Shown here: one piece after another, positions 1 to 61,845 of the stretch
Layout: the number at the start of each line of letters is the position of its first letter
Numbering within the stretch: the stretch's first letter is position 1
Origin: Cyanobacteriota bacterium
GTDB lineage: Bacteria > Cyanobacteriota > Cyanobacteriia > PCC-6307 > Cyanobiaceae
DNA: 61,845 nt
Assembly (NCBI GenBank): GCA_026389265.1
Contig: JAPLIE010000081.1
Coordinates: 1 to 61,845, forward strand
Reading direction: 5' to 3'
The notes under the pieces: generated by a model
Database searches by the model: none
Told to the model about the DNA's origin: nothing
Seen by the model: only the letters and a program-made list of their open reading frames with translations
Translations under genes and position numbers: made by a program

Positions 1-141
1 CGAGGGCTACTACAACCGCGAGCGCCGTCATTCAACGATCGGCTACCTCAGCCCGATTGTCTACGAACAGCAGTTCATCTCTACCCCTACACTCACCCCT
101 GCGTAGCCCTGAGATCTGTCCACGAAACCGGGGGAACCCCA
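1..141 (+). mobile_element. Right end of an IS3-family insertion sequence
   Basis: The first 106 bases encode the C-terminus of an IS3-type transposase, followed by about 35 bases ending in a GGGGGAACCCCA-type terminus, as expected for an IS3 right inverted repeat (ends in CA). Arylsulfatase-like coding sequence starts directly after it, so the element appears to have inserted into that gene. The left end lies outside the window, so target-site duplication cannot be checked here. Confidence 0.75.
2..106 (+). CDS. IS3-family transposase (orfB), C-terminal fragment at window edge
   Basis: The frame starting at base 2 reads EGYYNRERRHSTIGYLSP and ends at TAG 104-106. The YN-RRH-S-GY-SP signature is the end of the rve integrase (DDE) domain of IS3/IS150-group OrfB, just after the catalytic Glu helix. 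Only 34 codons are visible because the window starts inside the gene, so whether the transposase is intact cannot be judged. It would catalyse excision and insertion of the element. Confidence 0.8.
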   Translation, partial: EGYYNRERRHSTIGYLSPIVYEQQFISTPTLTPA

Positions 142-1100
142 CCTTTGACGCCAAGAACGCCAAAGCACCCTCGCGCCATAAAACCCAGTACTTCGAGATG
201 TTCGGTCAGTGGGCGCTCTACAACGATGGCTGGTTGCTGAGCACCAAGGTGAACCGGGCCCCCTGGGAGGCCTTCGGCCCGGCCAACCCAGATCCGCTCA
301 ACAACCAGGTGCTGGAGCTCTACGACCTCAAGCGTGACTTCAGCCAGGCCACGGATGTTGCCGCCAAGAACCCGCAGAAGGTGAAGGAGATGAAGGCGGC
401 CTTCATGGCCGAGGCCAAAAAGTATCAGGTGTTTCCGCTCGATGCCTCGGTGGCGGCACGGATCGTGGCGCCTCGGCCTAGCATCACCGCCGGCCGCAAC
501 ACGTTTGTCTACACCCATCCGATGGTGGGCCTGCCCCAGGGCGATTCGCCCGGGCTGCTCAACACCTCCTACAGAGTGAGCGCCGAGATCACGGTGCCGG
601 CCAGCGGCGCCGAAGGCATGATGCTCACCTCGGGCGGTCGCTTCGGCGGCTATGGCTTCTACCTGAAGAACGGCAAGCCGGTGTGGCTGTGGAACATGGT
701 GGATCTGGAGCGGCTCAAGTGGGAGGGGGCTGAGCCGCTCACGCCTGGAAAGCACAAGGTGGAGTTTGATTTCCTCTACCAAGGCAAGGGAGCCGGCACC
801 CTGGCCTTCAACAACTTCAGCGGCGTCGGCGGCCCCGGCAGCGGCACCCTCAAGGTGGACGGCAAGGTGGTGGCCACCAAAACCATGACCAAAACCCTGC
901 CGATGACCCTGCAGTGGGACGAGAGCTTCGACATCGGCTCCGACACCCTCACCGGCGTCAACGACGCCGACTACCAGCCACCCTTCAGATTCACGGGAAC
1001 GCTCAACAAGCTCACGATCAAGATCGATCGACCCCAGCTGTCGGCTGCCGACATCAAGAGCCTTGAAGCGGCGATGCGCACCAAGGCAGTCAGCGAGTGA
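141..1100 (+). pseudogene. Arylsulfatase C-terminal fragment, 5' part removed by IS insertion
   Basis: An open frame runs through the IS end into about 319 codons resembling the C-terminal part of large arylsulfatases: HKTQYFEMFG, the ALYNDGWLLST stretch, a conserved LELYDLKRDFSQ segment, then a beta-rich C-terminal domain. The N-terminal alkaline-phosphatase-like catalytic domain, including the formylglycine C-x-P-x-R site, is missing, so this piece cannot be an active sulfatase. The upstream frame from 57 is an artefact of reading through the IS end. Full-length family members are about 750-800 residues. The rest of the gene may lie left of the IS, outside the window. Confidence 0.75.
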
Positions 1101-1117
1101 TCAGCGAGTAAATCGTT

Positions 1118-4100
1118 CTAGAACCGGAAAAACACCCGCAGTTGCGTCTGCCAGGAGCCCTGGGTGTCGACCGAGGCCTCCAGGTTGAGCTGCTCGGAGG
1201 CCTTGTAGTTCACCGTCACCTGGGGGGGGATATCGGAGCGGTTGGGGGCGGCCAGCACCGAGGTGCTGATGCGGTCGGTGAGGTCGTAGCCAATCTCAGA
1301 ACCGAGCACCAGCTGGGGCGGCACCCTGCGGGAGCGCCGCTGCTGGGTCGACTGGATCGCGGGGGTCACATAGGTGGGATAGATGGCCAGGCTCACCCGC
1401 TGGCCGAAGGCATCGGTCAGGCTGGAGAGAAGCGGCGAGAGCAGCGACTGGCCCAGCACCGTGGCCAGGGCCGTGCCAGCACCGCCACCGCTGAGGCCGG
1501 CCAGGGAGTTGCCGCCAATCAAGGCCACCAGCCGGTCCTGGGGCAAGGGGGGGCTGCTGCGCAGCTTCAGGTTCTCGGCGATGCGATCGGCCGGACCGCT
1601 CACACTCACCGTGACCAGGATCAGGTTGAGCTGGTTGAGGGAGGAAAACCCTCCCTGGGCCTGCTGCTGGGTCAGGGCCAGGGAACTGGCGGCCGCATCG
1701 GAGAGGCCGGAAGGGGCGATCACATTGAGGCTGTCGGCGATGCGGGTGCGCAGGGCGATGTCGAGGTAGGGAACCAGCCCCAGCGACGGCGTGAAGATCG
1801 CCACGTTGGGAGCGTCGGGATCGAGGCTGAAGCTGGTGGTGAACAGGTTGAGCCGACCGCTGAGCAGTTTCACCACCCCGGAGGCCCGCAGGCTGGGGTC
1901 GAGGCGGCCGCTGATCCGCAGGCTGCCGCCGGTCTGGAAGTTGGCCACGTTCGGCACCACCACCCGCAGCTCCGGTCCCAGGCCGATCCGCAGGCCATCG
2001 AAACTCAGCCAGGGAGCCCGGGGAATCGCCTCCTCCAGCGAAGCGGCTGTGGAAGAGGCCACATCGGGCCCGAGCAGCACCAGGGGCTTGCGGAAGTCCC
2101 ATTTCTTCTCCACGAGCTCGGGCACACTGGTGGGGCGCGCCTTCTGATGGGAGGCCGGCTCCGCCTCGGCGATGGTCGCCGGCCGCACGTTGATGCTGCC
2201 GTGGCCGATCGAAACATCACCCCCCAGACGGGGAGCCAGCAGGCTGCCGGCCAGGGTGAGGCGGCCCTGGGCCTGGGCGTTGATGCGGGACACGGCGAAG
2301 GGGATGGCCGTCAAGTCGATGGCCAGGCCGGTGTCGCTCTCCAGGGGTCGCACCAGGCCCAGCCTCCCCTGGCCGCGGATCCGGCCTCCGCGTCCGACCC
2401 GGGCGACTAAATCCTGCAGCACCAGCTGCTGGGAATCAAAGAGCACCATCGCCTGCAGCCCCTGCAGGGTCTGCCAGATGAAGCGGCATTCACCATTGCG
2501 CAGCCGCAGGAAGCCGTTGGCGATCGGATCGGAGAGGCTGCCGCGCACCAGCAGCTGAAGATCGGCGCTGCCCCGTTTCCAATCGATGGTGCCGGAGCCG
2601 GCGGCCAGGCGGGTGAGAAACAGCAGGCCGTCATCCCGGCTGGCGATGCGCACCTCCAGGCCTGAGCTGCCGGGGTCGAGGGGAACGGTGCCGGCCAGAT
2701 CCACGCTGTTGGCAGCCCCCGCGGCCCGCAGGGAGAGATCGAGCTTCAGCGCCTGGCCCCGCAGGTCCACCCGGCCCCGCTGCAGAGCCAGTTCCTCGGA
2801 GCCCAGGCCAGCCTCCTGCAGGGCCAGTTCCACCGAAAGACTGGGCTCGCCGCCTCCGAGTCCGTAGCGGCCGCGGGCCTGCAGCGTGCCGCGCAGATTG
2901 GCCGGCACGGGGGTGAGCAGCGCCAGGAGGGAGAGCGGCAGGTGCTCCAGCTCGAACGTGCCCTCACCGCCGCGGAGCGGCCCGGCCAGCTGGAAACGGA
3001 AGGGTTCGCGGGCGATGCTGCGGTCGCGGTCGCTGGCATCAAGCCAGAGGTTGCCGCGACCCTGCAGCTCGGCCCTGGCATGGCGGAGATCGGCTCCGCT
3101 CAGCAGCAGGTCGGCATCGAGAGCGAGCTGAAGCCGCTCCAGCCTTTCGGCCCTGGATGCGTTGGCCAGGGCGAGATCCCGTAGCTCCGCCAGCTGGCGC
3201 GCCTCGGCCAGGACGGCCAGCTGCTCCTCGATGCTGCGTCCGAGGGTGTCGATCGCCAAGGTGCCCAGATCCTCAGCCCGGCCTCGGGAGGGGAGCGGGC
3301 GGCCACGCCAGAGGTCGTAGGCGGCCAGCAGCTCGCGCAGGAAGGGCGCGCTGATGCCGCGGGCCTGGACCCGGGCCTGGAAGGGCCCATCCTGGCGACC
3401 CTCCAGTTGGGCAGCGATTGAACCACCCACCAGGGTTTCAAGTTGCCCCCTCAGGCGATAGCGCCGATCTGCATAGGCCACGCTGGCGCGCAGGCTGCGG
3501 CCCGCCAGACGAAGGAAGCCCGGATGGTCCACAGCCAGATCGCCGTGGACACTGAGGGGCCGCAGGGACAGATCGCCCTGGCCACTGAGGACGCCCTGCA
3601 AGCTGCGGAGCCGGGACCTGGCACCGAGGGCCACGGCCAGGCCCTGGAGCGGGAACGATCGGGCCTGCCAGCGATAGCGGCCGGCGGCGGCGCGCTCAGG
3701 GCCGTTGAAGGCGGTGAGCTTCAGGCTGCCGCCACTCCGTTCCAATCCGAGGGCCAGGGGCTGCCAGGCCTGATCAAAGCGGGCCTCGAGTCGGCCCGCC
3801 GGGGCAGGCAGCTCCGCCATCAGTCGCAGGCGAGCCCCATCGGTAGCCCCCACCAGGGTGCCGCTCCAGATCTCAGGGAGCCGCAACGGCCCACCGCCGG
3901 GGTTGCGGAGCCGCAGGCGTAGATCCGGCTGCAGTCCCCGGAGGGGGCCGCGCAGAGTGCCATCGGCGTCGAGACGGCCCGTGAGAGTTGTGCCGACGAA
4001 ACGGTTCAGGCGGGAAAGGGGATAGTCGCGGAGCTGAATCCGGCCGCTCAGATCGCCCCACGTCGCACCCCGACCCCGCACAAGGGTGAGCGGCAAGCTG

Positions 4101-5548
4101 GCGGAAGCCAGCAGGTGGTCGCTGCGCAGCTCGGTGAGCTCTAAGCGGCCCTCGCTCCAGACCAGCGACACCGCCGCCGTGCCGATTAGAGGGAGATCGC
4201 TCTGGCTTGTGGAGGCCTGCAGACGGGGAGAACTCAGCAGACCATCCGCTCGGAAACCTCCCTGCAGGGCCCGTTGCCGTAGCCAGGGGGGCAGGCCCTG
4301 GGCCTGAGGGAACTCGGACGGCTCCAGCCTCCAGTCACCGCTGAACGCCAGCTGGCGGGTCAGGCGGCCCTGGGCCTGCAGCCGCGACCGGCCGAGAAAC
4401 GCCTCCAGGCGATCTACACCCACGCCGCCACGGATCCAGTGCCCGCTCAGGCGGCCCCGCAAGGGAAGGGTGGCCAGGGGACTGCCGGCGGGGGGGCGGG
4501 CCATCAGATCAAGGGCGAGCCGTCCATCGGTGGCGGTGCGACCGGCAATGCGGCCTCCCCAGGTGCCGAACCTCCAGGGGGAGTCCGCCAGGACAAGCTT
4601 CTGCTCCTGACAGCTCCAGGCCAGACGGTCGCTGGCAAGAGGGCGCTCCAGGGCGGGTGGCTGCCAGCTGGCCTGCCGCACGATCAGCGCGCCCCGGCAA
4701 CTGGGGCGTCCGCGATCGACGCGGAAGCTCACCTGCCCCTCCGCCTGGCCACGCAGGGTTCCCTTCACCGGCAGCAGCGGCTCGAAGGGCGCGGCGGCGA
4801 AGCGGCGGGTGGCCAGATCGACCCGCCAGAGGTTGCGTTGCCAGTTGCCGTCACCTTCCAGCCGAGCCTCACCCGGCTCTCCCGGGGCGGCCACGTCCGC
4901 CCGGAAGCGGATGCTGCGTTCATGGAGCCGCAACTGGGCTCCCCCCTGAAACTGAAAGGCCAGGGGCTTGCCCTGGGGTGTGACATTCCAGATCCGCAGC
5001 TTTCCGCTCTTGGGGACCCGGATCCGCAGATCCAGACGCGGTGGCTCCCCCCCGGGCTTCAGCCGGCCCAGCACCCAAAGCCAGCCCTTGCTGTTGGGCC
5101 GCAGATCCACCACCGGTTCCCGAACATCCAGATCGAGCACCAGGCCGCGCTGTCGCCAGCTCGCCAGCGGGTGCAAGCGAACCTGGATCTCCTGAGCAGT
5201 GATGGTGGAGCCATCCTCTGGACCGGCCCGGAAGCGGCTGGGGCCGACCCGCAGCCCTTCGGGACCGATGCCCCGATAGGAGCCCAGATCAAGGGGGTGG
5301 CCCATGACATGGCCCACGAGCTGTTCGATGCGGGGGCGCCAGCGGTCGTAAGCCCGCTCGAGCAGCGGATTGAGACCAAAGCGCAAGGCGAGGCCCCCAC
5401 CCACCAGCAGGCCGCCGGCCAGGAGTCCTAGGGGCAGGAGACACCCTGCACCGCATCCGGATCCGCGGGGTTCCGGCGGGCTGGCTGCGATGCGTTCGGT
5501 GATGCGTTCTCTGATGCGTTCTGTGTTGCGTTCTTGCCGTTCGGGCAT
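1118..5548 (-). CDS. tamB: TamB/DUF490-family translocation and assembly module protein
   Basis: A 1476-residue protein with a short Arg/Glu-rich N-terminus, one membrane segment at about residues 34-56 (leucine/glycine-rich), then a very long repetitive beta-strand region typical of AsmA/TamB proteins. The C-terminal 350 residues (LSFDGLRIGLG, SGRLNLFTTSF, LALIGGNSLAGL, ending LRVFFRF) match the DUF490 domain. TamB proteins span the periplasm and are implicated in outer-membrane protein insertion or phospholipid transfer; cyanobacteria use homologues in envelope biogenesis. ATG start at 5548, divergent from ycf51, with 60 bases between them. Length and ends are normal for cyanobacterial TamB. 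Confidence 0.85.
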   Translation of the reverse strand: MPERQERNTERIRERITERIAASPPEPRGSGCGAGCLLPLGLLAGGLLVGGGLALRFGLNPLLERAYDRWRPRIEQLVGHVMGHPLDLGSYRGIGPEGLRVGPSRFRAGPEDGSTITAQEIQVRLHPLASWRQRGLVLDLDVREPVVDLRPNSKGWLWVLGRLKPGGEPPRLDLRIRVPKSGKLRIWNVTPQGKPLAFQFQGGAQLRLHERSIRFRADVAAPGEPGEARLEGDGNWQRNLWRVDLATRRFAAAPFEPLLPVKGTLRGQAEGQVSFRVDRGRPSCRGALIVRQASWQPPALERPLASDRLAWSCQEQKLVLADSPWRFGTWGGRIAGRTATDGRLALDLMARPPAGSPLATLPLRGRLSGHWIRGGVGVDRLEAFLGRSRLQAQGRLTRQLAFSGDWRLEPSEFPQAQGLPPWLRQRALQGGFRADGLLSSPRLQASTSQSDLPLIGTAAVSLVWSEGRLELTELRSDHLLASASLPLTLVRGRGATWGDLSGRIQLRDYPLSRLNRFVGTTLTGRLDADGTLRGPLRGLQPDLRLRLRNPGGGPLRLPEIWSGTLVGATDGARLRLMAELPAPAGRLEARFDQAWQPLALGLERSGGSLKLTAFNGPERAAAGRYRWQARSFPLQGLAVALGARSRLRSLQGVLSGQGDLSLRPLSVHGDLAVDHPGFLRLAGRSLRASVAYADRRYRLRGQLETLVGGSIAAQLEGRQDGPFQARVQARGISAPFLRELLAAYDLWRGRPLPSRGRAEDLGTLAIDTLGRSIEEQLAVLAEARQLAELRDLALANASRAERLERLQLALDADLLLSGADLRHARAELQGRGNLWLDASDRDRSIAREPFRFQLAGPLRGGEGTFELEHLPLSLLALLTPVPANLRGTLQARGRYGLGGGEPSLSVELALQEAGLGSEELALQRGRVDLRGQALKLDLSLRAAGAANSVDLAGTVPLDPGSSGLEVRIASRDDGLLFLTRLAAGSGTIDWKRGSADLQLLVRGSLSDPIANGFLRLRNGECRFIWQTLQGLQAMVLFDSQQLVLQDLVARVGRGGRIRGQGRLGLVRPLESDTGLAIDLTAIPFAVSRINAQAQGRLTLAGSLLAPRLGGDVSIGHGSINVRPATIAEAEPASHQKARPTSVPELVEKKWDFRKPLVLLGPDVASSTAASLEEAIPRAPWLSFDGLRIGLGPELRVVVPNVANFQTGGSLRISGRLDPSLRASGVVKLLSGRLNLFTTSFSLDPDAPNVAIFTPSLGLVPYLDIALRTRIADSLNVIAPSGLSDAAASSLALTQQQAQGGFSSLNQLNLILVTVSVSGPADRIAENLKLRSSPPLPQDRLVALIGGNSLAGLSGGGAGTALATVLGQSLLSPLLSSLTDAFGQRVSLAIYPTYVTPAIQSTQQRRSRRVPPQLVLGSEIGYDLTDRISTSVLAAPNRSDIPPQVTVNYKASEQLNLEASVDTQGSWQTQLRVFFRF
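5489..5536. repeat. Four imperfect 12-bp tandem repeats inside the tamB 5' coding end
   Basis: The unit GATGCGTTCTST occurs about four times in a row. On the minus strand it encodes the N-terminal NTER-IRER-ITER tetrapeptide repeat of TamB. The 12-bp period keeps the frame, so copy-number change would only lengthen or shorten the cytoplasmic tail. Confidence 0.7.
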
Positions 5549-5608
5549 CCCCCTGGGACCGACACCGTCCGGTTGGGCCGCAATATAAAGGGCCTTTCGC
5601 TATTGCCC

Positions 5609-6076
5609 ATGGCCGCCGATCCGATCTTCTTCCAGGCTGGCCAGTGGCTCGCTGCCGCCGGAGGGGCGTTGGTGGTGGTGACCGTGGTGGCCTTCCTGGC
5701 CGGTTGGGCCGTGCGCTTCCGCCTAGTGGGCGTCAGCAGCTTCACCCTGCTGCTAGCGGTTTCCTGCCTGGCCTTCGCCGTGAGCTACGTGCCGCGGGTG
5801 TCGATCCCCGGGGCCCGCTCGGTGCCGGTCGTGTACGACAACGGCAGCGACCTGGTGATCGCCGCCGCCCCGGCCGACCTCCCTGCAGAAGCGATCCAGC
5901 CGACCCTGGAGGAGGTGGCCCGCAACGTGCGTGGCAGCGGTCGCACTAGCGACGACGGCTTTTTGCATGTGCGGCTGCGGCGCGTTGAACCGGCCACCGC
6001 CGGAGCAGGCCGGCCGGTGGTGCTAGGGGAGGCCCGGGTGGAACTGGCCACCGGCACGGTGAACCTGAACCCCTGA
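5609..6076 (+). CDS. ycf51: Ycf51 family protein (DUF2518)
   Basis: A 155-residue protein starting at the ATG at 5609 (MAADPIFFQ); an upstream in-frame ATG at 5534 overlaps tamB and adds an unlikely tail. Two membrane segments (about residues 10-32 and 40-60) flank the RFRLVGVSSF motif, followed by a soluble domain containing VVYDNGSDLVIA and ending near VVLGEARVEL. This layout matches Ycf51, conserved in cyanobacteria and some plastid genomes. Its function is not established. It is divergent from tamB; the DUF4332 gene follows 24 bases downstream on the same strand. Confidence 0.75.
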   Translation: MAADPIFFQAGQWLAAAGGALVVVTVVAFLAGWAVRFRLVGVSSFTLLLAVSCLAFAVSYVPRVSIPGARSVPVVYDNGSDLVIAAAPADLPAEAIQPTLEEVARNVRGSGRTSDDGFLHVRLRRVEPATAGAGRPVVLGEARVELATGTVNLNP

Positions 6077-6100
6077 GCACCAAACCGTGAGCCCTGAACC

Positions 6101-6505
6101 GTGAGCCTCCATCCCTTCCAGCTCCCCGGCTCCTACCGGAAGGAACGGGAGCTGCTGGTTCGGGAGGGGATCGAAACCTGGCAAGCCGTGGCATTCCTGG
6201 CTGGCGAGCACCTGCGCCGCCTCGCCAGCACAAGCCCCGGCAGCGAAGCTCGCCTGCTCCGGCTGCGGGGCCAGGCCCGGCTGGTGGTGGCGCTCGACCT
6301 GGCACCGGCCGAAGCGGCCCTATTGCTCCACGCGGGCATTGCCGATGCCTGCGCCTTGGCGGAGGCGAACCCCGAGGATCTGCGGCGCCAGGTCGGCCGG
6401 CTGCAGCGCCGCCTCACCGGCAGCGCAGTGCCACCCCCCAGCCTGGCGACCCTGCGGAGCTGGATCCTGAAGGCCCGGGCCAGCACCGGTCGCTCGCGGA
6501 ACTGA
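6101..6505 (+). CDS. DUF4332-like protein with helix-hairpin-helix character
   Basis: A 134-residue soluble, helix-rich protein with a GTG start at 6101 (MSLHPFQLPGSYRKERELL). The repeated pattern of short helices with small-residue turns (LVREGIETWQAVAFL, LLLHAGIADACALAEANP) resembles DUF4332, a cyanobacterial helix-hairpin-helix-like fold. It has no signal peptide or membrane segment. Role unknown; HhH folds often bind DNA, but nothing here proves that. It lies 24 bases downstream of ycf51 and may be co-transcribed with it. Confidence 0.6.
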   Translation: MSLHPFQLPGSYRKERELLVREGIETWQAVAFLAGEHLRRLASTSPGSEARLLRLRGQARLVVALDLAPAEAALLLHAGIADACALAEANPEDLRRQVGRLQRRLTGSAVPPPSLATLRSWILKARASTGRSRN

Positions 6506-6596
6506 CCCCAACCGAACCGACCGTCAAGAGGCGTCTGCGTGGAATGGAAGCAAGGCAGGTCCCTGCTCCGCCCTCCTCGCCTGCCCAGGACCCTCC

Positions 6597-6989
6597 ATGG
6601 TCACCACGTCGTTCCAGGCCACTTCGTTCCAGGCCCCGTCGTTCCGGGCCCCATCCGTGGCCATCGCCGGGTCGTCAGACGGCGCCAGGACCAGCCCTTC
6701 GGGATCACCCCGCCGCTCTGCTGCGGGCCTGCTGGGGCTGGGCCTGGCGGTGATTCCCCTGCTGCTCCCAGCCTTGCCAGCCGCCGCCGGGATGCTGGAC
6801 ACGGTGAAACAGAACCCCGCCCTGGCCCGCAGCCTCTGCGAGCAGTTCAAGCAGCTCAACGCCAACGGCCAGTCGGCCACCTCAAAGGAATCGATCGCCC
6901 GGGTGGCGGCCAGCCAGGGTCTCAGCAGCCTTGATGCCGAGGTGCTCACCACTTATGTGATCGGCCTGCACTGCCCCGACGTGCGCTGA
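6597..6989 (+). CDS. Small exported or membrane-anchored hypothetical protein
   Basis: A 130-residue protein. The N-terminus carries a Ser/Phe-rich repeat (SFQATSFQAPSFRAPS) from 15-bp DNA repeats, then a hydrophobic stretch at about residues 43-65 (LLGLGLAVIPLLLPALPAAAG) with a signal-like AAA end, then a mature part of about 65 residues containing two cysteines. I do not recognise a family. The start is uncertain: an ATG nearer the hydrophobic stretch is absent, so the repeat tail is probably translated. Its TGA stop abuts the GTG of the next gene with no gap, suggesting co-translation. Confidence 0.5.
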   Translation: MVTTSFQATSFQAPSFRAPSVAIAGSSDGARTSPSGSPRRSAAGLLGLGLAVIPLLLPALPAAAGMLDTVKQNPALARSLCEQFKQLNANGQSATSKESIARVAASQGLSSLDAEVLTTYVIGLHCPDVR

Positions 6990-8834
6990 GTGGAGACCGC
7001 CCAGGATCTGTGGATGCCCTGCCCTGACGGGGTCCGGCTGGCCACCAGGCTCTGGCGACCCGATCCGGACGGGCCCCACGGGGTGGGCCCTTGGCCGGTG
7101 CTGCTGATGCGCCAGCCCTACGGCCGAGCGATCGCCTCCACCGTGACTTATGCCCACCCGGCCTGGTACGCGGCCCGGGGCTTCCTGGTGGCTGTGCAGG
7201 ACGTGCGGGGACGCGGCGATTCCGAAGGTGAGTTCCGCGGCTTTGCCGGTGAGGCTGCCGATGGCGCCACGGCGGTGCGCTGGGCACGCAATCTGGAGAA
7301 CGCCAACGGCCGCGTAGGCACCTACGGCTTCTCCTACCAAGGTCTCACCCAGTTGCTCCTGGCCAAGGAGGCGGAGGCGAACACGGAGGCGAACACGGAG
7401 GCAGATGCCCAAAGGAATGGCGAGACCGACCACCGCAATGATCCCTTCCCCGACTGTCTCGCGCCCGCCATGGCGGGGTTAGATGAGCGGCTCCACTGGG
7501 CCAGCGAAGGCGGCGCCCACTGGTGGGGGCTGGGGATTGGCTGGGCGCTCCAGCTGGCGGCCGAAGGCTGTCGCCGGCGCAACGACACCAACGGCTGGCG
7601 CCAGATCCGTCGCAGCCTGGAGAGCGGAACCTTCCTGGAGGAGGGGCCGGCCTTGCTGGAACGGATGGATCCGACCGGCATGGGCCTCGGCTGGCTGGGC
7701 CGCGATGCCGCCGATCCGCAGGCATGGATGTGCCACGAGGTGACACCGGACCTGCTGCGGCGGCCGATGCTGCTGGTCGGCGGCTGGCACGACCCTCACC
7801 TGCGGGGGGTGCTCGACCTGTGGGAACGGGCCCGGGCCGCTGGTGGCCGTCCGGGTCTGGTGATCGGTGGTTGGAGCCATCTGCACTGGCAGGGAGGGAT
7901 CGATGCCTTGCAGCTCGCCTTCTTCCGCCGCCATCTGCAGGAGGAGGATCGCCCTGCCGGTGCGGCGCTTGCCGCCCAGAAGGCGGCTGGCAGGTCGCAG
8001 CAATCTCCAGCCGCCTCACCTGAGCGGCCAGCGGAGCTCCCGGAAGGGCTCGGCCGTGCCCTTGAGGGCGGCATCGCCCTGGAGGCCGAAGGGGTGAGCG
8101 GCTGGGGGAACCCCTCCGCCTTCACGGCGGCAGCCGGTCCGCGGGAAGGGGATTCGTCTCTGGCCTGGACCCTCTGCAGCGATGGGCGTGCCGCGATCCG
8201 GCCCGACGAAGGAGAGCTCGTTCCAGGGCAGGGTCACCAGGCCGCCAGCGTCCCGTCGACCGATCGGGCTAGCGAGGATCGGGTGTGGCTGGTCCACGAT
8301 CCCTGGCGCCCGGTGCCAGCCCGGGGCGGTCACCTCGGGCCCGATCCAGGCGTGGTGGACCGGGGTGATCTGGACAGCCGCACCGATGTGGCCTGTTTCA
8401 GCACCGCGCCACTGCCTGGGCGTCTGACCCTCCTGGGTCGCCCCAGGCTGGAGATCACGGTTCAGGCCGATCAACCAGGCTTTGATCTCTGTGTGGCCCT
8501 CTCCCTGCTGCCGGCGATGAGCCGCAACGTGCGGCAGCTGAGTACAGGATTTGCCCGCACGCTCGGCCCGCAGGCCCAGGAAGCCCGGCGGCGGCGGGTG
8601 GACCTGCAGCCCCTGGCCGTGGAGCTGGGTTCTGGCGACCGCCTGCGGCTCTCGATCGCCGCGGCGGCCTGGCCGGCCATCGCCGTGAATCCCGGTGATG
8701 GATCCCAGCCCTGGGGCGCCGCCGGGCCGAACCACCGGGTGATCACACTCACCTTGGCCCTCCAAGGGAGCCTGCTGCGCATCGAGCCTCTCCTGGAACC
8801 GGGCCAGCGGCACGGGATCCTTGGGGCAAACTGA
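6990..8834 (+). CDS. CocE/NonD-type alpha/beta hydrolase (X-Pro dipeptidyl-peptidase S15 family)
   Basis: A 614-residue protein with a GTG start at 6990. The N-terminal half is an S15 alpha/beta-hydrolase: MRQPYGR near residue 40, DVRGRGDSEGEF near 71-82, and the nucleophile elbow GFSYQG with Ser115. GGWHDPHL and GGWSHLHW later in the chain supply the likely Asp and His regions. The C-terminal 200 residues form the jelly-roll domain of PepX/CocE (LTLLGRPRLEITVQ, LSIAAAAWP). Such enzymes cleave acyl esters or X-Pro peptides; the substrate here is unknown. A short EANTEANTEAD repeat interrupts the domain at residues 127-137. It immediately follows the small exported protein. Confidence 0.8.
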   Translation: METAQDLWMPCPDGVRLATRLWRPDPDGPHGVGPWPVLLMRQPYGRAIASTVTYAHPAWYAARGFLVAVQDVRGRGDSEGEFRGFAGEAADGATAVRWARNLENANGRVGTYGFSYQGLTQLLLAKEAEANTEANTEADAQRNGETDHRNDPFPDCLAPAMAGLDERLHWASEGGAHWWGLGIGWALQLAAEGCRRRNDTNGWRQIRRSLESGTFLEEGPALLERMDPTGMGLGWLGRDAADPQAWMCHEVTPDLLRRPMLLVGGWHDPHLRGVLDLWERARAAGGRPGLVIGGWSHLHWQGGIDALQLAFFRRHLQEEDRPAGAALAAQKAAGRSQQSPAASPERPAELPEGLGRALEGGIALEAEGVSGWGNPSAFTAAAGPREGDSSLAWTLCSDGRAAIRPDEGELVPGQGHQAASVPSTDRASEDRVWLVHDPWRPVPARGGHLGPDPGVVDRGDLDSRTDVACFSTAPLPGRLTLLGRPRLEITVQADQPGFDLCVALSLLPAMSRNVRQLSTGFARTLGPQAQEARRRRVDLQPLAVELGSGDRLRLSIAAAAWPAIAVNPGDGSQPWGAAGPNHRVITLTLALQGSLLRIEPLLEPGQRHGILGAN

Positions 8835-8856
8835 GCCCGCCCCAGCCGCCGCCGCG

Positions 8857-9639
8857 ATGCCGCGTTCCCACCTGCGCTCCCTCCCGTTCCCCCTGGCTGC
8901 TGCCGCCGCATTCGCCCTCGCTGGCCTGAGCCTGGGTCATGGTCCCGTCCGGGCCCAGATGGGGGCATCCACCGTGGCCCCAGCCCGTGGGGACAGCAGC
9001 GCCATGGTGGAAGCCCGCACCAAGGCCGCCGCGGAGCGGATCCTGGTGGCCCTGCGCAATGGCGATGCCGACACCCGCTACCGCCAATTCGCGCCGAGCC
9101 TGCAGCGAATGACCAGCCCCACGATGATCCGCCAACGACTCGCGACCATGCCGAAGCTGCTGGGCTGGACCCTCGGACCGGTGGTGCCGGGTCAGGATTC
9201 CAGCACGATCACCGCCCGGCTGATCACCAGCACCGGCCCCCGGGAGTTGCTGATGGTGATCGACGCCAATGGCCTGCTGGAGGGCTACCACTTCGATGCC
9301 GCCGACCAGCCGGCCGAAACCGTGGCTCGGCAGTTCGTGGAGTGGATCAGCCAGGGGCGCTACATCAGCGCCAACAGCCTCCTTTCACCGGATCTGCAGC
9401 GCGAGATCCCGCCGGCCACCATGCAGATCAAATGGCAGCGGCTGCAGCGGCTCACCGGAGATTTCGTGACCATCAAGCGGGTCTTCCGCTCCGAAAGCAG
9501 TGGCGATCAGAAGCTGGTGCTGGTGAAGAGCGAATTCCGCCGCATCACCGACACCCTGTTTGTGATCCTTGATGGCCGCAACCAGATCGTCGGCATCGAT
9601 TTCCCCACCGAACCGAACCCCCCGGCCCCAAGCCGCTAA
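8857..9639 (+). CDS. Secreted protein with two DUF3887-like repeats
   Basis: A 260-residue protein from ATG 8857 (MPRSHLRSLPF), chosen because it precedes a clear signal peptide (hydrophobic core, cut near GPVRAQ). The upstream in-frame codon at 8821 lies inside the preceding gene. The mature part holds two related modules: ERILVALRNGDADTRYRQF followed by ELLMVIDANGLLEGY, and ARQFVEWISQGRYISAN followed by FVILDGRNQIVGIDF. This is the alpha-plus-beta pattern of DUF3887. Probably periplasmic; function unknown. It overlaps no gene and lies 47 bases before glgB. Confidence 0.6.
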   Translation: MPRSHLRSLPFPLAAAAAFALAGLSLGHGPVRAQMGASTVAPARGDSSAMVEARTKAAAERILVALRNGDADTRYRQFAPSLQRMTSPTMIRQRLATMPKLLGWTLGPVVPGQDSSTITARLITSTGPRELLMVIDANGLLEGYHFDAADQPAETVARQFVEWISQGRYISANSLLSPDLQREIPPATMQIKWQRLQRLTGDFVTIKRVFRSESSGDQKLVLVKSEFRRITDTLFVILDGRNQIVGIDFPTEPNPPAPSR

Positions 9640-9686
9640 GGAAGACCAAAGCGGCGTAAGCTCCCGGCGCTACCTCCTTGAGCCCC

Positions 9687-12002
9687 ATGGTGCTGCCCAG
9701 CCTCGATTGGATGGTCGACGACGCCACCAGGCTGGCCGAATGTCGCCACGACCATCCCTTCGCCGTGCTGGGCCCCCAGCGCCTTCCCGAGGGGTCCTGG
9801 GTGGTGCGGGTGTGGATGCCCGATGCCGAGAGGGTGGAGCTGCTGCTGGAAGGGCAGGCCCCTCGGCCGATGGCCAACCCTCACCACCGCTGGATCTTCG
9901 AGGCGGATCTGGATCACGATCCAGGCAGTGGCTACCGGGTACGGGTGCTGCGGGGCGGCATTGAGCATGAAGCCCACGACCCCTGGGCCTTCCATCACGA
10001 GTGGATGGGCGAGCTGGACCGCCATCTGTTCGCCGAGGGCAACCACCATCACATCTGGCAACGGATGGGCGCCCATCCCGCCAGCCACAACGGCGTGGCC
10101 GGGGTGCAGTTCTGCCTCTGGGCTCCCAACGCCCGCAGCGTGGCGGTGCTCGGTGATTTCAACGGCTGGGATGGCCGCCACCATCCGATGCAACAACGGC
10201 TGGGCGGCGGCTGGGAGCTGTTCATCCCGGGGCTGAGCCAGGGCTCCATCTACAAATACGAAGTGCGGGCCCAGAATGGTCACTGCTATCAGAAGGCCGA
10301 CCCCTACGGTTTCCGCCACCAGGTGCGCCCCGATAACGCTTCGGTGGTGGCCCAGCTCGGCGGCTACGACTGGCGAGACGACGCCTGGATTCAGGAGCGC
10401 GAAGGCCGCAATCCCCTCGACCGGCCGATCTCGGTGTATGAGATGCACCTCGGCAGCTGGATCCACGCCGCCGCCGACCAGCCCTACATCGAAGCCGACG
10501 GCACACCACGGCCACCGGTGCCGGCGGCGGACCTGAAACCCGGCGCCCGCCTGCTCACCTATCCCGAACTGGCCGACCAGGTGATCCCCTATGTGAAGGC
10601 GCGGGGCTTCACACACATCGAACTGATGCCGATCTCCGAGCATCCCTTTGATGGCTCCTGGGGCTATCAGGTGACCGGCTGGTACGCGCCCACCAGCCGC
10701 TTCGGCAGCCCGAATGAGTTCCGCGCCTTCGTGGACCGCTGCCATGCCGAGGGCATCGGAGTGATCCTCGACTGGGTGCCGGGCCACTTCCCCAAGGATG
10801 CCCACGGCCTTGCCTTCTTCGATGGAGCCCACCTCTACGAACACGCCGATCCGCGCATCGGTGAGCACAAGGAATGGGGCACGCTGATCTTCAACTACAG
10901 CCGCAACGAAGTCCGCAACTTCCTGGTGGCGAACCTGGTGTTTTGGTTTGATCAATACCACATCGATGGCATCCGAGTGGACGCGGTGGCCTCGATGCTC
11001 TACCGCGACTACCTGCGGCCCGACGGGGAATGGCTGACGAATGAACACGGCGGCCGCGAGAACACCGAGGCGGTGCGCTTCCTGCAGCAGGCCAACCATG
11101 TGCTGTTCCAACATTTCCCCGGCGCCCTTTCGATCGCGGAGGAATCCACCACTTGGCCGATGGTGACCCAGCCCACCGACATGGGCGGGCTCGGTTTCAA
11201 CCTGAAATGGAACATGGGCTGGATGCACGACATGCTTGATTACTTCGAGCTTGATCCCTGGTTCCGCCAGTTCCACCAGAACAATGTGACCTTCTCGATC
11301 TGGTACGCCTTCACCGAGAATTTCATGCTGGCCCTCAGCCACGACGAGGTGGTGCACGGCAAGAGCCATTTACTTCACAAGATGCCCGGCGACGACTGGC
11401 AGAAGTTCGCCAATGTGCGTGCTCTCCTAGCCTACATGTGGACCCATCCGGGTAAGAAAACCATCTTCATGGGGATGGAGTTTGGCCAGCGAGCCGAATG
11501 GAATGTCTGGGGGGATTTGCAATGGAGTTTGCTGCAGCACGAACCCCATCAGGCGCTGCTGAACATGGTGGACGACCTGAATACCTTCTACAAATCGGAA
11601 CCGGCTCTCTGGGGCGATGACTTCAGTGAATATGGCTTCCAGTGGATTGATTGCAACGACACCCGCAACTCGGTGATCAGCTTCATGCGGCGTGAGAGCA
11701 ACACCGGGCGCTGGCTGGTGGTGGTGGCCAACTTCACGCCCCAGACCCATTCCCACTACCGTGTCGGCGTGCCCCTCAGTGGCTTCTATCACGAGGCGTT
11801 CAACACCGATGGCAGCCGCTACGGCGGCAGCAACCTTGGCAACCTAGGCGGTAAGTTCACCGATGATTCGGGCATGCACGGCTACGGGAGCTCCCTGGAT
11901 CTCTGCCTGCCGCCGCTCAGCGTGCTGGTGTTCCGCCATGATCCGGCTCGCCTGCCGGAGCTGGAAGAAGGATCCAAAGAAGAAGCAGCCCTGCCCCTCT
12001 GA
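9687..12002 (+). CDS. glgB: 1,4-alpha-glucan branching enzyme (GH13)
   Basis: A 771-residue cytoplasmic enzyme that makes alpha-1,6 branches in glycogen. Start taken at ATG 9687 (MVLPSLDWM); a TTG at 9678 is also in frame. Domains: N-terminal CBM48 modules ([10 protein letters not shown] and [22 protein letters not shown]), a GH13 barrel with nucleophile Asp432 in [11 protein letters not shown], acid/base Glu485 in SIAEEST, third carboxylate Asp553 in [12 protein letters not shown], and a C-terminal beta domain. Length and motifs are typical of bacterial GlgB. It is followed after 16 bases by a lower-GC gene that seems unrelated. Confidence 0.97.
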
Positions 12003-12018
12003 GTAGGGCCCAAAGCGA

Positions 12019-12402
12019 ATGACCCGTCACTCCCAATTGTACCGCCAGGGGATGCAGGAAATGCGTCATCACCTGGGCGACAAAGCCGATGTTCTGATTG
12101 CAAAGATCGAGTCTATTTCAGAAGAATTTGCCCGCGTCAATGTTGAATTCCCCTATGGTGAACTTTACACTAGAACCATTCTAGATGACAGGGTGCGCGA
12201 GCTCTGCACCGTTGCAGCCCTGACGGTGCAGGGCTTCTCCTCACCCCAGCTCAAATTGCACATTGAAGCTGCGATCCATTGTGGCGTGAGTCGGGCCGAG
12301 ATCGTTGAAATCATTACCCAAATGATTGCCTACGCCGGCTTTCCTGCGGCAACGAATGCACTGCTGGCTGCCAAAGAAGTGTTTGATGAAATCAGCGACT
12401 AG
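12019..12402 (+). CDS. Carboxymuconolactone decarboxylase / AhpD-like family protein
   Basis: A 127-residue all-helical protein. The stretch DDRVRELCTVAALTVQGF followed by LKLHIEAAIHCGVSRAEI matches the CMD/YurZ family, with the ELC and H-E-A-x-x-x-G helix positions conserved. There is only one Cys in the first helix motif rather than the CxxC of AhpD, so peroxidase-type redox activity is doubtful. Base composition is clearly less GC-rich than neighbouring glgB and MscS genes, which hints at separate acquisition. It is followed by a nested inverted repeat. Substrate unknown. Confidence 0.7.
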   Translation: MTRHSQLYRQGMQEMRHHLGDKADVLIAKIESISEEFARVNVEFPYGELYTRTILDDRVRELCTVAALTVQGFSSPQLKLHIEAAIHCGVSRAEIVEIITQMIAYAGFPAATNALLAAKEVFDEISD

Positions 12403-12407
12403 TCAGA

Positions 12408-12462
12408 AGCTACTGACCTGTGGATGTTATTAACCCATCCACAGTGAACATCACCAGTAGCT
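12408..12462. repeat. Nested inverted repeat after the CMD-family gene
   Basis: Outer arms AGCTACTG (12408-12415) and CAGTAGCT (12455-12462) enclose inner perfect arms TGTGGATG (12419-12426) and CATCCACA (12436-12443) around a 9-base loop. Both pairs are exact. It lies between the convergent ends of the CMD-family and MscS genes. It has no U-run, so it is not a standard intrinsic terminator. Confidence 0.65.
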
Positions 12463-12508
12463 GCGCACGGCCCTCATCTCAAGCGGCGTCCATTCGTGGG
12501 GTTGTCTC

Positions 12509-13711
12509 TCAGGCCGGAGGATCCATCCCTAGATCGCCGAAGCGGCGGCATATCGCCAGCCTGAGATCGGCGGTCACCGAACCAGCGGTGAGCGGATCGG
12601 CGATCGAGAAACTGAGCTTGTAGCCATAGCGTTCGCTGCCGAACTCCACCAGCAGCGCCTTCGGGGCAGGTGCGGTGAGAACGGCGGGATGGTCGGCGGC
12701 GAGGTCCTCGAGCAGCGCCACGACCTGCTCAGGATTCCAGCTCTGGGCCACCTTGAGCTCGAGGCTGCAGCGGCGCATCCGATCGCTGCGGGTGTAGGTG
12801 GTGGTGGCGGTGGTGAAGAAGCTCTGGTTGGGCACCACCACCTCGGCGTTGTCACCGCCGCGCCAGAGGGTGGTGGCCCGCGGGCCAAGGCGACGCACCT
12901 CACAGGCTTCGCCCTCGTGCATCAGCACCTCGCCGGGGCGCACCGATCCCTCGATCAGCAGCCAGAGGCCGCTCACGATGTTGGAGAACACCTCCTTGAT
13001 GCCAAAACCCAGTCCCACCGAGAGGCCGCCGGCGATGGCCAGCACCCCGGTCTGGTTGAACCCGAGCCGGCCCATCGCCCAGATCACCCCCAGGCTGAAG
13101 ATCACGTACTGGAGGATCTGATCCAGGGCTCGCCGGCTGCCCTCACTGATGCCCAGGCCCCGCTGCACCAGCAGGCTCACCCCGGCGGCCGGCAGGTGCA
13201 GACCCACCAGCAGCAGGTAGAGCACCACCAGCACGCTGAACAGATCGCCCAAGCGGATCGCTCCGCCGAACCACACGCCAAGGGGCAGCCCGGCCAGATC
13301 CTGCAGGCTGCCGAGGGCATCGATCCCCGCAAGCATCACGGCCAGCAGGAAGAGGGGCCGCAGCAGGCGGGTGCTGAGGAGCTGCAGGGAGTCGGGCGGC
13401 AGCCAGCGGGCCAGCAGCGGGCGCTCCGCCAGACGCAACAGCAGCCTGGCCAGGCTGAACTGGCCAAGCAGCAGCACCAGACCCACCCGCTGATGCAGCG
13501 CGAGCAAGACCAGGGCGATCAGCACCTGCCCCAGCAACAACTGCACCACTAGGGGTAGGTCCAGCAGGCGGCTCCAACGGCCCCGGCGAGGCAGGCGGCG
13601 CAGACGGAGCAGGCCCAGCAGCAGGAGGCCAACCGGCAGCAGCTGCTGCAGCACCGGCAGCCGGTCGAGGAAGGCCAGCCAACCCTGAATCTCGGCCAGG
13701 AAGGTGGACAT
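12509..13711 (-). CDS. MscS-family mechanosensitive channel
   Basis: A 400-residue membrane protein. About five to six hydrophobic segments fill residues 20-215; the pore-proximal helix and beta domain follow: GGLSVGLGFGIKEVFSNIVSGLWLL split across residues 230-255, then GSVRPGEVLMHEG and VVVPNQSFFTTATTTYTRS, the MscS beta-domain hallmark. The C-terminal alpha/beta cap ends GDLGMDPPA. MscS channels open under membrane tension during hypo-osmotic shock. The start ATG overlaps the stop of the upstream lipoprotein gene (TGATG), so the two are probably translationally coupled. Confidence 0.9.
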   Translation of the reverse strand: MSTFLAEIQGWLAFLDRLPVLQQLLPVGLLLLGLLRLRRLPRRGRWSRLLDLPLVVQLLLGQVLIALVLLALHQRVGLVLLLGQFSLARLLLRLAERPLLARWLPPDSLQLLSTRLLRPLFLLAVMLAGIDALGSLQDLAGLPLGVWFGGAIRLGDLFSVLVVLYLLLVGLHLPAAGVSLLVQRGLGISEGSRRALDQILQYVIFSLGVIWAMGRLGFNQTGVLAIAGGLSVGLGFGIKEVFSNIVSGLWLLIEGSVRPGEVLMHEGEACEVRRLGPRATTLWRGGDNAEVVVPNQSFFTTATTTYTRSDRMRRCSLELKVAQSWNPEQVVALLEDLAADHPAVLTAPAPKALLVEFGSERYGYKLSFSIADPLTAGSVTADLRLAICRRFGDLGMDPPA

Positions 13712-15012
13712 CAGGAGGGAGGGCTGAGGCGGAGCAACGCTTCAGTGCCCTGCTGGGGCGTGACCACCCCCAGCATCACCTTCCAAAGCAGGTCTTCCAC
13801 CAGGGGTTGCGTCCGCCGGAGCCGGTCGGCGGAAAAGGAGGCCGTGAGCAGCTTGGAGCGTTCATCAAACTGCCGCTGGGCCTGCTCGAGGGCCGCCAGA
13901 CGGCCGGAACTGGCCACGGGCACCGACACAAAGCGATTCGCCGGCAACACCATCAGGCTCTCCAGGGTGATCTCCCGCTGCACGAGCGGATCAAGGCTGA
14001 GTTCCGCTAGCTGAAGAGCTAGCCGGCGCTGGGGAGGTGAGGAATCACTACCCAGGGCCATCACCATCACGGTGCCGAACGGGGTGGGGGGACCGGCAGG
14101 GCCACCGGGCAGTGGGGCGACCCCGAGCCGTTTGCCCATGCTGCGCTCCAGGTGCCCCAGGGAGGAGCTGTAACAGGGGATCCAACTGAGGCGGCCGCTT
14201 TCGAGCCCTTCCACCAGCTCCCGTGGCCCGCTGGCGATGTCCACCCGGCTCTGGAGTGCCAACTGACGCAACCAGGTCAACCAGGCCAGCAGGGCCGCAC
14301 GGTCGGCGGTCGGCGAGGCGGAAGCGGTGGCGACCCTGGGATTACCGGTGAGGATCGGCACCATGGCGTTCTGGGCGCCGAGGGCCCCGGCACTCCACCA
14401 GATGCCGATCGGATCCACCGCCACCCCGATCGGGCGGCCGGAGGCGGCCAGGCCCATCAAATCGTCAAGGCTGGCCGGAGGCCGGAGTACCACCTGGCGA
14501 TTGAAGCAAGCCAGGGTGAGGATGTTGTAGGCGGGCAGGCCCGAGACCCCTGCAGCAGTGGTGACCCGATCCGCCAGGGCCGGCTCCAGCAGGGGCTGGC
14601 TGCGGTGCCAGGCCCGCTGATCATTGAGGCGCTCCACCAGCCCCTGCTGGAGGAGGGCATTCGCCACCGGTGCCCGCAGGACCAGCAGATCGGGACCCAG
14701 CCCCCGGCTGCGGTCCCGCCGCAGCGTCTCCTCCAGGTGTGCCTCATCCACCACCGAAACCTGCAGTTGCAAGCCTGGATGGAGACGCTGATATTCCTGC
14801 AGCAACGGCTTCCAGGGGATCCGGTCCTTGCCATCGCGCTGCAGCCATTCGAGGCGGCTGGTCGGAACAATCACCACATGCAGGGTCTGACGGGGCCCCA
14901 GGCAACCCTGCAGCAGAGCGGCCAGGGCCAGCACGGGTCCAAGGCGCCTAACGAGGAGACAACGCGACACCCTCCGGCTGCGGGAGCTCGGCACGGTTCC
15001 TGAGCTCAGCAC
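13711..15012 (-). CDS. ABC-type solute-binding lipoprotein (extracellular solute-binding, family 1-like)
   Basis: A 433-residue protein with a GTG start at 15012. A basic N-terminus and hydrophobic core lead to a lipobox LLQGC with Cys37, so it should be lipid-anchored in the periplasm. The body has the two-lobe pattern of sugar-type binding proteins (PDLLVLRAPVANALLQQGLVERL, 20-residue limit applied by splitting; SGLPAYNILTLACFNR; PFGTVMVMALGSDS). No permease or ATPase gene is adjacent; instead it is coupled to an MscS channel. The ligand is unknown, and a sensory or orphan role is possible. Confidence 0.65.
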   Translation of the reverse strand: MLSSGTVPSSRSRRVSRCLLVRRLGPVLALAALLQGCLGPRQTLHVVIVPTSRLEWLQRDGKDRIPWKPLLQEYQRLHPGLQLQVSVVDEAHLEETLRRDRSRGLGPDLLVLRAPVANALLQQGLVERLNDQRAWHRSQPLLEPALADRVTTAAGVSGLPAYNILTLACFNRQVVLRPPASLDDLMGLAASGRPIGVAVDPIGIWWSAGALGAQNAMVPILTGNPRVATASASPTADRAALLAWLTWLRQLALQSRVDIASGPRELVEGLESGRLSWIPCYSSSLGHLERSMGKRLGVAPLPGGPAGPPTPFGTVMVMALGSDSSPPQRRLALQLAELSLDPLVQREITLESLMVLPANRFVSVPVASSGRLAALEQAQRQFDERSKLLTASFSADRLRRTQPLVEDLLWKVMLGVVTPQQGTEALLRLSPPS

Positions 15013-15209
15013 GCTTTCGGGAGGACGGGAAGGGATCGGGATGGTTGGCGTGATGGTCGGCTCAACCGTGGCGGTGGACCCATTGTCGTGCGATCGGCGG
15101 GCAGCACCAGCGCCCCAGGGCCAGGGCCCTCTGCCACGACTGATGACGAGCCTTCGGGTCGTCCCGGGTCTCTCCGCTAGGTTTCCGAATCGCCGATTCG
15201 CAAGGCTCC

Positions 15210-16268
15210 ATGACCGAGACCGCCCCCCTGCTGCTGCGCGCCGCCCGAGGTGAGCAGGTGGAGCGGCCGCCGGTGTGGATGATGCGTCAGGCGGGTCGGT
15301 ACATGAAGGTGTATCGCGACCTGCGTGACCGCCATCCAGGCTTCCGCGAACGCTCCGAGAACCCCGATCTCTCCTATGAGATCTCGATGCAGCCCTTCCA
15401 CGCCTTCGCCCCCGACGGCGTGATCCTCTTCTCCGACATCCTCACGCCACTGCCGGGCATCGGGATCGATTTCGACATCATCGAGAGCCAGGGCCCGATC
15501 ATCGAGCCGGCCATCCGCACCCAGGCCCAAGTGGATGCGTTGCGGCCCCTTAACCCGGGGGAGGGCCTCCCCTTCGTGGGCGAGGTGCTGGGCCGCCTCC
15601 GGGCTGACGTGGGCAATGCCGCCGCGGTGCTGGGCTTCGTGGGCGCCCCCTGGACCTTGGCCGCCTATGCAGTGGAGGGCAAGAGCTCAAAGACCTACTC
15701 AGTGATCAAGGCCATGGCCTTTCGGGAGCCGGCGCTGTTGCACCAGCTACTGGGCCACCTGGCCGATTCGATCGCCACCTACGTGCGCTATCAGATCGAT
15801 TCCGGTGCCCAGGTGGTGCAGCTGTTCGATTCCTGGGCGGGCCAGCTCAGCCCGATCGACTACGACACCTTCGCCGCTCCGTACCAGAAGCGGGTGATCG
15901 ACCAGGTGAAGGCCACCCACCCCGACACCCCGCTGATCCTCTACATCTCCGGCAGCGCCGGCGTGTTGGAGCGCATGGGCCGCACCGGTGTCGACATCAT
16001 CTCCCTCGACTGGACGGTGGATATGGCCGATGGCCTCGCCCGCCTGCCGGAGCACGTGGGGGTGCAGGGCAACGTGGATCCCGGGCTGCTGTTCGGCACC
16101 CCAGCGGGCATCCGCGAGCGCATCCTCGACACCGTGCGCAAGGCCCGCGGCCGCCGCCACATCCTCAACCTGGGCCACGGCATCCTGCCCGGCACCCCTG
16201 AGGAGAACGCTCGCGTGTTCTTCGAAACTGGCAAGGCCGTGAACGAGCTGCTGGGGGCGGCCGTTTGA
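15210..16268 (+). CDS. hemE: Uroporphyrinogen decarboxylase
   Basis: A 352-residue cytosolic enzyme that decarboxylates uroporphyrinogen III to coproporphyrinogen III in heme and chlorophyll synthesis. The N-terminal signature [19 protein letters not shown] and the [14 protein letters not shown] segment with the catalytic Asp are present, as is [16 protein letters not shown]. Length is standard. ATG start at 15210, with AAGG about 6 bases upstream. The next gene begins at a TTG overlapping the hemE stop (TTGA), which suggests coupling. Confidence 0.97.
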
Positions 16269-17314
16269 GCGCAACCGCCCCTACATCCGAGGGAACGGCG
16301 GCAGCTGCCGCGGGGCCGGCCCGCATCCTGATTACCGGTGCCGCCGGCTGTGTGGGCCAGTACACGGTCGAGCACCTTTACCGCCACTCGGATGCCCAGC
16401 TGCTGCTGCTGCTGCGCGACCCCAGCAAGCTGAAGGTGGTGTCCGCCAACGATCCACGCATCACCCTGCTGGTGGGCGATCTGCGCGATCTGGAACCCCA
16501 CGCCGAAGCAATCGCCAGCGCCACCCGCGTGATCCACACGGCCACCGCCTGGGGCGATCCGGAGCGGGCCCAGCAGGTGAATGTGGTGGCGGTGAAGCGT
16601 CTGCTAGCCCTGCTTGATCCGGCGCAGCTGGAGCAGGTGATCTATTTCTCCACCGCCAGCATCCTCGATCGCAACCTCAAGCTGCTGCCCGAGGCGATGG
16701 CCTATGGCACCGAATACATCCAGACCAAGGCCCAGTGCCTCCAGGACCTGGAGGTGCATCCCTTGGCGGAGCGGATCGTGGCGGTCTTTCCCACCCTGGT
16801 GTTCGGCGGGAGGGTGCTGCCGGGGGATCCCCACCCCACCAGCTATCTCACATCCGGCGTGAAGGAGGCCTTCCCCTGGCTGTGGCTGGCCAAGTGGCTG
16901 CGCACCGATTCCAGCTTCCACTTCATCCACGCCGCCGACATCGCCACGGTGTGCGCCCACCTGGCCACCACGCCGCAGCGGCCAAACCCGGAGCCGGGCC
17001 AGGGAGCGGTGCGGCGACTGGTGTTGGGCCAGGCGCCGATCACGATCAACCAGGCCGTGTCCACCCTGGTGCGCTGGCGGCGGGGCTGGGTGCCACCCTT
17101 GGGGCTGGATCTCACGCCCTGGCTGATCGAAGGGCTGATCAAGCTGCTAAGGATCGAGGTGAATGCCTGGGATCGTTTCTCGATCCGCCAGCGCCACTTC
17201 GTGCACGAGCCGGTGAGTCCGCCGGAGCGCTTCGGGCTCACCAGCTACGCGCCCACCCTGGAGGCTGTGCTGGAAACGGCCGGCGTGCCGCACCGGGGCC
17301 GGCTGCCTGGCTGA
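16265..17314 (+). CDS. NAD(P)-dependent epimerase/dehydratase-like (extended SDR)
   Basis: A 349-residue protein with a TTG start at 16265 overlapping the hemE TGA. A Rossmann motif [11 protein letters not shown] lies near residues 23-33 and DLRDLEP follows. The active-site region contains YFSTAS and [11 protein letters not shown], giving a Y-x-x-x-K arrangement (YIQTK). The C-terminal part ([20 protein letters not shown]) is conserved in cyanobacterial members. Coupling to hemE suggests a role in pigment or sugar-nucleotide metabolism, but the substrate is unknown. Confidence 0.75.
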
Positions 17315-17424
17315 AGGGCCCCAGCATGAACAAACGCCAGACCCCAGGACTGGCTGCGGCAATGGCTACGGCCGAGGTCACCGCGGCCCCAGCAGCGGAG
17401 CAAAGGAGAGTTCGGTAAAAGGTT

Positions 17425-17510
17425 CGGTTAACCGTACTTCGACAGCCAATCTGCATCGGGCCAAACCCAGTGGCCATCAGGATTGTGGGCGATTGTTGCG
17501 AATGTAACAA
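17425..17510 (+). promoter_or_regulatory. Candidate operator elements upstream of petJ
   Basis: The 262-base gap 17315-17576 has no convincing gene (only a 30-codon open frame from ATG 17326). It contains a perfect palindrome CGGTTAACCG at 17425-17434 and an inverted repeat TTGTT-8-AACAA at 17493-17510, both upstream of petJ. petJ is copper-regulated in many cyanobacteria, so a repressor site is expected here, but the match to any known site is not shown. Confidence 0.3.
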
Positions 17511-17576
17511 GCACCAACACCACCCGACACCTGGCCCGTAGGTTGAGCAAGTTGAACGTGCTAATCCGCGCCGACC

Positions 17577-17915
17577 ATGCGTCGTCTCTTCTCTCTTTTC
17601 GCTCTTTGCCTGGCGCTAGTGCTGGGAGCCGCTCCGAGCTTCGCCGCCGATAGCGCCCACGGTGGCCAGGTCTTCTCCGCCAACTGCGCCGCTTGCCATA
17701 TGGGCGGCGGCAACGTGGTGAACGCCGAGCGCACCCTCAAGGCCGATGCGCTCAAGGCCTACCTGGCCGGCTACGCCGATGGTCCTGAGGCCGCCGTGGC
17801 CATGCAGGTCACCAACGGCAAGAACGCCATGCCCGCCTTCGGCGGCAAGCTCAGCGCCGGCGACATCGCCGACGTGGCCGCCTATGTGATCGAACAGTCC
17901 GCCAAGGGCTGGTGA
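17577..17915 (+). CDS. petJ: Cytochrome c6
   Basis: A 112-residue precursor with a signal peptide cut near SFA-AD (residue 23), giving a lumenal mature protein of about 89 residues. The heme site is CAACH (Cys37, Cys40, His41) and the axial Met is Met85 in NAMPAF. It carries electrons from cytochrome b6f to photosystem I, or to oxidase, replacing plastocyanin. It appears monocistronic; an intrinsic terminator lies about 110 bases downstream. Confidence 0.95.
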
Positions 17916-18023
17916 TCCCTGGGCCGTGGATCAACCAGGCAGGACACCCCCTGCTTTGTTGAACCTGGTCATTGGTCGACACCTGCTCTTGTATGCGGCT
18001 TGGTCAAGCCGATCCCACAACAA

Positions 18024-18047
18024 CCCGGCATGGCCGGGTTTTTTTTT
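18024..18047 (+). terminator. Intrinsic terminator downstream of petJ
   Basis: A perfect 6-bp stem CCCGGC / GCCGGG with loop ATG is followed by nine T residues. It lies 109 bases after the petJ stop. A short GGCTT-GGTC-AAGCC hairpin sits just before it at about 17998-18011, so the interval could alternatively be the 3' end of a small RNA. Confidence 0.9.
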
Positions 18048-18126
18048 GGCGACCAGATTGCGGCCACGTTCGAACGCTTCTACGCCGAAGCCGGTCCGTT
18101 GCGGTTGCTCAGATCGAACCGGAGCC

Positions 18127-18210
18127 CTCGCCGCTGACCGAGCCGAACTGTTGGGAGAACTCAAGGGCTGGTCTTTGCTGACCCCCGCCGGCCTGCAGCT
18201 CGACAGGATG
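18127..18210 (+). pseudogene. Possible remnant of a pterin-4a-carbinolamine dehydratase gene
   Basis: Within the otherwise gene-free stretch 18051-18304, one frame reads LAADRAELLGELKGWSL then LQLDRM. This resembles the N-terminal L-x-x-x-L-x-x-L-x-G-W helix of pterin-4a-carbinolamine dehydratases, but no HHP motif or start codon is present and the frame then diverges. The match is short and may be chance. Confidence 0.2.
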
Positions 18211-18304
18211 AGGGGTCCAGCGGCTGGGCTTTGGGCCGGTGCGGGAGGTGGGGGCAATTGCCAGCAAGGCCCGGCAGCAAGGGGCTGAACCAGGCCAGAG
18301 GCCT

Positions 18305-19222
18305 TCAGCCATCGTCCGCCGCGTGGTAGCTGCTGCGCACCAGCGGTCCACTGCGCACCTGGGCGAAGCCCAGCTCCCGGGCAATGACACCAAGCCGGCT
18401 GAACTCCTCGGGGGTCCAGTAGCGGTCCACCGGAATGTGGGCCAGGGACGGCCGCAGGTACTGGCCGAGGGTAAGGCGCTGGCAGTCCACCGCCCGCAGA
18501 TCCCTGAGGGCGGCCACCACCTCCTCCTCGGTCTCACCCAGGCCAAGCATCAGGCCGGATTTGGTGGGGATGGTGGGCGCCAGTTCCCGGGCAGCCGCCA
18601 GCAGAGCCAACGAGCGGGCATAGGTGGCGCCGCGGCGTACCTCCCCCTGCAGCCGCTCGACCGTTTCGAGGTTGTGGTTGAAACACACCGGATCGGCCGC
18701 CAGCACCGCGGCCAGCCGCTGGCGCTGGGCGGCGCGGCCCTCGGCCTCCTCGCGGTGGCCGCCCCAGAAATCGGGGGTGAGCACCTCGATGGCAATCAGG
18801 GGGTTGCGGACCCTGATTGCAGCCATGGTGCCGGTGAAAAGGCTGGCGCCATGGTCGACCAGGTCGTCGCGGACGACGGCAGTGAGCACCACATAGCGCA
18901 AGCCGAGGGTTTCAACCGCGGCGGCCACCCGTTCGGCCTCGCCGGGATCGAAGGGCACCGGCGCCTCCCCCTTCTCCACCTGGCAGAAGGCGCAGCTGCG
19001 GGTGCAGATCGGGCCGCCCAGCAGAAAGGTGGCAGTGCCGGCGGCATAGCACTCACCGCGGTTGGGGCAGCGGCCCTCCTCGCAGATCGTGTGCAGCCTC
19101 TGTTGTTTCACCACCCCATGCACGGTTTCGAGGGCGGAGGCATTACCAATCGGCGCGCGGATCCACTCCGGCAGTCTTTCGGCCGGCGGGATGGCGCTGT
19201 AGCGGGTCGGACGCTGGGCCAT
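18305..19222 (-). CDS. lipA: Lipoyl synthase (radical SAM)
   Basis: A 305-residue enzyme that inserts two sulfurs into octanoyl groups on lipoyl domains. The auxiliary-cluster cysteines Cys47, Cys52 and Cys58 ([12 protein letters not shown]), the radical-SAM CxxxCxxC at Cys73, Cys77 and Cys80 (CTRSCAFC), and the C-terminal RSSYHA with the Ser ligand are all present. ATG start at 19222, six bases after the recR stop, so recR-lipA probably form one transcript. Confidence 0.97.
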
Positions 19223-19228
19223 GGCGCT

Positions 19229-19828
19229 TCACTCCATCCTGCGACGGCCCTCGAAGGCCCGGGCCAGGGTCACCTGGTCCGCATACTCCAGCTCACTGCC
19301 CACCGGCAGCCCGTAGGCGATCCGGGTCACCGTGGTGAAGGGTTTGAGTAGCCGGGCCAGGTAAAGGCTGGTGGTGTCGCCCTCGACGCTGGGGGTGAGG
19401 GCCAGGATCACCTCACTGGCGTTCTCCCGATCGACCCGCTCCACCAGCGGCTGGATCTGCAGCGACTCCGGACCGATGCCATCCATCGGCGAAATCACGC
19501 CGCCCAGCACGTGGTAGCGACCGCTGTACTCGCGGGTGCGCTCCATCGCCAGCAGGTCGCGGGAGTCGGCCACCACGCAGATTTGGCCGTTGCTCCGTTC
19601 CTGGTCAAGGCAGATCTCACATTCCGCCTCGGCGGAGAGGTGGAAACAGCTGCGGCACTGGCCCACCTGGGAGCGGGCCGCCAACAGGGCGTCGGCGAAG
19701 CCGCGGATCTGCTCCTCGGGCTGGCGCAGCAGGTGGAGGGCCAGGCGCTGGGCGGTACGCGGACCGATGCCAGGCAGCCGCTCGAACTGATCGATCAGCC
19801 GGGCCAGGGGTCGGGTGAAACCGCTCAG
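19229..19828 (-). CDS. recR: Recombination protein RecR, probably starting at a CTG codon
   Basis: The frame encodes a complete RecR of 199 residues: N-terminal helix-hairpin-helix ([19 protein letters not shown]), a four-Cys zinc site ([16 protein letters not shown]) and a Toprim domain ([12 protein letters not shown], ending [15 protein letters not shown]). RecR works with RecO/RecF to load RecA at gaps. No ATG, GTG or TTG precedes the conserved N-terminus: a TGA at 19834-19832 and GCC are followed by CTG at 19828-19826. The first standard start, TTG at 19684, would drop the HhH domain. A CTG start is the simplest reading. Confidence 0.85.
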
Positions 19829-20043
19829 GGCTCAGAGGCAACTGGGCGGAATCTAGGCGCCTTGAGGGGGGCATCGCCGCCGCCATGACCCATTCAGGGC
19901 TTCCGGCGCAGGCGACCATTCGGAACACCGCTCGGAGCGTCGCTCGGATCTCCGCATCTGTGCTGTGGGCTCCCTCGTATCCAACCCAAACCCGGCCCCG
20001 CCAACGCCCAGGCCAGAATGCGTGTCAGCACCGCGTCGTTCCC

Positions 20044-20570
20044 ATGCTGCTCACCACCGTCCGCCGATCCGAGCGCTGGCCCTCGTTGTTGGCGGGAGTG
20101 CTGCTGGCCCTGGTGCTGGTGGGATGCAGCGCGATGGCGGCGGGACTCAATTCCTACCAAAGCCCCGATGGGCGCTACGCCTTTCTCTATCCCACCGGTT
20201 GGACGCGGGTGCAGGTGAGCAACGGGCCCCAGGTGGTGTTCCACGACCTGATCAACAGCGATGAAACCCTCAGCCTGGTGGTGTCCGAGCTAGCCGCCGA
20301 CCGGGATCTGAGCGACCTGGGCAGCGCCGTGGCGGTGGGGGTCGGCGGGCTGAACTCGTGGAGGCCCGCGAACGCCAGCAGGAGGGCCATACCTTCTACG
20401 ACCTGGAATACACCGTTCACCTGGCCGACCGCGACCGCCATGAGCTGGCCACCGCCGTGGTGGACCGGGGTCGTCTTTACACGTTTGCCGCCAGCACCAA
20501 CGAGCTGCGTTGGCCCAGGGTGAAGGAGCTCTTTGGGCGTGTGATCACCTCCTTCAACCTGCTGATCTGA
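20044..20570 (+). pseudogene. psbP: PsbP (CyanoP) photosystem II lipoprotein gene, frameshifted
   Basis: From ATG 20044 one frame reads a lipoprotein signal with lipobox LVLVGC, then the PsbP start (NSYQSPDGRYAFLYPTGW) down to SDLGSAVAVG. The rest of the domain continues in the +1-shifted frame from about 20340 to the TGA at 20570 (RRAELVEARER, FYDLEYTVHLADRD, ending VITSFNLLI). Compared with the family, about 12-15 residues are also missing at the switch, next to a GTGGCGGTGGGGG run. The undamaged protein would be a lumenal PSII assembly factor. Either a real mutation or an assembly error is possible. Confidence 0.8.
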
Positions 20571-20590
20571 GCGGAGCGTTCCGCCTCCCC

Positions 20591-21679
20591 GTGACCCAAC
20601 AGAAGGGAATAATCGACCCGCCGGTCGTAGTGGTGGGAGCCGGCCTGGCGGGATCCCTTCTGGCTCTTGCCCTGGCACGGCGCGGCTGCCGGGTGGAAAT
20701 AGTCGGAGCGGCTGGGCCCTCGGCCACGGCCCTGAGCTATGCCGGACTTCCCGCTGCCGGGATCCGGGCCTGGAGGCAGCTGGAGCGCTGCCATGGCCCC
20801 CTGGGCTTACGTCCTTCACGCCTCGTACTGCACGGCTGGCCTGGGCCCCTTCGGCACCTCCCGGCCCCGGTTCAGGCCCTGCCCACCGCCCTGCTGCCCT
20901 TCGGCCGTGTGGATGCGCCCACCCTGACGGAGGCCATGCCTCGGGTCCTCGAACGCGCCGGTGTGGCTCGACAGGAGACGGGTGTCGCCCGCATCGTGCC
21001 CTTGCAGGGAGGCGGCTGGCGCCTCCTGGATGGAAACGGCGGCGCCCTGGCTTTCTCCCAGGACCGCAAGGGCATCCGCCACGCGGACGCGGTGTCCCAG
21101 CTGGTGCTGGCGGCGGGTGCCAGCTGCCGGGCCCTCTGGCCCGCCTTGCCGGAACGGCTCCGGTTCAGCTGGGCCGGCGTGATCGAGCTGGATCCTGCCG
21201 TCCTCATGGCCAAGGGCCCAGCCCATCCCTGGCTCGATCAGGCCCTGCGCGGGCGCATTGTGCAGCCCATGCGCCTGCGGCGTCCCTCACTGGAGTCCGC
21301 TGCGGCCGGTCTGCACGAGGAATGCTGGATCGTGGATGCGGGTCTCGCCCCGCGGGATGGGGGCATGGTGCTGGGTCAGATCACCCTGGTGGGGCCCGAT
21401 CCCGATCCCTCCCGGCCCCCCGATCCGGCCGTGATGGAAGCCAGGCTGCGGTCGGGTCTGGCGGAACTGAATCCCTACCTGGCGAGCCTGCCGGGTCGTT
21501 ACCGTCAGGTGCCGGTCACGTACTGCCTCCAGGGCCCACCCCTGGCTGAAGCAGTGGAGAACGCCCCGGGACTCTGGGTGTTCACCGGGTTCAGCGGCGC
21601 CTTCGCCGTGGTGCCCTCCCTGGCGGAATCCCTGGCGGAGCGGCTGGTGGCTGCGGTGGAGCGCCATGGGGGGATCTGA
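20591..21679 (+). CDS. FAD-dependent oxidoreductase (DAO-like fold)
   Basis: A 362-residue protein from GTG 20591, 20 bases after psbP. The dinucleotide-binding motif VVVVGAGLAGSLLALALARRG begins at residue 12 (quoted here only as VVVGAGLAGSLLA). The C-terminal FAD segment is APGLWVFTGFSGAFAVVPSL, typical of glycine/D-amino-acid oxidase-like flavoproteins. Substrate unknown. An upstream in-frame GTG-type start at 20510 overlaps psbP and is not favoured. The MgtC-like gene follows 20 bases after its stop on the same strand. Confidence 0.7.
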   Translation: MTQQKGIIDPPVVVVGAGLAGSLLALALARRGCRVEIVGAAGPSATALSYAGLPAAGIRAWRQLERCHGPLGLRPSRLVLHGWPGPLRHLPAPVQALPTALLPFGRVDAPTLTEAMPRVLERAGVARQETGVARIVPLQGGGWRLLDGNGGALAFSQDRKGIRHADAVSQLVLAAGASCRALWPALPERLRFSWAGVIELDPAVLMAKGPAHPWLDQALRGRIVQPMRLRRPSLESAAAGLHEECWIVDAGLAPRDGGMVLGQITLVGPDPDPSRPPDPAVMEARLRSGLAELNPYLASLPGRYRQVPVTYCLQGPPLAEAVENAPGLWVFTGFSGAFAVVPSLAESLAERLVAAVERHGGI

Positions 21680-21699
21680 CGGTCTGAGCCGACGATCTG

Positions 21700-22317
21700 A
21701 TGAGCTCCGACTACAGGCCCGGCTGGGTTCCGGGCCCGGCAGGGGTGCCATTGGGCCGAGGCCGTGGCCGGGACGGAGCCGCCGACCAATCATGGGGACT
21801 CGTTGCCGTGATGGTTTTGGCGATGGTCTTGGCCGCTTCCTCCTTGAGCGGGCTCTCCCCCGTGCCCGATCTGGAGGCTCTGCTGCGCATGGGACTGGCG
21901 GTGCTGTGCGGCCTGGCGGTGGGTCTCAACCGTGCCCATCACGGGGGTGATCGCCCCCATCCCAATCGGGTGCGGGTTCACGTGCTGGTGGGCCTCAGCT
22001 CTTGCCTGCTGCTGCTGGCCGCTGGACCCGACCTCGATGCCCGCAGCCGGGCGATCCAGGGGGTGGCCGCCGGTGTGGGCTTCCTCGGCGCCGGCGAGAT
22101 CATGACGCCCTCTGCTGCCACCTCCGCTGATGCCCCCCACGAGGTGCGGGGCCTGAGCAGCGCCGCCTCGATTTGGTTCACGGCCTCCCTCGGCATCACG
22201 GTGGCGGCCTCCAGCCCGGTGCTTGCCCTGCTGGCCCTGCTCCTGGCGCTGGTGACCCTTTCGGATCGTCCCTTCCATCGAAGCCAAAGGCCCGGGGGGC
22301 CGGAGGGCGGCCCTTAG
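21700..22317 (+). CDS. MgtC/SapB-family membrane protein
   Basis: A 205-residue protein with four to five membrane segments. The motif LLRMGLAVLCGLAVGLNRA and the GVGFLGAGEIM loop, then VRGLSSAASIWFTASLGI, are diagnostic for MgtC. Family members affect Mg2+ starvation tolerance or ATP synthase; the exact role here is unknown. The N-terminal 30 residues are polar and unusual, and a later start near residue 36 (MVLAMVLAASSL) is possible. It is the last gene of the psbP-side cluster, convergent with the LCP gene. Confidence 0.8.
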   Translation: MSSDYRPGWVPGPAGVPLGRGRGRDGAADQSWGLVAVMVLAMVLAASSLSGLSPVPDLEALLRMGLAVLCGLAVGLNRAHHGGDRPHPNRVRVHVLVGLSSCLLLLAAGPDLDARSRAIQGVAAGVGFLGAGEIMTPSAATSADAPHEVRGLSSAASIWFTASLGITVAASSPVLALLALLLALVTLSDRPFHRSQRPGGPEGGP

Positions 22318-22387
22318 CAGCTGCCCTTACCCTTAGCCCTTCATCCCGGCGGCCTCGCTAACGGTCAGGCCGCAGCTCCCACCGGAT

Positions 22388-23341
22388 CTAATACAAGAAC
22401 CGGTACCCCTGGGTCGCGGCTTTCTCCTTGCCGTTGCCGACGAGCGGCCGCACTGGCCCTCGCCCTGAACCGGGCTCGGAGGAAGAGAGGCCGGCGTGCT
22501 CCTGGGGCACAGGCCAGTCCGTGTCCCAGTAGCTGATGCCGTTGCGGTCAAAGGGATGGCCCTGCAGGCGCTCCGTCTCCAGGCGTGTCGAACCCATGGC
22601 GGTCATCAACCCCCCCAGCTCCATCGGTCCGAGGTCCGTGCGGATCTCCTTGCTCGTGGCCATCAGAAGCGAGGGCAGACGCACCATGCTTTCTGGACGA
22701 CCCAGCTTGCGAAAAAGGCCCTGTAGAGCCAGTTGCTGGCGCTCGAGGCGCCCGATGTCACCGCTCTCATCGTGGCGGAAGCGCAGGAATCCCTCCAGCT
22801 GGCGGCCCTTGAGGGTCTGCCGGCCCGGCTGCAGGTCGATCATCAGGCCCTGGCTGTTATCCACGTAGTAGAGACGTTTCGGCACGGTCAGCTCGATGCC
22901 CCCCACCAGATCGGCCAGGTGCCGGAGGGCGGCCAGATTCACGATCACATGGTGTCGAATCGGTTGACCCATACGTTGGGAGAGCTCCAGTTTCAAAGCC
23001 TCCTCCCCGCCAAGGCTATAGAGCGCATTGACCTTGATCGGCCCCCAGCGCTCGGTCTCGAGATAGGAATCGCGGGGAATCTGGCGGACCCGGGTGACCC
23101 CGCCCCCGATCCGCACCAAGCTGATCACATCGGTGTTGCCGCCTCCCTCATCGGTGCCCAGTACCAGCAGATCCTCGCCATTCCCCTCCACCCAGCCGGC
23201 GAAGGGATTGGCGAGCGGCTGCCGGCCTTCCGCCCCTGCTGTGGCATCGCTGCGAAGGAGCGCGGCCATGGGCGCCGCCAAGGCCAGACCGAGGCCTAGA
23301 CCCACGGCAATGGCCATCAGAACCGGACCCAGGGTTTTCAC
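22388..23341 (-). CDS. LytR-CpsA-Psr (LCP) family protein
   Basis: A 317-residue protein with an N-terminal membrane anchor (residues 5-29) and an extracytoplasmic LCP domain: LLVLGTDEGGGNTDVISLVR, the RQIPRDSYLE motif, VNALYSLGG, and FLRFRHDESGDIGRLERQQ with the conserved Arg/Asp that binds polyprenyl pyrophosphate. LCP enzymes ligate glycans to peptidoglycan. The GTG start overlaps the ABC exporter stop (GTGA), so it is co-translated. The C-terminal tail (PGSGRGPVRPLVGNGKEK) is low-complexity. Confidence 0.85.
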   Translation of the reverse strand: MKTLGPVLMAIAVGLGLGLALAAPMAALLRSDATAGAEGRQPLANPFAGWVEGNGEDLLVLGTDEGGGNTDVISLVRIGGGVTRVRQIPRDSYLETERWGPIKVNALYSLGGEEALKLELSQRMGQPIRHHVIVNLAALRHLADLVGGIELTVPKRLYYVDNSQGLMIDLQPGRQTLKGRQLEGFLRFRHDESGDIGRLERQQLALQGLFRKLGRPESMVRLPSLLMATSKEIRTDLGPMELGGLMTAMGSTRLETERLQGHPFDRNGISYWDTDWPVPQEHAGLSSSEPGSGRGPVRPLVGNGKEKAATQGYRFLY

Positions 23342-25128
23342 GGCTGAAGCACTTCGCCGGGTAGGAGACCACTTTGCACCCGCCAGAGGGCCGCATAGGG
23401 GCCCTGGCGAGCCAGCAGCTCTCCGTGCCGGCCGCTTTCCACCACACGCCCCCGGTCGAGCACCACGATGCGGTCGGCATGGCGGACGGTGCTCAGTCGG
23501 TGGGCGATCACCAGGGTGGTGCGGTGACGGGTGATCTCCTGCAGGGAACGCTGGATGGCCGCCTCGGTTTCGTTGTCCACCGCGGCGGTGGCCTCATCGA
23601 GGATCAGAACGGGCGGATTCTTCAGCAGGGCCCGGGCCAGAGCGATGCGCTGCCGCTGGCCGCCGGAGAGGCGCTGTCCCCGCTCACCCACCACGGTGTC
23701 GTAGCCCTGAGGCAGTGCCTCGATGAAATCAGCCGCTTCCGCTTGGGCCGCAGCCCGCTCGATGGCCAACCGTGGCGCCTGGAAACTGCCGTAGGCAATG
23801 TTCTCGGCCACCGTGCCGTGGAAGAGGAACACCTCTTGGCTGACCAGACCGATCGCCCGGCGCAGATCCTCAAGGCGCAGCGTGGTGATCGGCTGGCCGT
23901 CCAGGAGAATGCGGCCTTCCTGCACCTCGTAGAGGCGCAGCAGAAGCTTCACGATCGTGCTCTTGCCTGAACCGGTGGCGCCCACGATGCCCACGGTGCT
24001 GCCGGCGGGTACGTCGAGGTTGAAGTGTTCCAGGATCGGCCGGCGCCCCCCATAGGCAAAGCCCACATCCTCGAACTGGATCATGCCCTTAACGGCCGCA
24101 AGCGGGAGCGCCCTTTGACCACTGGGAATCGCGATCGGGGTTTCGAGCAGCTCCACAACCCGGTCAGTGGAGGCCATGCACCTCTGGTAGTCGTCGAGGG
24201 TGCGGCCGAGGGTGGTCAGGGGCCAAAGTAGGCGCTGAGTAATGAACACTAGGAAGCTGTAGCTGCCCACGGCGATCACGCCTCGCCATGCCTGCAATCC
24301 GCCGATGACCAGGATCGCCAGGAAGGCAAAGAGGATCGCGAATCGGATCAGGGGGATGAAGGCTGCCGAGAGGCGGATGGCTCGGCGATTGCTGAGCCGG
24401 TAGGCCTCGCTTTCCCGTTCCAGTCGCTGCTTCTCCCACGACTCGGCGGCATAGCTCTTGATCGTGAGCATGCCCCCCAGGTTGTTGGCCAGCAGGCTCG
24501 CCACATCGCCGGCCTTCTCCCTCACCTCGCGATAGCGGGGTGCCAGTCGGCGCTGGAACTGCAGGGAGCCCCAGAGGATCACCGGAATCGGCAGGAAGGC
24601 CACCCCCGCCACCCCTGGCGACAACCACACCATGGCGGAACCAACGGCCAGCACGGTGGTGATCAGCTGGAGAATTTCGTTGGCGCCGTGGTCGAGGAAG
24701 CGCTCGAGTTGGTTGATATCGTCGTTGAGCACAGCCGTCAGGCGACCGCTGCTGCCGGCCTCGAAGAAGGCCATCTCCAAGTGCTGGAGGTGGTCGTAGC
24801 CCTCAAGCCTTAACTCGTGCTGCACGGTCTGGGCGAGGTTGCGCCAGAGCAGGGCGTAGAGGTACTCGAACAGGGATTCGGCGCTCCAGACCAGGAACGA
24901 CACGATGGCAAGAACGGTGAGTTGGCCTGGTACCGAGGGCACGCCAAAACCAGCCAGCCAGGAAGCATTGCCCTTCACCACCACATCGACCGCTAGGCCG
25001 ATCAGCACCGGCGGAGCGAGATCGAAGAGCTTGTTGAGAACTGAACAGCTGGCTGCCAGAACAATGCTGCGGCGATGGGGCCGCAGCAGCGTGATCAGCC
25101 GCTGCAACCCAGGTGCCGAGGATCTCAA
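23338..25128 (-). CDS. ABC exporter, fused permease and ATPase
   Basis: A 596-residue half-transporter: six membrane helices (about residues 20-320) and an ATPase with Walker A GATGSGKST, Q-loop SQEVFLFHGTVAENIAYG, signature LSGGQRQR and Walker B ILDEATAAVD. Start taken as TTG 25128 (MRSSAPGLQRL), 13 bases after the RNA-binding protein stop; the longer frame back to 25329 is an Ala/Val-rich shadow of that gene's Gly-rich tract. The cargo is unknown; lipid-linked glycans are plausible given the coupled LCP gene. Confidence 0.85.
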   Translation of the reverse strand: MRSSAPGLQRLITLLRPHRRSIVLAASCSVLNKLFDLAPPVLIGLAVDVVVKGNASWLAGFGVPSVPGQLTVLAIVSFLVWSAESLFEYLYALLWRNLAQTVQHELRLEGYDHLQHLEMAFFEAGSSGRLTAVLNDDINQLERFLDHGANEILQLITTVLAVGSAMVWLSPGVAGVAFLPIPVILWGSLQFQRRLAPRYREVREKAGDVASLLANNLGGMLTIKSYAAESWEKQRLERESEAYRLSNRRAIRLSAAFIPLIRFAILFAFLAILVIGGLQAWRGVIAVGSYSFLVFITQRLLWPLTTLGRTLDDYQRCMASTDRVVELLETPIAIPSGQRALPLAAVKGMIQFEDVGFAYGGRRPILEHFNLDVPAGSTVGIVGATGSGKSTIVKLLLRLYEVQEGRILLDGQPITTLRLEDLRRAIGLVSQEVFLFHGTVAENIAYGSFQAPRLAIERAAAQAEAADFIEALPQGYDTVVGERGQRLSGGQRQRIALARALLKNPPVLILDEATAAVDNETEAAIQRSLQEITRHRTTLVIAHRLSTVRHADRIVVLDRGRVVESGRHGELLARQGPYAALWRVQSGLLPGEVLQP

Positions 25129-25141
25129 CGGGGGAACTGGA

Positions 25142-25567
25142 TCACCAGCGGTTGCCACCGCCACCGCCACCGCCGTAGCCGGCACCGCCGGCACCAGCAC
25201 CGCCGCCGCCGCCACCGGAGCGGCCGCCGCCGCCACCGCCATAGCCGCCACCGGAGCGACCACCGCCGCCGCCGCCGCCGTACCCACCGCGGCCGTCGCC
25301 GCCGCCACCACCACCACCACCACCTTCACGGGGGGTGGCCTTGTTGACGCGGATCATGCGACCCATCCATTCGACGTCCTGGAGGTCATCGATGGCTTTC
25401 TGCTCGGCGGCATCGTCGGCGAGCTCCACGAAGGCAAAGCCACGCTTACGGCCGGTTTCGCGGTCAAGGGGGAGGCTGCACTGGCGAACTTCGCCGTACT
25501 GGCCGAAAAGATCAAGCAGGTCTTCGCGTTCGGCTTGGAACGAGAGGTTGCCGACGTAGATGGTCAT
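25142..25567 (-). CDS. Glycine-rich RNA-binding protein (RRM)
   Basis: A 141-residue protein with a single RRM at residues 1-80: RNP2 IYVGNL and RNP1 RGFAFVEL are both present. The last 55 residues are a Gly/Tyr/Arg/Ser-rich tail (repeats of YGGGGGG and RSGGG). Cyanobacterial Rbp proteins of this type are cold-induced and bind mRNA, including photosystem transcripts at thylakoids. ATG start at 25567. The ABC exporter starts only 13 bases downstream, an unusual partner. The Gly-rich coding tract is a prone site for slippage. Confidence 0.92.
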   Translation of the reverse strand: MTIYVGNLSFQAEREDLLDLFGQYGEVRQCSLPLDRETGRKRGFAFVELADDAAEQKAIDDLQDVEWMGRMIRVNKATPREGGGGGGGGGDGRGGYGGGGGGGRSGGGYGGGGGGRSGGGGGGAGAGGAGYGGGGGGGNRW

Positions 25568-25716
25568 TCACTGAAAAGCCTGGAACTGATTCGTCTGATG
25601 CTTGGGTACCCGGGGAAAGCCAGTGAACGGAGAAGCCCGGAGGTCGGAGCCTTGGAAGAGGTCGCGCCTTGTGGGGTCGCAGCCGGCTGAGCGTGCCGAA
25701 GGGAAGCCTGAACGCC

Positions 25717-25731
25717 TTGGAATCGTTCCAA
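25717..25731. promoter_or_regulatory. Palindrome at the likely rbp promoter
   Basis: TTGGAA-TCG-TTCCAA is an exact 6-bp inverted repeat. It lies in the 320-base gene-free gap 25568-25887 between the divergent rbp and the small gene at 25888. A TAAGAT sequence on the minus strand (25736-25731) touches it and would serve as the -10 box of rbp, placing the palindrome around the start of transcription. The remaining gap would be a long 5' untranslated leader of about 150 bases for rbp. Confidence 0.4.
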
Positions 25732-25887
25732 TCTTACAACTTGAAGCCACCGACTCCACTGGGGAGCTGCAGGTGGAACAAGCCCACGACGGCGAGGGAG
25801 GGATTGTGAAGAAAACTGGCCTTGAGCGGCAAAATGCTTCATTGTCAGCAAACTCTGATCTCCCGCGATCCCAAGCGCGGTCCTGCC

Positions 25888-26091
25888 ATGACCAAGATTC
25901 CAGTGCCCTGGAGCCTCGCCTGGTGCGAGGACGGTGAACTGGCCCCCCAAGACCGGTTTGACCTCCTGCAAACATTGATCGGCAGTGAAAACCTTGAGGT
26001 CCAATCGGCCCTGATCGCTTCGATCGAGAGCCTTGCCTTGTCCGATCTCACTCTGGTGAGCACCGCCGCAATGACAGAGGTCTACTCCTGA
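25888..26091 (+). CDS. Small hypothetical protein
   Basis: A 67-residue acidic protein from ATG 25888 (MTKIPVPWSLAWCEDGELA), with predicted helices (QDRFDLLQTLIGSENLEVQ). No signal, membrane segment or known family. Support for it being real: codon use unlike a shadow frame, no gene on the other strand, and an intrinsic terminator 50 bases after its stop. It is divergent from rbp. An in-frame ATG at 25822 is less likely. Confidence 0.5.
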   Translation: MTKIPVPWSLAWCEDGELAPQDRFDLLQTLIGSENLEVQSALIASIESLALSDLTLVSTAAMTEVYS

Positions 26092-26141
26092 ATCGCCCAG
26101 CTCAACCATGCAGGAGGCGATCCATGGCCCCACATCACCTG

Positions 26142-26171
26142 AAAACCCGGGGTTCTCCCCCGGTTTTTTTT
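26142..26171 (+). terminator. Intrinsic terminator between convergent genes
   Basis: The hairpin AAAACCCGGGG / CCCCCGGTTTT with loop TTCT is followed by a T-run (eight Ts in all). It ends transcription of the small gene at 25888-26091. The A-rich left side could also serve the minus-strand gene, whose TAA stop at 26170-26172 lies in its T-run. Confidence 0.85.
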
Positions 26172-26439
26172 AGATCGGGAACCGCTGCGCCGTGGCCTGC
26201 CGGCAATGGGATCGTGCAGCCTCAATGCCACTGCCTGTCCGGATGCGCTGCTCGACGCACGTGCAGGCATAACTAGCCATGCCGGCGGGTGGCACCTTGC
26301 CGACCTGACTCATTTCGTTCTCGAAGGCTGACAGGCAAACCGCCTTCACGATGTCCCCGAGTCCGTCCGCACGGGCCGATGCTGCTGGGGTCATGCCCAG
26401 GGCAACGCTCAGGACCAGGGGTAGGAGGGCGGGTTTCAT
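26170..26439 (-). CDS. Small secreted hypothetical protein with four cysteines
   Basis: An 89-residue precursor. The signal peptide (LLPLVLSVALGMTPAASARA) should be cut near residue 24, leaving about 65 residues. The mature part has four Cys (VKAVCLSAF, YACTCVEQR, RSHCRQA), enough for two disulfides in the periplasm. No family recognised. Its stop codon overlaps the T-run of the terminator shared with the convergent gene. The downstream DEAD-box gene ends 51 bases upstream of its start on the same strand. Confidence 0.6.
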   Translation of the reverse strand: MKPALLPLVLSVALGMTPAASARADGLGDIVKAVCLSAFENEMSQVGKVPPAGMASYACTCVEQRIRTGSGIEAARSHCRQATAQRFPI

Positions 26440-26490
26440 CGTGATCGGCGGGCGTCGTCTGGATGGGGCCCCGGGTTGTGAGGATGGAGT

Positions 26491-28449
26491 TCAGGCTGGC
26501 AACCGGGAAATCCTAAGCTCCCTGTTCATCACCTTCAGGCTCCGCAGACCGTTGAACACGTCGTCGGGCATCCCTCGGGGAAGGTCCACGGTGCTGTGGC
26601 TGTCGAAGATCCGGATCCGGCCGATCGAACGGCCGTTCAGACCAGCCTCGTTGGCGATAGCACCCACGATGTTGCCGGGCTTCACCCGATCGCGCCAGCC
26701 CACCTCGATGCGAAAGCGCTCCATGTGAGCTTCCGGCGGTCCATCGGCCGGCTCGGTGCCACCGCCGCGGGGTGAGCGGTCGCCGGGCCGGCCCCGCTCG
26801 CCATCACGCAGGCGATCGCGATCGCGGGGATTGCGCGGTGTGGCCCAGTTCTCCTGACCCTCCAGCAGCAGCGGCTTGCCGCGCAGACTCAGCTGCAGGG
26901 CGGCCAAGGCCAAGGCCTCCCCGGTGCAGTTCTGCTCCTGGGTGACCCGCTGCAGGATCTCCGCCATCAGGGCACGCTCCTCATCGCTGCCACTGGGGCT
27001 TTCCAGCCGCTCTGTCAGGCGCTGGCGCATCAGGTCGAGGCGGTGCTGGTTGATCGTGGCGTTGGAGGGAACCTCCATCGGCTCGATCGGCTGGCCGGTG
27101 GCCCGCTCCAGTCCGCCGAGGAAGCGGCGCTCCCGGGGGGTGAGGAAGAGAATGGCGTCGCCGTTGCGGCCGGCCCGGCCGGTGCGGCCGATGCGGTGGA
27201 CGTAGGCCTCGCCGTCGAACGGAATGTCGTAGTTGATCACCAGGCTGATGCGTTCCACATCAAGGCCCCGGGCGGCCACATCGGTGGCCACCAGTACATC
27301 AACCCGGCCATCGCGTAGGCGCTCGATCGTGCGCTCCCGCAGGTTCTGAGGCACATCGCCGTTGAGCACCGCCACCTCATAGCCGTGCTGTTCGAGCGAT
27401 TCAGCCACTGTGAGGGTGATCGCTTTGGTGCGGGCAAAGATGATCGTGCCTTCACTGCGCTCGGCTTCGAGCACCCGTTCCAGGGCTTCGAGCTTCTGAG
27501 GTGCGTTGACCATCAGATAGCGCTGGCGGATGCGGCGGCCATCGGCGGCCTTGGTGCGAATGGTGATCTCGGCGGGATCGCGCAGGTATTTCTGGGAGAT
27601 TCGGCGGATCTCGGACGGCATCGTGGCGGAGAAGAGCACCACTTGCCGTTCGGTAGGCAGCTGTTCGAGCACCCACTCCACGTCGTCGATGAAGCCCATG
27701 CGGAGCATTTCGTCGGCCTCATCGAGCACCAGGGAGCGCAGGCCCGAGAGGTCGAGCGTGGACTGGCGCATGTGGTCCATCACCCGGCCGGGCGTGCCCA
27801 CCACAATGTGCACGCCGCGGCGCAACTGCTGAATCTGGTCGCGAAAATCGGCTCCGCCGTAGATCGCCAGCACCTTCACGCCGCGCAGCCGAGTGGCATA
27901 TGAGGTGATCGCCTCGGCGACTTGCAGGGCGAGCTCGCGGGTGGGAGTGAGCACCAGCACCTGGGGGGTGCGCTGGTTCAGGTCGAGGCGCTCAAGTAGG
28001 GGCAGGCCAAAGGCCGCCGTCTTGCCGGTGCCGGTCTGGGCCTGGCCCACCAGGTCACGGCCGAGCAGGAGCTCAGGGATGGCCGCCTTCTGGATCGGTG
28101 AGGGTTCACGGAAGCCCAAGGCGTCGAGGCCCTCAAGCAGCTCCCGGCCCAGGCCGAAGCCGGCAAAACCTGGAGCGGGAATGGAGAGGTCGGGGGCTTC
28201 CGGTGTTTCCTGCTCGGCGTCAAGGGTGTCCTGGTACATCGCCTCGATCAGGGATTGGTCCTGATCGGGAAGAACCAGGGCCGGTTCAGAGACTCCGGCC
28301 TCGGGCCGTTCGTCGAGTTGGACATCGAACTCGTTGCTGGAGATTGACAAACCAGCTTCGTTGGGTGTGGTCGCGAGATCGGCAGCGAACGAGGTCACAG
28401 CGGAGTCGGTGGCACCGATTGCGGTGCCGCCTTCAAGGGTCTGGGTCAA
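26491..28449 (-). CDS. deaD: DEAD-box ATP-dependent RNA helicase (DeaD/CsdA type)
   Basis: A 652-residue protein with a TTG start at 28449. About 95 acidic N-terminal residues precede the helicase core: Q-motif GFREPSPIQKAAIPELL, motif I AQTGTGKTAA, Ia PTRELALQVAEA, II DEAD, III FSATMP, and VI HRIGRTGRAGR. The C-terminus holds a DbpA-type RNA-binding domain (VGWRDRVKPGNIVGAIANEA, STVDLPRGMP). It unwinds structured RNA, and family members are cold- and redox-regulated in cyanobacteria. The exact start is uncertain because no Shine-Dalgarno is evident. Confidence 0.92.
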   Translation of the reverse strand: MTQTLEGGTAIGATDSAVTSFAADLATTPNEAGLSISSNEFDVQLDERPEAGVSEPALVLPDQDQSLIEAMYQDTLDAEQETPEAPDLSIPAPGFAGFGLGRELLEGLDALGFREPSPIQKAAIPELLLGRDLVGQAQTGTGKTAAFGLPLLERLDLNQRTPQVLVLTPTRELALQVAEAITSYATRLRGVKVLAIYGGADFRDQIQQLRRGVHIVVGTPGRVMDHMRQSTLDLSGLRSLVLDEADEMLRMGFIDDVEWVLEQLPTERQVVLFSATMPSEIRRISQKYLRDPAEITIRTKAADGRRIRQRYLMVNAPQKLEALERVLEAERSEGTIIFARTKAITLTVAESLEQHGYEVAVLNGDVPQNLRERTIERLRDGRVDVLVATDVAARGLDVERISLVINYDIPFDGEAYVHRIGRTGRAGRNGDAILFLTPRERRFLGGLERATGQPIEPMEVPSNATINQHRLDLMRQRLTERLESPSGSDEERALMAEILQRVTQEQNCTGEALALAALQLSLRGKPLLLEGQENWATPRNPRDRDRLRDGERGRPGDRSPRGGGTEPADGPPEAHMERFRIEVGWRDRVKPGNIVGAIANEAGLNGRSIGRIRIFDSHSTVDLPRGMPDDVFNGLRSLKVMNRELRISRLPA

Positions 28450-28551
28450 GGTGGGGCCTGGGTGAATCCTTCATCCGCAGGCCGGCAGCGACCCATTGGT
28501 GAATGCCGGATGGACCAATGCCAGCCCGGACTCCCGCCGCCTTGCCTTTGT

Positions 28552-29010
28552 TCAAAGGTTGTTTAAACAACTTACCACCCTGCCGTAATCATCCTCAACA
28601 CGCTCGATGTCGTCCTCCCGGAGTTCATCGCCCCGCTGCACCTCCACGATCAGCAGCCCATCGGCGCCGGCGCTGGCGCGGTGGATGGCCCCGACCGGCA
28701 CAAAGAGGGTTGTTCCCGGCTGGGCCGCAATGGTCTCATCGCCGCACTCCAGCTCCCCGTGGCCGGACACCACCACCCAGTGCTCGCTGCGGTGGTGATG
28801 CCGCTGCAGGCTGATGCGGCAGCGGGGGGAGATCCATAGGCGCTTCACGGCGTAACCGCCACCACCGTCCGGGGGGCTTGCCGGCGGCACGGAGACCAGG
28901 GTCTCAAACCATCCCCAGGGGCGCTCAACCCGCAGGGCTGGCACCGGGGAGCCGAAGGGATCGTGGTTGTCGGGGGAGCCGTTTGCGGTGGTGAAGGAGA
29001 GGACGGACAT
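28552..29010 (-). CDS. Mannose-6-phosphate isomerase type II-like cupin
   Basis: A 152-residue single-domain cupin from ATG 29010 (MSVLSFTTANGS); a longer frame begins at 29097 but adds an unlikely tail. The signature RPWGWFETL, then KRLWISPRCRISLQRHHHRSEHWVVVSGHGE (only parts quoted in the literature form are needed: QRHHHRSEHW), matches the C-terminal cupin of mannose-1-phosphate guanylyltransferase/isomerase with its metal-binding His residues. It lacks the nucleotidyltransferase domain. Likely supplies mannose phosphates for surface glycans. Confidence 0.75.
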   Translation of the reverse strand: MSVLSFTTANGSPDNHDPFGSPVPALRVERPWGWFETLVSVPPASPPDGGGGYAVKRLWISPRCRISLQRHHHRSEHWVVVSGHGELECGDETIAAQPGTTLFVPVGAIHRASAGADGLLIVEVQRGDELREDDIERVEDDYGRVVSCLNNL

Positions 29011-29095
29011 CGAAAAGGCCGCTGGGCCTTGGCCTGAAGCCGAGTCTGCCCAGGGCGTTGCGGCGCCGCAAGTTTGGATCCGGCCAACCCGCGGC

Positions 29096-29165
29096 AATCA
29101 GCTCGGTGGGATCAACTTGGTGTGATCAACTTGGTGTGATCAGCTTGGTGTGATCAGCTCGGCCC
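29096..29165. repeat. 14-bp tandem repeat across the recD stop codon
   Basis: About five units of GATCAACTTGGTGT (with variants GATCAGCTTGGTGT and ATCAGCTCGGTGG) run in tandem at a strict 14-base spacing. The recD TGA (29142-29140) lies in the third unit. Because 14 is not a multiple of three, gain or loss of a unit would change the last residues of RecD. Confidence 0.8.
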
Positions 29166-30777
29166 GCTCCCGGGCTCGGGTGAGGGCGGTGTAGAGCAGG
29201 CGCCCATCCGGGTCGGCATCGCCCAGCAGCACGATCACCTCCGCAGCTTCGCTCCCCTGGGCCTTGTGCACCGTGAGCGCCAAGGCCGGTTCGGCGGCGC
29301 CGGCCAGCTGAGTTGGGTGAACCCACAGCGGGTTCTCCCCTCCGAAGAGGATCTGGCGGTCGTCGCTGCCCGGTTGGCCCACCAGCACCCCCACGTCACC
29401 GTTCGCCAGGCCCAGCTCCGGCAGGTTGCGAGTGCAGAGCACCGGCAGGCCCTCGGGCCAGGAGGCCGCAGGGCCCAAAGCGGTGTCGCCGAGCACGGCC
29501 CGGTGGATCGAGTCCACTCCCCAGGGGCCTCGGCGCACCGGGGAGAGCACCAGCAGGCGGTCCCGTTCGGCCAACAGGGCCTTCCAGCCATCGGGCTCCG
29601 CCGGGCGGCACCGGGCCGCCTTCTCCGCCAGGGCACCGAGCTGGCTCCGCAGCCTGGTGAACACCCCGGCGGGCAGGCGGCCGCCGATCTCCTGGTGCCA
29701 GGTGAGGTTGTCGTTCGGCCCCAGACCCTCCAGCAGGGGCTGGATCAGCGGCAGGGGGGCGATCCCTCCGCCGTGAGCAGGCGGGGCAGCGGCGTCGCGC
29801 AGGGCGGTGGCCACGGCCGCAATGGCGCCGTTGTTGCGATAGGTGGTGGTGAGGGTGATGGCGGCGTCCCCCAGGCAGGCCTGCAGATCCGGCTGCTGCA
29901 AATCCAGCAGCACGGCCCCGGGGGCGATCGGCGGCAGCTGGGCCGGGTCGCCCACCAGCACCAGCCGAGCGCTGGCGGGGAGGGCCTCCAGCAGCGCCGC
30001 CATCAGGGCTAGATCCACCATCGACACCTCATCCACCACCAGCAGGTCGAGGGGAAGGGGATGGTGGCGGTTGCGGGCGAAATGGTCGCCGCGGCTTTCC
30101 AGCAGGCGGTGCAGGGTGCCGCAGGGATGGCGGCCGCCGGTGGCGGCTCGCAGGCGGGCGGCGGCCTTGCCGGTGGGGGCGGCCAGCTGGACGCGGGTGG
30201 CTGGATCCCTCTCCAGCGCAGCGGCGAGCATGCGGGCCACCGTGCTCGTCTTGCCGGTGCCGGGCCCGCCCTGGAGCAACACCAGCCGATGGGTCAGCAC
30301 CGCCTCGACGGCCTGGTACTGGCGAGCATCGGGGGTTTCGGTGGCCGTTGGGCCAACGGAGCTGCCCGTGCTTGGGGCGGTGGTGTCTCGGGTGGATCCC
30401 GTTGGATCCTTTTGCGCTGGTGTGGGTTCTGCGGTGCCCAGGGGGCGCACCCGCTCCAGCAGGGCTGAAAGCACCGATTCGCGAAGGTCGTGCCAGCGGC
30501 GCCAGCTCAGCTGATCGGCCTCGATCACCAGGGGACCGTCGGGATCACGGCATAACGCCGTGGCGGCGAGCGCATCCACCGCCAGCTCTGGCGCCAGCTC
30601 CGGCGGGAGGGGAATGGAAAGCCGCCCCTGTTCCAGGGCAGTCACCAGGTCGGCGATCAGGGCCGTCAGGGCAGGGCTGGACGTTGCGCCGTAGAGGCGG
30701 GGCAGGGCCTCCACCAGGGCGCTCTGGAGGGGGGACAGCCAGGCGGGCTGCTCCCGCTGCCGACGTCTGGGCGCCAT
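29140..30777 (-). CDS. recD: Exodeoxyribonuclease V alpha subunit (RecD)
   Basis: A 545-residue SF1 helicase. Walker A is LLQGGPGTGKTST, motif II VVDEVSMVDL, followed by GDPAQLPPIAPG and the C-terminal ALTVHKAQGSEA and YTALTRARE motifs. RecD is the fast 5'-3' motor of RecBCD, which resects double-strand breaks and degrades foreign DNA. Its ATG overlaps the recB stop (TGATG). Order recC-recB-recD, all coupled, on the minus strand. The 3' end runs into a 14-bp tandem repeat. Confidence 0.95.
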   Translation of the reverse strand: MAPRRRQREQPAWLSPLQSALVEALPRLYGATSSPALTALIADLVTALEQGRLSIPLPPELAPELAVDALAATALCRDPDGPLVIEADQLSWRRWHDLRESVLSALLERVRPLGTAEPTPAQKDPTGSTRDTTAPSTGSSVGPTATETPDARQYQAVEAVLTHRLVLLQGGPGTGKTSTVARMLAAALERDPATRVQLAAPTGKAAARLRAATGGRHPCGTLHRLLESRGDHFARNRHHPLPLDLLVVDEVSMVDLALMAALLEALPASARLVLVGDPAQLPPIAPGAVLLDLQQPDLQACLGDAAITLTTTYRNNGAIAAVATALRDAAAPPAHGGGIAPLPLIQPLLEGLGPNDNLTWHQEIGGRLPAGVFTRLRSQLGALAEKAARCRPAEPDGWKALLAERDRLLVLSPVRRGPWGVDSIHRAVLGDTALGPAASWPEGLPVLCTRNLPELGLANGDVGVLVGQPGSDDRQILFGGENPLWVHPTQLAGAAEPALALTVHKAQGSEAAEVIVLLGDADPDGRLLYTALTRARERAELITPS

Positions 30778-33700
30778 CAGGTTGGCCTCCCCGCCGCGCC
30801 CGACCCGCCGCCCAGCGCCTGATCCAGCGCCAGGATCCTCCCCAGCGGTGGCCGCTCCACCACCATCCCCGGCACCGACCCGGACCGGGCCGCTTCCCCC
30901 GCGGGCCCCGGCGTTCCCCGCAGGAACACGTAGGCGTAGCCCCCCAAATGCACCTGGGGGTCATAGCCGCGCAGGCGCCAGCCCAGGTAGCGGTGCAGGG
31001 CCACTAGATAGAGATGGGCCTGGAGCGGGTAGTGGCTAGCTGCCATCAGGGCTGTCATCGCTGCCTGGTTGTAATGGCGGGGGCCGCAGGCCAAGGGCTG
31101 GCCATCGTCATCGCGCTGACCCAGCCAGTTGCTCTTCCAATCGGCCACCCACCAGCGCCCGTCGCCCCCGGCCGGTTCCGGCCCGGCCGGTTCCGGATCG
31201 GCCCGGAACACCAGGTCGATCGAGCCGGTGAGGAAGCCGCTGCTGTCGATCGGAAGCAGGGCCAGGCTGGCGGCGTAGTCGACGCCGAACAGGCCGCCTG
31301 GGTGGTTGGCGAAGGCGGCGGCCAGATCAGCGGCTCGCACCCGCTCGAGGGTGAGGTCGAAATTCATCTCGTGCAGGCGGCGGGAGGCCGGCAGATCCGC
31401 CACCCGCAGCCCCTGCAGCGGACCGCCAAAGGGGGTGGTGCGCATCTGCTCCAGACCCTCCAGCAGCCCATCCGGCGATTCCCGCTCCAGGCCGGCCCGC
31501 CGCAGCTCGCGCTCCACCAGCTCCGTGGCCTCCGGGGCTGCCTGGAGCCCGCTGGTGAGTTCGAGGCGCTCCAGGATCCTGTGCAGGCAGTCGCCGGCGG
31601 CGGCACCGCGGGGGAAGGTGGCCAGGGGGCCTTGGTCAGGCCAGGTGAACGTGCTGTTGTCGCCACTCTGGTTTTCCTCGAATCGCTCCGGCTGGAGCCC
31701 GGTTGTATCCTCGACTCCTGTTTCGGCACTGCTCGGCTGTTCAACGCTGGAGCCGTTACGGCTCCTACCAGCCGGAGCCGGCGGGGAATCGTGTGGAACG
31801 GGCTTCCCATCCATGGACACCATGCCGCCTTCCTCCGCAGGGGCGTCCGGATCCAGGGTGTCCCGTCCCTCCTCCAGGGCCGCAGGCGCCAGAGCCGCGT
31901 GACTGCCCTGGGTCCAGCTGGTGTAACTGCTGCGGCCCCAGCGGCTGTCGAGGCGGCGCCGGGGCACCGGACCGGTGGCCAGCTCCAGATCCGGGGGAGT
32001 TGATCGCTGTGGCGGCGCGGTGGGGGCCGGCGGGGGATCGAGCAGGCGGATCGGCAGGGCCCGTTCGCGGATGGCGTGCTCCAGCCTTTCCCGCCAAAGC
32101 GCCGGCGCAATCGTTGCCAGGCTGTCGTCATCCAGCTCCGGCAGCGCTTCATCGGCGAATAGCCACGGGAAGAGGGGGTTGCAATGCTGATCCCGGGCCG
32201 GGCCCCAGGCCAGCACCAGCCGGTGTCGCGCCCGGGTGAGGGCCACATAGGCCAACCGCTCCCGCTCCTGCTCTTCTGCGAGCCGTTGTTGCCGATCGGC
32301 CTCGTAGCCCGGGCCCCAGCCGCTGTTCAAGTGCAGATCAAGGTGGGGTCCGTCGACGCCCGAAGGATGCCAGCGCCGGCCGATCCGGCCCGGACCGCGC
32401 CCCCCTCCCGAGGCGGATTCCCACAGGTAGGGGCAGATCACCAACGGAAATTCCAGGCCCTTGCTGCGGTGGATCGTGACCACCGCCACCGCCCCATCGG
32501 CCTGGTCGCTGTGGGTCTGGTGCTCCTCCGGCACCACCCGGTCCTCCGCCAGCCGCAGACGGCGCAGCCAGTCGGCCGCGGCCGCGGCCCCCAGCTGCTC
32601 CCCATGGAGGCGCTCCTGCACCAGTTGGGCCACCTGCTGAAGGTCCGCCAGCAGCCGCCCGCCCCAGGCAAGACGTGCCAGGGAATCTGCCCCCAGCCAG
32701 TCGGCGAGCACCCCCAGTAGGCCCCGACGCGGCAGCTGGCGGACCAGGCCATCCAGCCGGCCGGCCAGGCTGCTCCAGCCAGCCGAATCCGTGGTCGCGA
32801 TCAGCTCCGCGCTCCAGCCCTGAAGGGGGGAGGCGGCCAGCAGGCGCAGCCGGTTGAGGTCGGCCGGATCGGCTAGGGCATCGAGGAAGCGCTGCAGGGC
32901 CGTGGCCGCCGGGGTGTCGAACACATCCGCCTTGCTCACCAGCCGGCTGGCGATGCCACGGCGCTCCAGGGCCTGGCGCAGTTGTTCTGCCTGGCGGTGG
33001 TGGCTCACCAGTAGGCAGTAATCGGCGGCCTCCAGGGTGCGTTCCGTTCCCCTGTCGACCACCCGCAGCCCCGCGGCGAGCAGCTCTTCCACCGTGCTGG
33101 CGATCCAGGCTGGCAGCCGGGCCTCCAGGTCGGTGCGGCTGGGGAGATTCGGGTCGCTTGGTTCAGACCCGAGCCAGAGCAGATCGATCGGTGGCCCTTG
33201 AGGTCCCTGGCGGCTGGCCTTGGCGTTCACGGTTGGCACCGCCAGCTTCGAGCGCCGCAGGCCTGGCGCCATCAGACCGTTGAAGCCCTCAACCAGCGCC
33301 TCGGTGGAGCGGTAGTTCTCCACCAGCTCCCAGGGTTCGCCGGCCTGGCGGCTGGCGGCGCGGTAAGTGTCGAGGTCGCCGCCGCGGAAGCGATAGATCG
33401 CCTGCTTGGGGTCGCCCACCAGTACCAGGGGATGGAGGCCCTGGCCGAAGGCCCGCCGCAGGATGCGCCACTGGATCGGGTCGGTGTCCTGAAATTCATC
33501 CACCAGGGCGGCGCGATAGCGCCGGGCCACCGCCTCCAGCAGCGGGCTGGCGATGGCGTCGTCGGGTCCAGGATCGAGCCGCTCCAGCAGCTGGGAGAAG
33601 GTGGTCATTCCCTGCCGCTCCCTTCGGCGCACCAGCTCGGCGCGGCCCCAGTGGCAGGCGTGGAGCAGCACCAATTCGGCCGGACCCTCCAGCAGGGCCG

Positions 33701-34742
33701 CCACGGCCCGAAGCAGGGGTTCCTGGGGCATGCGCTGTGGTTGTTTCCCCTCATGCTTGCGGGCTATGCGACAGAACGTACCCGGGTGGAAGTAGCCGCT
33801 GAGAAGCTTCTGATCACGCGCCGCTTCGTAGTCCCCCTCCTGGGTCTGCTCGCTGATCCAGCCGTTAAGCACGCCGACCCGGTCCGTGCGGGGGCGGTCC
33901 GAATAGGGGGTCGTATCCGGAGTGGGGGCCCCCTTGGCAGCCGCCGCTTTCCAGTCGGCGGCCGCGGCGCGGAGTTCTACCTCCAGGGCTTCCCCCCGCT
34001 CCCGCCACTGGGCCAGAAAATCCCCCCAGCGCTGGCGGAAGAGTGCCGGTAGGACTTCGCCCAAGGGCGTCTCTGGGCTCCAGCCGGTCGGCAGCGGATC
34101 GAGCCTGAGGGCCGGATCGCCAGCGAGCGTGGTGAGCAGGGTCTCGATCAGGTCGGGGTCGATCCGGGCGTCCAGCAGGCCCGCCACGAAAGGCAGCGGC
34201 AGGGGCAGCACCTGCTGCTGCCAATAGTCGTGCACGACCTGGGTTACGAGGCCGTCGCTCTGGGTCTCGATCCGCAGTTCCGGCGCACAGCCGGCCTCCA
34301 GGGCCTGGCGTTGCAGGGTGCGGCGGCAGAAGCCGTGGATCGTGGTGATGTCGGCGGCGCTCAGCTCTTCAAGGGCCAGCAGCAGGCGGCCGCGCAGCAG
34401 CGCCGGCTCCTGACCTGCCTCCTCCGACCTCAGCTTCTCCAACCAGGCCACGAGGGTGGCATCCATCGCTAGCGGCGGCGGCGGGGCCGTGGGGTCGCCA
34501 GGGGCCTGGTTTTCCAGCGCCGTCAAGGCCGTCTGCAGCCGGGTGGCGATCCGATCTCGCAGCTCCGCAGCGGCGGCATCGGTGTAGGTCACCACCAACA
34601 GCTCCCGCAGGGCCCAGCCCCTCTCGGCCACCAGCCGCAGCACTAGATGGGCCAGGGCGAAAGTTTTGCCCGTACCGGCACTGGCCTCGAGCAGATGCAC
34701 GCCTGGGGTGAGGGGAAAGCCGTTGGGATCGAAGCGGGCCAT
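30777..34742 (-). CDS. recB: Exodeoxyribonuclease V beta subunit (RecB)
   Basis: A 1321-residue UvrD-type 3'-5' helicase plus nuclease. Walker A is LLEASAGTGKTFAL (Lys26), then VVTYTDAAAAELRDRI, DEFQDTDPIQW and GDPKQAIYRFRGGD. The C-terminal PD-(D/E)XK nuclease shows GSIDLVFR (Asp), WVADWKSNW (Asp-x-Lys) and YPLQAHLYLVAL. ATG 34742 (MARFDPNGFPLT) overlaps the recC stop; the longer open frame to 35195 is the recC C-terminus in another frame. A Pro/Ser-rich linker near residues 990-1080 is long for the family. Confidence 0.96.
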   Translation of the reverse strand: MARFDPNGFPLTPGVHLLEASAGTGKTFALAHLVLRLVAERGWALRELLVVTYTDAAAAELRDRIATRLQTALTALENQAPGDPTAPPPPLAMDATLVAWLEKLRSEEAGQEPALLRGRLLLALEELSAADITTIHGFCRRTLQRQALEAGCAPELRIETQSDGLVTQVVHDYWQQQVLPLPLPFVAGLLDARIDPDLIETLLTTLAGDPALRLDPLPTGWSPETPLGEVLPALFRQRWGDFLAQWRERGEALEVELRAAAADWKAAAAKGAPTPDTTPYSDRPRTDRVGVLNGWISEQTQEGDYEAARDQKLLSGYFHPGTFCRIARKHEGKQPQRMPQEPLLRAVAALLEGPAELVLLHACHWGRAELVRRRERQGMTTFSQLLERLDPGPDDAIASPLLEAVARRYRAALVDEFQDTDPIQWRILRRAFGQGLHPLVLVGDPKQAIYRFRGGDLDTYRAASRQAGEPWELVENYRSTEALVEGFNGLMAPGLRRSKLAVPTVNAKASRQGPQGPPIDLLWLGSEPSDPNLPSRTDLEARLPAWIASTVEELLAAGLRVVDRGTERTLEAADYCLLVSHHRQAEQLRQALERRGIASRLVSKADVFDTPAATALQRFLDALADPADLNRLRLLAASPLQGWSAELIATTDSAGWSSLAGRLDGLVRQLPRRGLLGVLADWLGADSLARLAWGGRLLADLQQVAQLVQERLHGEQLGAAAAADWLRRLRLAEDRVVPEEHQTHSDQADGAVAVVTIHRSKGLEFPLVICPYLWESASGGGRGPGRIGRRWHPSGVDGPHLDLHLNSGWGPGYEADRQQRLAEEQERERLAYVALTRARHRLVLAWGPARDQHCNPLFPWLFADEALPELDDDSLATIAPALWRERLEHAIRERALPIRLLDPPPAPTAPPQRSTPPDLELATGPVPRRRLDSRWGRSSYTSWTQGSHAALAPAALEEGRDTLDPDAPAEEGGMVSMDGKPVPHDSPPAPAGRSRNGSSVEQPSSAETGVEDTTGLQPERFEENQSGDNSTFTWPDQGPLATFPRGAAAGDCLHRILERLELTSGLQAAPEATELVERELRRAGLERESPDGLLEGLEQMRTTPFGGPLQGLRVADLPASRRLHEMNFDLTLERVRAADLAAAFANHPGGLFGVDYAASLALLPIDSSGFLTGSIDLVFRADPEPAGPEPAGGDGRWWVADWKSNWLGQRDDDGQPLACGPRHYNQAAMTALMAASHYPLQAHLYLVALHRYLGWRLRGYDPQVHLGGYAYVFLRGTPGPAGEAARSGSVPGMVVERPPLGRILALDQALGGGSGAAGRPT

Positions 34743-37700
34743 CAGCGTTGTCCACGCGCCTTCTTCTTCGGCTCCAGGGCCGCCTGGATTGGTTCGAACA
34801 GCTCCTGGGCCAACGCCGCGAATGGATCTTCCAGCAGGTCCGCCACCGGCAGCTCCACTCCGAAGCAGGCCTCCATCTCGGGCTGCTTCCGCTCGCCGCG
34901 ACTCTGATGACCTCCCTCCCACTCCCTTTGGGCCGCCGCCAGGCCGGAGGCGCCCGCCCGCTCCTGTTCCCACCAGCACCAGCCGGTGCGCGGCGGTACC
35001 GGCCAGCAGATTTGGCGCCACCGATCGCGAAGGGCCGCCAGCCGCTCCAGCTCGCGCTGGGCCGTCTCGGGATCCGGGGCGATCAGGGTGGTGGCGCCGA
35101 TCCGATCCCCCTTCTCCCTGGCCAGCAGCACGCCGCGCTCCGGGAGACGGCCCTGGCTCGGGCCGGCGGCCGCGGCGAGAACCAACTGGAGCCACAGATC
35201 CAGCAGCTGAATTGGACCTCCCCTGGCCCAGTGCGTCACCAGCACCGAGTCCGCCTGCCAGCGTTGCGTGCTACGCCAGGCTCCCCAGACCACCTCCCCT
35301 TGCCAGGGCGCTCCGAGGGCGCCGGCTTGGCCTTGGAGGTCCCGGTGACGCGTGTCCAGGTGGCGGGCCTCCAAGGTGGCGGCGCTTCCCGGGGGCAGGA
35401 TCCCTTGGCCGCGGCACCGCTCCAGCCAGTCGGTGTCCTGCTGGGCGTTGTCGGCGTCGATCGCGAGGCTGCGCAGCAGGCTTGAGCGTTCCCGCTCCCC
35501 CAGGCTGAGGGCCTCGAGATCTTCGGGGCTGCGCTCCCACTCCGAGGGCCGCAGTCCTAGGTCCCGTAGCCACTGCCGCTGGGGGGCCATCAGCCAGGCG
35601 CGCAGGTCGTCAAACGGTTCGGCGGCGGGGGGGGCGTCGCTGCCTGGGCCGGCTGGCATGGGGCGCCGCAGCAGTGGTGCCGTTCCCGCGGCCCCTGGTT
35701 GGTCGAGCTGGCGGCGGGCCGCCAGCTGGCGCCGGTCGCAGCTGGCCGGGGGGCGCCCCCCCTTGGGCAGGAAATTCGCCCGCTCCAGCGGGCTGGCGGC
35801 GTGATCCACCACAAGTCTTCGGATCCATTGGTCGGCCGAGCCTCTAGCGCCGTCCCGGGCGGCCAGGGCCAGGTTCGCGCCAAGCCAGTCCAGCCACTGG
35901 CGCACCGGGGCCGCCGGTTGGAGCGCCTCGCCGCGTCGGTCATCGCGGCAGTTCCAGGTGATCAGGAGGTGGCTGCGGGCCGAGAGCAGGGCCTCCAGGA
36001 GCACGTAGCGATCCTGGTCCGGGGGGTTGGGATCCCCTAGGCGGCGGCGCTGTTCCAGCAGATGGAAGCCGGGTCGCACCCCGGCGCGGGGAAACACCCC
36101 GGCATCCAGGCCCATCAGCACGATCACGCGGTGGGGGATGGCCCGCATCGGTTCGAGGGCGCTGATCGTGAGCGCCCCGCTGCGATGGCCAAAGCGGCCG
36201 CTGCCGGCGGCCAGGGCCTCCTGCAACACCGCCGCTGCCACCGGCGCCTCGAGCTGCAGCGGCGATTCCCCCGCCAACTCCCGCCAGCTCTCGAGGGCGG
36301 CGAGCAGCTCGGGCAGTTCGGCGGCGGAGCTCCCGCCATCGCCGAAGAGGTCGGCTAAGAGAAGCCGCAGCCGTTCCGCCCAGGCCACGGGGGTCGCGGG
36401 CTGACCCAGCTCTCTTAACCAGTGGCGCAGCCGGGTGAGAAGGTGAAGCCAGCGGCCGCTGAGCTCCAGCGGAGCGCCGCTGGCGGCTGGCGCGGTGGGG
36501 GCTTCGGTTCCCGGCGCCAGTCCCGCGCTGGTGGGGAGCACCAGCCCCAGCAGCAACCGGTCGATCGTCCAGGCGAGGGAATGGGTGGTGTCGCCGCCGC
36601 GATCCCGGCCATCGAGCCCCCAGCGGAAACCGGTGCGTTGCAGCAGGTCGTGGAGTCGGCCTCCCTCCTCCGCCGTGAGGCTGAACCGCTCCAGGAGGGC
36701 ACCGCAGGCCAGCACCCCCTCCAGCCCCGAGGCCGTGAGCCGAGCGCCACCGAGCTGGAGCAGGGCCAGCAGGCTGCGGCCGATTCCCCCCTCGGCCTGC
36801 TGGCTCCGGTCCGTGAGCCTCCAGGGCAGGGCCACGCCGGTGGCCTCGCTGTCGCCGAACACGGCGCCCACCAAGGGCGCGAGGCGATCCACCTGGGGGG
36901 TCATCACCAGGATGTCGCGGGGCTCCAGGCTGGGGTCGGCGGCCATCAGCTGCAACAGCCGATCGCGAACGATCTGCACCTGCCGGAGGGCACCGGGGCA
37001 GGCATGGAATTCCAGGGAGTGGTCGGCTTCGCCCCAGCGCATCCCCCCCCCGGGGCTGGCCCCTTCGGCGAGCTGATCCTGGAGCTGGTGGAGCAGGGGG
37101 GGAGCTTCTAGCCCCGGGGTCGTGGTGGAGCGCAAGAACAGATCCTCCTCCCTCCAGGCTCCGAACTGCACCTCACCGGTGCCCTCCAGCAGCTGCTGGA
37201 ATTCGGCCCCGAGCCGGCCGAAGCGGGCCTCCAAGGGAGGCGCCTGCAGCAGCCAGTCGGTGTCGAGGGGATCGGCCAGGGCGAGGGCATCGCTGAGGCG
37301 AAGCCGGCGGGCGGAGCAGCGCTCCCAGAGGTCCGGACAGGGGGTGAGCAGGTAGAGGTCCACCGGTTGGCGGCCACTGAGGGCCTGCAGCAGGCGCACC
37401 TGCACCGGGGCCAGGCTGCTCAGGCCGAACAGCCTTAGGGGCGGAAGCTCTGGATCCGGCGGCAGGTGCCGCAGCCGCTCAATCACCCGTTCCACCCGCA
37501 GGCTGAAGGGTTCCCGCCCCAGCCGCCGGCGCAGCTCCCGGTAGAGGAGCGGTTGCCAGAGCTGGCTGGCGGGCAGGGGTTCGGCCCCAGTCTCCTGGTT
37601 CTGCCCGGCCTCCCAGGCCCGCAGCAGGTCGGGGCGATAGAGGGCGTAATCGTCGAAGGCGTCGGCGATGGCGCGGGTGAGGGTCCAGGTGTCGAGGCGC

Positions 37701-38134
37701 AGCTGGCGGGTGGGATCCCGTTCCCGCAGCCAGCGCCGCAAGGGTTCCCCCTCAGCGGCGGCCGCCACCGCCGGCAGCAGAGGCAGCACGCTCCACACCA
37801 GCCGTTCGGCCCGCCAGGGGTCGATGCACTCCTGGTTTCCGCTTGGCGGCTCTCTGGGGAGCTCACTGGCGGGTTCTGGATCCGCTTCGTGGTCGGTTTC
37901 CGCCAGGATCCCATCCACGATCCCGCGCAGGTGGGTGCCGGGGAAGGGAAAGCGCAGGTTGGCGGCCACGCCGCCCAGTTCCACCGCCAACCGTTCCCCC
38001 AGCCAGCGGCTGGTGGGCCAGGTGTTCACCACCACCTCCACCGGCGTGAAGGGATCGGGTGGAGTGAGGCGCAGCAGCGTTCCGAGCAGTTCGGCCAGAA
38101 CCTCGGCCCGGTTGCTGCGGTAGAGGGTCAGCAC
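34742..38134 (-). CDS. recC: Exodeoxyribonuclease V gamma subunit (RecC)
   Basis: A 1130-residue protein with a GTG start at 38134 (MLTLYRSNRAEVLAELL). It has the inactive-helicase layout of RecC: VVVNTWPTSRWLGERLA near the N-terminus, LRLFGLSSLAPVQVRLL, DILVMTPQVDRLAPLV, ALPWRLTDRS, and VIVLMGLDAGVFPR. RecC splits the duplex and, in characterised systems, scans for Chi. It is first of the three coupled genes. A phosphoesterase gene ends 72 bases upstream on the same strand. Confidence 0.95.
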   Translation of the reverse strand: MLTLYRSNRAEVLAELLGTLLRLTPPDPFTPVEVVVNTWPTSRWLGERLAVELGGVAANLRFPFPGTHLRGIVDGILAETDHEADPEPASELPREPPSGNQECIDPWRAERLVWSVLPLLPAVAAAAEGEPLRRWLRERDPTRQLRLDTWTLTRAIADAFDDYALYRPDLLRAWEAGQNQETGAEPLPASQLWQPLLYRELRRRLGREPFSLRVERVIERLRHLPPDPELPPLRLFGLSSLAPVQVRLLQALSGRQPVDLYLLTPCPDLWERCSARRLRLSDALALADPLDTDWLLQAPPLEARFGRLGAEFQQLLEGTGEVQFGAWREEDLFLRSTTTPGLEAPPLLHQLQDQLAEGASPGGGMRWGEADHSLEFHACPGALRQVQIVRDRLLQLMAADPSLEPRDILVMTPQVDRLAPLVGAVFGDSEATGVALPWRLTDRSQQAEGGIGRSLLALLQLGGARLTASGLEGVLACGALLERFSLTAEEGGRLHDLLQRTGFRWGLDGRDRGGDTTHSLAWTIDRLLLGLVLPTSAGLAPGTEAPTAPAASGAPLELSGRWLHLLTRLRHWLRELGQPATPVAWAERLRLLLADLFGDGGSSAAELPELLAALESWRELAGESPLQLEAPVAAAVLQEALAAGSGRFGHRSGALTISALEPMRAIPHRVIVLMGLDAGVFPRAGVRPGFHLLEQRRRLGDPNPPDQDRYVLLEALLSARSHLLITWNCRDDRRGEALQPAAPVRQWLDWLGANLALAARDGARGSADQWIRRLVVDHAASPLERANFLPKGGRPPASCDRRQLAARRQLDQPGAAGTAPLLRRPMPAGPGSDAPPAAEPFDDLRAWLMAPQRQWLRDLGLRPSEWERSPEDLEALSLGERERSSLLRSLAIDADNAQQDTDWLERCRGQGILPPGSAATLEARHLDTRHRDLQGQAGALGAPWQGEVVWGAWRSTQRWQADSVLVTHWARGGPIQLLDLWLQLVLAAAAGPSQGRLPERGVLLAREKGDRIGATTLIAPDPETAQRELERLAALRDRWRQICWPVPPRTGWCWWEQERAGASGLAAAQREWEGGHQSRGERKQPEMEACFGVELPVADLLEDPFAALAQELFEPIQAALEPKKKARGQR

Positions 38135-38206
38135 GGTCGATGGCCTCCTTCAGAGTCTCCGCCCTGGGATGCCGCCGGCGAGCGGATCACGGCCATGGCC
38201 GTGAGG

Positions 38207-38857
38207 TCAACCGATGGCGCTGAGCCGCCGGGGAGGTAAGGATGGCATCCTCGGTCCATCCACCTTCACCGTGCGGCCGGTTTCCGGGCAGTAGGCGGTG
38301 AGCTGGCCGCCGTAGCAGGCTCCGGTGTCGATCAGCACGATCGATTCGCGGTAACCGATTCGGCGCACCCCGGGGCCGGGTGTGTGGCCCACCACCACCT
38401 TCCCAAAGCGTCCGTCATAGGCCTGCCAGAAGGCGAGCCGGATCGAGAGGTGCGGCAGCCAGGTGTGCGGATCAAAGCCGGCGTGGGTGGCCACCCAGCC
38501 ATCTCCCCAGTAGGCCAGGGGCAGGCCCTCCAGGCGTTCCTGCCAGGCCCTGCAACGCTGGTCACCGAGCTGGCGGTAGGTGTCGCAGCCCACCAGAATC
38601 CGCCAATCACCACGCCGCAGATCGGCCAACAGCGCTGCCTCGTGGTTGCCCCGCAGCCACACGGCCCGGCCCCGCTCCACCAGCTCCCAGGCCAGATCCA
38701 TGGCCGTTTCGATGTGGGGGCCCCGATTGATCAGATCACCGCAGAAGATGAGACGGTCGGCCGCCGGCAGCATGGCCACCAAGGTGGTGAGGGCCTCGGC
38801 GCAACCGTGAATGTCCCCGATCACCCAGTGGTGAGGCGGACTGGAAAGGGGGGTCAT
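38207..38857 (-). CDS. Calcineurin-like metallophosphoesterase (PPP/ApaH type)
   Basis: A 216-residue phosphatase with all PPP motifs: GDIHGC at 14-19, GDLINRGP, RGNHEA, then THAGFDPHTW and VVGHTPGPG. This matches bacterial Ser/Thr phosphatases and diadenosine tetraphosphate hydrolases of cyanobacteria. The metal-binding Asp, Asn and His residues are intact, so it should be an active dinuclear-metal enzyme. The true substrate (protein or nucleotide) cannot be told from sequence. It lies upstream of recC with a 72-base gap. Confidence 0.85.
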   Translation of the reverse strand: MTPLSSPPHHWVIGDIHGCAEALTTLVAMLPAADRLIFCGDLINRGPHIETAMDLAWELVERGRAVWLRGNHEAALLADLRRGDWRILVGCDTYRQLGDQRCRAWQERLEGLPLAYWGDGWVATHAGFDPHTWLPHLSIRLAFWQAYDGRFGKVVVGHTPGPGVRRIGYRESIVLIDTGACYGGQLTAYCPETGRTVKVDGPRMPSLPPRRLSAIG

Positions 38858-39033
38858 CAGAACGATGCTTCGCTGCCAGTCTTGCCCGTTCCCCCCCGAT
38901 CTGTCAGCCCCGTCACTCCGCGGTGTTGTCTTAGCAACCGGCGGATCCCGACAAATCCCGGCGGTGCAAGCTCGGGGCAGGGGCCCACGGGTGGAAAAAA
39001 CGCTGATACGGTGCCCGCAGTAGGGGGGTGCGC

Positions 39034-39393
39034 ATGGATCCAGCGACGCTGCCGGTGGGCCAGCGGGTGGCGTTGCTGGTGAAGGCCCTCAATGGCGCCA
39101 AACGCACCAATGAGGCCCTGGCCCGCTGCTCTGATGGCGACGGGATGGTGGAGGTGCTGCTGGAAGCCTCCCGCAAGCTGGGGCTGGGCCTCAGCCGCCG
39201 CGACCTGCTGGAGACCCCTCCGATCCGCGACTGGATCTGGTGGAAGAACAAGGAGGCCCTGCTCACCATCGGCGATAACAAACCTCGCTACCACCAGGAT
39301 GGCGGCCAGGAGCGGCCAGCCCGTTCCCTACCCGACCCCGCCAATGATGAAGCGGGCGAAGCGGGTCGCAAACGGTTCTTCGGGCTGTTCTGA
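39034..39393 (+). CDS. Conserved-looking cyanobacterial hypothetical protein
   Basis: A 119-residue soluble protein. ATG 39034 is preferred over GTG 39028 because AGGGGG lies at a suitable distance upstream. It reads VGQRVALLVKALNGAKRTNE, then SRRDLLETPPIRDWIWWKNK, with a polar C-terminus ending RKRFFGLF. The helical front part is faintly like Nif11-type leader domains, but that is weak. No neighbours on the same strand. Function unknown. Confidence 0.6.
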   Translation: MDPATLPVGQRVALLVKALNGAKRTNEALARCSDGDGMVEVLLEASRKLGLGLSRRDLLETPPIRDWIWWKNKEALLTIGDNKPRYHQDGGQERPARSLPDPANDEAGEAGRKRFFGLF

Positions 39394-39399
39394 GGCCCC

Positions 39400-39720
39400 T
39401 CAGGCTGCCCCGGCCAGGGCGTCGGGAATGGTGGCCGAGGGAGCCTCAAACTGGCCCCGGGCCACAAACTCCAGCCGCAGCTTCAGAAAGGTGATGAACT
39501 TTTCATCGGTAGAGATCACCGCCGCCGACGGCCGCGGTACCGAGCCGGCGGCCGCGGCGAGCTCCGGAGCCTCCAAGAAGAGAGGCCGCCGCACCAGCCA
39601 GAAATCGATCGCCTTGCCCTGTTCGCCGTAGTTGCGCACCCGCTCCCGCAGCACCTCCTCCAGGGGCTCCTCCACGGTGAGGAAGGACTCGCTGGCGGCG
39701 ATGAAGTAATAGGTGCTCAT
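39400..39720 (-). CDS. ycf54: Ycf54, Mg-protoporphyrin IX monomethyl ester cyclase partner (DUF2488)
   Basis: A 106-residue protein with the Ycf54 signature: [44 protein letters not shown], and [18 protein letters not shown]. Ycf54 stabilises the AcsF (CycI) cyclase and is needed for ring E formation in chlorophyll synthesis. Its start overlaps the pdxJ stop (ATGA), so pdxJ-ycf54 are coupled; pairing of a chlorophyll factor with a vitamin B6 gene seems to be a genomic convenience. Confidence 0.92.
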
Positions 39721-40466
39721 GGAACTCGGCTGCCGAACAGGGGGTCGCGGCGGGGATTCTGAATCAGCGCCCGCATCTCCCGGACCGCCGCCTGCAGGCC
39801 CACCGCCAGGGCGCGGGCCACGATCGTGTGGCCGATGTTCAATTCATCCATCCCTTCGATCGCTGCCACCGGTTCCACGTTGGCGTAGGTGAGCCCGTGG
39901 CCGGCATTCACCCGCAGCCCCAGCTGGCGGGCGATGGCACAGCCGCCGGCCAGCCGCTCCAGTTCAGCGGGCTGCTCCTGCCAGCTGGCCTCGGCATAGC
40001 GGCCGGTGTGCAGTTCCACCCAGCGGGCGCCGGTGGCGCAGCTGGCATCGAGCTGTTGAGCCACCGGATCCACGAAGAGGCTCACGCCGATCCCCGCCCC
40101 CTGGAGCCGCTCCACAATCCCGCCCAGCACCGCCACCTGGGAGGCCACATCCAGTCCGCCTTCGGTGGTCACCTCCTGACGGCGTTCGGGCACGAGGGTC
40201 ACCATGTCGGGGTGGATGCGCAGGGCGATCGCCTCCATCTCGGCGGTGGCCGCCATCTCAAGGTTCAGCCGGGTGCGCACGGTCTGGCGGAGCAGTTCCA
40301 CATCCCGGTCCTGAATGTGGCGGCGGTCTTCCCGCAGGTGCACCGTGATGCCGTCGGCGCCGCCGAGTTCGGCCAGCAGGGCGTGGGTCACGGGGTCGGG
40401 TTCCACGCTGCGGCGCGCCTGGCGCACGTTGGCGATGTGATCGATGTTCACGCCAAGGCTGGCCAT
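39717..40466 (-). CDS. pdxJ: Pyridoxine 5'-phosphate synthase
   Basis: A 249-residue TIM-barrel enzyme that makes pyridoxine phosphate from amino-acetone phosphate and deoxyxylulose phosphate. ATG 40466 ([19 protein letters not shown]) is the family start; the frame further upstream is not coding. Signatures [36 protein letters not shown] and [13 protein letters not shown] are all intact. It overlaps ycf54 by four bases. plsC is divergent, 138 bases away. Confidence 0.96.
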
Positions 40467-40604
40467 GCAACCGCACCTGCTCGGGCAGGGGAGAACGGGT
40501 GGGCAAACCGTATCGGCCGACGGGCCAACTGCCCGCACTGGCGCTTCGGGACCCTGGTTGGGCCCTTAGTTTCACGGTGGATCCCATCCATTCTTCCTTC
40601 TCCC

Positions 40605-41399
40605 ATGGCGGTCGAGGGCCCGGCCATCGAGTCAACGGTGTCTGCCGTCAGCAGCAGCCCCCTGGAGGCGGCAGGCCTTTCTGGTCCGCCGATCGAAGGC
40701 GGTGCCGATGGCGCGTTGATCGCAGCCCGTGAACGCAGGGTCTGCAATGGCGTCAGCCCCTGGCTGGCGCCGCTGGCCATGGTGCTCACCCAGGACCTGG
40801 CCCTGCCTGGTTTCTTCTCTCGGGTGATGGTGCGAGGTCGCGAGCATCTGCCCCGCTCCGGTGCGGTTCTCCTGGCGCCAACCCACCGGGCCCGCTGGGA
40901 CGCCCTGCTGCTGCCCCATGCGGCCGGACGTCGTGTGACCGGCCGGGATTGCCGCTTCATGGTCACCCGCGACGAGATGGCGGGGCCCCAGGGATGGCTG
41001 CTGCAGCGGCTGGGCTGCTTTCCGGTGGATCAGGGCCGTCCCACCCTGGCCAGCTTGCGGCTTTCGGTGAATCTGTTGGAGCGGGGGGAGCAGTTGGTGA
41101 TGTTCCCCGAAGGACGCATCCATCGCCACGACGAACCGCTGCGTCTCCATCAGGGCCTGGCCCGGCTGGCCCAGCTGGCCGCCGGCCAGGGCGTGGATGT
41201 GCGGGTGGTGCCGGTGGGCATTGCCTACGGCCAACCCGTTCCGCGGCCTGGTCAGACCGCCGCACTCCAGATCGGCCCTGCGCTGGGGGTGAGCCAGGGG
41301 GGGCGTGCCGCCGCCGTCAGCTTCACCGCTGAACTCGCTGCGTCGATGGTGCGGGCCGAGCGGGAAGCCCGGAAGCTTGTGGGCCGCCCCCTGCCCTAA
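40605..41399 (+). CDS. plsC: 1-acyl-sn-glycerol-3-phosphate acyltransferase (PlsC family)
   Basis: A 264-residue membrane-associated acyltransferase from ATG 40605 (MAVEGPAIEST). The HX4D catalytic motif is THRARWD, followed by a substrate motif FPEGRIHRHDEPL and VRVVPVGIAYG. It acylates lysophosphatidate to phosphatidate in membrane lipid synthesis. The N-terminal 50 residues are low-complexity. The open frame upstream to 39828 is only the antisense of pdxJ. A secreted-protein gene follows 122 bases downstream. Confidence 0.85.
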   Translation: MAVEGPAIESTVSAVSSSPLEAAGLSGPPIEGGADGALIAARERRVCNGVSPWLAPLAMVLTQDLALPGFFSRVMVRGREHLPRSGAVLLAPTHRARWDALLLPHAAGRRVTGRDCRFMVTRDEMAGPQGWLLQRLGCFPVDQGRPTLASLRLSVNLLERGEQLVMFPEGRIHRHDEPLRLHQGLARLAQLAAGQGVDVRVVPVGIAYGQPVPRPGQTAALQIGPALGVSQGGRAAAVSFTAELAASMVRAEREARKLVGRPLP

Positions 41400-41521
41400 G
41401 CCCTATCGCCGCCTCGGGGTGTCTTTTGGCCAGCTCCAGGCCCCTCCAGCCCAGCCGCCTGTGGCCTCCCCTGGGGGGTTCGGTGCTTCCCCGTAAAGTT
41501 CAGATCCCCCTTGGCGCTTCC

Positions 41522-42130
41522 GTGACCAGGCCTTTCGCCTCTGCCGCTCTCCGCCTACCGGGCAGCCCCCGCCCCGTCAGCTCTTTTCGCCTGCCATGGC
41601 GAGCCACCGCCTGCTGGGTCGCTGCCCTAGCCCTGGTGCTGCCAGCCATGCCGATTCTCACCGGCGGTGCAGCCCGGGCCCAGGCCCAGGAGGACATCAA
41701 GAGCCTCGCCGCCACTGGCACCGCCTTCGACATCAATGCCGTGAAGACTCTGGTGGCCCGCGGTGATGCTGCCGTGGCCGCCGGCAACCTGGCGGAGGCC
41801 CGCCGCCACTACGACCAGGCCCGCGATGCCAGCCGCCGGCTGCTGGGCTTCTACCGCGATCTCAGCGGCGCCTTCCGCGGTCTGGATGCCCGCATCCCCC
41901 GCGAGATGGATGAAAAGAGCCGTCAGGCCCTCGAACTCCTGGTGCAGACCAACATGCGCCTGGCTGCCCTGTTCCGTCGCCAGAGCCAGCCGGAGGTGGC
42001 GGTGCCGCTGCTGGTGGAGGTGGTGAAGGTGATGTCCCCCTCCAGTGAGCAGGGTCGCAAGGCCTACCAGCAGCTGCTGGAGATCGGCTTCGTGAGCACT
42101 CCCTACAACGCCGTGGCCCCCGGCGGCTGA
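41522..42130 (+). CDS. Secreted hypothetical protein with TPR-like helices
   Basis: A 202-residue precursor from GTG 41522 (MTRPFASAALR). A signal peptide with hydrophobic core ACWVAALALVLPAMPILTGG is cut near ARAQAQ. The mature part is helical: LVARGDAAVAAGNLAEARRH then YDQARDASRRLLGFYRDLSG, suggesting one or two TPR-like pairs. Residues near the end (QLLEIGFVSTPYNAVAPGG) look conserved in picocyanobacterial relatives as I remember them. Periplasmic; function unknown. bolA follows 71 bases downstream. Confidence 0.6.
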   Translation: MTRPFASAALRLPGSPRPVSSFRLPWRATACWVAALALVLPAMPILTGGAARAQAQEDIKSLAATGTAFDINAVKTLVARGDAAVAAGNLAEARRHYDQARDASRRLLGFYRDLSGAFRGLDARIPREMDEKSRQALELLVQTNMRLAALFRRQSQPEVAVPLLVEVVKVMSPSSEQGRKAYQQLLEIGFVSTPYNAVAPGG

Positions 42131-42201
42131 GTTCCGTGGCCTTCAAGTCACCCTCACCCGGTGACGCCTAGATTTTCAAGGCCTTCCAGGAATCCCCTTC
42201 C

Positions 42202-42435
42202 ATGGTCCAGCCGGAGCAGGTCCGCGACGCCATTCGCCGCGCCCTTCCCGACGCCGAAGTGGAGGTGGAAGACCTCACCGGTGGTGGTGATCACCTCCAG
42301 GTTCGGGTGGTTTCCGCCGCATTCGATGGCTTGGGCCGGGTGAAACAGCATCAGCTCGTGTATGGGGCCCTCCGCCGTGAACTGGCCAGCGAGGCGATCC
42401 ACGCCTTGGCCGTACAGACCTCCACGCCGCTCTGA
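42202..42435 (+). CDS. bolA: BolA family protein
   Basis: A 77-residue BolA domain, complete: [20 protein letters not shown], then [25 protein letters not shown] (the FxGxxxxxxHxxV motif with His in KQHQLVY), ending [14 protein letters not shown]. BolA proteins bind monothiol glutaredoxins through a shared [2Fe-2S] cluster. The grxD gene is directly downstream (44 bases), matching this partnership. Confidence 0.93.
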
Positions 42436-42479
42436 TCCTGCATTACGCACCTTTTCGTTCCGATTCGCTCCTTTCCTCC

Positions 42480-42803
42480 ATGGACAGCACCACCCAGCAA
42501 CGCATCGACGCTCTGATCGCCAGCAGCCCCATCTACGTGTTCATGAAAGGGAACAAGCTGATGCCTCAGTGCGGCTTCAGCAACAACGTGTGTCAAATCC
42601 TCACGGCCTTGGCTGTGCCCTTCGAGACCTTTGATGTGCTAGCGGATCCTGAAATCCGCCAGGGAATCAAGGAATACTCCGACTGGCCCACGATTCCCCA
42701 GGTGTACGTGAAAGGGGAATTCCTGGGTGGATCCGACATCCTGATCGAAATGTATAACTCCGGTGAGTTGCGCGAGAAACTCGCAGTAGCTCTGGCCTCT
42801 TAA
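42480..42803 (+). CDS. grxD: Monothiol glutaredoxin (Grx4/GrxD type)
   Basis: A 107-residue protein with the CGFS active site at Cys31 (MPQCGFSNNV), plus WPTIPQVYVKGEFLGGSDI. CGFS glutaredoxins bind a glutathione-ligated [2Fe-2S] cluster and deliver it, or sense iron, with BolA. Length and motifs are standard. It sits directly downstream of bolA. Confidence 0.95.
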   Translation: MDSTTQQRIDALIASSPIYVFMKGNKLMPQCGFSNNVCQILTALAVPFETFDVLADPEIRQGIKEYSDWPTIPQVYVKGEFLGGSDILIEMYNSGELREKLAVALAS

Positions 42804-42826
42804 GGCGGAAGCCCGAAGACCAGACT

Positions 42827-43093
42827 TCAAAGGCGGCCCGTTTCGCGCTCGAACAGGGTACGGGGGTCTCCGTCCGGTCCGATAAAGCTGGAAGGATCCA
42901 TGATCCAGCGGTCGACCAGTTCGTCTAGGCGGCGCTGGGAAAGCGGATCAAGCACGGCAGTGCGCCGCAGGGCATGGAGGTAGCCATCGGCATAGAGCCG
43001 GAGTTCCGAGGGGCTGTGGAAGCGGTTGGACAGCTCCTGGCAGGCGTCGCAGAGCGACTGGAAGTGGCGGATGGCGTCGGGGTGTTGCAGCAC
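42827..43093 (-). CDS. DUF6761-family cyanobacterial protein
   Basis: An 88-residue helical protein starting at GTG 43093 (MLQHPDAIRHFQSLCDACQE); the longer frame to 43153 would add a basic tail. The LRLYADGYLHALRR and RWIMDPSSF segments match DUF6761, a small family seen in cyanobacteria. Function unknown. Convergent with grxD; divergent from the response-regulator gene. Confidence 0.7.
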   Translation of the reverse strand: MLQHPDAIRHFQSLCDACQELSNRFHSPSELRLYADGYLHALRRTAVLDPLSQRRLDELVDRWIMDPSSFIGPDGDPRTLFERETGRL

Positions 43094-43276
43094 GGTTCCT
43101 TGGGACTTGGGCCCATGCCGGCATTCTGGCGCCTGGCGCCAGCCCTTGAGCAAAAAAAGGGGCGGGAAGCCGTCCGGGGGACGGTTTGAAAGGCATCGCC
43201 TGATACGCGACCCTTCCGTCTTATTCCGTTATGGTGTAAAGACGTTTGTGTCCACCAGGGCTAATACGCCACCTGC

Positions 43277-44047
43277 ATGGTGCAGTCCACGTCGACAGAC
43301 AACGGCAGCCAGGCCCGCAGGGTTCTCGTGGTTGATCCCCATGCGACCCTGAGAACGGTGTTGGCCCAGCGGCTCCGGCAGGACGGTCACTTGGCTGCGG
43401 CGGTGGCCACGGCTCGGGAGGCCATCGAAATCTGTCAGGAGCAATCTCCGGATCTTTTGGTGAGCGCTGAGCTGTTGGAGGAAACCTCAGCTCTACGACT
43501 AGCGGGTCAACTTCATTGTCCAGTCATGGTACTAACGGCACGTTCTGGATCTGAGCCGGTGGTCTCCTTGCTGGATGCCGGCGCCGATGATGTGCTCCGC
43601 AAGCCCTTCGGCCTGGAGGAGTTGGCGGCCCGTTGCCGCACCCTCCTGCGCCGCAGCGGCCATGGGCTGCAGGAGCGGGTCTGTGTCGGACCCCTTGAGG
43701 TCCATCTGCTGCTCCGCCAGGTGACCTTGCGGGATCAGCCTGTGGAACTCAGCCCTCGGGAGTTCGCCCTGCTCTGCGCCCTGCTGATGCCTCCTGGCGT
43801 TGTGCGCAGTCGCCAGGAACTCTTGCGGATGGCCTGGCCCCCCTTCAGTGGCGGCCCCCGGTCGGTGGACACCCAGGTGCTCACCTTGCGCCGCAAGCTG
43901 GAGCAGGCTGGCCTCGGAGAAGGCGGTGGCATTGAAACCATGCGACAGCAGGGCTACCGCTTCAGCCTTGACACCCTTCCCCAACAGGACGACAACGGGC
44001 TTTTGGCTGACGGAGCCGCAACATCCCGGATCGCCGCCCTGAGCTAA
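43277..44047 (+). CDS. OmpR-type response regulator with a degenerate receiver
   Basis: A 256-residue protein from ATG 43277. The receiver (residues 15-120) keeps Asp20 (VLVVD), Thr87 (VLTAR) and Lys109 (LRKPFG), but the phospho-acceptor position in SPDLLVSAELL is Ala64 instead of Asp, and the second acidic residue of the DD pair is Pro21. The C-terminal winged helix is complete (VELSPREFALLCALL, SVDTQVLTLRRKLEQ, GYRFSLD). It should bind DNA but not be switched by phosphorylation. Target genes unknown; it has no adjacent kinase. Confidence 0.85.
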   Translation: MVQSTSTDNGSQARRVLVVDPHATLRTVLAQRLRQDGHLAAAVATAREAIEICQEQSPDLLVSAELLEETSALRLAGQLHCPVMVLTARSGSEPVVSLLDAGADDVLRKPFGLEELAARCRTLLRRSGHGLQERVCVGPLEVHLLLRQVTLRDQPVELSPREFALLCALLMPPGVVRSRQELLRMAWPPFSGGPRSVDTQVLTLRRKLEQAGLGEGGGIETMRQQGYRFSLDTLPQQDDNGLLADGAATSRIAALS

Positions 44048-44129
44048 ACCCGCCAGGGACTGCTGGTCCAATGACCCTTTGAAGCTCTCCAGTTCACCAT
44101 CCTGAGCCAGGATTCCAAGCCCTGCCACC

Positions 44130-44351
44130 TGAACAGAAATTCCATAGCTGCCGTTCTTGCTCCCCTGCTGGGATTCGCGCTTGCCCAGTCCCTGCCCCCA
44201 CGCAGGTGGAGGTGGGGAATGCGTATGATCCTGGCCCCGGCGGCAGCTGGGGAGATGGCGGCTACCCTCCTCCCATTGGCAACCGCAACTGGGTGGCAAC
44301 AGTTGGGGTGGCGGCGGCGGCGGTAATGGCAACTGGACCCCGCGCTACTGA
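44130..44351 (+). pseudogene. Decayed gene for a small Gly-rich secreted protein
   Basis: In the 350-base gap 44048-44397, three frames together make a plausible small exported protein: a signal-like NSIAAVLAPLLGFALAQS, then VEVGNAYDPGPGGSWGDGGY, then NSWGGGGGGNGNWTPRY and TGA at 44349. Each step changes frame (one base missing at AACTGGGTGG), and no start codon is obvious. This looks like a gene broken by small indels. Confidence 0.4.
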
Positions 44352-44397
44352 AACCTGAGCCTGAGCGATCTTCAGGTCTGTTGTGTTGAGCTCGCCT

Positions 44398-44973
44398 TCA
44401 GTTAGCGGCTATGGCCAAGGCCAGGCTGATGCCCTCACCGGCCAGCATCAGGCTGCAGAGAAGGGCCAGCAGCTTGTAGGTCCAGGGTGGACTGATCCGG
44501 GCCACCATTGAAGTGTCGAGGCCGGATCGCACGGCGAAGTCTTCAAGGAAGGCCTCGAAGCGTTCCACCCGCTGAGGCAGCAGGAACGCTCCACCCGCCT
44601 GATCTCGCACGTAATACACCTTGCCGCCCTGGCTGGTGCCTACCGGGGTGAGCGACTGAATCGCGCTCCAGGGAAGCTGCCAGCCGCGGCGCAGCAGCCA
44701 GGCGCACCAGGGGGGATGGCCCACCCCGATCCCGCTGCCATCCAGTACCACCCGCTCACTGGTGATCGCCACCACGAATACCAGCCCCAGGGGCACCGCC
44801 GCCAGCAGCAGGGGCCGCAGCGTCTCGGGGGCCATCAGCGGCAGGGGCAACACCAAAGCCAGATAAAGGGCCAGCAGGGTGAAGCGGATCAGTGGGGCCA
44901 TGGCGTGGATGCCCTTCTCCGGTGAAGGGACTGCGCTGTCCCGGGACAAGCTGGGGGCAGGAGACTCAGACAC
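44398..44973 (-). CDS. Membrane protein of unknown function
   Basis: A 191-residue protein with a GTG start at 44973; an ATG at 44901 (MAPLIRFTLLA) is an alternative that begins directly at the first membrane helix. Two helices at the front (LLALYLALVLPLPLMA and LLLAAVPLGLVFVVAI), a soluble middle domain with WQLPWSAIQSLTPVG and YYVRDQAGGAFLLPQRVERF, and a C-terminal helix. The middle part resembles PH-like or DUF-type membrane proteins. No family named. It follows the next gene by six bases, so both share a transcript. Confidence 0.6.
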   Translation of the reverse strand: MSESPAPSLSRDSAVPSPEKGIHAMAPLIRFTLLALYLALVLPLPLMAPETLRPLLLAAVPLGLVFVVAITSERVVLDGSGIGVGHPPWCAWLLRRGWQLPWSAIQSLTPVGTSQGGKVYYVRDQAGGAFLLPQRVERFEAFLEDFAVRSGLDTSMVARISPPWTYKLLALLCSLMLAGEGISLALAIAAN

Positions 44974-44979
44974 AGCCGT

Positions 44980-45264
44980 TTAGCGGTCTTCGGGGGAGCC
45001 GGGCAAGGGCTCGATCACGCTGGAGGGGCGGTAACGACCGCCAAACACCTCCTCCTCGCGGCCCTTCCAAAACTCCCCGAGCCGCATGAGGTCAGCGTGG
45101 GCCTCCTGGACCTGCTCCAGGTACTCCTGGGGATCCATGGTGTCCTTGGCTTCGCGGATCTTGGCCAGCCGCAACAGGTGCCAGGTCCAGGGCTTAACCA
45201 ACTCGCCGCGCGCCTCGAAGAAGCGGGCCAGGTCCTCGGAGGGGGGCAGGGGAGGGGTGGCCAT
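44980..45264 (-). CDS. Small soluble hypothetical protein
   Basis: A 94-residue charged protein from ATG 45264 (MATPPLPPSEDLARFFEARG); the frame further upstream is not convincing. It is helical (LVKPWTWHLLRLAKIREAKD) and reads like a conserved cyanobacterial protein. No cofactor or membrane motif. Likely co-transcribed with the membrane protein six bases downstream. Confidence 0.6.
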   Translation of the reverse strand: MATPPLPPSEDLARFFEARGELVKPWTWHLLRLAKIREAKDTMDPQEYLEQVQEAHADLMRLGEFWKGREEEVFGGRYRPSSVIEPLPGSPEDR

Positions 45265-45487
45265 CGCCGAGCTGAACAACCTTAAGAAAACCACCCTATG
45301 AACTTGATGCGGGGGGTTGTGGGAGGGGGTGGGACGGTTTCCTTCCTTCACTTTTACCCCAGCGGCCATTCCACCCCCGGCAACTCGCCCCAGGCTGATC
45401 GGAGCGACAGCCATCCCTCGGCAGGCCTGTTTCATTCGGCCCCCTTCGCGTCGCTGTCACCCGGGCCAGCCCATTCAAGGTCGGTGC

Positions 45488-46441
45488 TTAGCTGATTCGC
45501 TCCCAGCCGTAGAGCTCAGGCCGCAGGTCCTCGTGGTAGCGCGTGCCGGCCGGATGGGTGGGGCCGTAGTCGGAGGGGATGCAGTCGGCCAGGAGCAGGG
45601 TGGATTCGGGGCGGGCGGCCACCAGCACATCGCCGTGGGGCCCGCAGATGATGCTGTTGCCCAGGTAGGCCGCCTTCACGGTGCCGTTCACCGTTTCCTC
45701 GCCGCAGCGGTTGGCATAGGCCACGAAGCAGTTGTTCTCGAAGGCGTGGGCGGGGATCAGGGTGCGGGAGACATCGGGGTAGGGCCGGTCGGTGGGCTGG
45801 CCATTGCTGAGCAGGGCCCAGGTGTCGGCAGCGGTGGGGATGAGCACGATCTTGGCGCCGCTCAGGGCGAGGTTCCGGGTGAGTTCAGGGAACTCCGCCT
45901 CATAGCAGTTGAGCAGGCCCACGCCGATCCCATTCACCGCCTGCAACGTGAACGCCTCGCCTTCCTCCGGATGGAGATAGCCCGGGCTCCAGCAGAGCTT
46001 CTCATCGGGACCCCAGAGGTGGGTCTTGCGGTAGTTGCGCAGCAGGGAGCCATCGGCGCCGAACAGGGCGATGGCGTCGTAGAAGCGCTCTTGGCCGGCC
46101 ACCAAGGCCCGTTCGGGGTAGGGGCAGGCCACCGCCAGGCCATGGCGGCGGGCTGCGGCAGCGACCCGCTGCAGGCTGGGGCCATCCACAGGCTCGGCCA
46201 GGCGGCGGGCCAGCTCCGGGGTCACGATGTAGCCGCTGAGGTAGAGCTCCGGGAAGGCCAGCAGCTGCACCCCCTGGGCGGCGGCGAGGCCGCAAACGGT
46301 TTCCAGGCGTTCGAGGTTCTCGGCCACGGCCTCGTTCGTGGCCGCAGCGCCGGTGCCCTGCCAGATCCCCAGCCGCAGGCCCTCGCCAGGCACTGGTGGC
46401 GTGGGTCTCAGGAAGCTGTGAAGGCGGTAGGCGAGGTCCAT
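45488..46441 (-). CDS. Carbon-nitrogen hydrolase (nitrilase superfamily)
   Basis: A 317-residue enzyme with the Glu-Lys-Cys triad: Glu65 in FPELYLSGY, Lys139 in YRKTHLWG, Cys179 in LLNCYEAEFPE. The layout suits an amidase or R-amidase-like member; the substrate may be an amide or nitrile of a small amine. ATG start at 46441. Standalone gene; the next 500 bases upstream hold no gene. It has no signal peptide, so it is cytosolic. Confidence 0.85.
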   Translation of the reverse strand: MDLAYRLHSFLRPTPPVPGEGLRLGIWQGTGAAATNEAVAENLERLETVCGLAAAQGVQLLAFPELYLSGYIVTPELARRLAEPVDGPSLQRVAAAARRHGLAVACPYPERALVAGQERFYDAIALFGADGSLLRNYRKTHLWGPDEKLCWSPGYLHPEEGEAFTLQAVNGIGVGLLNCYEAEFPELTRNLALSGAKIVLIPTAADTWALLSNGQPTDRPYPDVSRTLIPAHAFENNCFVAYANRCGEETVNGTVKAAYLGNSIICGPHGDVLVAARPESTLLLADCIPSDYGPTHPAGTRYHEDLRPELYGWERIS

Positions 46442-46943
46442 CGGGATCGGGGGCCGGCGATGGGGCCGTGGCGGTGTGCCTGATCCTCCGACAGCTCCTG
46501 GCCGGGTTGCCGGTTCCGTCCTGGTTCCCTTTAGGGCGTTTCCCTAGGCCGGACATGGAATCCCCAGGGTCCGCACAGGGCAGCGCAAGCCGCCACTTCC
46601 CAGACGCCGCCTCACCCCGGACAGGGCGGACACACCACCATCAGAAATTTGATGAAATTCCCCCTCTTGTAGATCAGACAATCAAGAGAGGGGGCAGAGC
46701 CCCCTGTCCGGCATGTCCGGACTGTCCGGCTCAGGCGCAGGGCGGAGTGAGGATGGGGGGGGCAGCCCTGAGCACTCATTTCGGTAGATGGGGCGAGACC
46801 ACCACACATAGCTCCCAGTGACCGCAGCCACCCACCTCACAACAAACAGACGGACTATCTCTGGCGATTAGTGAAAAATTGTTTCGGCTGCCATAAGAAC
46901 TCGCTTTCAGCGTAGAGTTGATTAATAACGCTTTTCTACGGTT
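46442..46943. other. Gene-free stretch with CCGGACA repeats and two overlapping hairpins
   Basis: No coding frame is convincing here. The heptamer TGTCCGG or its complement recurs at about 46549, 46614, 46705, 46714 and 46723. A perfect hairpin AGGGGGC-AGA-GCCCCCT lies at 46689-46705 and an overlapping imperfect one (CCCCTCTTG with CAAGAGAGGGG) at 46661-46694; they could not both form. There is no T-run, so neither is an ordinary terminator. Function unknown. Confidence 0.5.
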
Positions 46944-47207
46944 ATGAGACTGTTGAATTTTGCCTTGCTTGCACTTGTGGTTTTCCCGAGCAGCGCAATT
47001 GCAGGTCAGGTATATTTGGTGGGATTTGCCAAGTCTGGAGAAAGTAAAGCAATCAGCGCGATTACGTCTTTTACTCTACCGATGGAAAGCATAGACCAGT
47101 GCCGAGCTTAAGGAGATAAACTCATGGCAAATAATGCCAATGGGGGGAAAATTCAAGGGACCATTGACTACTTTAGGATTGGATATGACTGCATAGAAGG
47201 GAGATGA
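46944..47207 (+). pseudogene. Small secreted protein gene with an in-frame TAA
   Basis: From ATG 46944 a single frame reads a signal peptide (MRLLNFALLALVVFPSSAIA), then GQVYLVGFAKSGES and PMESIDQCRA, a TAA at 47109-47111, and continues GDKLMANNANGG then YFRIGYDCIEGR to TGA at 47207. The conserved-looking Cys pair (QC near residue 52 and DCIEG at the end) straddles the stop, as in small exported picocyanobacterial proteins I recall. Local AT content is much higher than the surroundings, suggesting transfer. The stop probably inactivates it. Confidence 0.55.
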
Positions 47208-47575
47208 CAAGGATGCCTGGCTGATGTTTCCCACCAGGTTGTTCATGCCTGCCGCTGAGCGAGCCACTGTTTGGCCCGGGCGCGTCGCACGGCCCGTCGT
47301 TGCTGCGCAGCCAGGAACGTGGTGCGACGGATTTGAGGCATCAAGAGCACACCAAAATTGTCAACGCAATCTAGCGTCGAGTAAGAAGAAAATGCGCCGT
47401 GGATCCGAGCATCTGGTGATCCGGGCATTCGCGCCCTCGGGCCCGCAGGCTGCGCCTTGAATGACCTTGGAATGACGAGACGACTGCGGTCTAGCCCAGC
47501 CCCGTTGACCTCGCCGGGACCGGCCGGCCATCGCTTCCGTTTCCCCTACGTCGGCCCCCTGTTCCTGATCCCATC
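47208..47575. other. Gene-free stretch upstream of the glutamate decarboxylase gene
   Basis: I see no convincing gene here. The only open frame of note is on the minus strand (47243-47428, Arg-rich, MPQIRRTTFLAAQQRRA), too short and unsupported to call. The leader for gad must lie in the last 100 bases, but no promoter is clear. Confidence 0.4.
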
Positions 47576-48982
47576 ATGACCGCGAGCTCCCCGCCGCCGA
47601 AACGCCGCGCCAGCACCATCGGGATCAGCGCCGGCCTCAACGCCCGCCTGGCCGCCAACCTGCCCGCCGAAATCCCCCGCGATTCACTACCCGCCCGCGG
47701 CCTCGATGCCCAGAACGCCTACGAGCTCATCCACGATCACTTGATGCTCGATGGCAACGCCCGCCTGAATCTGGCCACCTTCGTGGGCACCTGGATCGAG
47801 CCGGAGGCCAGGCGGCTGATGGTGGAATGCGCCGATAAGAACATCATCGATAAGGACGAATACCCCCAGACCGCCGATCTGGAGCAGCGTTGCCTGCGAA
47901 TCCTGGCCAATCTCTGGAATGCCCCCGATCCCACCCAAGCCATCGGCATCTCCACCACCGGCTCCAGCGAGGGCTGCATGTTGGGCGGCCTGGTGATGAA
48001 GTGGCACTGGCGCCAGCGACGCCGCACGGCGGGCCTGGAGAACGGCACCCCCAACCTGGTGATGGGCAGCAACACCCAGATCTGCTGGGACAAGTTCTGC
48101 GCTTACTTCGAGGTGGAGCCGCGCTTGGTGCCGATCACGGCGGATCGGCTCCAGCTGGGCGCCGAGGAGGCGGTGGCCCGTTGCGATGAGCACACGATTG
48201 GCGTGGTGGGGATCCTGGGCAGCACCTTCGATGGCAGCTACGAACCGATCGAAGAACTGAGCAGGCAGCTCGATGCCTTGCAGGAACGCACCGGGCTCGA
48301 CATCCCGATCCATGTCGACGCGGCCTCGGGCGGTTTCGTGGCGCCGTTCAATTCTCCGGATCTGGTCTGGGATTTCCGCCTGAGCCGGGTGGTGTCGATC
48401 AACAGCAGCGGCCACAAGTACGGCGGCGTGCTGCCCGGGGTGGGCTGGGTGCTGTGGCGCCACGACGACCTGCTGCCCGCGGAGCTGCGCTTCAACGTCA
48501 ACTACCTCGGCGGCCAGATGCCCACAATCGGCATGAACTTCTCCCGCCCCGGTGCCCAGGTGGTGGCGCAGTACTTCAACTTCCTGCACCTTGGCCGCGA
48601 GGGTTTCGCCCACCGCATGGCCACCCTGGAGGCGATCGCCTCCCACCTGGCCGATGGCCTCCGCGCTCTGCCGCCGCTGCGGCTGGTGAGCCATCCGCTC
48701 GGCCAGTTGCCGGTGTTTGCCGTAGAGCTGGATCCGTCCGTGCGGAACTGGAGCGTGTTTCACCTCTCCGACAAGTTGCGCGAGCGGGGTTGGCAGGTGC
48801 CGGCTTACACCCTTCCGGCCGACTGCCAGGAGAGGGCCGTGCTGCGCTTCGTGGTGCGGGCCGGCTTCAGCCGCGACATGGCTGACGCCCTGCTCGATGA
48901 CATCGAGCGGGCGGTGGGCTGGTTCGAGAGCCTGACCCTGCCGATGCCGGAGCCGATCACCAGCAGCAGCTTCCGCCACTAG
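47576..48982 (+). CDS. gadB: Glutamate decarboxylase (PLP)
   Basis: A 468-residue fold-type I PLP enzyme that converts glutamate to GABA, consuming a proton. The family signatures ARLNLATFVGTW, TGSSEGCMLGGL, VDAASGGFVAPF and the lysine site SSGHKYGGVLPG (Lys281) are all present, with RPGAQVVAQYFNFL later. Length is as for bacterial GadB. ATG start at 47576. No antiporter gene is adjacent, so a role in carbon/nitrogen (GABA shunt) metabolism is as likely as acid resistance. Confidence 0.95.
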   Translation: MTASSPPPKRRASTIGISAGLNARLAANLPAEIPRDSLPARGLDAQNAYELIHDHLMLDGNARLNLATFVGTWIEPEARRLMVECADKNIIDKDEYPQTADLEQRCLRILANLWNAPDPTQAIGISTTGSSEGCMLGGLVMKWHWRQRRRTAGLENGTPNLVMGSNTQICWDKFCAYFEVEPRLVPITADRLQLGAEEAVARCDEHTIGVVGILGSTFDGSYEPIEELSRQLDALQERTGLDIPIHVDAASGGFVAPFNSPDLVWDFRLSRVVSINSSGHKYGGVLPGVGWVLWRHDDLLPAELRFNVNYLGGQMPTIGMNFSRPGAQVVAQYFNFLHLGREGFAHRMATLEAIASHLADGLRALPPLRLVSHPLGQLPVFAVELDPSVRNWSVFHLSDKLRERGWQVPAYTLPADCQERAVLRFVVRAGFSRDMADALLDDIERAVGWFESLTLPMPEPITSSSFRH

Positions 48983-49142
48983 CGCGGGTCCTGGGCCCAT
49001 CGCTGGCTGGAGGGTCAGATCGCCAGCCGTGTTGTGGCCGGCCAGTGAGCAGGAACGGAGTCGATGGCGGCGTCTCCAGGGCAGCGGCGGCACCCCAAGC
49101 AGGCATCAGATTGGCAACGTCGGTCTTGGATCGGAGAGCCCC

Positions 49143-50160
49143 ATGCCCGGGCTCCCGCCTCTGGCTTCGATCCGGCAGGCCCTCGCCTCGCGGCTGCTGG
49201 GCCCACCACCTCTGCTCTGGCGCCTAGGGGCTGGCGGCCGCTGCTTCTTTGGCGTGGTGTGGAGGCGGGCCAGTGGCCCCACACCCTCCGCAGCTGGCTG
49301 GCCCTGCTGCCCCTGGTGCTGCAACAGCTGCATTGGTGGAGTGTGCGCGTCCTGCGGCAGGCGCTGTGGCGCCGCCGCCTGCGGAAGAGGCGGCCCAATG
49401 CCACGCCACTTCCTCCTCCCCTGCCCAGGCGCCTTGCCCTGGCCGCCTGCTGGCTGAACAACTTCCAGTCCCATGAAGTGCGCCAGTGGCAGACCGTGGG
49501 CGTGGGCCGCTGGGCGGAGCTGAGCACCAAGCTGCCCGACAGCCACTGCGGTGCCTTCCACAGCCAGCGGCGGTAGGGCTGGCCCCAACGCTGCCGCCCG
49601 GCCCTGCGGCTCCTGGCCGACAAAGCCGCCCTCCTGGAGCACACCCCGCCGATCTGGCGCAGCCCTTGGTTGGCTCTTCCCCTGCCCCCCGGCGCTTCCT
49701 CTGCCCCCCCCGGCCTGGTGGAAGGCGGCGCTGCGTGGCCCCGGCCTGGTGCTCAAACCGCTCTCCGGCAACGCTTGCCGGTGTGTGGTCCGCTTCCACT
49801 GTCGCCAGGGCCAGCTCCATGGAGAAAGCCTGTTCAGACGCCTGCCCCAAGGCCCAGCCCCTGGCCTCCTTCTTGATGGCCCCGAAGCAAGCATTTCCCC
49901 AGCGCGGCTGCATGCCCACTGGCAGGGATTAGTGGGCCGGACCGAGCCGGCGATCGCTATGCCCTACCACTACCAGGCCGCCAGCCTGCCGCCCACGGAT
50001 CCTGGCCGTGGTGGTGCGGGTGATCACCCACCGGGCCACCCCCACCGCCGCGCCGACGGTGATCCACGCCTGGCTGGAGGTGCCCCTGCCCGTGGATAGA
50101 TCCAACCCCGACCACCAGGCTCCGGTGGCCTTCATCGATCTCCATGGGCGCCTGCTGCAC
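49143..50160 (+). pseudogene. Sugar-transfer-associated ATP-grasp-like gene, frameshifted and 3' truncated
   Basis: Four successive frames form one protein: LGPPPLLWRLGAGGRCFFG (from ATG 49143), LLPLVLQQLHWWSVRVLRQA and LAACWLNNFQSHEVRQWQ with a TAG at 49574, then GLVLKPLSGNACRCVVRF and GESLFRRLPQ, then VVRVITHRATP and HAWLEVPLPVD. The KPLSG-x-x-x-x-VVRF stretch and the late HAWLE segment suit an ATP-grasp fold of the sugar-transfer-associated type. At least three frameshifts and one stop break it, and its 3' end stops at an Rpn gene fragment. Confidence 0.55.
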
Positions 50161-50164
50161 CAGG

Positions 50165-50419
50165 CCGGGGGGGTTCGGCATAGAGGCGCCGCAGGAAACC
50201 GGCATCAGCGGCCATCTGGGCCTCAAGAATCAGCGCAGGCAGATCGGGCCGCTCTGGCGGCGGCAGAAACAGGCCATCGAGCCGGTATTCGCGCTCTTTG
50301 AGCACCGGCGCAAAGAAAGTGTAGCCAGTGGCATCAGGGGGCAGATCGGGCAGCAGCGGCAGGATCCGATCCGGTTGGTGCTGGAAGAGCCAATAAAAAA
50401 GCTTGTCGCTGGCGACCAC
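50165..50419 (-). pseudogene. Rpn/DUF2887 nuclease, N-terminal fragment (copy C)
   Basis: From GTG 50419 the frame matches the first 80 residues of the two neighbouring copies: DKLFYWLFQHQPDRILPLLP, then EYRLDGLFLPPPERP and ILEAQMAADAGF, ending at RRLYAE. Homology to copy B continues a little further in DNA but in a shifted frame, and then stops at the broken ATP-grasp gene. It is too short to be a working nuclease. Confidence 0.75.
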
Positions 50420-50443
50420 GACGGCGTCCTATGGGCGGGTGCT

Positions 50444-51306
50444 TCAGGTGTTGGCCGCCAGCCAGGCGTTGAGATTGGCCATGCCCTCGAAATCCAGCAG
50501 CGCCTCGGCAAGGGCCTCCAGCCGCTCCAGCGGCAGGCTGCGAATCATGCTTTCCTGCTCCCCACTCAGGGGCCCGCAGCGGCGGCTCAGCTGGCGCAGG
50601 GTGACCTTGGCTTCTCCTTGGACTTGACCCAGGGCGACGCCTCGGGCCTCACCAAGGGCGACGCCTCGGGCCTCACCCTGCGCCTCCCCCCGCCCAAAGA
50701 TCTCGCGGTAGGCCACGCTCTGGGTGAAGTCGTCGAGGGTGATGCCGCCCATGGCGCAGAGCTCCTGGATTGATCGGCCGTTAAAGCGTGCCACCAAGAT
50801 AGCGGCGATCACGTCATCGATCTCGGCGGCGCTGCTGCTGCCGGCGACCCGGGCCCGGAGGGCGGAGGTGGTGGCGGGCAGCTCCTGCTCGCTCTGGAGC
50901 AGCAGGGCCAACGCCTGCACCAAGGCCGGGGCGGTGGGGTTGGCGGCGGCGCTCAGCAGCTCGATCCACTGCACCCGCTGCTCCACAAACTCCGCCACCG
51001 GGGCTGGATCGCCGAAGTGCAGCTGGCAAGAGGGGCAGAGCACCACCACCCGCCACCGCTCGATACCCGGCTCCTGCTGCACCAGCCGGGCGGTTTCGGC
51101 GTAGAGCCGCCGCAGGAAGCCAGCGTCGGCGGCCATCTGGGCCTCCAGGATCAGCGCCGGCAGATCGGAGCGCTCTGGCGGCGGCAAAAACAGGCCATCG
51201 AGCCGGTATTCGCGCTCTTTGAGCACCGGCGCCGAGAAGGTGTAGCCACTGGCATCTGGGGGCAGATCGGGCAGCAGCGGCAGGATGCGATCGGGTTGGT
51301 GCTGCT
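50444..51306 (-). pseudogene. Rpn/DUF2887 nuclease lacking its N-terminus (copy B)
   Basis: About 287 residues starting at QHQPDRILPLLPDLPP and ending FEGMANLNAWLAANT. The PD-(D/E)XK-like core is present: EYRLDGLFLPP (Asp) and ALILEAQMAADAGF (Glu-x-Gln). A Gly/Glu repeat (GEARGVALGEARGVALGQ) from 24-bp DNA repeats follows GRGEAQ; copy A lacks it. The first 13 residues and the start codon are replaced by the 3' part of copy A at 51306. An internal GTG at 51226 could still start a shortened protein. Confidence 0.75.
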
Positions 51307-52035
51307 ACGAATCATGCTTTCCTGCTCAGCGCTCAGGGGCCCGCAGCGGCGGCTCAGCAGGCGCAGGGTCACCTTGGCCTCCCCCCGCCCAAAGATCTCG
51401 CGGTAGGCCACGCTCTGGGTGAAGTCGTCGATGGTGATGCCGCCCATGGCGCAGAGCTCCTGGATTGATCGGCCGTTAAAGCGTGCCACCAAGATAGCGG
51501 AGATCACGTCATCGATCTCGGCGGCCTGGCTGCTGCCGGCCACCCGGGCGCGGAGGGCGGTGGTGGTGGCGGGCAGCTCCTGCTCGCTCTGGAGCAGCAG
51601 GGCCAACGCCTGCCCCAGTGCCGGGGCGGTGGGGTTGGTGGCGGCGCTCAGTAGCTCAATCCACTGCAGCCGCTGCTCCACAAACTCCGCCACCGGGGCT
51701 GGATCGCCGAAGTTGAGCTGGCGGGAGGGGCAGAGCACCACCACCCGCCAGTGGTGGATCGTGGGCTCCTGCTGCAGCAGCCGGGCGGTTTCGGCGTAGA
51801 GACGCCGCAGGAAACCGCCATCGGCGGCCATCTGGGCCTCAAGAATCCGCGCTGGCAACTCCGGCCGCTCTGGCGGCGGCAGAAACAGCCCATCGAGCCG
51901 GTATTCCCGCTCTTTCAACACAGGGGCCGAAAACCTGTACCCGCTGGTATCCGCGGGCAGATCAGGAAGCAGCGGCAGGATCCGATCGGGTTGGTGCTGG
52001 AAGAGCCAATAAAAAAGCTTGTCGCTGGCGACCAC
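51307..52035 (-). pseudogene. Rpn/DUF2887 nuclease lacking its C-terminus, fused out of frame (copy A)
   Basis: From GTG 52035 (MVASDKLFYWLFQHQPDRIL) the frame holds about 243 normal residues: YRLDGLFLPPPERPEL, ARILEAQMAADGGF, WRVVVLCPSRQLNFGDP, ending SAEQESMIRS. It then enters copy B in the wrong frame and runs to 51151, so 30 family residues (LPLERLEALAEALLDFEGM-) are lost. Rpn proteins are RecA-independent recombination-promoting nucleases in E. coli; DUF2887 relatives abound in cyanobacteria. The nuclease core is complete, so partial activity is possible. Confidence 0.75.
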
Positions 52036-52317
52036 GACGGATTCCGGTTGGCGGCGGCGGATTCAGGCAGGTTGGCACGAAAGTGCTGCAGGCCTGGTCT
52101 CCGGCTGTGTTGCGGGCGGGTGCTGCGAGGCAGGGGTTCGGCGGAGTTGAGGGCGGGAGTTGCGAGCTGGCCCTCAGGCGGGAGCTGCGGAGCGATGGAT
52201 GGCCAGGGATAAGGGCGATTTACTGCACGGCTCAGGGCCCTATTTCGGCAGAATTGCGGTGCTGCCAACCTAGCGCCCAATTCCTTCCAATCCCTTTCGA
52301 TTGCACGGCGCGATTCC

Positions 52318-53109
52318 ATGCCCCGCCCTTCACGCTCCTTACCAGCAGGGCATTCGTTTCACATCACGCTGCGTTGCAATAGTCGGAAGTTTTTGATTGC
52401 CAAACGCATCAGGCGTGATGTGCTGCTGGTGGTTTTAGAGAAAGCAAAGCAGAACTACTCATTTCGCCTGTATGGAGTGTGCCTGATGGCTAATCACATC
52501 CATCTACTGATCAAGCCAGATGATGCCAGCCAACTGCCCAAACTGATGCACTGGGTGGGGTGGTACGCCTCCATGCTGCTCAACCGCTTTACAGGGCGGT
52601 GCGGGCACTTCTGGGAGGCGCGCTATTACTCCACCCCTATCGCCCCAGAAGACCACCAAAGGGCACTCAATACCCTGCGTTACATTCACGCCAATCCAAA
52701 GGCAGCAGGAGTGCGTAAAGGGTTTTATGACCCCTACAGCAACTACGGGCACTACAGCAGATTAGAAGCAGACGGATTGAGTGACTGGCACCATGCCTTT
52801 CTGCAACTGGAACCCACACTCACTGGATGCTCCAAGCGGTACATAAACTTCTGCAAGACATACCGCTGCAAATCAAAACCAATCAAAACCAGACAATGGG
52901 GCAGCAAGTTGATTGCGGTGCTCCAAAGCACTGCCACCAGAGAACAAGGCAACAGCAAACGCCATAGGCACTGCATTGGTCAGCAATCACTGCCGATCAA
53001 CCTGCCTACGCTGCAGCAACTCCCCGAGCACTGGCAGCACATTGCCCAGCAATTACACCATTGCAATGCACCACGCTGGAATGACAACGAATGCCTGAAT
53101 AGCAGTTAG
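52318..53109 (+). CDS. REP-associated tyrosine transposase (Y1 HUH, IS200-like)
   Basis: A 263-residue protein from ATG 52318. The Y1_Tnp core shows the N-terminal RAYT strand (HSFHITLRCNSRKFLIAKR), the HUH motif ANHIHLLIKP, and a downstream helix WVGWYASMLLNRFTGRCGHF then WEARYYSTPI, where a Tyr would be the nucleophile. RAYTs process REP palindromes and are usually single-copy and domesticated. GC content is clearly below its surroundings. I saw no repeated REP palindrome near it. The 282 bases before it (52036-52317) hold no gene. Confidence 0.85.
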   Translation: MPRPSRSLPAGHSFHITLRCNSRKFLIAKRIRRDVLLVVLEKAKQNYSFRLYGVCLMANHIHLLIKPDDASQLPKLMHWVGWYASMLLNRFTGRCGHFWEARYYSTPIAPEDHQRALNTLRYIHANPKAAGVRKGFYDPYSNYGHYSRLEADGLSDWHHAFLQLEPTLTGCSKRYINFCKTYRCKSKPIKTRQWGSKLIAVLQSTATREQGNSKRHRHCIGQQSLPINLPTLQQLPEHWQHIAQQLHHCNAPRWNDNECLNSS

Positions 53110-53297
53110 GGCGTAAAATGCTGTATTGAAGGAGAAATAAACATAAGAAATAGACGCCAAAGTGATAATCTTGTGGTGCTTATGAGTGCCAATACTTTAC
53201 TGAGGAAACTCATTTGATTAAATGCAGAATTAACAGCGATGCCGCCCAGAAGAAGTGGCAACACTCTCAAATCAGCACAGACGGTGCCAGGTAATCA

Positions 53298-53399
53298 ATG
53301 CTCCAGATCATCAAAAAGGGCTTTACAGACCCGTTGGCGTTATTGAGTTTTGTTGGAGTGGGCGGGGTTTATGGCCTGTTGGGGTTTGTGGCACAATGA
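53298..53399 (+). CDS. Possible small membrane protein
   Basis: A 33-residue frame, MLQIIKKGFTDPLALLSFVG followed by a Gly/Val/Leu-rich helix (GVGGVYGLLGFVAQ), with one membrane segment. It sits in the AT-rich gene-free stretch 53110-53551 after the transposase gene. No clear ribosome binding site. Its amphipathic start and single helix could mean a real small protein or coincidence. Confidence 0.25.
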   Translation: MLQIIKKGFTDPLALLSFVGVGGVYGLLGFVAQ

Positions 53400-53551
53400 T
53401 GGATTAGGAAGGGCCAATGAATTGTGGGTCGTTCACACAAGTGGGGGAACCATCTGGGGGCACAGGACATTCTCTTGGTGAGTAGTTGTCCTTGCCAGCC
53501 GAATCCCCCGCCTCCATCATCGAAATCTGACGTCTCCCTCAGAGCCCACCA

Positions 53552-53818
53552 TCAGGCCAGCTCTCGGGGCCGGTAGCTGTTCAGCCAACAGGCCCGCAGC
53601 CTCAGCGGCCAGGGGACTGCCGGCAGGCCTCGCGGCCGTCTCCAGCGCCGACGCCACGGCCGGATCCACCACCAATGCAGCTGCTGAGCCAGCTCCAGCG
53701 GCAGGCGCGCGAGCGGAGCCGGGCTGAAACGCCGCCAGATCCCCTGCTCGCCACACCAGAACCAGGGAGGTGGGGTTTGAACAGCGAAGACAAAACGCTG
53801 CAGGCCATTCGTGAGCAT
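53552..53818 (-). pseudogene. N-terminal fragment of a second ATP-grasp-like gene copy
   Basis: The frame MLTNGLQRFVFAVQTPPPWF, then LARLPLELAQQLHWWWIRPW and LRACWLNSYRPRELA, aligns with the first part of the broken gene at 49143 (QQLHWW and L-A-CWLN-x-x-x-x-E-x near identical). The rest of the gene is missing. It lies on the opposite strand, so the two are inverted relative to each other. Confidence 0.5.
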
Positions 53819-54085
53819 TGATGAGGTCAAAGACTTCTGAGGCTGCCCTCTGGGGGGGGGCCTACTGTCGTGAACAGTGCTCCGGGCGCTGCAGAATTTA
53901 TTTTACGGGCCGAAATGAATGGGTGCTCGTCATCGATCGGACTGCGGTAGCCGAGCTGCGGTAGCCTAGCGCTGCGTGACGACACCTGCCACTTGCCGCC
54001 AGCGCCGGCAGCTCCGACCACAACTGAAAACTACCGGACCTGAACACAAACACGGCAGGCGTTGGAGTACAATTGGGACGTCAAA

Positions 54086-54391
54086 ATGAGCCCCTTGCCG
54101 ATCGCCCCGCCACCCCCTGCGGCGTCGATGGCCAGAGCCAGCATGACCCCGACTGCCAAGGCCGCTTCGGCCAGTGCTCTGGCTGATGGCGATCCGGCCC
54201 TCTTCCTGCGGGCCGTAAGCCGCCATCGGTTGGCCGTGCTGCTTCCCCCCCACGCAGGGTCCCTGCCCAGCTTTGAGGCCCTCTGGCTGGAGCGGGAGAT
54301 GGTGAGCCTCAATGGCCATGCCGTGCTAACCCTGGGCCGCCGCCTGCCTTTCAGCATGGCTGTCTGCATGCGGCCGTTGATGAGTGGATGA
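54086..54391 (+). CDS. Unrecognised protein, first gene of the surface-polysaccharide operon
   Basis: A 101-residue protein from ATG 54086 (MSPLPIAPPPPAASMARASM); an in-frame TTG at 54062 is another option. Pro/Ala-rich start, then LFLRAVSRHRLAVLLPPHAG and LWLEREMVSLNGHAVLTLG. No known family seen; it could be the front part of a longer gene split from the next one, whose ATG overlaps its stop (ATGA). A promoter probably lies in 53819-54085, which has a repeated CTGCGGTAGCC. Confidence 0.45.
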   Translation: MSPLPIAPPPPAASMARASMTPTAKAASASALADGDPALFLRAVSRHRLAVLLPPHAGSLPSFEALWLEREMVSLNGHAVLTLGRRLPFSMAVCMRPLMSG

Positions 54392-54837
54392 ACCTCCATC
54401 ACCTGGTCGACCTGGCTCGCCTGGCGGCGGACCTGCCTGCTGAGCAGCGGCAGCAGCTGCGGCGTTTGAAAACCGTGCGCCTGAGCTGCGCTGCCGCCTA
54501 CGACGCCACGGGCTGCCCTGAGCTGCTGGACTTCACCGATCCTCATCGAGCCGATTGCCGCCGCGCCATCGCCCGCGCCCAGTGGACCCAGGGGCGGCCC
54601 CAGAGGACCACCGCCGATGGGGCCTGGCATCCGGGTCATTGGCTGCGCATCGTGATCCATGGTGCCTGCCTCAGCTCCTACCCGATCGACTGGTTGCGGG
54701 TGGTGGCCCGCTTCAGCCTGGTGCCCGCCGGCTTCAATGATCCGATCAGCGGTCGTGATCGGGGCCTGGCGGGCATGCTGAGGGCCCGCTGGTGCCGGCT
54801 GCGGGTGCGGCTGAGGGAGCATTCATTGCGTGGCTGA
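54388..54837 (+). CDS. Unrecognised protein, second gene of the operon
   Basis: A 149-residue protein from ATG 54388 (MNLHHLVDLARLAADLPAEQ), overlapping the previous stop by four bases and the next gene by eight. It is helical then basic (RLSCAAAYDATGCPELLDFT, HWLRIVIHGACLSSYPIDWL, LRARWCRLRVRLREHSLRG). The tail resembles the membrane-facing part of small sulfotransferase or glycosyltransferase proteins, but I cannot place it. It may form one unit with the previous gene. Confidence 0.45.
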   Translation: MNLHHLVDLARLAADLPAEQRQQLRRLKTVRLSCAAAYDATGCPELLDFTDPHRADCRRAIARAQWTQGRPQRTTADGAWHPGHWLRIVIHGACLSSYPIDWLRVVARFSLVPAGFNDPISGRDRGLAGMLRARWCRLRVRLREHSLRG

Positions 54838-56452
54838 GCGCAACGAACAGCCGCTAGCACGCCATCGCCGCGGGATCGCCGGGGCTGTGGCCGCTCTGCT
54901 GGCGCTGATCTCCACCATCCACTACCTGCAACCCCCCAGTGCCTGGATGCGGCGCGGTGTAGTGCATGTGGCGCCGGATGGATTCGATGGCTTTTTGGGT
55001 CAGTCCCGTCGCTTTGCGGTGCGCACGATCCAGCGCGCCGCCTGGATCGCTGAACCCGGCGAAACCATCCTGATCTGGCCGGGGATCTACCGGGAGAGTG
55101 TGCGGCTGAAGCGGGGCGGCCTTCCAGGGCGGCCCCTGGTGCTTCGCAGCGCCGTACCTGGGCAGGTGGTGATCAGCGGCGGAGCCGTTCCTGGTGTCAT
55201 GAGGTCCTGGCAATGGCGGCCGGTTGGTCCTCGGCTCTGGAGCACCGCGGTGGACTGGCGGGTGCCTGGACTGCGTTGGAACGGTATCGCGGCCTATCGC
55301 GCAGGTTCCCTGGAGCAGCTGCGCCAGATCTGCGCCAGGCCCGGCGCCTGGCCGGCCTTCAGCTCGGCCGAGCGCAGGCTGTGGCTATGCCTGCCCGGGG
55401 GCGAATCGCCCAGGCTCGAGCAGCTGGAGGTGCGCCGGCCGATGCCCGTTCGCACCCGTTCCGGGGGCCATCAGGTGGCGAGCCTGTGGATCGAAGCGCC
55501 CTACGTGGAGGTGAGGGATCTGCGCTTTGATTTCGTGGTGATGGCGGCGATTCAGCTCTGGAATGCCGATCACGTGCTGATCGAGAACAATCACTTTGAC
55601 AGTGCTGATGTGGCCATCAACGACAATGCCTCACTGAAGCCGCCGCAGGCGATCCGGATCCGCCACAACCTGAGCAGTTGCTATCCGCTGTTCGAATGGA
55701 ACCGTTACGGCTGGCTGAGCTGGCAGGAGCTCTATGGTTATTCCAACTGCACGCTGGTCTGGCTGCGGGGACAAGACATCGAGCTGGATCACAACATCAT
55801 TCTTCAAGCCGGCGACGGCATCAAGCTCAGTCCGGAAGGCGGCAGCAACAGGGCGCAGCACAATCTGATCGTTGAGACCACCGATGATGCTTTTGAGTTT
55901 GATGGTGCAGCGCGTCATTTCAGGGTTGACAACAATCTGATCATCAATCCCTTTGTCGCTTTCGCCATCAGCCCGGTTTCCACCGGGCCGTTGACGATCA
56001 GCGACAACATTGTGCTGATTCCTCCCCGACCTGGAAAGGTTGGCTACGGCGTCCTCTTGAAACTGATGGGTGGCCCTAGCCGCCATGTCACGTTGCAACG
56101 CAATTCTTATCTGGGTTACAGCCTCGGCAACGGCGCACCCGACTCACCGCTCACCGATCTGCGCATCGAAGCCAATGGCTTTGCCCTGCTCAACCCACGT
56201 GATCACGGCCTGGCCCAGGCCGATCAGATCCAGTGGCGGGCGAATCGCTACGAGATCATCTCCTTTCCCCGCTGGCGCCAGGGGCTATGGGATGGCTCGA
56301 TCCTCAACGCTGTCGGCGGGCGGCCTAGGTCATTGGGCCCCGTAGGTCCGGCCTGGATGGATCTGCAGCGCGACCCGGCCGCCGCCCCGCTGCGCCGGTA
56401 TTGGGGCAGCCCCTGGCTCATCTGGCCACGAGAGGGGGGGATCCGACCGTGA
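54830..56452 (+). CDS. Membrane-anchored right-handed beta-helix protein
   Basis: A 540-residue protein with a GTG start at 54830. One N-terminal helix (GIAGAVAALLALISTIHYLQ) anchors it, and the rest is a parallel beta-helix: VRTIQRAAWIAEPGETILIW, then VEVRDLRFDFVVMAAIQLW, VLIENNHFDSADVAI, IELDHNIILQAGDGIKLSPE and HNLIVETTDDAFEFDGAARH. The N-term Asp-Gly repeats fit polysaccharide lyases or C5-epimerases (PL6/AlgG-like), but catalytic residues are not assigned. It overlaps both neighbours and likely modifies or trims an extracellular polysaccharide. Confidence 0.8.
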   Translation: MAERNEQPLARHRRGIAGAVAALLALISTIHYLQPPSAWMRRGVVHVAPDGFDGFLGQSRRFAVRTIQRAAWIAEPGETILIWPGIYRESVRLKRGGLPGRPLVLRSAVPGQVVISGGAVPGVMRSWQWRPVGPRLWSTAVDWRVPGLRWNGIAAYRAGSLEQLRQICARPGAWPAFSSAERRLWLCLPGGESPRLEQLEVRRPMPVRTRSGGHQVASLWIEAPYVEVRDLRFDFVVMAAIQLWNADHVLIENNHFDSADVAINDNASLKPPQAIRIRHNLSSCYPLFEWNRYGWLSWQELYGYSNCTLVWLRGQDIELDHNIILQAGDGIKLSPEGGSNRAQHNLIVETTDDAFEFDGAARHFRVDNNLIINPFVAFAISPVSTGPLTISDNIVLIPPRPGKVGYGVLLKLMGGPSRHVTLQRNSYLGYSLGNGAPDSPLTDLRIEANGFALLNPRDHGLAQADQIQWRANRYEIISFPRWRQGLWDGSILNAVGGRPRSLGPVGPAWMDLQRDPAAAPLRRYWGSPWLIWPREGGIRP

Positions 56453-58362
56453 CGGCGCCGGCTTGGGGGAACGGAGCACCCAGGCGATGGACTGCGGCTT
56501 TCGCAGCCGGAGCTGCCGCTCTCCTGGCGGCGCAACTGGTGGCGCTCCTCTTGAACCTGCTGCTCGCGCGGATCAGTGTCGATCAGCCGCTGGAGAGCCG
56601 TGAGCTGATCGACTGGGGCTGGCGCTGGGGCGGCGTGCTCGCGGTGGCCCTGGCCACCGGGGCTGGCTTGGGGGGAAGGCCGCCGGCCGGTCCCCGATCC
56701 TCCGCCCGGGTGGCGGCAACCATCGCCGCGCTGACTGTTTTGATCTGCCTGGTGGCCATGGGCTTGGCGGTGGCTGCCGTTCGCCTGGGTGTGTGGGGCC
56801 AGGGCTGGGGGCTGCCCAGCCGTTCCACCTACGCCGCCCAGATCGCCGCCCTGCTCGCGGCGCAATGGAGCGGTTTGCCCGGAGCTGCCCTCGGTGCCTG
56901 GCTGCTCTGGCGTGGGCGCCTGAGGGCCACCATGCCCCCCCTGCGGGCCCTCCCCCGCTGCCGGCCCAACCTCGATCGGCTCACGCGGCTGCTGACGCTG
57001 GTGATCGCCGTGGCGGTGATGCTCAATGGCCTGCCCTTCTGGGCCCGCCGGATTGGCCTGCTAGAGCGGCAGGCCTACCGCCAGGATCTCGCCCGCTTTT
57101 GCACAAGCCCGGTGCAGCCCTGGTGGCTGCCGGCCAGCTGCCGCCCCCATCGCATCGACACGACCAGCCCAGAGCGGCGGGTGTGGCGACTTGATCCCGC
57201 GCGTCTCTACCAAATCTCACCGCTGGAGGTGGGGCTCAAGGGGCTTCGCTACGGCGTGATCGTGCTGCTGATGATCGCTTCAGCCTTTCTGCTGATCGCC
57301 CGCTGGTCTCCGCCACCCCAGACGCTCCTGCCCCTGCTGCCCTTGATCGTTTCCACCCTGCTTTCGGCGGCGATCAGCCTGCCGCTTGATGGGGCCGCTT
57401 TCACCCTGCTGAGCGGGATCGGCAGCCTCTGGATTCCCCTGGCGGCGCTGGCGACCTGGCTCACCACCCCCCGGAGGCTCCAGATCCTGGCGGATGGGGC
57501 GGCGAGCTTGGTGGTGCTGCAGCTGCCCTTTCTACTGCTGGAGGCGATGCGGGGGCTGCCGCTGCCGTTCGGCGGAACGGCGGGCCCCTGGCTACCTACC
57601 CGGCTTTCGGGGATCATGAATCAACCCAACACCCTCGGCGGACTGCTGGCGGTGAGCGTGGCGTTCTGCCTGTGCCTCAGCCAGCGCCGCTGGCAACGCT
57701 GGCCTCTGCTGGCCCTGTCTCTCCTGATCGCCATCCTGGCCCGCTCCGGAGGTGGAGTTGCTGGGCTGTCGCTGCTGGCAGCTGGCCAGATTCTCAAGAA
57801 CCGCCGCCCCAGGCCTGGCCAGCTGCTGGCCCTTCTTCTGGCATTCGTGCTGTTCACCGCCGCCCTTCCCAGGCTGTTGGGGCGACCACAGCTGCTCGAC
57901 TCCCCCGCCGGGCGGCTGCGCACCGTGCGGATCTGGCTGCATGCTCCCCATACCCCGCAGGAATGGCTGCTGGGCTATGGACTGGCCAGACAAAGCAGTC
58001 AGAGTGCAACCATCAGCCCGTCGATGAGCCAAGCCCCGCCGAAACGGGGGCCTGATCCCGATGGCATGCCGCTGTTGCTGCTGGCCCAGGGGGGCCTGCT
58101 GGCCCTGGTTGCCTTCTATGGCTTGCTGGCCTGGTGCTTTGTTCAGGATCCACCGCTTCGCCTGTTCTGGTTTGTGCTGGTCATCACCAGCCTCAGCTTG
58201 AGGGTCACCGAGGTGTTCCCCTTCGGGATCTGGATGGCGGTAGCTGCTTCGCGCTCCCTGGGGCTGAACAGCCGCCCCGGCCCTCGCTGGATCAGCTGGC
58301 CGCGCCGCTTCGCCCTGGGGAAGATTGGAGTCTGTTTCAGGCCGGCGGCGCCCAGGGATTGA
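56449..58362 (+). CDS. O-antigen ligase / polysaccharide polymerase-like membrane protein
   Basis: A 637-residue protein from GTG 56449, overlapping the beta-helix gene stop (GTGA). Twelve or more membrane helices are seen, with a large periplasmic loop. LPTRLSGIMNQPNTLGGLLA and the later WLLGYGLARQSSQSAT with DGMPLLLLAQGGLLALVAFY are typical of the Wzy/WaaL (O-antigen_lig) pattern. Its last 10 codons (RPAAPRD) read through the antisense of a crtH fragment, so the natural C-terminus was probably replaced. It should polymerise or ligate a surface polysaccharide. Confidence 0.8.
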   Translation: MTAPAWGNGAPRRWTAAFAAGAAALLAAQLVALLLNLLLARISVDQPLESRELIDWGWRWGGVLAVALATGAGLGGRPPAGPRSSARVAATIAALTVLICLVAMGLAVAAVRLGVWGQGWGLPSRSTYAAQIAALLAAQWSGLPGAALGAWLLWRGRLRATMPPLRALPRCRPNLDRLTRLLTLVIAVAVMLNGLPFWARRIGLLERQAYRQDLARFCTSPVQPWWLPASCRPHRIDTTSPERRVWRLDPARLYQISPLEVGLKGLRYGVIVLLMIASAFLLIARWSPPPQTLLPLLPLIVSTLLSAAISLPLDGAAFTLLSGIGSLWIPLAALATWLTTPRRLQILADGAASLVVLQLPFLLLEAMRGLPLPFGGTAGPWLPTRLSGIMNQPNTLGGLLAVSVAFCLCLSQRRWQRWPLLALSLLIAILARSGGGVAGLSLLAAGQILKNRRPRPGQLLALLLAFVLFTAALPRLLGRPQLLDSPAGRLRTVRIWLHAPHTPQEWLLGYGLARQSSQSATISPSMSQAPPKRGPDPDGMPLLLLAQGGLLALVAFYGLLAWCFVQDPPLRLFWFVLVITSLSLRVTEVFPFGIWMAVAASRSLGLNSRPGPRWISWPRRFALGKIGVCFRPAAPRD

Positions 58363-58455
58363 GCCCCAGATCAACGCCGATGCGATGGGCGCAGGCGAAG
58401 CCGCTGAAGGCCACGGCGTTATGGCCGCTGATGCCGGTGCGGTTGAAAGGCATGG
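58340..58455 (-). pseudogene. Duplicated 3' fragment of crtH
   Basis: The minus strand reads MPFNRTGISGHNAVAFSGFA then CAHRIGVDLGLNPWAPPA, nearly identical to the CrtH C-terminus at 60275-60440 (NAVAFSGFACAHRIGADLGL, NPWALPV). It lacks 13 residues (LYCVGDSCFPGQG) present in the full gene. It overlaps the 3' end of the polymerase gene on the other strand. It has the same orientation as crtH, so the two form a direct repeat around the sulfotransferase gene. Confidence 0.85.
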
Positions 58456-58551
58456 AGGGCCTGCCGAAGCCGGGTCCGTTCATCGACACCATCTTCCGCC
58501 ATTGAGAGTGATTCCTAGAACACGGCATCAACTGAAATGCCAGCAGCTCCG

Positions 58552-59883
58552 TTAGCCGTTGGCAACGCGAAGCACTACGCGATGGATGACGGCGAAAAGA
58601 TCTAGAACTTCGGACGGGCTCAAGCCGGCGTGAGCTAAAGCACTAAGCTGTTGAGAGATCGGAATGTAATGGGGCATGAAAGCAGAGCCGCCTGCTGAGA
58701 AGTAATCGAAGTAGCCGAGCAGATGATGGCGATGAAAGCGTTCGCAGACGCCGGTTTGACAAGTTGCAGCTTGGCATTCCTCCACAATAGCTTCGTGGAT
58801 TTGTCTGGTAATAGCAATTCGAGAATGACTAGCGCTGCCAAGAAACATGAGCAACAGTAAAGATGCTACTGGCATCGATTCGTCCAGATACAACCCCGAA
58901 GATGCCGGACCTTCTTGAAAAAATTCTACAAGTTTTTCGTAAGCAATTGCAGCCTGTTCACTCGTGAGAAAGTGGAATCGAATAGCCTCATCGCAACAGG
59001 GTTTTGGTTGCAAACTAAGCTTCTCGCCTTCAGGCAGGCGACGATTAATCTTGTCGACAAAAGGTTGCATATTTAGCTTGATCAGCTCGACAGACTGCTT
59101 GGGAAATTTAAAATTTATCGCCGGAAGGCCAGGAAGTCCATTGACCAAGGCGTCGGAAACTTTCCCACCAGCTTCAGCGCCATAAACAGAATTGATCAAT
59201 AGCATTAACTGAAATTCAGCAGCATCTAAGGATCTGTTAACAATTTCGTTCTTGGCAATATGGCAAGCGGCCAAGTCATCTACATTCATGACCCCAAGAA
59301 CTCGAGATCCAATATTACGACCAACAGCTGAGTAGTTCAAGACATTCACCTTAACCTCCAATTCCTCCAAGTCTTCCAGGATTGCCAAGGCTTGGGTTGC
59401 GTGAGACTCCCGAAAATCCTGTTGAACAAGAAAGTCCATAAAACTCATGGCAGCACCATGTCGCTTAACCCACTGCTGATATGTTGAGCAAAACATATCA
59501 AAAGGGTCTCTTATGGTTAGAATAATCTCGAAATCGCAATATTCCTTATAGTTCTCAAATCCCGAGAAAAATTGGTCCATATGCCAAAAGATGATCTCAC
59601 TAGAAAAGATATATGCCTTGTAATCGGATTGCGCTTCCATTGCTTGAGCAACGCAATAATCAAGCCAACCATCAGTTATGCTTTGCGAAGATATATTGCC
59701 CGAACTGATAAACCCTTTCTTGGCATCCTCAAAGCCTGGGGCGAAAGGATAGAGGATATTGGCAGCTTCGAGATCGGCTGTGGCATTAGCCAAGACAGAT
59801 TGTATGCTTGAAGTGCCAGTTTTTCCGTGGCCGATATGGAGATAAATCTTCTTTTTCGGAGAAGTCTTGTTGAGAATATTCAT
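58552..59883 (-). CDS. Sulfotransferase-like protein
   Basis: A 443-residue cytosolic protein. The N-terminus (IYLHIGHGKTGTSSIQSVLA) is the P-loop that binds the 5' phosphosulfate of PAPS in sulfotransferases, and ILTIRDPFDMFCSTYQQW is the later 3'-phosphate motif with Arg and Ser. It probably sulfates a polysaccharide or lipid. Codon use and GC (near 44 percent by eye) are unlike every gene around it, so it looks recently acquired. ATG start at 59883. The polymerase operon lies on the other side, on the opposite strand. Confidence 0.7.
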   Translation of the reverse strand: MNILNKTSPKKKIYLHIGHGKTGTSSIQSVLANATADLEAANILYPFAPGFEDAKKGFISSGNISSQSITDGWLDYCVAQAMEAQSDYKAYIFSSEIIFWHMDQFFSGFENYKEYCDFEIILTIRDPFDMFCSTYQQWVKRHGAAMSFMDFLVQQDFRESHATQALAILEDLEELEVKVNVLNYSAVGRNIGSRVLGVMNVDDLAACHIAKNEIVNRSLDAAEFQLMLLINSVYGAEAGGKVSDALVNGLPGLPAINFKFPKQSVELIKLNMQPFVDKINRRLPEGEKLSLQPKPCCDEAIRFHFLTSEQAAIAYEKLVEFFQEGPASSGLYLDESMPVASLLLLMFLGSASHSRIAITRQIHEAIVEECQAATCQTGVCERFHRHHLLGYFDYFSAGGSAFMPHYIPISQQLSALAHAGLSPSEVLDLFAVIHRVVLRVANG

Positions 59884-60274
59884 GGAATATACGGCGCTAA
59901 GCTTGATCTATTGAGGCGCGTTACCACATCAACAAGCCAGCCGTCAGAAGTCGCGCGAAGCATGCTAAGCCTCCCAGGCTTCACTGTAATTTGGTAGTCG
60001 GTCTGGCAGTCATGCAACTTATAGCGCTAATGGATGCCAATGTGTTCTGGATTGCATTACACTATGTTTTGAACCACGGAGCGAGTGCGTGGCAACATGT
60101 AGCACATCTCCGTCGACTTAGCTGCTCGCTGGGAAACGGCGCTGCCATGAGGGCATCTCCTCCGGCGAACAAGAAGGTCCGACCTCCACGAGCTGTGGTT
60201 GGTGATTCGCAGGATGGATCAAGGTCAGTCAGCAACGCTCCTCAAGGAAGAGCTCGGTGAAGGCGTCTATCGCC
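59884..60274. other. Gene-free stretch between sulfotransferase gene and crtH
   Basis: No convincing gene is seen. The AT-rich first half (to about 60070) matches the composition of the sulfotransferase gene and may hold its promoter; the second half is typical GC-rich sequence. A 89-codon plus-strand frame at 59991 has no family resemblance and loses order after residue 50. Confidence 0.45.
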
Positions 60275-61845
60275 TCAGACGGGCAGCGCCCAGGGGTTGA
60301 GGCCTAGATCGGCACCGATGCGGTGAGCGCAGGCGAAGCCGCTGAAGGCCACGGCGTTCAGGCCCTGGCCGGGGAAGCAGGAATCGCCCACGCAGTAGAG
60401 GCCGCTGATGCCGGTGCGGTTGAAGGGCATCGGCAGCAGGCCGGGCAACCGCATCGCCGGGATCGGGCCGTAACTACCTCCTATGCGGCCTAGGAAGCGA
60501 CGGTGGCTTCGGGGGGTGCCCACCTCCCGGTGGGTGATGGCGCCCGCCAGGCCGGGCAGGATCACCTCAAGCCGGGCGATCAAGCGGTTGGCATCGGCTT
60601 CTTTCTTGGCGGCATAGGTCGTGGGAGAAAGCCCTTGCCAGGCCTCCATGGAGGAGGGCGTGAAGGTGTGCACGATATGGTGGCCGGCCGGGGCCAGGGA
60701 GGGATCGAGCAGCGAGGGCATCGATACAAACACCGTGCCCTGCTCGGCCTCGAGATCCTCCCAGCGCTCCAGCAGCAGGTGGTGCACGTGGGTGCCCTCT
60801 GGGATCAAATCTGCCCTCACGCCGAGGTGCAGCGAGAGAAAGGAGGGCGAGGGCCTGTAGCGGCGCCGCCAAGTGCGTTCGGCGGCAGGAGTGTTGGCCC
60901 CATCGATCAGGTTTTGGCCGCTCACCGTATTGGACGGATTCTTTGCCCCGCCCCCAGGTCGGGGGCCTGCGCTATCGGGATCCCCGAAGGTGTCCCAGCG
61001 GGTGGCATTGCTCACTACGCGACGGGCTCGCAGCTCTTCGCCACCGGCAAGCCGAACCCCCACCGCCCAATCTTGCTCCAGCAGCACTTTCACCACCCGG
61101 GAGCGGTAGCGGATCGCGCCGCCATGGCGCTCCAGCCCCGCCACCAGTTTCTCGGCGATCACCCCCACGCCTCCCTTGGGGTAATTGATGCCGCCGGCAT
61201 GGCGATCGGAAAACACCATGCCCGCGTTGATCATCGGCGTGCGATCGGCGGGCATCACGCTCCAGCAGAAACACTCCATGTCGATGAAGCGCAGCAGGTC
61301 GGGGTCCTGGATGTGGGCGCGGGCCACCGATCCCACGTTCACCGGCAGCCAGCGCGCCAGGCCCAGGCAGGCCAGGGGGGCCTTGAAAAACACCTTGGCC
61401 AGGTAAGCCGGATCCTCAAGCGAGAGCAACGGCATCGCATCGAGGCAGTTGAACACCTGGGCGCAGGTGTCGTAGAAGGCGCGGATGCCCTTGGCTTCGT
61501 GGGGGAAGCGGGCGGTGAGATCGGCGATGAAGCGCTCGTAGTCGCGGTCCACGGCCACGTTGAGGCCGCCGGGGAGGTGGTATTCGAGCTGGGCCGGATC
61601 GGGGATGGTGGTGCAGTGCTCGCCCACATCAGCCAGGGCGCGGGTGAGCAGGTTGGTGTGGCCCTTCTGGCCGAAGCCGAAGATCATCGAGGCGCCTACA
61701 TCGAAGGTGTAGCCCGCGCGCCTGAAGCTGCCGCCCGAACCCCCTGGGATCAGGTAGCGCTCCAGGACCAGCACCTTCGCCCCCTTGGCGGCCAACTGGC
61801 TGGCGGTCACCAGACCGCCGATGCCGCTGCCGATCACGATCACAT
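60275..61845 (-). CDS. crtH: Carotenoid cis-trans isomerase, 5' end beyond the window
   Basis: A 523-codon C-terminal-to-near-N-terminal section of prolycopene isomerase. The FAD motif IVIGSGIGGLVTASQLAAKG is at the visible start and only the first few codons are missing. CrtH features GGSGGSFRRAGYTFDVGASM, PKGGVGVIAEKLV and FNRTGISGLYCVGDSCFPGQG are present. It converts poly-cis lycopene to all-trans lycopene before ring closure. Odd point: an extra 25 residues (SAGPRPGGGAKNPSNTVSGQ-) sit in a loop near residue 285, absent in the family as I know it. Confidence 0.93.
   Translation of the reverse strand, partial: VIVIGSGIGGLVTASQLAAKGAKVLVLERYLIPGGSGGSFRRAGYTFDVGASMIFGFGQKGHTNLLTRALADVGEHCTTIPDPAQLEYHLPGGLNVAVDRDYERFIADLTARFPHEAKGIRAFYDTCAQVFNCLDAMPLLSLEDPAYLAKVFFKAPLACLGLARWLPVNVGSVARAHIQDPDLLRFIDMECFCWSVMPADRTPMINAGMVFSDRHAGGINYPKGGVGVIAEKLVAGLERHGGAIRYRSRVVKVLLEQDWAVGVRLAGGEELRARRVVSNATRWDTFGDPDSAGPRPGGGAKNPSNTVSGQNLIDGANTPAAERTWRRRYRPSPSFLSLHLGVRADLIPEGTHVHHLLLERWEDLEAEQGTVFVSMPSLLDPSLAPAGHHIVHTFTPSSMEAWQGLSPTTYAAKKEADANRLIARLEVILPGLAGAITHREVGTPRSHRRFLGRIGGSYGPIPAMRLPGLLPMPFNRTGISGLYCVGDSCFPGQGLNAVAFSGFACAHRIGADLGLNPWALPV

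Follow-up and report, generated by a model that had tools for sequence, protein, structure and literature searches.

Single-crossover integration of DNA carrying one homologous segment is described in PMC3240628 as leaving repeats of 109–950 bp of the target end. The locus reported here lies in a stretch of 61,845 nt (hereafter the window) from a cyanobacterial metagenomic assembly, and it resembles the integrations described there in that a crossover in a homologous gene end, in this case that of crtH, would have left foreign DNA between two copies, the repeated segment being 156 nt, of which 117 are left in one copy. It differs from them in having arisen naturally and long ago, its alleles having diverged and decay having set in, and in that no donor was found. 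Homology-facilitated illegitimate recombination (HFIR), in which one end is homologous and the other non-homologous, would produce an identical footprint, provided that a crtH tail came in with the DNA; the outcome predicted for HFIR in the same paper is a deletion in the target, unlike the crtH case. At the crtH locus, single crossover and HFIR are indistinguishable.

The arrangement looks like an ordinary gene-acquisition scar, but one that is unusually readable. It suggests that a freshwater picocyanobacterium may add a gene without a visible mobile element, with a conserved gene end as the anchor, and that what looks like a duplicated gene end at an island may be no duplication. The wider consequence of the crtH scar is small.

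The crtH repeat and the uninterrupted junction in the closest relative

A repeat search revealed that positions 58337–58426 match 60275–60364 in the same direction (90 nt, 86% identity, E value 2.7e–22), with a start-to-start spacing of 1938, and that the repeat continues at 58423–58453 and 60400–60430 (31 nt, 97%, E value 7.5e–7). Given these E values, neither block is due to chance. The two copies have 32 nt in common as their longest exact tract. The initial annotation had described a crtH fragment in the same direction, with a 39-base gap and an AT-rich gene between the copies, and had named an unrelated match as its refutation; the description is confirmed, and the refutation is ruled out. 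The remnant comprises 117 nt as compared with 156 nt in crtH (60275–60430), and the net gap of 39 nt, which the aligner divides around two junction bases, is a multiple of three and is flanked in crtH by a repeated GGCC. It is apparent that the remnant represents the extreme end of crtH, with a crtH-like stop. The intact crtH scores 907.7 bits with its NCBIfam equivalog, for which the cut-off is 586.9. Its 5′ end is at the contig end, and the upstream DNA is found on contig C93.

Table 1. Features of the crtH region, in window coordinates
Feature	Position	Strand	Basis or remark
Gene of the polysaccharide-like pair for a beta-helix protein (surface/secreted type), 540 aa	54830..56452	+	PF13229; synteny with G023
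Putative membrane polymerase/ligase ORF, 653 aa	56401..58362	+	Name guessed from composition; final codons lie within the crtH remnant
Junction of polymerase and crtH ends, immediately beyond crtH	58296..58336		35/41 bases shared with G023 at this site
Remnant of the crtH 3′ end, stop included, net 39-nt deletion	58337..58453	-	Repeat search; 105/113 to G023, 101/113 to own crtH
Left junction of insert; no clear relative beyond the crtH match	58454..58551		Genome and locus comparisons
AT-rich sulfotransferase-like gene, 443 aa	58552..59883	-	Conserved motif blocks; weak profile matches
391-bp spacer between the crtH stop and the AT-rich gene	59884..60274		DNA searches
crtH (carotenoid isomerase)	60275..61843	-	TIGR02730, 907.7 bits

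The closest relative found, the Cyanobium MAG LBMAG epi.bin3 (G023), is without the insert. The initial annotation had proposed that the crtH 3′ neighbourhood be compared in such a relative, and in G023 the beta-helix gene, a polymerase remnant and the crtH tail are contiguous, the polymerase 3′ end running directly into the crtH 3′ end. An uninterrupted site of this kind is what is expected, in an insert-free relative, of an additive homologous recombination scar. Positions 58296–58426 of the window align across the G023 junction with 90.1% identity over 131 nt, and the 41 bases immediately outside the remnant, while agreeing with G023 as listed in Table 1, match the flank of the intact crtH at 12 of 41. 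Since the polymerase end is joined to the crtH end in G023, the remnant was taken to be the old resident tail, most likely still in its original place.

The product of the beta-helix gene matches PF13229 with an E value of 1.2e–5 (25.4 bits, just below the curated cut-off of 25.9), and its counterpart in G023, 87% identical, adjoins crtH. The polymerase-like ORF yielded no Pfam match at 0.01 and no NCBIfam match at 0.1. A 68% relative is present in genome G026, with homology stopping near aa 621, and G023 retains aa 1–200 and 633–653. The stop codon of the ORF lies within the crtH remnant, and the overlap of the two tails is common to the window and G023 (aa 633–653, 81%). Because the overlap occurs in the insert-free genome, it is older than the insertion, and the suggestion in the initial annotation that the insertion had altered the polymerase end is not sustained. 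The beta-helix/polymerase/crtH synteny is shared with G023, and on parsimony it would be the ancestral state.

The insert and its sulfotransferase-like gene

The insert, 1.82 kb in length, lies between the two crtH tails. Its DNA was matched in none of the 41 other genomes of the genus that were searched, 32 of which have completeness of 90% or more and contamination of 5% or less, and none of 100 fetched loci has the AT-rich gene next after crtH, as a donor would; the donor may lie outside the sampled genomes. The G+C content of the AT-rich gene is 45.1% (GC3 45%), as compared with 67.2% (GC3 85%) for crtH, and the gene looks like one of outside origin, placed directly after crtH. It is on the strand opposite to the polymerase ORF and co-directional with crtH and, being antisense to the polysaccharide genes, stands outside their operon; the link between sulfotransferase and polysaccharide operon that had been claimed is therefore not supported. 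Nor was a polysaccharide cluster evident around homologues of the gene at three loci, where 10 of 27 ORFs were scanned, and the four Pfam matches obtained were two phosphoglycerate mutases, a chaperonin and an NTP-transferase domain.

The family of the 443-aa protein resembles the PAPS-dependent sulfotransferase superfamily (PF00685 and kin) in two motif blocks, HIGHGKTGTSSIQ and RDPFDMFCSTYQQWVKRHG, which we take to be like the 5′-PSB and 3′-PB. Both are kept in all 12 aligned rows, i.e. the window protein and 11 relatives (12 homologue matches were found, and the partial L037 was left out). The sulfotransferase profile matches are weak and derive from relatives or the joint profile only: PF00685 was matched by 2 of the 12 rows (best E value 0.0049), and a match to PDB 3rnl, a sulfotransferase, has an E value of 0.051. 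Unlike PAPS-dependent sulfotransferases, the window protein alone matched no sulfotransferase model, and its C-terminal part exceeds that of the 11 aligned relatives in length. A single-sequence search of solved structures with this protein returned no sulfotransferase; its matches, to prenyltransferase subunits and one further chain (E values 0.14–0.76), were taken as chance. A single-sequence structure model was too poor for use (mean pLDDT 38.6). No Sulfotransfer_3 was found in the organism's own genome, and a first scan of genome contigs with the 443-aa protein disclosed no relative.

The remainder of the insert was also searched. In the left junction, a 22-nt match to several genomes (58478–58499, 95%) was taken as chance; it was read in one locus only, L078, where it is in frame with FIDNIFRF, presumably of ATP synthase beta. 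The spacer gave a single 23-nt match in one genome among 39 other genomes, no plasmid match, and no DNA match in the 100 fetched loci. As a gene remnant it had a single translated match in those loci (E value 0.009), also taken as chance, and it corresponds to no known RNA, the lone Rfam match at E≤1 in 58200–60500 being a microRNA model (0.95) outside the spacer. A Y1 transposase gene is situated approximately 5 kb from the insert.

Allele comparison and the origin of the second crtH tail

Over 113 positions, from which the four junction bases 58421–58424 were excluded, the closest crtH to the remnant is that of G023, and the organism's own crtH is tied for sixth (identities in Table 1). At the 12 positions where remnant and own crtH differ, the remnant agrees with G023 at eight, and G023 agrees with own crtH at four. 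At crtH 1532 and 1559 the remnant differs where all 81 crtH rows agree, and at 1533 it shares with G023 an otherwise uncommon base, seen in 6 of the 81 rows. The remnant also pairs with G023 in a tree of the tail, with support (91/0) that is not significant.

The explanation that we tentatively prefer, which is quite possibly correct, is additive recombination in crtH, with an incoming crtH 3′ end and AT-rich gene and a stranded resident tail. In the ancestor common with G023, the beta-helix and putative polymerase pair would have stood tail-to-tail with crtH, the polymerase stop falling within the crtH 3′ end by a few codons. DNA in which a related crtH 3′ end was followed by the AT-rich gene would then have recombined with the resident crtH, by one crossover within the gene and either an illegitimate join on the other side or single-crossover integration of a circle. 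The outcome would be a crtH of full length whose 3′ end is imported, a gain of approximately 1.8 kb, and the organism's own tail stranded beside the polymerase, where it would have decayed by the net 39-nt deletion at the GGCC repeat and the two replacements at otherwise invariant sites. It is conceivable, and put forward with greater reserve, that crtH thus joins a resident 5′ part to an imported 3′ part, a core carotenoid gene having served as the homologous anchor for capture of an unrelated gene, and that the resident tail is the fossil from which the direction of the event can be read.

The insertion with partial duplication proposed in the initial annotation stands as regards the insert, which is present between two crtH tails and absent from G023 and the 41 other genus genomes. 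Duplication in situ would have copied the own crtH 3′ end as the AT-rich gene entered, with later divergence of the two copies; the eight of 12 sites shared by remnant and G023 do not favour such a duplication, and we consider it rather unlikely. The copies are direct and near each other, G023 agrees with own crtH at the other four sites, and an AU test leaves the grouping of remnant and own crtH unrejected (p=0.236). However, it needs eight changes in the functional copy and four in the dead one, the chance of which is 0.19 at equal rates and 0.018 if the functional copy changes half as fast, and the base at 1533 would remain shared with G023. Unlikely, too, is the reverse direction, with crtH and the AT-rich gene resident and the polysaccharide pair arriving from a G023-like source with the remnant as its crtH tail. 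Remnant and polymerase end do travel together as in G023, and the groupings of the crtH 3′ part given below are in its favour, but their supports are not significant, and two events are needed, given that the AT-rich gene, unmatched in the genus, must itself be gained. Moreover, the pair differs from G023 by approximately 13%, which is inside the range of the C93 flank (collinear with G023 DNA upstream of crtH at 86–93% identity) and gives no sign of recent transfer.

That strain-mixed metagenomic contigs were misjoined at crtH is improbable. The assembly, in 214 contigs with 3.02% contamination, is fragmented and strain-mixed at this gene, and contigs C93 and C130 overlap in it by 334 nt with 11 mismatches. 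Against an artefact, no further crtH 3′ end was found in the assembly, the flanks on both sides agree with the G023 locus, and neither the 39-nt deletion nor the private changes of the remnant would be expected from a misjoin. A mobile element (an insertion sequence, cassette or phage-borne gene) is very improbable as the source, even given an AT-rich insert with no match in the genus and the transposase gene mentioned above: no transposase-type match was obtained for the 443-aa ORF or for an 89-aa spacer ORF (the latter with NCBIfam only), no inverted repeats of at least 20 nt are present at the insert ends, a phage search with the 443-aa protein gave no match and, as stated, the spacer has no plasmid match. 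An insertion sequence, phage or plasmid gene is accordingly unsupported by these searches.

A mosaic crtH was considered as proof of import under the preferred additive recombination, and was set aside. The mosaic statistic for crtH withstands shuffling (2 of 400 shuffles), but of 30 further close pairs 8 reach it, and it rises when G023 is made the focal row (38.7 vs 24.4). Over its first 1170 nt, the window crtH is sister to that of G023 (SH-aLRT 98). In the 3′ part the window gene groups with L100 and L101 (88/71), its expected kin from the 5′ part, and G023 groups weakly with L116/L136 (52/86.9), neither support being significant; since the window gene there falls with its expected kin, the recombinant in the 3′ part may be G023 instead. 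An AU test does not reject the window and G023 together in that part (p=0.498), and with 81 rows the free quick tree scores 19 log units below the one that joins them (p=0.801). In favour of import, G023 ranks 4, 4, 2, 4 and 17 among 80 over the final five overlapping 180-column windows of crtH, but low ranks occur in earlier windows too (7 at 270, 20 at 810 and 900).

The repeated crtH end and its surroundings

The initial annotation described a second, partial copy of the crtH 3′ end beyond an AT-rich gene. The repeat was confirmed, in two blocks (86% identity across 90 nt and 97% across 31 nt), as was the 39-nt net gap, which is carried by the polymerase-side copy. The two copies are spaced 1938 nt apart, and the 1332-nt ORF between them has a G+C content of 45%, as opposed to 67% for crtH and 69% for the polymerase ORF. 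An IS200-like (Y1) transposase gene, in a patch of lower G+C content (about 48–54%), also precedes the beta-helix gene by less than 2 kb.

Positions of features at the crtH locus
Feature	Window position	Strand	Remarks
IS200-like (Y1) transposase gene	52318-53109		
Beta-helix gene	54830..56452	+	
Putative polymerase ORF	56401..58362	+	
crtH 3′ fragment	58337-58453		
Sulfotransferase-like ORF	58552..59883	-	443 aa
Intact crtH	60275-61843	-	
Overlap with contig C93	61512-61845		C93 11019-11352

The window ends at the start of crtH, and a second contig of the same genome (C93) ends within that gene, with an overlap of 334 nt. The 11 mismatches in this overlap all lie between offsets 79 and 214; such mid-overlap differences between two assembly contigs are a sign of strain mixture. 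The assembly (214 contigs) has a completeness of 95.41% and a contamination of 3.02%, and its break at crtH is best read as strain variation. Positions 5389-11352 of C93 are largely collinear with the DNA upstream of crtH in the closest named relative judged by crtH, Cyanobium sp. LBMAG_Cyanobacteria_epi.bin3 (taken to be G023; 93% protein identity), in three blocks of 86–93%, and the locus is therefore that of G023.

The old polymerase/crtH junction

G023 lacks the AT-rich gene; its crtH is directly adjoined by the counterpart of the beta-helix gene (87%) and by what is left of the polymerase, with no interruption at the polymerase/crtH junction. Window positions 58296-58426 match that junction at 90.1% over 131 nt. 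Outside crtH, the 41 nt beside the stop codon of the fragment are identical to G023 at 35 positions, and those beside the stop of the intact gene are unrelated (12/41). Because of these matches, the fragment occupies the place of the G023 crtH end: it sits at the old polymerase/crtH junction and, by parsimony, is likely the resident crtH tail.

The insertion had also been thought to alter the end of the polymerase. The C-terminal residues of this protein are an antisense reading through crtH, and amino acids 633–653 are present (81%) in the insert-free G023 as well, which means that these residues did not arise through the insertion. In a 68% relative of the polymerase, from genome G026, conservation ends near amino acid 621 and the remaining tail is unrelated; there, polymerase and crtH lie on different contigs (C9 and C48). 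Among 100 fetched loci (20 stretches, including C93, and 80 further loci, some contigs occurring in both sets), the beta-helix/polymerase pair was found beside crtH only in the two copies of the G023 contig. The G023 polymerase gene itself (locus L049, about 3998-4600) looks broken, given a large internal deletion, in which the counterpart of window 57001-58296 is missing, and an early stop.

One crtH allele or two

The locus looks like an ordinary acquisition scar. The proposed insertion with partial duplication is partly right: an insert does lie between two crtH tails, but duplication is the less likely reading, given the greater similarity of the fragment to G023. The supposed duplicate is better, though not certainly, explained as the stranded tail of another crtH allele. 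Over 113 sites (4 junction bases excluded), the fragment is identical to G023 at 105 and to its own crtH at 101; among 81 crtH rows these rank first and tied sixth, respectively. At the 12 sites where fragment and own crtH differ, the fragment agrees with G023 at eight and G023 with own crtH at four. Two of the latter (crtH 1532 and 1559) are second-position changes in the fragment at sites otherwise invariant in 81/81 rows, as expected of a dead remnant. Under duplication, the 8:4 split has a chance of 0.19 at equal rates and 0.018 if the live copy evolved at half the rate; that the dead copy should have fewer changes is odd for a duplication. In a tree of the tail, fragment and G023 are paired without significance (support 91/0), and the alternative of fragment plus own crtH survives the topology test (P=0.236).

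A foreign origin of the intact crtH 3′ end is unproven. Over crtH 1-1170, the window gene and that of G023 are sisters (quick tree, SH-aLRT 98). In a scan of 18 overlapping 180-column windows, G023 ranked first among 80 rows in nine, second in two (540 and 1350), fourth in three (1170, 1260 and 1440), seventh at 270, 17th in the last and 20th at 810 and 900, a variable region. The best split of this kinship, at position 1226, was equalled in 2/400 shuffles; its statistic was also attained by eight of 30 other close pairs and was stronger with G023 as the focal row. AU tests did not reject grouping the two in the 3′ part (27 rows, P=0.498), and with 81 rows the tree uniting them scored better than the unconstrained quick tree (P=0.801). 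In the 27-row 3′ tree the window gene joins L100 and L101 (88/71), which are also the next closest to it in the 5′ tree; G023 joins L116 and L136 (52/86.9), and neither grouping is significant. From these placements, any recombinant may therefore be G023. In seven of the 30 other pairs (L099-L178), the best break fell at crtH 1328-1402, which could be noise from the conserved tail or mean that recombination is frequent near the crtH end.

The observed footprint would result if incoming DNA with a homologous crtH end underwent a single crossover inside crtH, its other side being joined without homology or through integration of a circle. PMC3240628 reports that in most of the integrants tested, part of the homologous end was duplicated (14 sequenced, 109 to 950 bp); this is attributed to single crossover, whereas homology-facilitated illegitimate recombination predicts deletion. 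Here the two routes leave the same footprint and are not separable. The 39-nt deletion is bordered by a GGCC repeat, which suggests the usual product of slippage.

The inserted gene and the polysaccharide-type pair

In Pfam, the product of the AT-rich gene matched nothing at 0.01, with a single chance-like match at 0.019; NCBIfam likewise gave nothing at 0.1. Its relatives share 22–31% overall identity and are found in few genomes, 9 of 388 at E 1e-6 and 10 of 60 at E 0.001, its own counted in each. HxGxxKTG and R...S.Y.Q.VK blocks are conserved and resemble PAPS-binding motifs. With these blocks and weak profile support for the family, 'sulfotransferase-like' is a fair description; the surface sulfation first suggested is a guess. 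Membership in the polysaccharide operon did not hold, as the gene comes 391 bp after crtH and runs in the direction opposite to that of the beta-helix/polymerase pair. Synthesis of sulfated exopolysaccharide is known in cyanobacteria (PMC8205485), and a role of the gene in such synthesis is possible. The 1.82-kb insert had no DNA match among 41 other genomes of the genus.

A second beta-helix gene, which has diverged (51%), lies elsewhere in the same genome (contig C116, 3001-6430; loci L086, L090 and L182), flanked on both sides by polymerase-like matches (41–42%). Beta-helix and polymerase-like genes are likewise adjacent in two other genomes, G034 and G203.
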